From Candidatus Pacearchaeota archaeon (GTDB lineage Archaea > Nanobdellota > Nanobdellia > Pacearchaeales > GW2011-AR1): 40,136 nucleotides of DNA. Position 1 is the stretch's first letter; each line of letters starts with the position of its first letter. The translations under genes and the position numbers were made by a program. The DNA is taken from positions 1 through 40,136 of the forward strand of contig JAAOYK010000026.1 of the NCBI GenBank assembly GCA_018221305.1, written 5' to 3'. Below, piece by piece: positions 1 to 40,136 of this stretch. Below the pieces are notes generated by a model. It saw nothing but the letters and a program-made list of their open reading frames with translations, was not told where the DNA came from and did no database searches.

Positions 1-606
1 ATACAAAAAAAATCCTTTTTTCCTTTTTTTAATTTCATCTAGTTTCTTTTTACTAATTTTCCTATTCTTAATACTAAAAATCTCATTAGGAGAAATAAGG
101 TACGTTATATCCTTATATTCAGAGAAATTTTTTTCAAAAAAATCAGTAAATACTTTATCAGCATTATCAGTATATTCTTGTGTTAAGTCGCGCATTTTGA
201 TAAGCCTTTTTTTAATTTTTTCATCTAACCAGTCAGCGTCAGGAGCAACAGTAATTATTGCCATTGCCCTCCACCATCTTATTAAATTTTTATAATACTT
301 TTTCAATTCATCAATATTTTGAATTTGTTTCCCCTCTTTTAAATAAACCTTTAATAATTTCCAATATTTCTCAAAAGTATCTTCAATTTTCCAAACAAGT
401 TTTTCATTAGTATTCAACTGATCAATAATACGTGACAAAATTGAATCAAGTTCATTTTTATCATACCAAACAGAAACCTTATCTGCTTCCCCTTCCCGGA
501 TAAATAAAACAGTTTTTAGATTATATGTCTCAATATCGCTTTGAGCCCAAACAGAACAATAAAAAAGAGTATGCTCTCGTGTAAATAGTTTTGTTAGTTT
601 TACCAT
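1..606 (-). CDS. Partial CDS (C-terminus beyond window edge), hypothetical; weakly resembles the N-terminal part of PEP-utilising mobile-domain proteins
   Basis: Open reading frame from ATG (606) on the minus strand to the window edge: MVKLTKLFTREHTLFYCSVWAQSDIETYNLK...; ends off-window so absent from ORF track. Confidence 0.6.
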   Translation of the reverse strand, partial: MVKLTKLFTREHTLFYCSVWAQSDIETYNLKTVLFIREGEADKVSVWYDKNELDSILSRIIDQLNTNEKLVWKIEDTFEKYWKLLKVYLKEGKQIQNIDELKKYYKNLIRWWRAMAIITVAPDADWLDEKIKKRLIKMRDLTQEYTDNADKVFTDFFEKNFSEYKDITYLISPNEIFSIKNRKISKKKLDEIKKRKKGFFLY

Positions 607-628
607 TGTTTCTAAAATAAAATAGGAC

Positions 629-2347
629 TTATTTAAATAACTGCTTCAAATCAGGTGCGTTTGCAGTTATTTCTTTAAAATTATCTAAATAATCATCATC
701 TAATCTTTTAAACAAAGCTTCTGGATTTCCAATTTTATGCTTTTTAGGAATTTCATAATCTTTTGCAGTATCCCAATTTTTAGGATCATCAACATTCCCT
801 TTAAGACCTATCTGCTTCCAAACATTTTTGGCAGCATTTGGAACAAAAGGAGAAAAAATAATAGCCAAGGTTCGACAAAGGTTTACACAATTGTAAAGAA
901 TTTTTTTAGTTTTTTCTTCATCTTCCCTAACAAGAACCCAAGGTTTACAGTCATCAAAATACTTATTACCTTGTGCTGAAAGTGCAAACGCTTCAGAAAA
1001 TGCTTTTTTAATTTCTGCAGCCTCTAAATAATCAGTAATCTTTTGAACACCTGTGTTTACTTTTTTCATTAGTTCTTTATCATTTTTAGTAAATTCATTT
1101 TCATTAGGTTTAATTACTTCTCCACCTAATTTTCCATTAACAAACTTTAAAGTTCTATTAATAAAATTGCCAAAATTACCTATGAGATCTGCATTTATTC
1201 TGTTCTTAAAATCTTCCCATTTAAATTCAGAATCACTAGTTTCAGGAAGCACAAAAGTAATATATGCTCTAATAATATCAGAATCAATACCTGTTTCAGG
1301 CAGTTTTTCACAAAAAATACCACGTTTCTTACTTTTTGAAAATTTTCCGCCTTCATAATTCAAATATTGATATCCTGCCACATGATTTGGAAGATTAACA
1401 ATTCCTCCAGAAGCCATTATTGTTGCAGGCCAAAAAATAGTATGAAAAGGAATATTGTCCTTACCTAAAAAATGAAAAATCTGAACATCTTTTCCTTTCC
1501 AAAAACTTTTCCAACCATTAGGAAGTAATTCTTTTGTAGAAGAAACATACCCAATAGGTGCATCAAACCAAACATAAAGAACCTTATCTTCATATCCCTT
1601 TAAAGGAACAGAAACACCATTTTTCAAATCCCTAGTAATACTTCTTTCATGCAAACCTTCTTTTATCCAGCCTTGCGCAATACTCCTCACCTGAGTCCTC
1701 CAAGATTTTTGTTTTGCAATCCACTTTTTCAGTTTTGGCTCTAATTGATCTAATCTTAAAAATAAATGTTTTGCGCTTCGAATTTCTACAGCATTTCCTG
1801 TTATAGAAGACTTCGGATTTTTCAGTTCAGTAGGATCATGAACAGAAGTACATTTTTCGCATTGATCCCCGCTTGCCCCTTCAAACCCACACTTAGGACA
1901 TTGCCCCCTAACATACCTATCTGACAAAAAACGCTTTTCAGTTGGTGAATAAAAAACATTCATAACCCCCTCTTTTATGTACTTATTATCATAAATAGCT
2001 TTAAAAAATTCTTGAGTTGTTTTATGATGAATAGACTTACTAGTCCTTGAAAAGTTATCATAAGAAATATTAAACCATTTATAAATTTCTGCATGAATCT
2101 CATACAATTTTTTAGAAAAAACATCTAAAGAAATTCCAATCTCCTCAGCCGCTATCTCTGAGGGAGAACCACTTTCATCAGTACCGCCTACAAAAAGGGT
2201 TTCATAACCTTTAGATCTACAATACCTAGCAAAAATATCCGCAGGCAAATGACTTCCAGCAATATGACCTAGATGCGGAACATTATTTATGTAAGGGAGC
2301 GCAGCAGTGATTAATATTTTCTGATTCTTTGTTTTCTTATTTACCAT
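629..2347 (-). CDS. metG: Methionyl-tRNA synthetase
   Basis: PHLGHIAG (HIGH), KFSKSKKRG (KMSKS), zinc knuckle CPKCGFEGASGDQCEKC; start probably MVNKKTKNQKILITAALPY (2347) rather than 2368. Confidence 0.95.
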   Translation of the reverse strand: MVNKKTKNQKILITAALPYINNVPHLGHIAGSHLPADIFARYCRSKGYETLFVGGTDESGSPSEIAAEEIGISLDVFSKKLYEIHAEIYKWFNISYDNFSRTSKSIHHKTTQEFFKAIYDNKYIKEGVMNVFYSPTEKRFLSDRYVRGQCPKCGFEGASGDQCEKCTSVHDPTELKNPKSSITGNAVEIRSAKHLFLRLDQLEPKLKKWIAKQKSWRTQVRSIAQGWIKEGLHERSITRDLKNGVSVPLKGYEDKVLYVWFDAPIGYVSSTKELLPNGWKSFWKGKDVQIFHFLGKDNIPFHTIFWPATIMASGGIVNLPNHVAGYQYLNYEGGKFSKSKKRGIFCEKLPETGIDSDIIRAYITFVLPETSDSEFKWEDFKNRINADLIGNFGNFINRTLKFVNGKLGGEVIKPNENEFTKNDKELMKKVNTGVQKITDYLEAAEIKKAFSEAFALSAQGNKYFDDCKPWVLVREDEEKTKKILYNCVNLCRTLAIIFSPFVPNAAKNVWKQIGLKGNVDDPKNWDTAKDYEIPKKHKIGNPEALFKRLDDDYLDNFKEITANAPDLKQLFK

Positions 2348-2381
2348 AAAACACCTAGAAAAATACAATTAATAAAATTAA

Positions 2382-4307
2382 CTAATCAAACCAAGATACC
2401 CATTTTGTATCATCCGGGTCAGGCAAAACCCCATCCCAAACATTATTAGACCTTTCAGGCCTTTGTCCAACAATATCCCCTAGACTTGGATGTGCTGGCT
2501 GACTCAAACGCCTATCTCGTTCCTCTCTTTGCTTTAAAAAAGTATTAAGCTTCTCCACCCTTTCGTTATAATCAGAAGTTAAATTCAAATCACTAATACT
2601 TGCAGCAGCAGAATTTCCTTCATCACTCATACCTAGCCTTTGGCGTAAAGAACCATGAAAGACCTCTGCATTAGGATCAACTTGCGCGTCGTCTGGATCT
2701 GGGCTTGGGCTTGGCTTGTAAGATTCGTTTTGCTTTTGCTCTTGTACTAAATTTTCGTTTTCGTTTAGGTTCTGGCCTTCTGCTAAAGAGTCGACTTCCG
2801 CCTCCGGCGGTGAACCGGTTTCCTGAGCCTCTGCACTGCTTCGGCTTGCTCGAGGGATTTGATCGGCTCGACTGGCGGGTCTGGCTTGATCGGTTTCGGG
2901 GGTTCGAGGATTTCGGGTTTGATTTTTGTTTTTTTTTTTAAAATCCCTAACAACGCGTTTAACAAAACTAGTAGCTTTAACTTTTCGGACACAGTCACAA
3001 GGACTATAGGCTCCAGCAACCCCAATTCGTGTAGGGCGCGAAGAATCATATTTAATCATCTTTTTCTCAAACATACCATAATTTTTAGGATCTAAAACAC
3101 TCCGAATTTCACTAGCCATCACACCACCAACAATATGATTAGTAATAACAACACTAGGATTTGGAGAATAAATACAGCTTCTGCTTGTTCTTGCTTTTGC
3201 TAATGCTTCATCAACAGACCACCTACAATTTAAACAAGCAGTTTGTCCAGGCACATAAGTTGTAACTTGTCCAGCCTTAGGGTCTGTTCCCCCAGAGATT
3301 AACGGAATATGATATTTTATTGCAAAATGGTTTAAGATTGCACGTGTCGCATGATTATCAACACAATCAAGAATAACATCTGGATTTATTTTTTGTAATT
3401 CATCTTCAAAATTTTCAGTAACTCTACCGATTATTGCTTCAATATTTGCATTAGGATTAATGCGCTTAATACGGTCCCCTAAAACTTCTGCCTTATGTTT
3501 GCCAACAGAATCATAAAATAATATTTGTCTGTTCAAATTAGTTGTTTCAATAGTATCATCATCTGCAATATAAAGTTTTCCAATACCACTATATCCAAGA
3601 CCAATACCTGCAAAATTTCCTGACGCACCAGCCCCTACAAGCAATGCAGACTTACTTTCTAAACTAGCAAGTTGTAATTGATGATCTTTTGCAAACTTTG
3701 TTCTCAAATCATACTTCAAATTAGAAATACTATTTCGACCCATCAAATGATTAACAACCTCTCCAGATAACAGACCTGTTATTACTTCACTTGTGATGCC
3801 ATCTTCATTCCCAACATCATTACTCAAATCTTCATCCTTAAGATAATCAGTAAAAGAAGATCCCTGCTCATCCCCTCGTATAACATAAGTTTTTAGATCT
3901 TTAGATTCTGCATAGGTATAATATTTTGCAACATCTAAAAGATTATTTGTAGCAATGACTAAAACATCTAAACCATCAAGATATCTTGCAGCAACAGTAT
4001 CATAATCCATATTAAACCCAAGAACATTAACTAACGGATTAATTCTGGACACTACATGTTCTAATTTTTCAACCCGATTTCCACTCCCATTACTTTGAGC
4101 TAGCAAAAACCCATCTTTTGATTCTGGGTCAGCTGCAACTTTATCATAAAGACGCACATCTCCAACACCCAAAGATGCAAAAGATGCTGCTAAAAAGTTT
4201 CCAGAATGTCCGCTGCCTACAATCCCAACACTTGACTTTGTTAGTTTATCTTGATCCCAGCCTTCAATACGTTCCTGACGATCATACCGATTTATTGCTT
4301 CACTCAT
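2382..4307 (-). CDS. E1-like ubiquitin/ThiF-family activating enzyme with two Rossmann domains and a long low-complexity C-terminal tail
   Basis: N-terminal RYDRQ and VGSGHSGN; second domain VGAGASGN, DDDTIETTNLNRQ, GKHKAEVL, DCVDN, CLNC...CDC zinc cysteines, SCIYSPNPSVVIT loop cysteine. Confidence 0.9.
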   Translation of the reverse strand: MSEAINRYDRQERIEGWDQDKLTKSSVGIVGSGHSGNFLAASFASLGVGDVRLYDKVAADPESKDGFLLAQSNGSGNRVEKLEHVVSRINPLVNVLGFNMDYDTVAARYLDGLDVLVIATNNLLDVAKYYTYAESKDLKTYVIRGDEQGSSFTDYLKDEDLSNDVGNEDGITSEVITGLLSGEVVNHLMGRNSISNLKYDLRTKFAKDHQLQLASLESKSALLVGAGASGNFAGIGLGYSGIGKLYIADDDTIETTNLNRQILFYDSVGKHKAEVLGDRIKRINPNANIEAIIGRVTENFEDELQKINPDVILDCVDNHATRAILNHFAIKYHIPLISGGTDPKAGQVTTYVPGQTACLNCRWSVDEALAKARTSRSCIYSPNPSVVITNHIVGGVMASEIRSVLDPKNYGMFEKKMIKYDSSRPTRIGVAGAYSPCDCVRKVKATSFVKRVVRDFKKKNKNQTRNPRTPETDQARPASRADQIPRASRSSAEAQETGSPPEAEVDSLAEGQNLNENENLVQEQKQNESYKPSPSPDPDDAQVDPNAEVFHGSLRQRLGMSDEGNSAAASISDLNLTSDYNERVEKLNTFLKQREERDRRLSQPAHPSLGDIVGQRPERSNNVWDGVLPDPDDTKWVSWFD

Positions 4308-5508
4308 TATTCACGCCTCCAGTATTTGTTCCATCATCCTCCTCATCATCACCTATATCGAACAAATGTGCTTCAAACCAATCCTTTCCTGAAAAAAATT
4401 CATCATACTCATCACCGCTTAATTGTTTTAATTTTCTAGGCCGAGTTACATCATCTGGCTTGATTCTTCTCCTATCAACAATTTTTACACGTTTGTATTG
4501 TTCAGGAGGAGTATAAATTTGTTCTTGACCAATTTGTTCTTGACCAACTTGTTCTGGACCAGTTTGTACTTGACCAGTTTGTACTTGTTTTTGGCGATTT
4601 TTTCCTTTCTTTCCTTTCTTTCCTCGTTTACCTTTTCCACCACAAAAAATTCTATTTAATCCTGCAGTAACAGGTATATAAACTCTTGGAGGTGGATAAA
4701 CTATTTTTGATTTTACCTCCTTTTTCAATTCCTTAACATTTAAACTTAAACCAGTTTTATAGTCTAAAACTTTTACTGGAACTTTTTCATGTTGATATTC
4801 ATTTTTATGACATCCAGTACAAAAATTTACTGTAGCAATTTCCCCATAAGGCTTGCTTCCAATAGCGTTTACCACCATACTATAAGCATAACTAATCTTT
4901 TTAGGAGTTCTTAAAACTAATTTCTCTATTGGGAGATATGCTAATGGATTTTCATCTAGTTTTGAAAACAAAATTTCAAGACGTTTACTGTTATTGTTTC
5001 TATCACAGATCATAAGTTTAGAATCACCAAACATTGTCTTTTTTAGGTCTCCGCTCAAAATTTCTTTTTCAGTGTACTGATTAATATAATTAGATGCAGC
5101 AATTTGATTAACAATTGTCCTATGATTTGCATCATCAGTTCCAGAATGAAACGTTGGCATTGTGGCATGACTATGCCACCATCCAAGGACCCTCATCCCA
5201 AGATTCTCCCTTATATCTCTTCCAGCTTCAATAACTTTTTCTGAAGGAATATAAACATGAGCAGCATTAGGCTCTTGACCCGGAGCGAAGTAAACATCAT
5301 AAGCAATCCTATTCTTCCGATCCATTGTACCAATTAAATACCCATAACATTCAATATGTGATCCATTACGCTCTCTTGCAAGTTGTGCATACAAGCTTGC
5401 CTTAACATACGCATCCTTTGTGATATAAATTCGTGAAAAAGGATTTTTTTCTTTTTTTACTTCAACAGGAACTTCTTGCGACAATAATTCATCTAATCTC
5501 TTATTCAT
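4300..5508 (-). CDS. JAMM/Mov34 (JAB) metalloprotease domain protein, predicted deubiquitinase-like isopeptidase
   Basis: IECYGYLIG (upstream Glu), HSHATMPTFHSGTDD = HxHx7SxxD; basic and Q-rich C-terminal tail. Confidence 0.9.
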   Translation of the reverse strand: MNKRLDELLSQEVPVEVKKEKNPFSRIYITKDAYVKASLYAQLARERNGSHIECYGYLIGTMDRKNRIAYDVYFAPGQEPNAAHVYIPSEKVIEAGRDIRENLGMRVLGWWHSHATMPTFHSGTDDANHRTIVNQIAASNYINQYTEKEILSGDLKKTMFGDSKLMICDRNNNSKRLEILFSKLDENPLAYLPIEKLVLRTPKKISYAYSMVVNAIGSKPYGEIATVNFCTGCHKNEYQHEKVPVKVLDYKTGLSLNVKELKKEVKSKIVYPPPRVYIPVTAGLNRIFCGGKGKRGKKGKKGKNRQKQVQTGQVQTGPEQVGQEQIGQEQIYTPPEQYKRVKIVDRRRIKPDDVTRPRKLKQLSGDEYDEFFSGKDWFEAHLFDIGDDEEDDGTNTGGVNNE

Positions 5509-6911
5509 CGTCTGCGCCCCCTTTGATAATTTATATTAGTTATTGGCAACTTCTTTTTCTTAATTTCTCTTAAACTAATTCTTCTATCTTCAAAATTTGA
5601 ATCGCTTAAACTTCTATAAGGATTACTCCCTTTCTGATATCCATGAAGAATAACATTTCGTGCATCAAGCAAATATTTTGCAATAGCTTTTCCCCGATCC
5701 ATTCTATCAAAATAATCATGATTATAATGTCCCATACATAATCCTGAGCTGCCAGACCCATCATAAAAAGGACCAACCACATGGGAAAGTTTATGAGGTC
5801 CACGATCAAGACCTGCATTTTTATAACCAGAATTCCATTTAAGCCGTAATGCAATTTTATGACCTTTAAAACGATAATACGCCTCACGCCCAGGACTTTT
5901 AAGCACATAATCCGGAATTTTAGCGTAAAGAAGTAATTTATTATCCGCAGCCTTTTCAAAACCAAATTCGCCCTCATGATAAGTATTAACACCTGCATAC
6001 TTTGCTATATCAATTTCTTTAGTTCTTAATTTTTGATATTCAGCATTTTCTGCAAACTTATGGCGTAGTGCATCAAGCGACAATTCATTAGCTTTTCTTT
6101 TAGAAAATTCTAAAAAAAGTTTTCTCGATTCAATAGCATTTTCTAAGATATAACCACGCCCATCAACATTTAATTCACCACCAAGAGGCATCTTTCTTAA
6201 AAAATACAAACTACGATCAATTATTGCAAAATCCTGTCCATTTGTTAAACTATAAAGTACAGAATCCCTTCTGTCAACCTCAGGTTCACCCCCAAGATCA
6301 ATCCCTTTCCTTACTGAAACAGGAAGCAAAATAGCATCCAAGCTTTTTTCTTTCATCCGGTTTCTGGACCTAGAACTTTTAGTAGGAACTATTGGTTTAT
6401 ATCTTGATCTCTCATTTTCAAAATATTTTACCCGTCCTTCAAAATAATCTGCAACTTTTTTATCATAATCCCTTACAGCCTTACCAGATTTACTTTGTTT
6501 ACTAACCTTTTTACTTTTAGCTTTTGTATTAAATACTGAAGCTAACATACCTTCATCATCATGGCGTAAATACGGAAAAACATTTCGAAGCACAAATCTC
6601 ACCAAATTATTATCTCCACCAAGATTTGTTAATCCAGACCTTTTAAATTCTTCTTTAATAAAAATATCCTGATAAATAGCATAACTTTCACTTAATTTAA
6701 TGTCTCTAAGCTTTTCTAAAACTCTTAAGCTAGGACCTTCTTTTACAGGTCGCACCCTATCACTATGAAATTTAAAGGTGTTTGGGCCAGAGCGGCTATT
6801 ACCAAAGCAATAATGAACTTGTCCGTTTATAACAAAAATCGGGGTTCTTTGTGCCAGCCCAAACACCTGATCATTGTCCATTACTGCTCCTTCAATAGCT
6901 CGTGATACCAT
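5505..6911 (-). CDS. Candidate E2-like conjugating protein (uncharacterised N-terminus, E2-like C-terminal GLCMG motif)
   Basis: Located between Ubl-like and JAMM/E1 genes; C-terminal ...GPHKLSHVVGPFYDGSGSSGLCMGHYNHDY... with Cys at codon 5736-5738; only two Cys in the protein. Confidence 0.5.
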   Translation of the reverse strand: MVSRAIEGAVMDNDQVFGLAQRTPIFVINGQVHYCFGNSRSGPNTFKFHSDRVRPVKEGPSLRVLEKLRDIKLSESYAIYQDIFIKEEFKRSGLTNLGGDNNLVRFVLRNVFPYLRHDDEGMLASVFNTKAKSKKVSKQSKSGKAVRDYDKKVADYFEGRVKYFENERSRYKPIVPTKSSRSRNRMKEKSLDAILLPVSVRKGIDLGGEPEVDRRDSVLYSLTNGQDFAIIDRSLYFLRKMPLGGELNVDGRGYILENAIESRKLFLEFSKRKANELSLDALRHKFAENAEYQKLRTKEIDIAKYAGVNTYHEGEFGFEKAADNKLLLYAKIPDYVLKSPGREAYYRFKGHKIALRLKWNSGYKNAGLDRGPHKLSHVVGPFYDGSGSSGLCMGHYNHDYFDRMDRGKAIAKYLLDARNVILHGYQKGSNPYRSLSDSNFEDRRISLREIKKKKLPITNINYQRGRRR

Positions 6912-6914
6912 CTT

Positions 6915-7274
6915 TTACTGTAACAGGGAAGCTAATCCGCCCTCTTGGACTGATGCAATCTCCATGTCAAGCGCCTTGTATGGAACGTTTTGGTGTTCTC
7001 TCTCAGTAAAAAGACCTCTTACTTTGTCTTCAGACCGAGCAGATGTACCATTAACTGCTACTGTGTAATCACTTTTCATCTCTTCACGAACACTACCAGC
7101 TACTGCAACTTCATCATCAGTTAACTGATCATGAGTTGTTAAGTACTCAAGAACGTCCTTTACGTTTTGGCTCACGTATGCTTTTGGTAACTGCCTCATT
7201 AAACATTCGTCAGGTCCTGACAATGCAGTTCTGACAGATGCTACATACTTTACCTCAGGGTTTGCTTGTGCCAT
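6915..7274 (-). CDS. Ubiquitin-like/beta-grasp protein precursor with C-terminal GG-LASLLQ
   Basis: YTVAVNGTSA...ALDMEIASVQEGGLASLLQ; ATG at 7274 preceded by AAGGAGG on the minus strand, so the ORF-track start at 7304 is probably too long. Confidence 0.7.
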   Translation of the reverse strand: MAQANPEVKYVASVRTALSGPDECLMRQLPKAYVSQNVKDVLEYLTTHDQLTDDEVAVAGSVREEMKSDYTVAVNGTSARSEDKVRGLFTEREHQNVPYKALDMEIASVQEGGLASLLQ

Positions 7275-8538
7275 TTGTTTTTCCTCCTTGCAATTTATTA
7301 TCATGAATCAAAGAAAGCAAAGCATCTTGAGGCTGCAAAATTGTTTTATCAGTCACATATAATTCATTTATACCAGCACCAGGAAGATAAAATTTGAACG
7401 GAGATAAAGCTTCCTCCATCACAGATTTTAATCCCCTAGCACCGATACCTCGCTCATAAGCTTTTTGCGCAATAGCATCAATAGATTTTTCATCAAAATT
7501 AATCTTCAAATCATATGCCTGAAAATCTCCAACATAAGATTTTAATATTGACTCTTCACTTTCAGTTAAAATTTTTACTAGATCATTTTTTGATAATTCA
7601 TTAAACTTAGTCAAAACCGGAAACCTACCCAAAAATTCAGGCACCAAACCATATTTTGTTAAAGCCATTATAAGTCCTGGAGAATCAGCGTCATGAAGCA
7701 ATTGCCCATAATTTGCAGACTGTTCTACTGCAAACTCTTCAATAATATTTTTATCTAATGATTTATATAATTCAGAGAAAGCTCCTCCAGCAATGAACAA
7801 GATGTCTTTTGTATCCATCACCTTTGGACCACTAGATGTCATTACTGGAATTTGTGCAGACTCAATAAGTTTAAGGAGCCCATTTTGAACATCTCTTCCA
7901 GCAACATCCCTACCTCCACCTTTTGCTGCAGCAATTTTATCAATTTCATCTAAATAGATAATACCCCTAGCTGCTTTCTCAGAATCTCCTTCAGCTTTTA
8001 TTACCAATTCTTGAATTAAGCTGCTCACATTATCACCAACATAACCTGTTCCTGAAAAACGCGTAGAATCTGCAATCAATAATGGCACATCTAGAAGTTG
8101 TGATACTTTTTCCACTGCATAAGTTTTTCCACTACCAGTTGGTCCAATAAGAAGAGTATTAGATTTTTTTCTTCCAGAAATTTCAGCGCCCTTATAATGG
8201 TAACACACAGCATTACAAATTTGTTGCAGGCCTTGACCTTGACCAATAACATATTTAGTCAAATCACTAAATAAATCACGTGGTGTTTTGTTAAATTCTT
8301 CGTTTGTTTCTTCAATAATATTAGCTTCAGAAATACCAGTATTAGTATTAACAACAGCAAAATCATCAGTACTAGCCCCAACAACAGGCGCTCCTGCCAT
8401 AGGAGTGTCACCAACAGGAGGCTGACTTGAATTAGCCCCATTTAAAAGATCATGTAATTTTGAATTTCTTCGCGATCCAGAATCATTAGGTCTTGGGATA
8501 CCTAATATCCTACTTAGCGGATCACGCCTTTGCGCCAT
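7255..8538 (-). CDS. ClpX-like AAA+ ATPase (zinc-domain-less)
   Basis: Walker A GPTGSGKT, Walker B IIYLDEIDK, pore loop TGYVGDNV, GRDVQNGLLKLIE, YGLVPEFLGRFPV, GARGLKSVMEEAL. Confidence 0.93.
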   Translation of the reverse strand: MAQRRDPLSRILGIPRPNDSGSRRNSKLHDLLNGANSSQPPVGDTPMAGAPVVGASTDDFAVVNTNTGISEANIIEETNEEFNKTPRDLFSDLTKYVIGQGQGLQQICNAVCYHYKGAEISGRKKSNTLLIGPTGSGKTYAVEKVSQLLDVPLLIADSTRFSGTGYVGDNVSSLIQELVIKAEGDSEKAARGIIYLDEIDKIAAAKGGGRDVAGRDVQNGLLKLIESAQIPVMTSSGPKVMDTKDILFIAGGAFSELYKSLDKNIIEEFAVEQSANYGQLLHDADSPGLIMALTKYGLVPEFLGRFPVLTKFNELSKNDLVKILTESEESILKSYVGDFQAYDLKINFDEKSIDAIAQKAYERGIGARGLKSVMEEALSPFKFYLPGAGINELYVTDKTILQPQDALLSLIHDNKLQGGKTNGTSKP

Positions 8539-8713
8539 ATTTCCCCCTTTTGAGAATCATAATTTGTGTTCTGTAATCTGTATTTCTTACTTTTCTTGTT
8601 TTCCCTGTGTTTCCTTTTTCTTTTGTTTCCATCCTACAATTACTATAGGAGTTGTATTTTAGTTATATCTTTCTGACAAAAAAATGTGCACAGTGTTGTA
8701 CAAGATCAAAACC

Positions 8714-8722
8714 TTTATATAT
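8714..8722 (+). promoter_or_regulatory. TATA box for the divergent wHTH regulator (near-leaderless)
   Basis: tttatatat starting 29 bp upstream of ATG 8743. Confidence 0.5.
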
Positions 8723-8742
8723 TCAAAAAGCCTATGTAAAGC

Positions 8743-9615
8743 ATGGTCTTAGATAGCAAAACAATGGGGGAAATCTGTAAATTTGTTAAACTAAAACCAC
8801 GAACAGTACAAGAAATTTCTATACTTCTTAAAAAAAATTGGCGAACTGCAGAGCGTTATATTGAAAAAATTTCAGAAGAAACAGGCTGTATTAAAACTAG
8901 AATTTTTCGTGGAGGAACAAGGGGCGCCTTAAAAATTGTTTATTGGAACATGTTAGATGATATTCATTCAACAAGTTTTCAAGAAGAATTACTAGAAGAA
9001 ATAATGAAAGGGAAAAGACGTTCAGATTTCTCACCATTTGATATTTACCAATATATTGAGGACGAGAAAAAACAAGCACATATTGAAGATGCAACAATGA
9101 TCGATACAGATATTGAGATAAGTAAACAACAAGACCTAATAACAGCACTTAGAAACGCACAAAAACAGATACTAATTTTTTCAGGAAACCTTTCATGGAT
9201 AAATTCACATCAACAAGGAACCCCAATAATAAACATCATAAAAGAGATTGCAATGCGTAAAATTCCAATAAAGATAATTGCCCGGGTTTCAATTGTAGGT
9301 GCTCAAAATGTTGACAGACTTTTATCAATAAATAAAGAAGTCGGAAGAGATATAATAGAAATAAGACATAGGTACCAACCATTACGTGCAATAGTAATTG
9401 ACAATAAGGTAGTAAAAATGCGCGAACTACGAGAGCCAATATTTTACAGATATGGAGAACTAAAAAAGAAAGTTGAAGTATTCTATGACATTTATGACCC
9501 AGAATGGGCAGAATGGCTACAAAAAGTATTTTGGAAAATGTATACAAAAGCCTTACCAGCTCCAAAACGTATCAAAGAGATTGAAAAAATTCAAAACAAA
9601 ATTTTACTGTCTTAA
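8743..9615 (+). CDS. Winged-HTH transcriptional regulator with TrmB/PLD-like C-terminal sensor-type domain
   Basis: N-terminal HTH VQEISILLKKNWRTAERYIEKISEETG; C-terminal ILIFSGNLSWINSH...IKIIARVS...LRAIVIDNKVV. Confidence 0.65.
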   Translation: MVLDSKTMGEICKFVKLKPRTVQEISILLKKNWRTAERYIEKISEETGCIKTRIFRGGTRGALKIVYWNMLDDIHSTSFQEELLEEIMKGKRRSDFSPFDIYQYIEDEKKQAHIEDATMIDTDIEISKQQDLITALRNAQKQILIFSGNLSWINSHQQGTPIINIIKEIAMRKIPIKIIARVSIVGAQNVDRLLSINKEVGRDIIEIRHRYQPLRAIVIDNKVVKMRELREPIFYRYGELKKKVEVFYDIYDPEWAEWLQKVFWKMYTKALPAPKRIKEIEKIQNKILLS

Positions 9616-9636
9616 AAATAATAAAATAAAAACACC

Positions 9637-10104
9637 CTATAACTTTTTATCCATCTCGGTGACCATGCATTCAGCTACCCCTACAAACCCCTTACGTTTG
9701 TTAACAATTTTATATCCTAACTTTTTATAAAACCCGCACGCATTAACAGTAGAATACAACCTGACCTTTTCTTCACTATTCTTTTTAAGAAAATTTTCAA
9801 TATGCAAAACTAGTTTTCTACCAACCCCAAGCCCCAAACAATCAAGCCCAACATATAATCCGCCTAAAAAGTTTTTATCATAAAATCCAGCAGTTCCAAC
9901 AATTTTTCCATGCCCATCAACTGCAACAAACATTGACCAGGATTTCATTTTTTCGATTATCTTTTCTTCAGTATTACGAGCAACAGATTCATTGATATAC
10001 AACTCATCATAATATTTACTAAGCTCTTGCCTCAAATTTTCAATTCGAAGCTTACTCATTTCAGATGCATCAGAATCTTTTGCCTTTCGAATTTTTATTT
10101 TCAT
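9637..10104 (-). CDS. GNAT family N-acetyltransferase
   Basis: MKIKIRKAKDSDASEMSKL...GLYVGLDCLGLGVGRKLVLHIENFL...CGFYKKLGYKIV. Confidence 0.85.
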   Translation of the reverse strand: MKIKIRKAKDSDASEMSKLRIENLRQELSKYYDELYINESVARNTEEKIIEKMKSWSMFVAVDGHGKIVGTAGFYDKNFLGGLYVGLDCLGLGVGRKLVLHIENFLKKNSEEKVRLYSTVNACGFYKKLGYKIVNKRKGFVGVAECMVTEMDKKL

Positions 10105-10128
10105 TTCAACCGAAACCGTTTAATTTTT

Positions 10129-10689
10129 CTATCTTTTTTTAATAGCAAAACAATTACTTGCTTCATTTTGTCCTCTTTTTAAATTCTTTATTATATAGTT
10201 GACAACATCATCTTCATTTATATTTGTTGTGTCAACCTCTACCCCAGATTCAAAAGAGTTAGCTTTTTTATAAACAGCTTTAGCAGCCTCAGGACCGTAA
10301 GGTTTTTCACGTGCAGCATCCCGGCCCATACAAACATCCAATGGTGCAGTTAATGTAAAGATTTGCCCGCTATAACCTAAATCATGCATTTTCAATACAA
10401 AATCATCTAATGTAGATTTCCAATAAAAGTTTCCATCAAAAATAACCAATCGCCTTTTTTCTAAATCTTTTCTTGCCCTGTCAAGAGCCATATTATTTGC
10501 AATAAAAAAACTTTTTTGAGAAATATAACCATCCTCCTTATGATCCAGAAGATACGGGTGTACATCAATTAATTCATCATAACTAATATGTCTTGCATCC
10601 AGCACGTTTGCCAACTTTTTTGAGACTGTAGATTTACCAATACCTAATGCACCCCGGATAATAAGATAGTTAATAGATTTATTTTCCAT
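10129..10689 (-). CDS. P-loop kinase/AAA_33-like ATP-binding protein
   Basis: GALGIGKSTVSKKLA Walker A near N-terminus; small-molecule-kinase-like length. Confidence 0.75.
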   Translation of the reverse strand: MENKSINYLIIRGALGIGKSTVSKKLANVLDARHISYDELIDVHPYLLDHKEDGYISQKSFFIANNMALDRARKDLEKRRLVIFDGNFYWKSTLDDFVLKMHDLGYSGQIFTLTAPLDVCMGRDAAREKPYGPEAAKAVYKKANSFESGVEVDTTNINEDDVVNYIIKNLKRGQNEASNCFAIKKR

Positions 10690-11104
10690 TATTTTTGGTC
10701 AATGGCAAAAAAGGTTTTATTGCTTCCCTAAGTCTTGGCTTTCGCCAAAATTTATCAAACTCAAGGGGGGTTACATCTTTTAACTCAGGCATCTCGCGCA
10801 CTGCTAAATCAATTGAATCAGTAACATCAAGAACTACCAACTGTTTATCGCCGAGATCAAAACGACGTGCAACAATCTTAAGCAATCGTTCTCTAACAAT
10901 AATAACAACATCTGCCCAATCAAGATCCTGTTGCGTTATAGGATTTGGTGCTTCTTCACCAATATTAAACCCCTCCACCCCACCAAAACGGGTTTCATAT
11001 CCTTTAGTTTTCAAATAACCTGCAAGATACTGACTCCTATTGATACCCTTAGCACACACGCACAAAACTTTTACTTTTTCTTTTACTTTTTTATTTTTTT
11101 TCAT
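10679..11104 (-). CDS. Low-molecular-weight protein-tyrosine-phosphatase-like protein
   Basis: CAKGINRS = CX5RS near N-terminus; downstream DLDWADVVIIV. Confidence 0.65.
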   Translation of the reverse strand: MKKNKKVKEKVKVLCVCAKGINRSQYLAGYLKTKGYETRFGGVEGFNIGEEAPNPITQQDLDWADVVIIVRERLLKIVARRFDLGDKQLVVLDVTDSIDLAVREMPELKDVTPLEFDKFWRKPRLREAIKPFLPLTKNNGK

Positions 11105-11106
11105 TC

Positions 11107-12303
11107 TTAATCCCTTCTTAACCCAATTAAATAAACAAACCCCTCTAATAAAGATAACGCCCCACTAATTAATAAAGTATTAACAACCCCTATAAAATTG
11201 ATTGATAGGCCGGCTAAAAATACAGCAATAGAAAATCCAATTGCCCAAATAACATTATTCATTGAACCAAGTGATGCCCGAATCTTAGAATCAAATTCAC
11301 AATGATATGCACTATCCCCTACTACATCTAATACTACGATACTAATTCTTAATAAAGTTAAAAAAATGATTGCAAAAATGATTGAGTTAGACAAGGCAAA
11401 AGAGATCATAAATATACTTGACAAAAATACAAACAATACAAGAGAATATTTGATTCCTTTTTTATGTGCAAATTTTTCAGCAATTACCGGACTAATAATT
11501 GATAATGCAGCAATAAGTGCAATTATTCCAGAAAAAGACCCAGGACTTAAATTCAGTATTTGTATGAATAATAAAGGCATCGCAATAAAAAAAGCACTAC
11601 CAGCCAAAATACCTAAAAAATCTCCAAGCATTAAAGCCCTTAGCTGTTTATTTTTCTTATGAATAATATAACTAAAGGACTCTCTTGCTTTAATCATTGA
11701 TTTAATTAAATAATTATGTTTAACTTTTTCAGGTTTAAAATTCCTCTCCTCCATGTAACGCCAAACAATAAAAAACATGAACAATTGACAGATAGCTACA
11801 AAGAGCCAAACAAATCTAAAATTAATCGAGATAAGAACTAATCCAATTAATCCCCCGAGGATATGCCCACCTTTTTCAAAAATATATCCCTTAGAAATTA
11901 AGGAAACTAGTTTAGATTTTTTCTTACTAATATTAAGTGCGTCAATAGACCAAGCACTGCCACTACCTGAAAAAAATGCCCACGCAATATCACCCAACAT
12001 CCAAGAACCTGCAAGCAACCAAAAACTTTTAAAAATAAATAATCCAAAAAATGCAAGACTCATAAGAAAAAAAGAAATCATAATAGATTTTTTCCTAGAA
12101 TCATAATCCGCAATAGCCCCGGTTGGAAATTCAAAAAGAGTCATTACAATTACTGAAATTGCAAAAAGGGTTGTTATAGAGACAACATTAAAACCAAACG
12201 ATAAAAAATAAATCAATCCAAGAGCAGCCATTAACGCCCTCCTAATTCCATGAGTAAACTCCATCCCATAAAGAAGGGTTTTTACTTTTTTTGAAAATTT
12301 CAT
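11107..12303 (-). CDS. MFS transporter
   Basis: Multiple hydrophobic segments; FEFPTGAIADYDSRKKSI motif. Confidence 0.85.
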   Translation of the reverse strand: MKFSKKVKTLLYGMEFTHGIRRALMAALGLIYFLSFGFNVVSITTLFAISVIVMTLFEFPTGAIADYDSRKKSIMISFFLMSLAFFGLFIFKSFWLLAGSWMLGDIAWAFFSGSGSAWSIDALNISKKKSKLVSLISKGYIFEKGGHILGGLIGLVLISINFRFVWLFVAICQLFMFFIVWRYMEERNFKPEKVKHNYLIKSMIKARESFSYIIHKKNKQLRALMLGDFLGILAGSAFFIAMPLLFIQILNLSPGSFSGIIALIAALSIISPVIAEKFAHKKGIKYSLVLFVFLSSIFMISFALSNSIIFAIIFLTLLRISIVVLDVVGDSAYHCEFDSKIRASLGSMNNVIWAIGFSIAVFLAGLSINFIGVVNTLLISGALSLLEGFVYLIGLRRD

Positions 12304-12848
12304 TTTACTTTAGCAAATAACATATCATGCAAATATTTGCCATCTTTAAACTTATTTTTCCTTAATATTCCTTCACATTTATATCCAGCTTTTTCAAGCA
12401 CTCTTGCTGAAGCTTTGTTAAAAGTACGACAAAACCCAGTGATTCGTATTAATTTATATTTTTTAAAAGCATATTTAGTCACCATCTTTACAGCCATTGT
12501 AGCAATACCTTTTCCGCGATATTCCTTTGCAATCCAATATCCTAAAACACCCTTATGTTTTTCATATCCATAAGACAAACCATGGATACTAACTAATCCA
12601 ATAAACTTTCCATCAACATCTATTGCAAAATCTTCGTCCTTTGGCTTTTTTTCCCGATAACTTGTCATAATCTCATTAATTTCCTTACGTGCCTCTGCCT
12701 TTGTTTTAGGAACTTTGAGTATACCCTTCTTAACCGCACTATCCAAAGAAATCCTAAGATATTCATCCAAATCATTCAGAGTAATATGACGCAACACAAA
12801 CTTTGGTTTTACAGATTTTAAGATTATTTTCATCCAACAAGCCTCCAA
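12300..12848 (-). CDS. GNAT family N-acetyltransferase (RimJ/RimL-like)
   Basis: LGYWIAKEYRGKGIATMAVKMVTKYAF...FNKASARVLEKAGYKCEGILRKN. Confidence 0.9.
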   Translation of the reverse strand: MEACWMKIILKSVKPKFVLRHITLNDLDEYLRISLDSAVKKGILKVPKTKAEARKEINEIMTSYREKKPKDEDFAIDVDGKFIGLVSIHGLSYGYEKHKGVLGYWIAKEYRGKGIATMAVKMVTKYAFKKYKLIRITGFCRTFNKASARVLEKAGYKCEGILRKNKFKDGKYLHDMLFAKVK

Positions 12849-13591
12849 TTATTTTCATCAAACCCGCCCATTTTTTTTAATACATAACTTACTAAATCAT
12901 CAATAAATTTTAATTTTTTCTTGCCCTCTTTAGCCCTAATACATGCAATTAACTTTTTAACAAAAAGTTTATCAGGGTGAGCATCTAACAAATATCTAGC
13001 CCGAAAATCGTTATTAGTAAGATAATTATAATATTTTGCAAACGAAAACGCTTCGACCTGACAAAATTTCCCATAATGTCGGATTATTCTGAAAAGAAGT
13101 AAAGAATATGCATGATCAAACATTGGAGATTTTTCTAAATATAAATTCTTTAACGAATAATGCAGGTTCCACAAATCATACTTTAAAGATTCTTTTTCCT
13201 TTTCTAAAAGTTTTGGGAACTTTTTCTTTATTAACTGTTCAGCCCTATGCCTTAAGATCTTTGCCTTATCATTTTTATCATACAATACCTTCATAAAAAG
13301 GGTTCCGCGAACACTTGAAGAATTATTATCATTAAACGTGCTTCCCAAAAAGCTTAGTGCAGAATCAAACGCACTAACAAAATATTCAACAACATATCCA
13401 TTAATCTTTGTCAACCCTTTAACAGATTTAAAATTTTTATTTTTAACTAATACGTGCATATCAATATCAGAAAACTTACCCTCATTTTTAACAGCATAAC
13501 TCCCTGCCAAAAAAATAACTTCAACTCCTTTTTTCTTTTTCCAAGTATTAACAAAGATCTCAACTGCTGACAAAAATCCTTTTTTTTTCAT
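12830..13591 (-). CDS. Nucleotidyltransferase-domain protein
   Basis: VIFLAGSYAVKNEGKFSDIDMHVLV (GSx..DxD nucleotidyltransferase signature). Confidence 0.75.
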   Translation of the reverse strand: MKKKGFLSAVEIFVNTWKKKKGVEVIFLAGSYAVKNEGKFSDIDMHVLVKNKNFKSVKGLTKINGYVVEYFVSAFDSALSFLGSTFNDNNSSSVRGTLFMKVLYDKNDKAKILRHRAEQLIKKKFPKLLEKEKESLKYDLWNLHYSLKNLYLEKSPMFDHAYSLLLFRIIRHYGKFCQVEAFSFAKYYNYLTNNDFRARYLLDAHPDKLFVKKLIACIRAKEGKKKLKFIDDLVSYVLKKMGGFDENNWRLVG

Positions 13592-14028
13592 TTTATATTT
13601 TTATCCATTATAACAACACTAGGCGCTACACTAAACCCGAAGGCGTTATAGAATTTAAATGCACCTGAAGAAGAGTCTGACAACAAAAACATATTTTTTA
13701 TACCCTCAGCTCTACATTTATCTTCAACAAAACTAATCAATGCTGACCCAAGCCCTTTCCTTTGACACTCTTCCCTGACCCAAAGCTCTTTGATAACAAC
13801 CTCTTTACCGCTGGGCTCTAAAATTGTCCAGAGAATTATAAACCCTAAGATTTCATTAGTTTTCTCATTCAGTGCATAATACACTTCCCCATTTTTAGCC
13901 AATTCTTTAATTTTCAGGAGTGCAGATTCTTTTGTCCACCCCTGATTATAAGGCTTCTTACAGGATTCTTCTAAGAATACCTTTGAAACTTTTTCAAAAT
14001 CTTTTTTGGTTGCTCGTTTTATTTTCAT
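13588..14028 (-). CDS. GNAT family N-acetyltransferase
   Basis: VIKELWVREECQRKGLGSALISFVEDKC...FKFYNAFGF. Confidence 0.9.
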   Translation of the reverse strand: MKIKRATKKDFEKVSKVFLEESCKKPYNQGWTKESALLKIKELAKNGEVYYALNEKTNEILGFIILWTILEPSGKEVVIKELWVREECQRKGLGSALISFVEDKCRAEGIKNMFLLSDSSSGAFKFYNAFGFSVAPSVVIMDKNIK

Positions 14029-14029
14029 C

Positions 14030-14872
14030 TCACAAATCCTCCATAATCATTTTCTGTTTAACAAACCGTGCTTGCTTTTTATATCCTGCATCATGAGCAA
14101 GTTTAATAGCGCGTCTTAATTCTTTATTATCATAATGCTCTTCCCAGTGTCCATCTAATCCAAGAGTTATAGGAATGCCTCGTTTGTTTGCTTGTTTAAT
14201 TATCCAAGGACTTGGAAACGGGCTGTTACATTTTCTAACACCCCCAATATTAATTTCAAGAACCATTCTAGACTTCTTAATTACATCCAGTGCTTCACCA
14301 ATTACCTTTTTGTACCAATCTGCATGTTCATCAAACAATTTGTATTTTTCATTATACACCTTAATATAATCTAAATGCCCAACACAATTATATAATCCAG
14401 ATTTTACTAATTTCTTAATCTGGTTATAATACTCAGTAACATATTCTTGTACACTTCCAAACATTTCTGCAGTTTTTTTCCAATAATCAATCCCAGACTC
14501 AATATCCCTACCACCTGGAACCCCTATTTTCTCAGTACTCACAACATGAATTGATCCAATAACATAATCATAATCCTGTTTTTTTAGCTCAGATTTAAAC
14601 CAATCAGTATTTTTCTCATACCAATCCATTTCCACACCAAGATAGATATCAATTATTCCACCATATTTCTCTTGAAGTTTTTTAACTTCATCAATATAAT
14701 TTGCAGGAAAATGCTTCCGATTATAATTAGTAGGATAATTCAAAGGAGAAAAATAATGATCAGTAAAATATACATAACTCCATTTAAGTTCAATAGCTTT
14801 TTTTACGACTTGTTCAGGTGTTAATCTTCCATCACTACCAGTGCTATGATTATGTGTAGAAAAAAGCTTCAT
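14030..14872 (-). CDS. PHP-domain phosphoesterase (histidinol-phosphatase-like)
   Basis: STHNHSTGSDGRLTPEQVV; YFTDHYF; GHLDYIK; LGLDGHWEEHY. Confidence 0.85.
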   Translation of the reverse strand: MKLFSTHNHSTGSDGRLTPEQVVKKAIELKWSYVYFTDHYFSPLNYPTNYNRKHFPANYIDEVKKLQEKYGGIIDIYLGVEMDWYEKNTDWFKSELKKQDYDYVIGSIHVVSTEKIGVPGGRDIESGIDYWKKTAEMFGSVQEYVTEYYNQIKKLVKSGLYNCVGHLDYIKVYNEKYKLFDEHADWYKKVIGEALDVIKKSRMVLEINIGGVRKCNSPFPSPWIIKQANKRGIPITLGLDGHWEEHYDNKELRRAIKLAHDAGYKKQARFVKQKMIMEDL

Positions 14873-14875
14873 TTT

Positions 14876-15460
14876 TTAATCTTCCAAATGTCGTGTACAA
14901 TTTAATAATCGAATCCGATGCTTCCTGTCCTCAAACATTTCAAAAACATTAACACAAGTATTTTTTTGTGAATAATGATCCATATAATCTGAATCAAGAC
15001 CGAGGAGGACAGTAATTAAAGCCTTGTTAAGAAACCCATGCGCAACAATCAAAACAACCCTATCCTTAAACTTTTGATAAATAACATCTATCGCACGCTT
15101 TGCACGCTTTTGCATACTTTCAAGACTTTCAACATTATCTGGAGGATTATCCCAATCAGTTTCACTAAAAGGCTTACCTGAAAGATCCCCAACATCAACT
15201 TCTTTTAATTCATCCAAAATTTCAATAGGAACGCCTTCATGAAATTTAGTAATATAACTCATTGTTTCTTTGGCCCGCCCTAAAGGGCTACAAAAAATAG
15301 CATCAAGCTTTTCACCATTCAGTCTTTCACCAAGCTTTTTTGCCTGAGAAATACCTTCATTACTAAGTTTTCCTTCAACCCTGCACCCTTCATGCATTCG
15401 CTCAACATTACCCATAGACTCGCCATGTCGGACCAAGATTATTTTCATTTTATACTCCAT
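14876..15460 (-). CDS. Histidine phosphatase (phosphoglycerate-mutase-like) family protein
   Basis: ILVRHGESMGNVE; VLIVAHGFLNKAL. Confidence 0.92.
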   Translation of the reverse strand: MEYKMKIILVRHGESMGNVERMHEGCRVEGKLSNEGISQAKKLGERLNGEKLDAIFCSPLGRAKETMSYITKFHEGVPIEILDELKEVDVGDLSGKPFSETDWDNPPDNVESLESMQKRAKRAIDVIYQKFKDRVVLIVAHGFLNKALITVLLGLDSDYMDHYSQKNTCVNVFEMFEDRKHRIRLLNCTRHLED

Positions 15461-16407
15461 CCAAGCTCTTTACTCATTGCATTTATTCTTTTTAGCTGAT
15501 GCCCCATAAAATATTCACGTTTGTCTGTTGCCTTTTTCATCGTATTATAATGCCACAAAAAGTTTGCAGCAGCATTTCCAAGAATTAATGGGAAAATCAA
15601 CTTCTCTTGAGTTTTAGGCAAATTTGCAATCTTCCTATATTGAGCAAGAAAATTATTATATGCCCTCCGGTTCAAAACCCCCTCACCCATACACGAATAT
15701 GAAACAGACTTTGCTAAATCATTAGCCAAAGGAGCAATTTGCACTCCGTCAAAATCTAGCACTCCGACAATTTTGTCTCCTTTAAACAAAACATTATGAT
15801 ACCCAAAATCACTGTGCGTAATTGTTAACCCTTTTCTAAAATCAACAGAATCTAATCGTTTTAAAATTTTACCAATTCTCTCATAATTTTCAACCAAAAG
15901 TTTATCAGCATCATTTTTAACAGCCCCAAGACGAATACTTGCATGATTACGTTTTGCCCAATCCAAAGAATAAGCATACCTATGATTTCTATCAAACTTA
16001 AAATCTCTTACTGCATTGTGATAATGTGCCAAAGCAGAAGCCAACTCACGAACACGTACAGGATTTCCCTTGTGTGAAGCAGTACCACTAATTTTTTCAT
16101 ACACCCAAAAAGGTTTATTATATACACGAGACAATTGTCTACCTTTATTATCAACTAAAGGAACAGGTATCGCATAAGGATAACCTTTTTCTTTTAAATG
16201 ATTTAAAACTTCAAATTCTAAATCTGACTGAAACTGTTTATAACTATCAAGCTGATTTCCTAAAAAACGCAGCACATAATTACCTTTAGTTGTTTTAGTA
16301 TCAAAATTATGATTAACAATCCCAGACTCAAAAGGCTTATAAGATATGACCTTCCCTATATCATACAAATTCTCAATACGCTTAACAAAAGAAGGTGTAA
16401 GTTTCAT
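15445..16407 (-). CDS. Phosphotransferase (APH/homoserine-kinase-like)
   Basis: LTITHSDFGYHNVLFKGDKIVGVLDFDGVQIAPLANDLA. Confidence 0.88.
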   Translation of the reverse strand: MKLTPSFVKRIENLYDIGKVISYKPFESGIVNHNFDTKTTKGNYVLRFLGNQLDSYKQFQSDLEFEVLNHLKEKGYPYAIPVPLVDNKGRQLSRVYNKPFWVYEKISGTASHKGNPVRVRELASALAHYHNAVRDFKFDRNHRYAYSLDWAKRNHASIRLGAVKNDADKLLVENYERIGKILKRLDSVDFRKGLTITHSDFGYHNVLFKGDKIVGVLDFDGVQIAPLANDLAKSVSYSCMGEGVLNRRAYNNFLAQYRKIANLPKTQEKLIFPLILGNAAANFLWHYNTMKKATDKREYFMGHQLKRINAMSKELGWSIK

Positions 16408-17150
16408 TTTATACCCCTTAAACAGTTAATTCCAGCGTCAAAAAGTTTCTTCATACCTTTTTTAACATCAGCTTCATCAAATCGCGGCGTCCACTTCTCA
16501 GTTAAGATATCTGAGACTATAAACGCACTAGCCATTTTTACTTTTTTTACTTTAGCTACTGCAAACAATGCACTTGCTTCCATCTCAACAGTAGAAATTC
16601 CTTTTTTTGAATAACGTTCTACCTCTTCAGAAGTCTCCCGATAAAAAGCATCAGTAGTCCATGTTACGCAATCAGAATAATTAATACCAGATTCAGTAAG
16701 AGATTTGGATAATTTTTTTGTCAGCCATTTATCTGGAAAACTATAATGACCATGAGGTGCATAATGATAACTAGTACCCTCATCACGAAGAGCCTTTTGA
16801 CATAAAAAGAAACCTTGCTTATGAAGCCCCCCAGCATAACCTAAACTTAAAAAATATTTTCCCCCAAAAGTGATCAACCTCTCAAGAACAGTAATAACAC
16901 AAGGACTACCAATACCTTTAACATCAATTATACCAATATCACCATACCAATAAAAATCATATAAAGGTTTTGATAATTCTTTAACTTTATTTGGCTTATA
17001 TTTACGTTTAAAATATTTAGACACACTTGAAGTATAAATAAGAATATATTTTTTAGGGATATCTTTTGGAAGTTTCTTTTTCTTCAAAGTAATTTTTGGA
17101 GAAAGTATTGCTTCATTCAAATGCTTCCCAGGATATTTTGGATAAGTCAT
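16404..17150 (-). CDS. Nucleoside phosphorylase family protein
   Basis: GIGSPCVITVLERLI...VTWTTDAFYRE...VEMEASALFAVAKVKKVKMASAFIVSD. Confidence 0.85.
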   Translation of the reverse strand: MTYPKYPGKHLNEAILSPKITLKKKKLPKDIPKKYILIYTSSVSKYFKRKYKPNKVKELSKPLYDFYWYGDIGIIDVKGIGSPCVITVLERLITFGGKYFLSLGYAGGLHKQGFFLCQKALRDEGTSYHYAPHGHYSFPDKWLTKKLSKSLTESGINYSDCVTWTTDAFYRETSEEVERYSKKGISTVEMEASALFAVAKVKKVKMASAFIVSDILTEKWTPRFDEADVKKGMKKLFDAGINCLRGIK

Positions 17151-17707
17151 CTCAAACTTTTCTCCCAGGAACTTTTAGTTATTACGTAAATTCGGGTCTT
17201 ATGAGCAATCCCAGTGGCACGACTAACATGATCTTCTTTTTCATATCCAGTAAATTTTCCGCCAAGCTTTTGGGCCAATCCAGCAGACCGAACATTACTT
17301 TCAAATACAGGAACAATTATTTTCCTTAACTTCAGCCGATTAAACGCATAAGAGATTAATTTATTACATGCTTCAGAAACTATTCCCTTGCGCCAAAAAG
17401 GCTGACCTAACCAATATCCAAGCTCGCACTCACCCTTATCCTTATCAATACTATGGACACCAATACCTCCGAGATACTGGCCAGTATCTTTAAAAGTTAT
17501 TGCCAAAAAATAAGATTTTTTAGGACGTTTTTTTCGTTTTTTTGCGCAATCATTAATAAACCATCTTGCATCACTAAGCCGATATGGATAAGGCAATGGA
17601 AACATCCATTTAGAAACTTCTAAATTATTTGCGTATTTTGCAATACTTAGTTCATACTCTGGCAAAACTTCAGTCAAAGCAAGACGTTTTGTAACTAAAC
17701 GCACCAT
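17147..17707 (-). CDS. GNAT family N-acetyltransferase (RimJ/RimL-like)
   Basis: CELGYWLGQPFWRKGIVSEACNKLISYAFNRLKLRKI...FESNVRSAGLAQKLGGKFTG. Confidence 0.92.
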   Translation of the reverse strand: MVRLVTKRLALTEVLPEYELSIAKYANNLEVSKWMFPLPYPYRLSDARWFINDCAKKRKKRPKKSYFLAITFKDTGQYLGGIGVHSIDKDKGECELGYWLGQPFWRKGIVSEACNKLISYAFNRLKLRKIIVPVFESNVRSAGLAQKLGGKFTGYEKEDHVSRATGIAHKTRIYVITKSSWEKSLR

Positions 17708-17709
17708 TT

Positions 17710-19506
17710 TTACTTAATATATCCCCCCTTCTGCAAGTTCCAAAGTTTTTTGTATTCTCCGTTTTGTTTGACTAACTTATTATGCTTGCCTGTTTCAATA
17801 ATTTTGCCCCTACGCATGACAACAATTTTGTCTGCATGCATGATCGTTGATAACCTATGAGCAATTATAATACTAGTTCTTCCTTTCATTAATTTTTCTA
17901 AATCTCGCTGAATTTCATGTTCAGTTTCACTATCTAATGCAGAGGTTGCTTCATCCAATACTAAAATTTTCTTATCAGCCAAAATCGCTCGTGCTATGCT
18001 TACTCTTTGCTTTTCTCCACCAGAAAGTTTTACCCCACGTTCTCCAACAATAGTATTTTCTTGTTTTGGAAATTCTTTAATAATCTGATCAAGCTGTGCA
18101 AACCTTATTGCTTTCATTACTTCCTTACGTGACGCATCTGGTTTTGAAAATTTAATATTATTATATATTGTATCATCAAACAATACACATTCCTGAGGAA
18201 CTATTGACATTTCATTTCTCAAACTTTCTTGAGTAAATTCCTTGATACCCTTACCATCAATCATAATTTCTCCATCCTCAACATCATGCAATCTATAAAG
18301 CAGTTTCACTAAAGTTGACTTTCCACATCCAGAATGCCCAACTAATGCTACTTTTTGATCTTTTGGTACTTTTAATTTAAAGTTGCGAAACATTTTTCGT
18401 TTGCCATAACTAAACTCAATATTATTAAACACAATTTCTCCATGACGTACTTTTAGTTTTTCAGCACCAGGCTTATCTAAAATTACTTTTTCAATTTTAC
18501 CATATTCAAACAAATCTTGAAAGTCTGCCATTGCTCGATAAAATCCTCGAATACCCCATACAAATCCAAACAAACTACCAGCTAGGTTTGCAAAAGCAGT
18601 ATAAATAAATGCTAAAGTTCCAAGAGTCATGTTTCCGGCTAAAAAGGACCGAATAGGAAATAACATTAAAAAGAATATCCCAGTACCCAAGATAACAATT
18701 TGCCCTGCATCAAACCACTTAAAATAACTCCAGTTACGCATCTGAGCACGCCTACAGTTTTCAGTTAATTTTGTTGCTTTACTTTTGATTAATTTTTCTT
18801 TACCAAAATATCTAATCGATTCAATATTTGTTAAAAAGTCTGCAATATTTCCTTTTTCAATATCCCAAGTCTTGTTAAGCTCCACCTTTGAAGGTTCTTG
18901 CATCTTCAAAATTTTATAACTATACAAGATAAAAACCAGCGCAGTAATAAAAACAATCAATGCAGATACAGGGTCAAAATAAATAATTGAAACCATAACT
19001 ACAATTAATTGAATAATCATTGGGATAAAATTCATAACAAATACATCAACCATGGTCTCCATCGCCCCACTACCACGACCAAGCCTAGAGATTAAACTAC
19101 CAGTTTTATGTGTTGTATGAAAATCATGATCCAAACTAATAATATGATTAAAAAATCTATTCTTTAAATCCTTCATTAAATGACTATCCAACTTGTTCAA
19201 ATAATACATATAGATCCAACGTGACACTGCTTTGACTATGACAGATATTACAAATAAAACTGCAATAATTACCAAAATTTTAGCTAAAACGCTTGCTAAA
19301 AGTATTCCAGCACCATAATCTGTCCCCCGATCAATTATTTCTTTAAATAAAAACTTTTCAGAAATACGTGATAATTCAATTAAGGTTATTAAAAATATAA
19401 GCAAAACTACGCTTGCCTTATATTTACGTACAAAACTCCAAAATACACCCATGTTGTATTTGAAGTTTATTTTCTTGTTTGTATGATTTTTCTTAGTTTT
19501 TGTCAT
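17710..19506 (-). CDS. ABC transporter, fused permease-ATPase
   Basis: N-terminal TM domain; Walker A GHSGCGKST, LSGGEKQRVSIARA, ILVLDEATSALD. Confidence 0.95.
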   Translation of the reverse strand: MTKTKKNHTNKKINFKYNMGVFWSFVRKYKASVVLLIFLITLIELSRISEKFLFKEIIDRGTDYGAGILLASVLAKILVIIAVLFVISVIVKAVSRWIYMYYLNKLDSHLMKDLKNRFFNHIISLDHDFHTTHKTGSLISRLGRGSGAMETMVDVFVMNFIPMIIQLIVVMVSIIYFDPVSALIVFITALVFILYSYKILKMQEPSKVELNKTWDIEKGNIADFLTNIESIRYFGKEKLIKSKATKLTENCRRAQMRNWSYFKWFDAGQIVILGTGIFFLMLFPIRSFLAGNMTLGTLAFIYTAFANLAGSLFGFVWGIRGFYRAMADFQDLFEYGKIEKVILDKPGAEKLKVRHGEIVFNNIEFSYGKRKMFRNFKLKVPKDQKVALVGHSGCGKSTLVKLLYRLHDVEDGEIMIDGKGIKEFTQESLRNEMSIVPQECVLFDDTIYNNIKFSKPDASRKEVMKAIRFAQLDQIIKEFPKQENTIVGERGVKLSGGEKQRVSIARAILADKKILVLDEATSALDSETEHEIQRDLEKLMKGRTSIIIAHRLSTIMHADKIVVMRRGKIIETGKHNKLVKQNGEYKKLWNLQKGGYIK

Positions 19507-19508
19507 TT

Positions 19509-19760
19509 TTACTTTATTTTACATTTTGTCCCAACGCACACTTGATAGTTAAACCCTAGAGCTCCAAAAAAATTAGATAACAAAGAATAATCTAAGAAGT
19601 GTCCCCCAAGCGTCGGCGCCCAAAAAAACAACAGGTTAATTGCCTGGGTTCTGCGTGAAATGTGTGGCACTATCAGAAACTGCGTTTGCACATCCGATAT
19701 GTTGTTTTTGTGCCATGCTTTTTTAAGAATAGTACTATATTTAAAATTTTTGGTTTTCAT
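19509..19760 (-). CDS. Doubtful small ORF
   Basis: 83-aa ORF upstream of the ABC gene; no recognisable domain. Confidence 0.2.
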   Translation of the reverse strand: MKTKNFKYSTILKKAWHKNNISDVQTQFLIVPHISRRTQAINLLFFWAPTLGGHFLDYSLLSNFFGALGFNYQVCVGTKCKIK

Positions 19761-19840
19761 AGTCTTTTTTTTAACTCCTAACCTTTAAATACTGGTTTTC
19801 CCCTATGTTTATGTAATAATTTACTGATTTTTATAAAAAA

Positions 19841-19975
19841 ATGCCAGACCCAGACAAAATGTGCTGGTCAAGCTCTCATGAACCCTGGCCATCTAAGGGA
19901 GCCTATGACCCAGAATTGGACATTGAAGACATTTCATTCGAACATGATGATGATACAGACGATACCTTAATCTAA
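19841..19975 (+). CDS. 44-aa acidic microprotein candidate
   Basis: MPDPDKMCWSSSHEPWPSKGAYDPELDIEDISFEHDDDTDDTLI; below ORF-track length cutoff; A/T-rich upstream region. Confidence 0.45.
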   Translation: MPDPDKMCWSSSHEPWPSKGAYDPELDIEDISFEHDDDTDDTLI

Positions 19976-20083
19976 CCCCTTTTTATGTCATAAATTAAGT
20001 ACTCAACATTTTATAAATCATTTGTAACCCCTTTTGTATGTCAATACCACATCTTTTAAATAAACAAATAACTTTGCATATTT

Positions 20084-21205
20084 ATGCAAAAAAAAGGATA
20101 CATACAGCCCATAAAAGCACTGGGCACACTTTTAACCGTCACAGGCCTTTGTTTAATAATATTAAGAATTTTACCAACAATAACAGGAGCTGTTATCAAT
20201 ATTTCAGCAATAGCAACAAATGTCTGGTTTTTTATTGGAATTGCCTGCTTAATCTCAGGAACATTTTTATTGATACAGGAAAGTTTAGATAGAAAAATCT
20301 ATGTAGCAACAACCCCAGTAATGATAGAATTAGGCAAAAAGACTAAACAAGGCATTATTTTTGACACAAACGCTTTAATTGACATGTACAAAAAAAGAGG
20401 CTTGAAAGATGTTTTAGATTCATACTTTAAAAACCATGCAAATGCATACATTCCAGAAGAAGTACAAGAGGAGTTAGAGACCAATAGCTCTAACCTTAAA
20501 AATGTAGTAAAACCAAGCAGAGATCGCTTTGTTGCTGCCAATCCTGTTAACAAGTCAATTATTGACCAGCTTATTAAAAGAATAAAACCATACACACATC
20601 TTACACCTAAAGCGCAAGATTATTATGAAATAAACCCTTTTTTAATTGACGCAATAGACATAATAGATGGGATCAAAAATACTAAAGAAAAAGAACAAGC
20701 ACTAAAAAAATTAAACGCAGAATATACAACAAAAGTTCCAAGGTTTGAACAAAGATTAAGAAATCTACAAAAAAAACATAAGTGCCTTAATCAGATGCCT
20801 CGAGACAGTTATACAGAACTGCACGGAATTCTTAGAGATTCATATAATCCTGATAAAAGAACACATAGAGGCCCGCAATCAGACGCAGACTCATCAATCA
20901 TAGCACACGCACTATACCACATAATGCACAGGACAGAAGATCAAAGAAAAGCACTTACAAAGAAATGGAATGAAAACAATAAACCAGTAACACAAGCAGA
21001 TAAAAATGAACAGAAAATGAAATGGTCTAGGACAAGACGCGCTGCAATAATTAGTAGAGATAATGACATTCCAGCAATACTTGAATTAATGAGAAAAGGG
21101 TATAAGGGTGTTGATCCAAAAACAAAAAAAGAAATTAATTTAAAAAGTAAATATCCAATGATTACTCGCGCCATAACATGCATAAAGCCGAGCAAATTTC
21201 ATTAA
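20084..21205 (+). CDS. Membrane-anchored PIN-domain protein (predicted RNase)
   Basis: Two N-terminal TM helices, then GIIFDTNALIDMYKKRG...YIPEEVQEELE...SDADSSIIAHAL...AIISRDNDI. Confidence 0.75.
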   Translation: MQKKGYIQPIKALGTLLTVTGLCLIILRILPTITGAVINISAIATNVWFFIGIACLISGTFLLIQESLDRKIYVATTPVMIELGKKTKQGIIFDTNALIDMYKKRGLKDVLDSYFKNHANAYIPEEVQEELETNSSNLKNVVKPSRDRFVAANPVNKSIIDQLIKRIKPYTHLTPKAQDYYEINPFLIDAIDIIDGIKNTKEKEQALKKLNAEYTTKVPRFEQRLRNLQKKHKCLNQMPRDSYTELHGILRDSYNPDKRTHRGPQSDADSSIIAHALYHIMHRTEDQRKALTKKWNENNKPVTQADKNEQKMKWSRTRRAAIISRDNDIPAILELMRKGYKGVDPKTKKEINLKSKYPMITRAITCIKPSKFH

Positions 21206-21258
21206 AAAAATTGTCTTCAACCAAATATTTTATATAATAATAAACACTTAGTATTAAC

Positions 21259-21501
21259 ATGAAAAAAGGAACATTAGAACAAGTATTATCAACTTTTGCA
21301 ACCATATTCATACTTCTGGGCATATTTATAATAATCATGCAACCATTTGCACCAATAACAGGCGCTGTTATCGACATTTCAACAACAGGTGCTAAGATGT
21401 GGTTTTCACTAGGAATAATATCAATATTAATCGGTGCAATAATTTATGTAAAAATCTGGCTAAAGCATAGCCCTGTAAAATCTAGAAAAACGAAAAATTA
21501 A
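21259..21501 (+). CDS. Two-TM small membrane protein paralogous to N-terminus of the PIN protein
   Basis: PITGAVIDISTTGAKMWFSLGIISILIGAIIYVK versus TITGAVINISAIATNVWFFIGIACLISGTFLLIQ. Confidence 0.65.
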   Translation: MKKGTLEQVLSTFATIFILLGIFIIIMQPFAPITGAVIDISTTGAKMWFSLGIISILIGAIIYVKIWLKHSPVKSRKTKN

Positions 21502-21504
21502 TTC

Positions 21505-22422
21505 TTAAGGAGCAATTTCGTATCGGCCACTAATATCAACCAAATCTTTTTCTTTTAATTTTTCTGTGCCTAACTGTTCATAAAGATTTTTAATATTAAC
21601 AAAGGTATCTCCACATTCTTGCCTAGACTTATAACCTTTAATAAAAACTTTATTTTCCATGTCACTAATTTCTGCTAACATAAAATCAAGGGCTTCATGA
21701 TATTTTGGTGTTTCTTTTCTAATCAAGTTTACAAAAGCATACCTACCATTACTAATTTTTCTAGCTCGCTTAATACCACCCTTATCAGTTGGCAGTTTAT
21801 CAGTATTATTATATCCTGTTTCATGTTCATGCCAAACCCGATTAGCAGTCTTAAATGCATCAATAACATTTGTTTCTAATCCCTTACAAAAACGTTTTGC
21901 AGTTAATACTGCTCGCACATTTTCTTCAGTAATTCTACCATAATCCCGGTTAGGCAACAAAATAGTTGTCGGAAATTCTTCATCTTTTTTCTTACGCGGC
22001 CAGTATAGTTGAAAAAATTCACTATGACTTGTCGCCTTTTTTACTTCACCATTAATAAAATCTCTTAAGTCAGTTGTTGAAATACAATACCCCAAACCTT
22101 CAAGAGCTTTCAGGCCATCCATATCATATGCACGAGCATCATCAGCCCGTATTTCTAAAAACTTAAGCACAGAATTATAAACTTTTTCCCAAGAAGCATT
22201 ATCCCTAGTTTGAAACTTTCCTTTAACTTTTAAATCATCATATTCAAAAACATCTATTTCTTGCTCTTCTAAAGCATCTTTCATTGCAGTTTCTAAAGGT
22301 CCAACTGCAAGAGCTTTAGCAATTAAAACACTGCCCTGACTTGTCAAATAATTATCATAATCTTTTACAGTTAGATTACCATTATTAGAGATTATTGGTG
22401 AGTATTGTAGTTCAATGTCCAT
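21505..22422 (-). CDS. Hypothetical protein (305 aa)
   Basis: Long ORF, soluble composition, no recognised motif. Confidence 0.6.
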   Translation of the reverse strand: MDIELQYSPIISNNGNLTVKDYDNYLTSQGSVLIAKALAVGPLETAMKDALEEQEIDVFEYDDLKVKGKFQTRDNASWEKVYNSVLKFLEIRADDARAYDMDGLKALEGLGYCISTTDLRDFINGEVKKATSHSEFFQLYWPRKKKDEEFPTTILLPNRDYGRITEENVRAVLTAKRFCKGLETNVIDAFKTANRVWHEHETGYNNTDKLPTDKGGIKRARKISNGRYAFVNLIRKETPKYHEALDFMLAEISDMENKVFIKGYKSRQECGDTFVNIKNLYEQLGTEKLKEKDLVDISGRYEIAP

Positions 22423-22489
22423 TTTTTTATCCAGTCTTTAAGTTGTATGCTTTAGAATAATAACTATTCAAGGATATATATATTTATGT

Positions 22490-22505
22490 GGTGATCGATA
22501 TCACC
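22490..22505. promoter_or_regulatory. Inverted repeat GGTGAT-N4-ATCACC in divergent intergenic region
   Basis: ggtgatcgatatcacc between divergent genes 21505-22422 (-) and TrmB-like (+). Confidence 0.4.
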
Positions 22506-22591
22506 CTACCAAAAAGTTTATAAAAAAATAAACATTCATCCATATAAGAGGATGGGTGACTTGTGAGGGAAACCTTAGGTTGCCATACGAC

Positions 22592-23299
22592 ATGGAAAAT
22601 AAAGAATTACTAAAACAATTCGGACTTACAGAAAACGAGTCAATTGTATATCTAGCATTACTTGAACTAGGCCCAAGTTTGGCCGGAAAAATATCAAGAA
22701 AAACAGGCATTCACCGACGTAACATTTACGACATTACAGAGAGATTAATAAAAAAAGGTCTTATAGGATACATTAAAAAAAATAATAGAAAAGAATTTGT
22801 TGCAGCAAACCCAAAACGTTTTCAGGACATAATGAACCAGCAGCAAAAAGAGTTTCAATCATCATTACCACATTTAAACCAATTATATGAAATGACTAAA
22901 GAACGTCAAGAAACTAATTTTTATAAAGGTAAAGAAGGCTTAAAAACAGTTTTCCAAGACCAACTAATTAAAAAAAATTCAGAAATATTAATCCTTGGTG
23001 CAAGTAAAGCAACAAAAGATGTTTTGCCTTTTTACTTTAAATGGTATGATAAAGATAGATTAAAAAATAAGATTAAGGCAAGAATAATTTCATCAGAACC
23101 GTTACCAAAAATACCATATTCAGAAATTAGACATTTCCCTCAAAAATATGCAAACCCTTTAGCAATCAACATATATGCAGATAAGGTAGCAATAATTTTG
23201 TGGCAAAAGGAACCCCTTGCAATAGTAATAAAAAATAAAGATATTTCTGATTCATACCGTAAATATTTTGAACTAATGTGGAAAATAGCAAGAAAATAA
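22592..23299 (+). CDS. TrmB-family transcriptional regulator
   Basis: FGLTENESIVYLALLELGPSLAGKISRKTGIHRRNIYDITERLIKKGLI; start MENKELLK at 22592 preferred. Confidence 0.88.
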   Translation: MENKELLKQFGLTENESIVYLALLELGPSLAGKISRKTGIHRRNIYDITERLIKKGLIGYIKKNNRKEFVAANPKRFQDIMNQQQKEFQSSLPHLNQLYEMTKERQETNFYKGKEGLKTVFQDQLIKKNSEILILGASKATKDVLPFYFKWYDKDRLKNKIKARIISSEPLPKIPYSEIRHFPQKYANPLAINIYADKVAIILWQKEPLAIVIKNKDISDSYRKYFELMWKIARK

Positions 23300-23303
23300 A
23301 GCA

Positions 23304-23397
23304 TGCGCCATGCGAGAATCGAACTCGCGTCTAAACCTCATTCCTCACATACTCATGCGATTGGGAAGGTTTTATTCTACCACTATACCAATGGCGC
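23304..23397 (-). tRNA. tRNA-Gly(CCC) with 23-nt intron at 37/38
   Basis: Acceptor GCGCCAT/ATGGCGC, T-arm GCGAGTTCGATTCTCGC, anticodon stem AAACC/GGTTT, exon loop TTCCCAA; intron 23339-23361 with bulge-helix-bulge. Confidence 0.88.
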
Positions 23398-23458
23398 ATC
23401 ACTTTAAGAATCACTATTTTTCGTACTTAGTCTATAAAAATAAAAAACAATCACAATA

Positions 23459-23821
23459 TTAAACTTTCTGCTCACCACTTACTGGAACACTTAAATCCAT
23501 TGATTCAAGGGTTCGGTACTCCACGTTTCGACCTTCTTTTCCTGCCCTAGCAATTCCTTGCTTCATACCACCTGAAATTCCAAGGTCAGTATACACAACG
23601 GTTTTTTGTGCAAACTTCCCCCAGGTTAAACCTGCCTCAATTCCAAGCTTACGCTCGTCAGGAATAGTGTCATCTAGAATACCTTTCTGCGTGTAAAGCA
23701 GATGTGATGCAAAAGGATACTCTCCTCGCAGAAAACAATCTCTCATACACTTACGAGCGTACTCTATGTTTGCATCAAAATTCCCGTTAAACGGGCTTTC
23801 TAGGATCACCAATTTTTCCAT
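23459..23821 (-). CDS. DUF4406/DUF7768-like (nucleoside 2-deoxyribosyltransferase-like) protein
   Basis: ESPFNGNFDANIEYARKCMRDCFLRGEYPFASHLLYTQKGILDDTIPDERKLGIEAGLTWG. Confidence 0.7.
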   Translation of the reverse strand: MEKLVILESPFNGNFDANIEYARKCMRDCFLRGEYPFASHLLYTQKGILDDTIPDERKLGIEAGLTWGKFAQKTVVYTDLGISGGMKQGIARAGKEGRNVEYRTLESMDLSVPVSGEQKV

Positions 23822-23907
23822 TACAATCCTACATTGATCTTCTTTTTAAAAACTATTGTATCACACTAGCTACATCAAAAAAAAAGCAGGGAAACACTTA
23901 TATAGTA

Positions 23908-24026
23908 GTATATACATAGTATATACATAACAACATTTACCCAGTGTTAAGAGTTACAATATCAAAGTCTTTTTAAAAATTAAGAGGTTTAAAAAGCTTT
24001 AAATATAGTATATACATTGTATATAC
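23908..24026. repeat. Four GTATATAC palindromes in two pairs
   Basis: GTATATAC at 23908-23915, 23919-23926, 24008-24015, 24019-24026; 11-bp spacing within pairs, 100 bp between pairs. Confidence 0.8.
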
Positions 24027-24056
24027 AAGGGAAAAGGAGTGTGATTGAGTATTCAC

Positions 24057-24099
24057 AAGGCTCAAATAATCCAATTTATTTTTCGGATTTTTGAGCCTT
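24057..24099. promoter_or_regulatory. Stem-loop in the putative leader of the AbrB-like gene
   Basis: AAGGCTCAAATAATCC-loop-GGATTTTTGAGCCTT. Confidence 0.55.
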
Positions 24100-24123
24100 T
24101 TGTAATCTCTTTTAATTCTTAAA

Positions 24124-24288
24124 ATGTCAAAAAGAAAATTTGATGCAAAACTAAGAAAAGTCGGAAATTCTTACGTAGTTACAATTCCAAAAGATACAAT
24201 TGATAGATTTGAAATTGATGAAGGAGATTTCTTAGCATTAGAACTTGATACAGAAGAAATTAAACATTCACAAAAAAAGAAAAAATGA
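24124..24288 (+). CDS. AbrB/MazE-like DNA-binding protein
   Basis: MSKRKFDAKLRKVGNSYVVTIPKDTIDRFEIDEGDFLALELDTEE; 54 aa, below track cutoff; ATGA overlap with next gene. Confidence 0.85.
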   Translation: MSKRKFDAKLRKVGNSYVVTIPKDTIDRFEIDEGDFLALELDTEEIKHSQKKKK

Positions 24289-24653
24289 ATCTAAAGACTA
24301 AAATAAAAAGAAAACTTGTAAAAATGTTTACACATAAGCATTACATCAAAATAATGTACGTCACATTATTAGTAACTTCACTTTTGATCCTTTTTAGTTT
24401 TGTATCAATTTTTAATGAAATAAAACAAACAAATGCTAAAACAATATCAGGACATGCAGTAGAAGAGATTAATAATACAAACATGGCCAATCAAGAAATG
24501 ACAGGCCAGCTATATACAAGACAATCATATTTCATATACTATCTAGCATTAATTCTAATTGGGTGTGGCGTCATAATAGCTAGCGTACGACTTAAAGCAA
24601 CAATCTGGGAAAACATAAAAAAAGAAGAAGAAAGCATCTGGAAAAATGAGTAA
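24285..24653 (+). CDS. Small two-TM membrane protein
   Basis: Hydrophobic segments IMYVTLLVTSLLILFSFV and YFIYYLALILIGCGVIIASV. Confidence 0.7.
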   Translation: MNLKTKIKRKLVKMFTHKHYIKIMYVTLLVTSLLILFSFVSIFNEIKQTNAKTISGHAVEEINNTNMANQEMTGQLYTRQSYFIYYLALILIGCGVIIASVRLKATIWENIKKEEESIWKNE

Positions 24654-25977
24654 AAAAACAATTAGACAATTAAAAGAAAGATCAAGAAAATACAGTATAA
24701 AAGATGGATTTTTTACAACCGTCAGAACATCTGTAGGAGATACATACATTTCACCGTTTGCAATTGCACTAAATGCAAGCAATTCATTAATTGCAATTAT
24801 TAGATCCGTTTCTTGCCTAATAGGACCACTAAGTCAAGTACTAAGCACAAAACTTATTGAAAAAAAATCTCGAAAAAAAATAGTTTTAAAAGCAGTATTT
24901 TTTGAATCACTATTATGGATTCCAATGATAATTATTGCATACCTTTATCATATAAATATCATAAAAAGTATTTTACCCCTACTCATGCTACTAACCTTTT
25001 CGGTTTATACAATTTTTTCATACATGTCAACTCCAGCATGGTTTTCCTGGATGGGAGATTTAGTTGACAAAGAATATAGAGGAAAATGGTTTTCAAAACG
25101 AAACAGAATATTAGGATTTGGAACAATCATATTTTCAATCTTTGCAGCAATAATCTTAGACCTTGCAAAAAGAAATAACAAAACAATGTTTGGATTTATC
25201 ATACTTTTTTCAATGGCATTGATCGCACGCTTTATTGCACGACACTACTTATCACGTCAATACGAACCAAAAAGAAAAATCAAAAACAAATATTATTTTA
25301 GCTTTTTTGATTTTCTAAAAAAAGCTCATACAAATAACTATGGTAAATTTTCAATATTTCGTGCACTCTTCTCACTTGCAATAAACATTGCAGGACCGTT
25401 TTGGACTGTTTACATGCTACGAAATCTGGGTTTTAATTATGTAACGTTTATGATGATTACAATAGCCCCAACAGTGTATACAATCTTAGTCATTAGGTCA
25501 ATGGGTAAATTTTCAGACAGATTCGGGAATTATAGAGTACTTTGTATTTCATCAGTTTTAATTTCTTTTTATCCAATACTTTGGCTTTTGTCACATAATC
25601 CACTTTACCTAATCCTAGTCCCACAATTGATTGGAGGCATCGGATGGGCCGGATTTAATTTAGCAATTAACAATTTTACGTTTGATTCAGTAAAACCTCA
25701 AAAACGAAGCTTTGCATTATCATATAATAATTTAATGGACGGAATTGGAATATTCTTTGGAGCAATAATTGGCGCAATACTTGTAAAATTTCTAAAAATA
25801 GGTTTTATGGACACCTTACTCTTCATATTCTTAATTTCAAGCTTGTTACGTATAATTGTAAGTCTAACAATGATTCCGTTAATCAGAGAGATACGAAAAA
25901 CAGAAAGTTTTGACAGTAAAAAGGTTTTTGAAAAAATAATATTTCACCCACAACACCATACACACCCAAAAAGTTAA
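24646..25977 (+). CDS. MFS-type transporter
   Basis: 443 aa with about 12 hydrophobic segments; overlaps preceding gene. Confidence 0.82.
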   Translation: MSKKTIRQLKERSRKYSIKDGFFTTVRTSVGDTYISPFAIALNASNSLIAIIRSVSCLIGPLSQVLSTKLIEKKSRKKIVLKAVFFESLLWIPMIIIAYLYHINIIKSILPLLMLLTFSVYTIFSYMSTPAWFSWMGDLVDKEYRGKWFSKRNRILGFGTIIFSIFAAIILDLAKRNNKTMFGFIILFSMALIARFIARHYLSRQYEPKRKIKNKYYFSFFDFLKKAHTNNYGKFSIFRALFSLAINIAGPFWTVYMLRNLGFNYVTFMMITIAPTVYTILVIRSMGKFSDRFGNYRVLCISSVLISFYPILWLLSHNPLYLILVPQLIGGIGWAGFNLAINNFTFDSVKPQKRSFALSYNNLMDGIGIFFGAIIGAILVKFLKIGFMDTLLFIFLISSLLRIIVSLTMIPLIREIRKTESFDSKKVFEKIIFHPQHHTHPKS

Positions 25978-26011
25978 TACTAAAAACAAATAGAGCATTA
26001 TTTGAAAAAAT

Positions 26012-26704
26012 CTAAGCATAAATTTCTAACAAATATTTTATATCCTCACCACTAATTTCTGCATCACAACGAGTGGTATAAGGATTTAAAATATTATCCC
26101 AATCATCATTCTCAGAATGATCAAGACCTAGGGCATGCAAGATTTCATGTATTTCTATTGTAGGGCGTCGACCAACACAATGCTGTGCATAATAAATATA
26201 AACAGTGCTTGGAGCATAAAGATTTGTTTCAAGATAATAATTAAGTTCTGCTTCTCCTGCAACAAACCCTCGATCTTTTTGCTCCCTAGAGCATAAAAAT
26301 TCAAGATCCAAATTTTCACTTTCACTTTCAAAAAAGTTAATAACAGAATGGGTAGCATTAGTTATATAATTCATTGCCTCTGTTAGTCGTTCAACCTGCA
26401 CAGATGTACAATTAATCAAATTATAACTAAGAGGCATATGCCCCCAATGCATCCCAGAGAAATGATCAAATTCATCAACCAATTCACCCCCAGTCACACC
26501 AAGCCCAGTACTACCCAACCTTCCAACATTCCCCCTTAATCCATTATCATTATTAATTCCAGGTTTTCCTGAACCAAGCATGCCAGAATCAGAAGCTTCA
26601 AAAAAATCATCTACATTTTGTGATCGTTGCCACATCAAAGAAAATCCAATCCCAAATAAAAAAACGAATACAAAAAACATTGCAGCAAACAGTTTACCCA
26701 TCAA
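26012..26704 (-). CDS. Secreted/membrane-anchored metzincin-like zinc metalloprotease
   Basis: N-terminal signal/TM; zinc motif HEILHALGLDHS. Confidence 0.78.
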   Translation of the reverse strand: MMGKLFAAMFFVFVFLFGIGFSLMWQRSQNVDDFFEASDSGMLGSGKPGINNDNGLRGNVGRLGSTGLGVTGGELVDEFDHFSGMHWGHMPLSYNLINCTSVQVERLTEAMNYITNATHSVINFFESESENLDLEFLCSREQKDRGFVAGEAELNYYLETNLYAPSTVYIYYAQHCVGRRPTIEIHEILHALGLDHSENDDWDNILNPYTTRCDAEISGEDIKYLLEIYA

Positions 26705-26732
26705 ATATTAACAAAAAAGGAACATATAAAGC

Positions 26733-27395
26733 TTACGCGACCCGAGTCAGTTCTTTTTTAACCTCACGCCCATACTTCCCAGCCAAATGCATTGGTTCTG
26801 GAAATTTATGAGGAAGATTAATAAACTGACCACATAATTCAAGAGCGGTTTTGATAGAAAGATCATTACCAGGACTAATATACATTGGCCGGCTTCCAGA
26901 CTTACTTATAAAAACCTTACCAACAATATGTCCTTCCTTCATCACATTATCCCCATCAACCTCACACCCAATAATTGAATTTGAAACCCCAATACTTGGA
27001 ACTCCGGCTGATAAAGAAAAATGGCTTGCAAGACCCAAGCGAAAATGCATAATACCTTGACCAGGGATAAACATTACATCAGGCCTCTGACTCAATTTAT
27101 TAAAAGTGTCCACCATTACCGGAAGTTCACGATAAGCCCTAAAACCAGCCACATAAGGAAACCTTGTCTTTTCAAAACTATAAGCCCGGTCAACAATTTC
27201 ATAATCCCTATTACATACAATCATTGCGCAAAGCATTTTATTTTTTATAAAAATAACATCAACAGCACCAAAAAGTTCTGCCAAACTAAAATCAATTTTA
27301 TCCTTTATTGACAAGCTTTTAGCTAACTTTACTTGCTCACGTTCAAGACTTTCCAAATCAAGGTTATATTTTTTAACTAATTCTTCACGATCCAT
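26733..27395 (-). CDS. nfi: Endonuclease V homolog
   Basis: AVDVIF, YVAGFRAYRELP, MFIPGQGIMHFRLGLASH, GVPSIGVSN; DGxG Asp replaced by Pro. Confidence 0.85.
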   Translation of the reverse strand: MDREELVKKYNLDLESLEREQVKLAKSLSIKDKIDFSLAELFGAVDVIFIKNKMLCAMIVCNRDYEIVDRAYSFEKTRFPYVAGFRAYRELPVMVDTFNKLSQRPDVMFIPGQGIMHFRLGLASHFSLSAGVPSIGVSNSIIGCEVDGDNVMKEGHIVGKVFISKSGSRPMYISPGNDLSIKTALELCGQFINLPHKFPEPMHLAGKYGREVKKELTRVA

Positions 27396-27491
27396 TATTT
27401 AGTACCTTATCTTTAAAATATCAGACATTTATTTTTTAAAAAACTTTGCTTATATCAAAACCTATATAAACCCACAAAAATAGAGTAGTTT

Positions 27492-28199
27492 ATGCTTAAG
27501 AAGAAATGTCCTAATTGTCATGAAAATGTTCAAAAAAGATTTGAATTTTGTCCAAATTGCGGTGTTAGATTAAAACAACAAGGATCAAATAAAGATTACG
27601 GCCTGTTAGGAACCTCAGACACTATCCCTCAAGAACCACCAGCACAACGCCAAAATTTGCCACTTATAGACCAAATATTTGGACGCGCGATAAAAGAATT
27701 ACCTCGCATGATGAAATTGTTAGAACGGGAAATGAATCAAAACCAAAATCAAAACCAAAATCAAAACCAAAACCATCCTCAGCATAACAATATTAAAAAA
27801 AATAATCAAAATCCTTTTGGAATGAAAGTTAAATTTTCAATCAATGGTAAAGAAGTAGACCTTTCAGAATTACAAAACCCAAAACAAAAAAGTCAAACAC
27901 AAGTTCCAAAAAAGATTACCAACCACATTTCCCGCCAAACAGAAGAAAGGCTAGCAAAACTCCCCAGAGAAGAACCAAATTCCAAGATGAAACGATTATC
28001 TGGAAAAATTGTCTATGAATTAGAAATTCCAGGAGTAAACAATGTCAATGATATCTTAATAAATCAGTTAGAAAGTTCAATAGAAGTAAAAGCTATTGCC
28101 AAAGATAAGGTTTATTCAAAAACTCTTAATATCAATTTACCCATAATTTCCTACAATTTACAACAAGGCAACCTAGTCTTAGAATTACAAGCTAAATAA
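27492..28199 (+). CDS. Zinc-ribbon protein with C-terminal Hsp20/CS-like beta domain
   Basis: CPNC-X13-CPNC N-terminus; C-terminal GKIVYELEIPGVNNVNDILINQLESSIEVKAIA...NLPIISYNLQQGNLVLELQ; (NQ)n linker. Confidence 0.65.
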   Translation: MLKKKCPNCHENVQKRFEFCPNCGVRLKQQGSNKDYGLLGTSDTIPQEPPAQRQNLPLIDQIFGRAIKELPRMMKLLEREMNQNQNQNQNQNQNHPQHNNIKKNNQNPFGMKVKFSINGKEVDLSELQNPKQKSQTQVPKKITNHISRQTEERLAKLPREEPNSKMKRLSGKIVYELEIPGVNNVNDILINQLESSIEVKAIAKDKVYSKTLNINLPIISYNLQQGNLVLELQAK

Positions 28200-28243
28200 A
28201 AACACTTATAAATACAAATTATCTAATTTTGAGTATACTGTAT

Positions 28244-28318
28244 GAGGCTGTAGCTCAGCACGGTTAGAGCACTGCTCTGATAAGGCAGGGGTCCCAGGTT
28301 CAAATCCTGGCAGCCTCA
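28244..28318 (+). tRNA. tRNA-Ile(GAT)
   Basis: gaggctg/cagcctc acceptor, anticodon loop CTGATAA, T-arm ccaggttcaaatcctgg; upstream TATA cttataaata. Confidence 0.92.
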
Positions 28319-28389
28319 TATATAATTAGTGTTTAAGCTGATTTTTTATAGACAATAAGCTTTTTAAACACAATTTTATACAAAATAAC

Positions 28390-28962
28390 ATGGCAAAAGG
28401 ATTATATCAAGCAATACGAGAAGCATGGAAAAAACCAGACCCTAAACGAGTTAGGGAACTAATGGTAGAATGGCGTAAAGAAAATGCTGCAATAAGGGTT
28501 GAGAGACCAACACGCTTGGATAGAGCTCGCTCACTTGGCTATAAAGCAAAAAAAGGGTACATTATTGTACGTATTAGAGTTATTCGTGGAGGACGAAAAA
28601 GACACAGAACAAATAAAGGACGAAGATCAAAACGCCATACAATAAAAAAGGTTGTAAAAATGAGTTATCAATGGGTTTGTGAAGGTCGTGCTCAAAAAAA
28701 GTTTCCAAACATGGAAGTTCTTAATTCATATTATCTAGCAAAAGATGGAAAATATATATTTTATGAAGTAATATTAGTAGATCCTGAAAGAAAAGAAATA
28801 AAAACCGATAAAAAGATTAATTGGATTACAAAATCAAAAAACCAAGGTAGGGTAAATCGTGGACTAACAAGTGCAGCAAAAAAGTCACGAGGCTTGCGTT
28901 CAAAGTCACCGATGAATAAAAACCGACCTTCAGTAAGAGCTGGCAAAAGACGTGGTAAATAA
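28390..28962 (+). CDS. rpl15e: 50S ribosomal protein L15e
   Basis: WRKENAAIRVERPTRLDRARSLGYKAKKGYIIVRIRVIRGGRKR. Confidence 0.96.
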   Translation: MAKGLYQAIREAWKKPDPKRVRELMVEWRKENAAIRVERPTRLDRARSLGYKAKKGYIIVRIRVIRGGRKRHRTNKGRRSKRHTIKKVVKMSYQWVCEGRAQKKFPNMEVLNSYYLAKDGKYIFYEVILVDPERKEIKTDKKINWITKSKNQGRVNRGLTSAAKKSRGLRSKSPMNKNRPSVRAGKRRGK

Positions 28963-28981
28963 GTAAATTTACACCCATTTA

Positions 28982-29266
28982 ATGAGTATAGCAAAACAGC
29001 ATATAGGGTTTGAACGAAAAGAGCTTTTAGAGCTAATGATTTATTCTGCAGAAAATAAGTGTCCTAAAACATTACTACAACTAAATGATATTTATGAATC
29101 AAAATGCCCAGGCCCAGAAGACATCTCTAAAAAAGAGCTAAAAATGGACGAATGCCGGTGTCACTGTATATATTCCTTAAATGAATTGTTTTCATACGAT
29201 TTACAAAAAAAGTCGCTAAAAGCAGCAATAAAAGCTTTCAAGGATATAGACAATCTAGCAGCATAA
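28982..29266 (+). CDS. Hypothetical protein
   Basis: 94-aa ORF just after L15e, tightly followed by next ORF. Confidence 0.6.
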   Translation: MSIAKQHIGFERKELLELMIYSAENKCPKTLLQLNDIYESKCPGPEDISKKELKMDECRCHCIYSLNELFSYDLQKKSLKAAIKAFKDIDNLAA

Positions 29267-29268
29267 AA

Positions 29269-30093
29269 ATGGAATTATTCGAATCTCTCAAATACGTAAC
29301 AGAGCCCCAGAAAAAACTAAGGCAAACAAATCAAGGTTTATTTATCAAAGGAGGCAGTTTATCAGAAATAGTACAAAGTCATGTAGCAGGATTAAGACGA
29401 GGAAAAATAAATTTTACAGATAAAAAAAAGATGGTCCAAAAATGGGTTAAAAAATTAACACCAAAATCAGGACTTCACTATCTTGTTGAAAACGATTTTT
29501 GTTGGACTGGATACATTATTCCAGTAGATAATCAAAAATATCCTAAAAGCAATGGAAAAATTTTATCTTGTAAAGATCACTTCATACTTCAAGACCCTCT
29601 TTTTAAAAAAAGCAAATTATTTAGACCTCCAAAAAAAGAAAACTGCATAGCAACAGTTAATTTTGAGGGTCAAGAATATCAGATAGCAGCTCACGCACTA
29701 GACAGTTTTTATAATAGATCTAATAATCCAGAAGTCTCAAAAACCCCAACTAAAAAGGAAACAACCAGCGATTATAAATCTCAAAGCTATTATGACATGC
29801 TCCAAGAACAAAAACAAGAAGAGCAGGAAAAACAAGAAGAAAAGTTACAAAAAAATAAAGAACCAAGATTCAAAACAAAAAGAGATGCATTGTACTCATT
29901 ATTTGAATTATTAAAACGGTCTGTCCCAGTAATAAGAAAAAATAAAGTAAAACAAATAATTACGTACGGCTTTAAAGACGCCGAATATCGTTATGCAAAA
30001 AAATGGATATTTGTAATAGAAGATGGGAACGTGTTAGGCACTTGCTACCAAAAAGATAATCTCCTAGAAGCAGGTTATAAATTAAAAAAATAA
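29269..30093 (+). CDS. Hypothetical protein with Q/E/K-rich central segment
   Basis: 274-aa ORF 2 bp downstream of preceding gene. Confidence 0.65.
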   Translation: MELFESLKYVTEPQKKLRQTNQGLFIKGGSLSEIVQSHVAGLRRGKINFTDKKKMVQKWVKKLTPKSGLHYLVENDFCWTGYIIPVDNQKYPKSNGKILSCKDHFILQDPLFKKSKLFRPPKKENCIATVNFEGQEYQIAAHALDSFYNRSNNPEVSKTPTKKETTSDYKSQSYYDMLQEQKQEEQEKQEEKLQKNKEPRFKTKRDALYSLFELLKRSVPVIRKNKVKQIITYGFKDAEYRYAKKWIFVIEDGNVLGTCYQKDNLLEAGYKLKK

Positions 30094-30195
30094 TTCTAAA
30101 TACAATAAAGACAAAGACACAAAGGAATTATACACACAACAACACAACTCTTAAAAACTAACAACCCTTCTAATTTTTAGAAAAAGAGGTAAAAG

Positions 30196-31917
30196 ATGAA
30201 ATATATCCAGCTATGTGAAGTCTATGAAAATTTACAAAACAATTCTTCCAGACTTAAAAAAACAGAAATCTTAGCAGAATTTTTAGAAAAGTTAAAAGAA
30301 GAAAAAAATAAACAAGTAGTTTATCTTCTTCAAGGAAAAGTTTTCCCAGACAATTCTGAAAAAGAGTTTGGCATTTCAGAACAACTATGCATTAAAGCTT
30401 TAGCAAAATCATCAGGCATATCAAAAGAAAAATTAGTTGACGATTGGAAAAAGATGGGAGATTTAGGTGAGGTCGCACAAAAAACAATAGACAAAAAAAA
30501 GCAAAATACGCTTTTTACAAAAACCTTAACAACCCAAAAAGTGATTGACAATTTAAAACGATTACCAGAGCTAGAAGGCAGAGGGACAGTTGACAAAAAA
30601 TTAGCACTCATATCAGAACTACTTACTTCTGCGAAAGGGCTTGAAGCAAAATATATCATACGCACGTTACTAAACAATTTACGTATCGGGGTTGCTTCAG
30701 GAACCCTTAGAGACGCAATTGTCCAGGCAGCATTCAAACCAAAAACAATAAAAGAAAAAAAAGAACTAATGGAAATAGTTCAGGACAGTTATGACAAAGC
30801 TACAGACCTTGCATTAGTTTTAGAGAAAGCATATAAAGGCATTCCTGCATTAAAAAATACAAAGTTAATTCCAGGCAAGGCAATCAAAGCAATGTTGGCA
30901 CAAAAAGCAGTAAGCGTGGAAGACGGCCTAAACAAAGTAGGCAGACCTGCAATTTTTGAGTACAAATATGATGGTTTTCGTATGATGATCAATAAGTCAG
31001 AATCCGGAGAAATAAAAATTTTCACACGTCATTTAGATGATGTTACTCTTCAATTCCCAGACGTTGTAGAATATATTAAAGATCACATAAAACTAAAATC
31101 CTTTATTATTGATAGCGAAGCAATTGGGTATGATCCGAAAACAAAAAAATATACACCCTTTGAAGCAATATCACAACGTATCAAAAGAAAACATAACATC
31201 CATGAATTAATAAAAAAATTGCCAATAGAAGTAAACGTTTTTGACCTGATCTATTATAATGGAAAATCATTATTAGATGAACCTTTTGAAAAAAGGACAA
31301 AAATACTGCGGGAAATGATTAAACCGCAAAAATACAAAATTCGTCTTGCTCACCAGTTAATTACATCAGACAGAAAAAAAGCAGAAAAATTCTACAAAGA
31401 AGCACTCAAAGATAATCAAGAAGGAGTCATGATAAAAAACTTAGGCGCAAGATATCAGCCAGGCTTACGTGTAGGACACATGTTAAAACTTAAACCAGCA
31501 GAAAACGAGCTTGACTTAGTAATAACCGGAGCAGAATATGGTAAAGGTAAACGTGTAGGAAACTTTGCATCATTCATCCTTTCTTGTTTTAACGAAAAAA
31601 CAAATCAATTTGTAGAAATAGGCAAATCTTCAGGATTAAAAGAAAAATCAGAAACAGGCCCGACGTTTGAACAATTAACAAAGTTATTAAAGCCTTATGT
31701 CTTAAAAGAAAAAGGAAGAATTGCACAAATTAAACCAAAGATTGTTGTAACAATCTTATACCAAAACATTCAGCGTTCTCCTACATACAAATCAGGTTAT
31801 GGTCTACGCTTCCCAAGAATAATAGCAATACGACCAGATCGAAAACCAAAATCAATAGCAAACTTAAAAGAGATAGATCATGACTATAAACGTCACGAAC
31901 TAAAGATACATTACTAA
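30196..31917 (+). CDS. lig: ATP-dependent DNA ligase
   Basis: EYKYDGFRMMI adenylation motif, FEAISQRIKRKH, EGVMIKNLGARYQPG, LKLKP. Confidence 0.96.
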   Translation: MKYIQLCEVYENLQNNSSRLKKTEILAEFLEKLKEEKNKQVVYLLQGKVFPDNSEKEFGISEQLCIKALAKSSGISKEKLVDDWKKMGDLGEVAQKTIDKKKQNTLFTKTLTTQKVIDNLKRLPELEGRGTVDKKLALISELLTSAKGLEAKYIIRTLLNNLRIGVASGTLRDAIVQAAFKPKTIKEKKELMEIVQDSYDKATDLALVLEKAYKGIPALKNTKLIPGKAIKAMLAQKAVSVEDGLNKVGRPAIFEYKYDGFRMMINKSESGEIKIFTRHLDDVTLQFPDVVEYIKDHIKLKSFIIDSEAIGYDPKTKKYTPFEAISQRIKRKHNIHELIKKLPIEVNVFDLIYYNGKSLLDEPFEKRTKILREMIKPQKYKIRLAHQLITSDRKKAEKFYKEALKDNQEGVMIKNLGARYQPGLRVGHMLKLKPAENELDLVITGAEYGKGKRVGNFASFILSCFNEKTNQFVEIGKSSGLKEKSETGPTFEQLTKLLKPYVLKEKGRIAQIKPKIVVTILYQNIQRSPTYKSGYGLRFPRIIAIRPDRKPKSIANLKEIDHDYKRHELKIHY

Positions 31918-31922
31918 AAAAG

Positions 31923-32402
31923 ATGGAATGGAAAAATATTAAATGGAAACAACCAACAATAATAATTAGCACGTATATTGGATTATTAGTACTTGCAGTT
32001 TTACTAATTCCTGGAAGTTTTTTACTTCTTGCAAACAAATGGGTAACAGGCATCCTGATCATTATCACAGGGGTGGGCACATTTTTCATATTAAGGTTAC
32101 TTAAACTAAACAAAAAAGAGCTCATAATTTTAACTGAATCAATAAGCATTGCAATAGCAATAATAGTCATTGGCATATTTTATAGGGGAAGAAACGCACT
32201 TGCAAAATTAGGGTATGAAAATTTTGCTCAACCAATAAATAATATTGGAACAAAAGTAAACCAGTTATATTTCATTACACCAAAAAGCATAGCAATATCA
32301 GTTTTTTTCTTATTATTTTTCTATAACTTAACCCCGATAGCATACTGGTTTTTAAAAAAAGAACTTAAAAAAGACAAAAATCCACTATCAATCAAGAAAT
32401 AA
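31923..32402 (+). CDS. Hypothetical membrane protein
   Basis: Four hydrophobic segments. Confidence 0.6.
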   Translation: MEWKNIKWKQPTIIISTYIGLLVLAVLLIPGSFLLLANKWVTGILIIITGVGTFFILRLLKLNKKELIILTESISIAIAIIVIGIFYRGRNALAKLGYENFAQPINNIGTKVNQLYFITPKSIAISVFFLLFFYNLTPIAYWFLKKELKKDKNPLSIKK

Positions 32403-33312
32403 TCATCTTCTGATTACTAACGACCTTAGAACCAAGATCAAAGCGTAATCTTAATCGTTTTATGACATCCCTTTGAAAAACACTATTATTAACAAAAACT
32501 TTTTTATCATCAAGACATCCAACAGCACCTTGTTTTAATGCCTGAAACATTTCAGTACTTTTAACAAACAAAAACTTATCTTTGTTTAAACAAATCTTAA
32601 ACCCAATCATAAATCCTTGTTTCTCAAGTTCATCAACAAGTTCAGGAGTTACACGAATAGACAAAATATGCGCACTATTGCCCCCTTTAAAATTTCTTGG
32701 TTTAAAAAACATGCGTACAATCTGTGAATTACTTTTTTTCTCAAAATTCATTTTTGTTGGTAAGATTGCATTAATTTCGTACCGATATTTTTTTGCATAA
32801 AACGAATAATCAATTAATGTTGTAATTTTTTCTAATTTATACTTAAAATAATCCTTATAAAACTGTAACCTTCCCCCTTTTGTAAGATTTACCAAAAACA
32901 TTTCCAAATCCTGCCCTAACTCTTTACCAATGATGTACGCTCCAAAAACCGCAACAACAGATTCTAAAGACAAAAAGGTATCAGGCCAAAAAATCAAAAA
33001 TAATGCTGTAATGATTAAAGCCATTAAAATCCCAAACATTTTATTAAAAATAAAACTAATTCCAGCATAAGCAGAATTATGCCCTGCCCTTATATCTTTT
33101 ACATACTCTTCAAAAGGATTACAGAGCAGATTATCAGAATTAACCTTCCTAGAAAACGGATAAATAAGGACATGACATTCAACAGAAGAATAATCTTTTA
33201 ATTCATCAAGATGTTGTAGTTCAATATCATAAAGACCTTGACGAGTCTTGCTGACTTTAAAATAATCCTTACAAATCTGTCTAGCATCCATACAAAAATA
33301 CACATGAAACAA
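32392..33312 (-). CDS. Hypothetical membrane-associated protein
   Basis: 306-aa ORF with hydrophobic pair MFGILMALIITALFLIFWPDTFLSLESVVAVFGAYIIGKEL. Confidence 0.65.
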   Translation of the reverse strand: MFHVYFCMDARQICKDYFKVSKTRQGLYDIELQHLDELKDYSSVECHVLIYPFSRKVNSDNLLCNPFEEYVKDIRAGHNSAYAGISFIFNKMFGILMALIITALFLIFWPDTFLSLESVVAVFGAYIIGKELGQDLEMFLVNLTKGGRLQFYKDYFKYKLEKITTLIDYSFYAKKYRYEINAILPTKMNFEKKSNSQIVRMFFKPRNFKGGNSAHILSIRVTPELVDELEKQGFMIGFKICLNKDKFLFVKSTEMFQALKQGAVGCLDDKKVFVNNSVFQRDVIKRLRLRFDLGSKVVSNQKMIIS

Positions 33313-33340
33313 GCTTTAAAAATATTTGTTTATAACAATC

Positions 33341-34360
33341 TTATGCAATTCTTTTTAATGCTTTTTCTTGAAAATATTTAAATTTCAACAAAAAAACACT
33401 AATATCAAAAACCATATTTCTAACAATGCCTAGTCGCATAAAAAACTTTACAATTTTTAGATGACTTTTATTAATCTTGATAAGTTCACTCATTTTAATC
33501 GATTCATAATTTTTATCAAGAATCTTTTTTGCAACTTCTTGTCCAGAAACAAGGGCCGCATAAATTCCTTCACCAGTTAATGAAGAGGTTAAACCAGCAG
33601 AGTCACCACAAAGAAAAATATTCCCAAAATCCCAACTCTGATAAATACCATTAATAGCTGCTCCTTCAAATGAAGCATTAGTAACATCAATATCCTTACG
33701 TTTAATCCACTTATCAAGATTATCATGCATAACTTTACCAGAATATACTTTCGAATCATACCCAGTCCCGATAAGTGCAACAGTTTTATGTGGAAATATC
33801 CAAGCATACCATTCATTAAAAAATCTAGAATCAAGAAAAAGCTCTAAATCATTATACTTTTTTGTAGGAATACGATATTGAATCCCTACACCAACCATTG
33901 GCAATTTTAGTTTTAAATATTTTCGAACCAAAGAATTAGACCCATCAGCACCAACTAAAGATTCAAACCCGATTTTTTCATTATTAACAACAACATAACC
34001 ATTTCCAATTTTACTTACAGTTTTCCCTTTCATTACAACAATATTTTTGTTTAGTTTCTTAATCATCCATTGGCCTAAATTCTCGCGATTAACTGTACAA
34101 ACTAAAGGATTATCAGACTTAACATTTGCTTTGAAATGTTTTGAATGAACAACAACAGTATCAAAACGTTTCTCAATTAAGCTCATTGGAATCTTAAATT
34201 CCTTTAAATCCTTATAAGTGAGCCCTCCAGCACACACTTTTGTTCCAATAACATTATTTTTCTCAATCAATAAAACACGTTTCTTACTTTTACCAAGCTC
34301 AATAGCGCATGAAAGTCCGCCAGGCCCAGCCCCAATTATAATCACATCATACTTTTTCAT
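33341..34360 (-). CDS. FAD-dependent geranylgeranyl-reductase-family oxidoreductase
   Basis: DVIIIGAGPGGLSCAIELGKSKKRVLLIEK; GDSAGLTSSLTGEGIYAALVSG. Confidence 0.88.
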   Translation of the reverse strand: MKKYDVIIIGAGPGGLSCAIELGKSKKRVLLIEKNNVIGTKVCAGGLTYKDLKEFKIPMSLIEKRFDTVVVHSKHFKANVKSDNPLVCTVNRENLGQWMIKKLNKNIVVMKGKTVSKIGNGYVVVNNEKIGFESLVGADGSNSLVRKYLKLKLPMVGVGIQYRIPTKKYNDLELFLDSRFFNEWYAWIFPHKTVALIGTGYDSKVYSGKVMHDNLDKWIKRKDIDVTNASFEGAAINGIYQSWDFGNIFLCGDSAGLTSSLTGEGIYAALVSGQEVAKKILDKNYESIKMSELIKINKSHLKIVKFFMRLGIVRNMVFDISVFLLKFKYFQEKALKRIA

Positions 34361-34426
34361 GACCTAAAAAATCATTATCAATATAAAAATCTATCTAGAA
34401 AACTACTAAAAAAGCTCACCCAAACC

Positions 34427-34460
34427 TTTATAAACCATTTCCATTTATAAACTTTATAAA
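34427..34460. promoter_or_regulatory. Three TTTATAAA boxes in divergent TBP/reductase promoter
   Basis: TTTATAAA at 34427-34434, 34444-34451, 34453-34460. Confidence 0.6.
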
Positions 34461-34489
34461 TAGCATAATGATTCTAGAGTGACAAAAAC

Positions 34490-35050
34490 ATGACTGAAAA
34501 ACAAAAAACATCACTAAAAATACAAAACATTGTTGCAACAACTTCCTTAGGCAAAGACGTTCCCCTAACAAAACTTGCCAAAACAGTTCCGAATACAGAA
34601 TATAATCCAGAACAATTCCCAGGCCTTGTTTTAAGAGTAAAAGAACCAAAATCAGCAGTATTAGTATTTTCTTCAGGAAATTTGGTTTGTACTGGCACAA
34701 AAAGTATTGCACAAGTTAAACTAGTAATTGAACAAGTTATTAAAACATTAAAAAAAATTAACGTTAAAGTTACTGAAAAACCAAAAATAACAGTACAAAA
34801 CATTGTAGCTTCTGGAAACATTAATATGAGCTTAAACCTAAACGTTTTAGCATTAGAATTAGAAAATACTGAATATGAACCAGAACAGTTCCCAGGCCTT
34901 GTATACAAACTAGTAGAACCAAACGCAACATTTTTACTTTTCTCAAACGGAAAATTAGTATGCACTGGTACAAAAAATAACCAGCAATTAAAAGATTCAA
35001 TGGAACAATTAATCAAAACCTTAAAAGAAGCAAAAGGAAAAAGTAAGTAA
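34490..35050 (+). CDS. tbp: TATA-box-binding protein
   Basis: Two-repeat TBP fold: IQNIVATTSLG...YNPEQFPGLVLRV...; VQNIVASGNI...YEPEQFPGLVYKL... Confidence 0.97.
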   Translation: MTEKQKTSLKIQNIVATTSLGKDVPLTKLAKTVPNTEYNPEQFPGLVLRVKEPKSAVLVFSSGNLVCTGTKSIAQVKLVIEQVIKTLKKINVKVTEKPKITVQNIVASGNINMSLNLNVLALELENTEYEPEQFPGLVYKLVEPNATFLLFSNGKLVCTGTKNNQQLKDSMEQLIKTLKEAKGKSK

Positions 35051-35180
35051 ATTACAATAATCCCTAAAAACCACTTTCTTTAAACCGCATTTTAGAATTA
35101 TTGCAACAAAACAAATAATTATTTATAAAGCGAAGATTTATCACCTATATATCTAAACAGTAAGTTATGAGGGGTTTTGT

Positions 35181-37187
35181 ATGGTAGAAAAAAAAGGTAG
35201 CGAAGAATTAATTATTGAAGCAAAGTCATTTTTTGAGACATATAAACGAGAAGTTGGTGAAAGTATAAGAAAAGGGAAAAAGGTTGTCTTTGCAAGCTTT
35301 GATGATTTAGCATCAAGTTCTCCAGAACTTGCCGAAGCATTAATCGGGAATCCTGAAGAAGTTCTACAATTATTAGAAACAGCACTTGAAGATACAGGCC
35401 TTATAAAAACTCCACGCTTACGATTTCTTAATCTCCCAGAGACCCAAAAAGTAAAAATCAGAAACATTAGGTCACATCATCTAAATCAATTAATTTATTT
35501 TGAAGGTCTTGTAAGGCAAGCCTCCGAAGTAAGACCACAAGTTGTTAATGCAAAGTTTGAATGCCCTTCATGCGGAACAGTGATTTCAGTCTTACAAATT
35601 GAAAAAAAGTTCCGAGAACCAACACGCTGCTCTTGCGGACGTAAAGGACAATTCAGGCTTTTAACAAAAACAATGGTTGATGCTCAACGTGTCGTTGTAG
35701 AAGAATCACCAGAATCATTAAGCGGCGGGGAACAGCCAAGACGTATCAATATTTTCTTAAAAGAAGACCTAGTTGAACCACACATGGAAGAAAAAACAAC
35801 ACCTGGAAGCAAGGTAAGAATTCTGGGCATACTAAAAGAAGTGCCAGTACCACTTCAGACAGGCTCAATATCTACACGTTTTGATATTGCAATAGAAGCA
35901 AACAATTTAATCCCACTAGAAACAACATATGACGAACTTGAGATAAACGAAGAAGATGAGCGCCAGATTCAAGAACTTGCTGCAGACCCAGAACTTTTCA
36001 AAAAATTGCGAGGAAGTATTGCTCCAGCCATATGGGGTTATGAGGAGATAAAAGAAGCATTAGTTTTGCAGATGTTTTCAGGAGTAAGAAAAGTGTCAAG
36101 CGACGGCACAGTTTCTCGTGGCGATATTCATTTATTTCTTATGGGCGACCCTGGTGTTGCTAAATCAGTTACACTAAAATTTATCTCAGACATTGCTCCA
36201 AAAGGAAGATACATTGTAGGAAAAGCAGCAACTGGTGCAGGTATAACCGCAACAGTAGTAAAAGACGAATTTCTAAAAGGTTGGTCACTAGAAGCAGGCG
36301 CAATGGTTCTAGCAAACAAAGGAGTAGTATGTATTGACGAGATTGAAAAAATGGACGCAACAGACAGAAGTGCAATGCACGAAGCATTAGAACAGCAAAC
36401 AGTAACCATTTCAAAAGCTAATGTACAAGCAACTCTTTCAGCTCAAACATCAGTTCTTGCAGCAGGAAACCCAAAACTAGGTAGATTCGAGCCAACAATG
36501 CCCATTAACGAGCAAATCGATCTACCACCTGCATTAATTAATCGTTTTGATCTTATTTTTATCATGCGCGACATCCCAAACAAGGAACAAGACAATGCAA
36601 TAGCAGATCACGTATTAAATATGCATAAAGGTAACGAACAAAAATCTGCTGTAGAACGTGACATGTTTCGAAAATATATAGCTTATGCAAAACAAAAATG
36701 TAAACCAATTCTTACAGATGAAGCAGTAGATGAAATAAAACAATTTTATGTAAATCTACGAAACAGTGCTTCTGACATTGAAAAACGTACAATTTCAATT
36801 TCTGCCAGACAACTTCAAGGCCTTGTCCGTTTGGCAGAAGCTCATGCAAAATCTCGCCTTTCACTTACTGTTGATCGTGAAGATTCACAAGTTGCAATAC
36901 GCTTAACTAAATATTATATGATGCAGGTTGGTTATGATGCAGAAACAAAAACTTTTGACATTGACCGTTTTACTACCAATACTTCTTCAAGCAAAAGAAA
37001 CAAAATTCTTCTTGTAAGGTCTACAATAAAAAAATTAGAAGAAAAACATGGAAAACAAGTTCCGTTAGACATCTTGCGCGAAGAATTAAAAGATCTTGCA
37101 GACCCAGATTTTGAGGAATCTATTCAAAAACTTAAAAAATCTGGAGACATTTTTCAACCAAAATCAGGTTTTATCCAACTAATATAA
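35181..37187 (+). CDS. mcm: Replicative helicase MCM
   Basis: Zinc motif CPSCGTV...RCSCG; GDPGVAKSVTLKFI Walker A; VCIDEIEKM; LINRFDLIF. Confidence 0.97.
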   Translation: MVEKKGSEELIIEAKSFFETYKREVGESIRKGKKVVFASFDDLASSSPELAEALIGNPEEVLQLLETALEDTGLIKTPRLRFLNLPETQKVKIRNIRSHHLNQLIYFEGLVRQASEVRPQVVNAKFECPSCGTVISVLQIEKKFREPTRCSCGRKGQFRLLTKTMVDAQRVVVEESPESLSGGEQPRRINIFLKEDLVEPHMEEKTTPGSKVRILGILKEVPVPLQTGSISTRFDIAIEANNLIPLETTYDELEINEEDERQIQELAADPELFKKLRGSIAPAIWGYEEIKEALVLQMFSGVRKVSSDGTVSRGDIHLFLMGDPGVAKSVTLKFISDIAPKGRYIVGKAATGAGITATVVKDEFLKGWSLEAGAMVLANKGVVCIDEIEKMDATDRSAMHEALEQQTVTISKANVQATLSAQTSVLAAGNPKLGRFEPTMPINEQIDLPPALINRFDLIFIMRDIPNKEQDNAIADHVLNMHKGNEQKSAVERDMFRKYIAYAKQKCKPILTDEAVDEIKQFYVNLRNSASDIEKRTISISARQLQGLVRLAEAHAKSRLSLTVDREDSQVAIRLTKYYMMQVGYDAETKTFDIDRFTTNTSSSKRNKILLVRSTIKKLEEKHGKQVPLDILREELKDLADPDFEESIQKLKKSGDIFQPKSGFIQLI

Positions 37188-37196
37188 AAAAGAATT

Positions 37197-37592
37197 TTAA
37201 GTATGCACCCGGCTTTTAAAAAATCCTATAAAAGAGGCCACTATAAGCGTAAAAACATGCCCAAGTATAACATCAAGTTTTATCAGATCAAACCTACTTT
37301 CTAAAAAGAACGGAACTACAATCAAAACGTCTAGCGCCATAACAATAACTACAAAAGTTACTCCGAGGATTAATCCTTGTAAAAATCCATAAGTCGCAGT
37401 CATATGAAAATAAATGTTTGCATGAAAATAAGCAAGACTTAAAACTAAAGCAAAAATGATGATCGCAACCCAGTAAATCAAATAATGCCAAAACCCTACC
37501 CGAAGTTTTAATACATAAACCAAAAAAAGAGAAGTTACAAAAATAAATATCCAAAGCACTGTTCCCAAAGCAAACGCTCTTATAAATTTCAT
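37197..37592 (-). CDS. Hypothetical membrane protein
   Basis: Four predicted TM segments. Confidence 0.6.
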   Translation of the reverse strand: MKFIRAFALGTVLWIFIFVTSLFLVYVLKLRVGFWHYLIYWVAIIIFALVLSLAYFHANIYFHMTATYGFLQGLILGVTFVVIVMALDVLIVVPFFLESRFDLIKLDVILGHVFTLIVASFIGFFKSRVHT

Positions 37593-37684
37593 AAAAAAGA
37601 TAGTCTAAAATGATATATAAAATCTTCTAAACCTCTTTTATTGACAACATAAATATTTAAAAATAAAAAATAATTCTTTCCTAC

Positions 37685-38326
37685 ATGTCACCTGAAATAA
37701 GAAAAAGAGAGACAGCATATAAAGTAAAAATTGGGGAACTTTTACGAGCTAACCAGATCTTTGAAGAATCAGAATCTTTAAACAAAAAACTAAAATTCGT
37801 AGAATTAGGCAATAAAAACCTACTTAGAATAAACATTATCGCTAATGTTATTGACAAGTATGAAAGTCAAGGCGAGACACGTTTTGCATCAGTTACAATA
37901 GACGATGGAAGCGGCCAGATCCGTGTTCGTGTTTTCTCAGACCAAATGGACAAGCTTGAAAATATTAATCAAGGTGACACAGTCCTGATAATAGGCATGA
38001 TCAGATCATATAATCAAGAATTATACATCTTACCAGAAATTGTAAAAAAGCAAGATCCAAAATATTTACTAGTTAGAAAACTAGAAATTCAAAAATCAAC
38101 CCCAAAACAAAAAACCCCCCAACAAAAAAAAGAAATCAAAGCTTGGAGAGACTCAGTAGTAGACCTAATAAAAGCTGCAGAAGAACGTGAAGGTATTGAT
38201 AAGGACGAAATAATTCTTACACTTAAAAATGCAAACCCATCAGTTATAAGTCAAGAGATTCAAAAACTTCTTGAAGAAGGCATAATCTATGAACCAAAGC
38301 CAGGCCGTGTCAGGTATCTTGGCTAA
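37685..38326 (+). CDS. OB-fold nucleic-acid-binding (RPA-like) protein
   Basis: RINIIANVIDKYESQGETRFASVTIDDGSGQIRVRVFSDQ...GDTVLIIGMIRSYNQELYILPEIV. Confidence 0.82.
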   Translation: MSPEIRKRETAYKVKIGELLRANQIFEESESLNKKLKFVELGNKNLLRINIIANVIDKYESQGETRFASVTIDDGSGQIRVRVFSDQMDKLENINQGDTVLIIGMIRSYNQELYILPEIVKKQDPKYLLVRKLEIQKSTPKQKTPQQKKEIKAWRDSVVDLIKAAEEREGIDKDEIILTLKNANPSVISQEIQKLLEEGIIYEPKPGRVRYLG

Positions 38327-38388
38327 AAGTTATATCTATTTCAAATTATAATAATTCTTTTAAACAAACAAACACTTATACAAATTAA

Positions 38389-38859
38389 ATGATTCCAGAT
38401 AGAATACGACGCCCACCTGCAAGAAACAGACAACGCCACAAAGAGCTTCAAATAAATTTTCCTAAACAACAATTAAATTTTGCAATATATAATGGATTTA
38501 ATAATATAAGCCCACACCAATTAAGAAGACCAAAAAAATTATTAGAAAATGCAGGATTTACAAACTTCCAGGGCCCAGATTCCTTTTTATTGTTCAATAA
38601 AAGTAACAGAGAATACCAAAGCATTATCTGGACTCCAAATGAAGAAGTGCATTTTGGAGGCATATATACTGACAGAAAAAAAGCATTTAGTAACCTCTCA
38701 GAAGCAATCAGTAACTACCTAGACAAGTTTAGTTCAGAAAACTTAATAATGACTTATCCGCAAGCAGCAGAACAAGTGATAGAACTTTGCAAGTCAAACC
38801 TAAAAAAAGGTCCAATTTTAAGACCATATGAGATAAATATTCTTAAACGTCAAAAATAA
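38389..38859 (+). CDS. Hypothetical protein
   Basis: 156-aa ORF in replication/translation gene neighbourhood. Confidence 0.6.
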   Translation: MIPDRIRRPPARNRQRHKELQINFPKQQLNFAIYNGFNNISPHQLRRPKKLLENAGFTNFQGPDSFLLFNKSNREYQSIIWTPNEEVHFGGIYTDRKKAFSNLSEAISNYLDKFSSENLIMTYPQAAEQVIELCKSNLKKGPILRPYEINILKRQK

Positions 38860-38908
38860 ACAGTCTGCTTTTACAAACCCTTTTAAACCCTTAAATCTCT
38901 ATTTTTTC

Positions 38909-39319
38909 ATGAAAGACGATTATGATAACCTGCTTAATGAGGCATACAAAAAGGTAAAACCAATAGAACATAGCGAACGTTTTGAAATTCCAAAGGTTCA
39001 AGGCCATTTAGAAGGAAATAAAACAATACTAACAAACCTACCTCAAATAGCAACCCACATCAGGCGAGATTTTAACCACCTTTTAAAATTCTTATTAAAA
39101 GAACTAGCAACTTCAGGCGCATTTAAACAAAACAGGGTAATTTTACAAAGAAAAATACCTTCATCAAAAATCAACGCAAAAATTGAAGGTTATGTTAAAG
39201 AGTTCGTAGTGTGTCGTGAATGCACAAAACCAGATACAGAGTTTATCAAAGATAAAGGCTTTTTATTTGTCCACTGCCTTGCATGCGGCGCAAAACACAG
39301 TGTACGAAGCAAGATCTAA
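38909..39319 (+). CDS. Translation initiation factor aIF-2 beta subunit
   Basis: IRRDFNHLLKFLLKELATSGAF...YVKEFVVCRECTKPDTEF...HCLACGAKHSV. Confidence 0.95.
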   Translation: MKDDYDNLLNEAYKKVKPIEHSERFEIPKVQGHLEGNKTILTNLPQIATHIRRDFNHLLKFLLKELATSGAFKQNRVILQRKIPSSKINAKIEGYVKEFVVCRECTKPDTEFIKDKGFLFVHCLACGAKHSVRSKI

Positions 39320-39747
39320 CATCCTTCAGTTCCACTAATTTTCTCAAGCTCCTTATATACACCAGCCATTTCCTTATTAAGTTCTTGCCCATGCTTAAGC
39401 GCTGCAACCAGTTGCGAATGTTCTTGCTTTAACCCCACCTCTTCAGTTTTGTCTATAAGATATTGAGCCAGCTTAGGCTTACCTGCTAGATCCATACCAC
39501 ACAAAGATAAAGTAAACTTAGCCGAATCAGTAAGCGATTGTTCACTCATACAGCCTAAATAACCAACAAAATAAGACTGTTGATCAGAAATCTCCATCCC
39601 CTCAATCTGCCGGTTTATATAATCAATACGCTCCTGTTCACACTTTTTATGAAAATCCCTATCCATCTTTTTACTAAATCTATCAATTATATAAAGATTA
39701 TTATAAAAAATACGCATTTTACGCCTAACAAAGCATTTATAAAACAA
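39316..39747 (-). CDS. Hypothetical protein
   Basis: 143-aa ORF; start may be internal (MDRDFHKKCEQERIDYIN). Confidence 0.5.
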   Translation of the reverse strand: MFYKCFVRRKMRIFYNNLYIIDRFSKKMDRDFHKKCEQERIDYINRQIEGMEISDQQSYFVGYLGCMSEQSLTDSAKFTLSLCGMDLAGKPKLAQYLIDKTEEVGLKQEHSQLVAALKHGQELNKEMAGVYKELEKISGTEGC

Positions 39748-39815
39748 TTTTTCCTATATAAAATAGACAAAATCATTTTGATTTTGAATAAAAATACTCA
39801 CAAGGAGGTCAAAGA

Positions 39816-39965
39816 ATGGTTGAAGCATACTGTGTAAAGTGTAAGAAGAAAGTTGAAATGCAAAAAGGTAAGGAAACAACAACAAAACGTGGAACTCTAA
39901 TGATGAAAGGAAAGTGTCCAGATTGTGGAATTACGGTTTGCAGAATAATGGGCAAAAAGAAATAA
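39816..39965 (+). CDS. Small zinc-ribbon protein (DUF5679-like)
   Basis: MVEAYCVKCKKKVEMQKGKETTTKRGTLMMKGKCPDCGITVCRIMGKKK; strong SD aaggaggtc upstream; below track cutoff. Confidence 0.85.
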   Translation: MVEAYCVKCKKKVEMQKGKETTTKRGTLMMKGKCPDCGITVCRIMGKKK

Positions 39966-39995
39966 TTTTTTTTATTTTTTATTTTTTTATTTTAG
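39966..39995 (+). terminator. Oligo-T archaeal-type terminator
   Basis: ttttttttatttttta...tttttttatttt immediately after the zinc-ribbon gene stop. Confidence 0.55.
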
Positions 39996-40057
39996 TAAGA
40001 TTCTAGGTAAAGTTTTTAAATTAGCAAGTATCTAAAAGTTAGAGACCTCTTTAAAAG

Positions 40058-40136
40058 ATGAAAATTAAGATACATCAGGCATACAGAATAATAGTTGCTT
40101 TGGCTGACACAGAGCTAATAGGTCAATCCTTTGAGG
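40058..40136 (+). CDS. Partial CDS, DUF424-like archaeal protein
   Basis: MKIKIHQAYRIIVALADTELIGQSFE... runs off window. Confidence 0.6.
   Translation, partial: MKIKIHQAYRIIVALADTELIGQSFE

Follow-up and report, generated by a model that had tools for sequence, protein, structure and literature searches.

A putative ubiquitin-like conjugation cassette with a ClpX-like AAA+ gene in a pacearchaeal contig

Genes of the cassette

The window analysed here is a stretch of 40,136 nucleotides (JAAOYK010000026.1, positions 1-40,136) from the assembly GCA_018221305.1 of Candidatus Pacearchaeota archaeon. The contig is archaeal, since it carries MCM, TBP and L15e; contamination was rejected, an archaeal-type DNA ligase being readable on the same contig as well. 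An earlier note on this DNA had described a co-directional run of five genes encoding a ClpX-like AAA+ protein, a ubiquitin-like protein (Ubl), a candidate E2, a JAMM protease and an E1. All five open reading frames were found on the minus strand where the note had placed them, and the cassette stands as an observation. The ClpX-like gene overlaps the Ubl gene by 50 bp when the latter is read from its first ATG (7304) and by 20 bp from the ATG at 7274; 3 bp separate the Ubl gene from that of the E2 candidate, which overlaps the JAB gene by 4 bp, and the JAB and E1 genes overlap by 8 bp.

The ClpX-like AAA+ unfoldase (7255..8538, minus strand; 427 aa) is assigned by motif comparison and by its match to the NCBIfam ClpX model (1.4e-82), which at 277.8 bits lies under the equivalog cut-off of 359 bits. 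Walker A and B motifs, a GYVG pore loop, an arginine finger and a sensor-2 GAR can be read from the sequence. The protein shares its catalytic core and pore loop with housekeeping ClpX, but the motif comparison finds neither the N-terminal zinc-binding domain nor the IGF-type ClpP-docking loop.

The Ubl modifier precursor (6915..7274, minus strand) ends in ...IASVQEGG-LASLLQ. Translation from the first ATG would give 129 aa, while the ATG at 7274, with AGGAGG (SD) just upstream, is better supported and yields the 119 aa originally proposed. AlphaFold2 predicts a single beta-grasp domain for this protein (pLDDT 84), and the top Foldseek matches of the model are SHARPIN/HOIP (5x0w), GABARAP/Atg8, a ubiquitin variant and a SUMO-like domain (prob 0.87-0.97, E ~0.02). 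No match was found among Pfam, NCBIfam, PADLOC and PHROGs models. Profile tests, by hmmsearch against PDB and by hhalign against ubiquitin, NEDD8 and SUMO1 (templates that, like those of the eukaryotic E2s below, were approximate sequences), were not significant; the identity of the Ubl is supported by fold comparison. GG followed by a short tail also ends 48 of 58 distinct open reading frames upstream of the E2 candidate in related loci.

The 468 aa product of the third gene (5505..6911, minus strand) is a candidate E2 conjugating enzyme. Its family is marked by the motif [H]PF-x(n)-[IL]C-M-G, in which Cys392 is the candidate catalytic residue; the window protein has GPF where its relatives have HPF. 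The cysteine is present in all 68 members, the histidine in 62 and the proline in 63 of 67, and the AlphaFold model runs in the order helix, strands, Cys loop, helices. The protein had no match among Pfam, NCBIfam, PADLOC and PHROGs models, Pfam searches over 21 and 13 members gave no meaningful match in any, and neither a PDB profile search nor Foldseek with the full-length model returned a match. Against four, then nine eukaryotic E2s, hhalign gave no significant alignment and did no better than against controls; at a very low alignment threshold it matched YxF...Y-HP...IC to YPF...YHPN...ICL (E = 0.41), which we do not count as support. The earlier assignment as an E2 remains tentative: the invariant Cys motif, the predicted topology and synteny speak for it, without a significant fold or profile match.

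The JAMM/JAB metalloprotease (4300..5508, minus strand; 402 aa) matches Prok-JAB (3.4e-10) and JAB (5.8e-7) in Pfam, and its metal site is complete (E53-H112xH114-x7-S122xxD125), consistent with the predicted isopeptidase; the five residues (E, HxH, S, D) are invariant in 61 of 61 relatives. The last gene (2382..4307, minus strand) encodes a pseudodimeric E1 that bears out the double-Rossmann description: an active half matching ThiF (7.4e-57 at aa 212-425) is preceded by a degenerate, inactive Rossmann half that retains R10-Q11. In the PDB it is matched best by eukaryotic UBA1, ThiF and MoeB. The candidate catalytic Cys378 and the residues R260, Q261, K272 and D317 occur in 87 of 87 relatives, and R10 in 81 of 83. 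Both the JAMM protein and the E1 end in low-complexity tails. As previously proposed, a RING protein appears to be missing: no RING or UBC match was obtained with Pfam and NCBIfam models among the five window proteins.

Distribution of the cassette and its AAA+ partners

Sixteen other Nanoarchaeota-type genomes carry relatives of the cassette, and further ones occur in Aenigmatarchaeota, Lokiarchaeota-type archaea, Acetothermia, Thermodesulfobacteriota and Methylomirabilota; the scan was seeded with the E1, which biases this list toward E1 relatives. Occurrence is patchy (21 of 377, 15 of 297 and 7 of 197 genomes). Co-occurrence at homologous loci had been put forward as a check on the cassette, and the gene set does co-occur strongly in archaea and bacteria alike. 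Because it recurs across both with invariant catalytic residues, it is not a chance assembly.

The dedicated unfoldase, likewise claimed from the window, proved to be a recurrent component of related loci, in a ClpX-like or an Mpa/ARC-like form. A ClpX-like gene lies inside the operon in all 27 main-type bacterial loci with enough flank, and the four bacterial loci without one are those where the sequence ends within 1 kb. An Mpa/ARC-like proteasomal ATPase replaces ClpX in the slot before the Ubl in five archaeal genomes; these proteins have OB and AAA domains and match TIGR03689 at 1e-102 to 1e-125, below the model cut-off. At most archaeal loci an AAA+ gene is absent from the region fetched, and the unfoldase is therefore not obligatory in archaea. 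A single origin of the operon ClpXs is not rejected (p-AU 0.087), and the archaeal and bacterial proteins do not clearly form one clade.

In the ClpXs of the operons the GYVG pore is retained, whereas two elements are missing, the zinc domain and the [LM]GF loop. Both are present in the separate housekeeping ClpX encoded by the cassette-bearing bacterial genomes, which served as our control for them. A third ClpX-like paralogue, unlinked to the cassette, also occurs in bacterial genomes. No ClpP was found in the source genome (60.7% complete) or in the near-complete ClpX-type archaeal genomes G134 and G284; G181, another ClpX-type genome, gave a weak partial match to PF00574 (2.6e-7). Subunits of the 20S proteasome are encoded in every archaeal genome tested.

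Comparison with known systems

The ubiquitin operon of Caldiarchaeum subterraneum (PMC5654768) is likewise a compact archaeal set of E1, E2, Ubl and JAMM genes, and its pro-Ubl also carries a tail beyond GG, which is trimmed by the JAMM protein. That operon also encodes a small RING E3, its ubiquitin and E2 are recognisable as such, and no AAA+ has been described in it, whereas the present cassette has an AAA+ but no RING gene, and its Ubl and E2 candidate match no family. The Bil operon (BilABCD) also unites a Ubl, E1, E2 and JAB-type protease; the system has an anti-phage role, and its BilA is an ISG15 homologue, unlike the single-domain Ubl found here, which is not an ISG15-like double. We know of no AAA+ unfoldase in Bil. 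The Bil E1 resembles ours in combining inactive and active adenylation halves (PMC11354881). Bub, CBASS Cap2/Cap3 and the 6A-6E operons (PMC1779556, PMC13373217) share the E1, E2, JAB and often the Ubl, but types 6a-6c fuse E2 and E1 domains, while the cassette has a separate E2 candidate, a pseudodimeric E1 and an AAA+; a 2006 survey of bacterial E1/E2/JAB operons mentions no AAA (PMC1779556). The PADLOC E1-E2 models, used to check for CBASS Cap2 and 6A-6C, have their best-matching stretches on the ThiF half of the window E1, and the PRTRC (6d) ThiF family model scores it at 40 bits, below its cut-off of 144.75.

An archaeal Ubl, E1 and JAMM protein (desampylase) also make up the SAMP/UbaA system of haloarchaea, which has a homodimeric single-Rossmann E1 and is not known to have an E2 or a dedicated operon AAA+. 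The window E1 has a second Rossmann half and scores 98 bits against the UbaA equivalog model (cut-off 450); the desampylase model reaches only E = 0.0083 with the window JAMM protein. The Pup-proteasome system (Pup, Mpa/ARC, PafA, Dop) resembles the sister loci in that an Mpa/ARC-like ATPase adjoins the tag. Pup, however, is disordered and ligated by PafA, whereas here the tag is a predicted beta-grasp Ubl encoded with E1, E2-like and JAMM genes, the HbYX tail is absent, and Pfam and NCBIfam models of Pup, PafA and Dop matched none of the five window proteins.

Possible function

The first reading of the locus as a whole is supported by the Ubl fold prediction, the co-occurrence of the genes and the recurrent unfoldase. 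We consider it rather probable that the cassette is a self-contained Ubl conjugation system with its own unfoldase, in which Ubl-directed unfolding is uncoupled from the usual protease and the JAMM protein recycles the tag. The gene context suggests a tag-then-unfold mechanism, whose biochemical steps and their order we infer from sequence. The JAMM protein would trim the Ubl precursor back to its GG terminus. The E1 would then adenylate this terminus as UBA1 does, with ATP in the active Rossmann half and an arginine finger from the inactive half, bind the Ubl as a thioester at Cys378 and hand it on to the E2-like protein, whose Cys392 would receive it. This protein would conjugate the Ubl to substrates with no RING E3 encoded separately in the operon. 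Marked substrates would be engaged by the AAA+ ring and threaded through its GYVG pore, and the JAMM protein would strip and recycle the Ubl. Because the docking element is lost and no ClpP was found in G134 and G284, we think that the output would be unfolding or extraction, as with Cdc48, rather than direct ClpXP-type degradation.

Tag-directed proteolysis, in which the AAA+ would pass Ubl-tagged proteins to the archaeal 20S proteasome or another protease in the manner of PAN, Mpa or the 19S ring, is the less likely course, even though proteasome subunits accompany the cassette in all archaeal genomes tested and, in sister loci, the neighbour of the Ubl is an OB-domain-containing proteasomal ATPase of Mpa/ARC-like type. 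Precedent for Ubl-linked proteasomal turnover in archaea exists (PMC4895103, PMC4569737). Against it, an HbYX tail was sought and not found at the C-terminus of the five ARC-like and the ClpX-like proteins, the ClpP-docking loop is missing, and the JAMM gene is the only protease gene of the conserved cassettes. That the AAA+ is instead a maintenance chaperone, remodelling or disassembling complexes of the cassette's own E1, E2 or JAMM proteins, appears improbable: these proteins do have long extra or low-complexity regions, and contact between Ubl and AAA+ is hypothetical, but tag-reading ARC-type rings stand directly before the Ubl, in the slot of ClpX.

We give little credence to an anti-phage or other conflict system akin to Bil, Bub and type II CBASS. 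Bacterial E1/E2/JAB/Ubl operons are often linked to defence (PMC13373217), and the patchy distribution would fit such a role; the Ubl and E2 candidate, however, have no PADLOC family, the E1 and JAB proteins match only its general E1-E2/JAB domain models, and ten sampled flanking genes gave no consistent defence context in PADLOC. Nor was the cassette found in the viral contigs searched, or a match to E2-candidate queries in plasmid and phage records. A sulfur-carrier pathway of the ThiS/ThiF, SAMP/UbaA or CysO/Mec type, with a thiocarboxylate on the Ubl and a 468-aa protein that is no E2, seems very improbable. The kinship of the E1 with ThiF would suit it, JAMM proteins are known to process sulfur carriers too, and Foldseek and hhalign gave the 468-aa protein no significant E2 match; yet no sulfur-metabolism gene was recognised in the conserved cassettes, the E1 is pseudodimeric as in conjugating E1s, the invariant cysteine of the 468-aa family lies in an HP-x-IC context, and there are AAA+ partners.

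The recurrence of the conjugation set with an unfoldase in distant archaea and bacteria points to a prokaryotic counterpart of the eukaryotic tag-then-unfold machinery that is undescribed in open-licence papers. It is quite possible, although we would not yet lean towards it, that these loci form a cross-domain Ubl class, likewise undescribed in such papers, in which a tag with E1, E2 and JAMM proteins recruited an AAA+ on at least two occasions, in a ClpX-like and in an Mpa/ARC-like form and in neither case with the standard protease-docking element, as an analogue of the ubiquitin-Cdc48 segregase and not of the proteasome. To our knowledge, known prokaryotic Ubl cassettes attach and remove tags, and the reader of the tag is mostly unknown; here an ATP-driven unfoldase that probably reads the tag has its gene in the operon itself, and the Ubl and E2-candidate families match no named family in our profile searches. 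If the proposal holds, Ubl tagging and protein unfolding would be linked by a minimal set of genes open to reconstitution in a test tube, making it testable how the coupling of a tag with an unfoldase arose and whether use as a segregase preceded degradation.

Two further genes flank the cassette. A methionyl-tRNA synthetase gene (metG; 629..2368, minus strand), identified from the sequence alone, starts 13 bp downstream of the E1 gene; it is possibly co-transcribed with the cassette, and we regard it as a neighbour outside the system. On the other side lies a divergent gene (8743..9615, plus strand) for a winged-helix-like protein, which had no confident family match in Pfam and NCBIfam profile searches. 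Its position and its regulator-like sequence make it a possible regulator of the operon, and a homologue is encoded close to the related cassette in L056 (4e-80).

Operon layout, E1 and JAMM protease

The operon occupies positions 8538 to 2382 of the minus strand and encodes a ClpX-like AAA+ protein, a ubiquitin-like protein (Ubl), a candidate E2, a JAMM protease and an E1, in this order, with gene spacings of 3 bp or overlaps of 4–50 bp. ATG 7274 is the most likely start codon of the Ubl, as judged from the AGGAGG just upstream; the resulting 119-aa product (129 aa for the longer ORF) agrees with the length proposed in the earlier note. The window is a complete contig (G000:C4) and is archaeal, since MCM, TBP, L15e and an archaeal-type ligase are readable on it. 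Upstream of the operon lies a divergently transcribed gene (8743–9615) that reads as a winged-helix regulator; a close homologue occurs in the vicinity of another archaeal cassette (L056:1–816).

The second half of the E1 matches ThiF (Pfam, 7.4e-57), and its GxGxxG motif, N257, R260, Q261, K272, D317 and Cys378 are each conserved in 87/87 members of the collected family; the E1 would take part in a thioester relay. The N-terminal half, in which R10 (81/83) and Q11 (82/83) persist, lacks the active-site set, which is what a UBA1-like inactive half would show; this interpretation draws on what is established for MoeB and UBA1. The JAMM protein matches Prok-JAB (Pfam, 3.4e-10), retains E53, H112, H114, S122 and D125 throughout the family (61/61), and may recycle the Ubl. 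Several related loci (L031:4345–7197, L035:5485–8121 and L067) encode very long JAMM proteins, which measure 878 to 1403 aa and bear uncharacterised extensions.

Ubl and candidate E2

Neither the Ubl nor the E2 candidate has a match in Pfam, NCBIfam, PADLOC or PHROGs. The predicted Ubl model (pLDDT 84) contains strands 19–26 and 35–38, helices 48–57 and 63–77, and strands 80–84, 87–89, 100–104 and 107–118. Foldseek places ubiquitin-like proteins first; probabilities reach 0.97, but E is about 0.02 and TM 0.4–0.6. Among 58 distinct upstream ORFs, 48 have GG followed by at most 20 residues at the end, five have GA or GC and five neither; these counts are indicative, as the ORFs were chosen by position with a picker favouring glycine tails, and a few are likely wrong frames. 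Several bacterial Ubls terminate exactly at GG.

Cys392 of the E2 candidate is invariant in the collected family (68/68), and the preceding H and P are kept in 62/67 and 63/67. The order of elements in its model (pLDDT 75, pTM 0.53), with helix 262–298, strands 310–368, the Cys392 loop and helices 399–453, is compatible with a UBC fold, and the protein may carry out conjugation. The label "candidate E2" is kept because Foldseek and hhalign return no significant match. Two E2-candidate genes are adjacent or flank the E1 in some archaeal loci (L032, L034, L039 and L087), hinting at E2 diversification.

The operon-encoded unfoldase

The AAA+ protein of the window matches Pfam AAA_2 (2.2e-25) and NCBIfam ClpX (1.4e-82), but its 278 bits fall below the latter's cut-off of 359. 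Bacterial loci follow the order Ubl-E2-X-ClpX-JAMM-E1 or E1-Ubl-E2-X-ClpX-JAMM, and a ClpX-like gene is present in all 27 with enough flank, two of which are probably duplicate records; in the four bacterial loci lacking it the sequence ends within 1 kb. Archaeal ClpX-like genes occur in the window and in the related genomes G134, G284 and G181, and an Mpa/ARC-like ATPase gene immediately precedes the Ubl in G106, L052, L053, L055 and L064; the remaining archaeal loci have no AAA+ inside the fetched flanks. X (L092:11965–12432, for example) is a family-less protein of about 150 aa whose gene separates those for E2 and ClpX in 30 bacterial loci; it was found in no archaeal locus and may be an adaptor linking the tag to the unfoldase. 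In 15 loci (for instance, L092:8637–8969) the bacterial cassette also comes with a coiled-coil protein, about 110 aa long, that weakly resembles ZapA.

In the operon ClpXs GYVG is retained, but neither the zinc domain nor the [LM]GF docking loop is present. By comparison, the nine housekeeping ClpXs sampled from cassette-bearing bacterial genomes all possess the zinc domain, and eight of them show the docking loop in the region compared. The ClpP search gave no match in the source genome (60.7% complete), G134, G284, G193 or G315, and weak, partial matches in G181 and G158; 20S proteasome genes are present in the archaeal genomes examined, and the ARC-like ATPase C-termini inspected carry no HbYX tail. 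By their motifs, operon unfoldases appear uncoupled from the usual protease. What the sequences show is the gene set, the conserved residues, the predicted Ubl fold and the absence of docking motifs; the thioester relay, the conjugation step, tag recognition by the AAA+ ring and Ubl recycling are inferences. When the odd L154 row is left out of the tree, operon ClpXs and a third paralogue group split from housekeeping ClpX (100/100), and monophyly of all operon ClpXs is neither demonstrated nor rejected (p-AU 0.087). The third ClpX-like AAA+ (550–650 aa), common in bacterial cassette genomes (L144–L148, L173–L177) and distinct from housekeeping ClpX, is unlinked to the cassette; the gene after it usually encodes a protein of about 400 aa.

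Known systems and distribution of relatives

The closest known systems are the Caldiarchaeum operon, Bil, Bub/CBASS-type operons, SAMP and Pup; the published accounts of them that could be read describe no AAA+ encoded together with E1, E2, JAMM and Ubl. No account of this cassette was found in the open-licence literature. Its novelty is provisional because the literature check was confined to open-licence papers.

The E2 candidate as sole query finds matches in 21 of 377 genomes of the phylum, 16 of which, not counting the window, have adjoining E1 and/or JAMM homologues. The E1 query reaches Woesearchaeota, Pacearchaeota, Nanoarchaeota, Aenigmatarchaeota (L068), a Lokiarchaeote (L107) and Heimdallarchaeota, as well as Acetothermia (L062), Methylomirabilota (L111) and many Thermodesulfobacteriota and deltaproteobacteria; in the Heimdallarchaeota, E1 is the only component in common. 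The E2 profile matches 15/297 genomes in the phylum of the bacterial locus L092 and 7/197 in that of the Lokiarchaeote. Asgard loci have the order E2-JAMM-E1, with E1 mostly of single-Rossmann size; one has a Ubl-like ORF upstream with the C-terminus HRGGN. Lokiarchaeota-type genomes (L107, L191–L196) carry this minimal version, distinct from the Heimdallarchaeota E1 loci. In another subgroup (L040, L041, L122, L126) the order is JAMM-E2-E1, and small upstream proteins end in DDVGCR, DDVGICI or DDVGNG, not GG. A eukaryotic-like protein kinase gene lies downstream of E1 in some archaeal cassettes (L033:1433–3130, L057:11289–12788, also L035), with Pkinase matches of 7e-30 and 3e-31; the Ubl of these cassettes is of the GGGLTP type.
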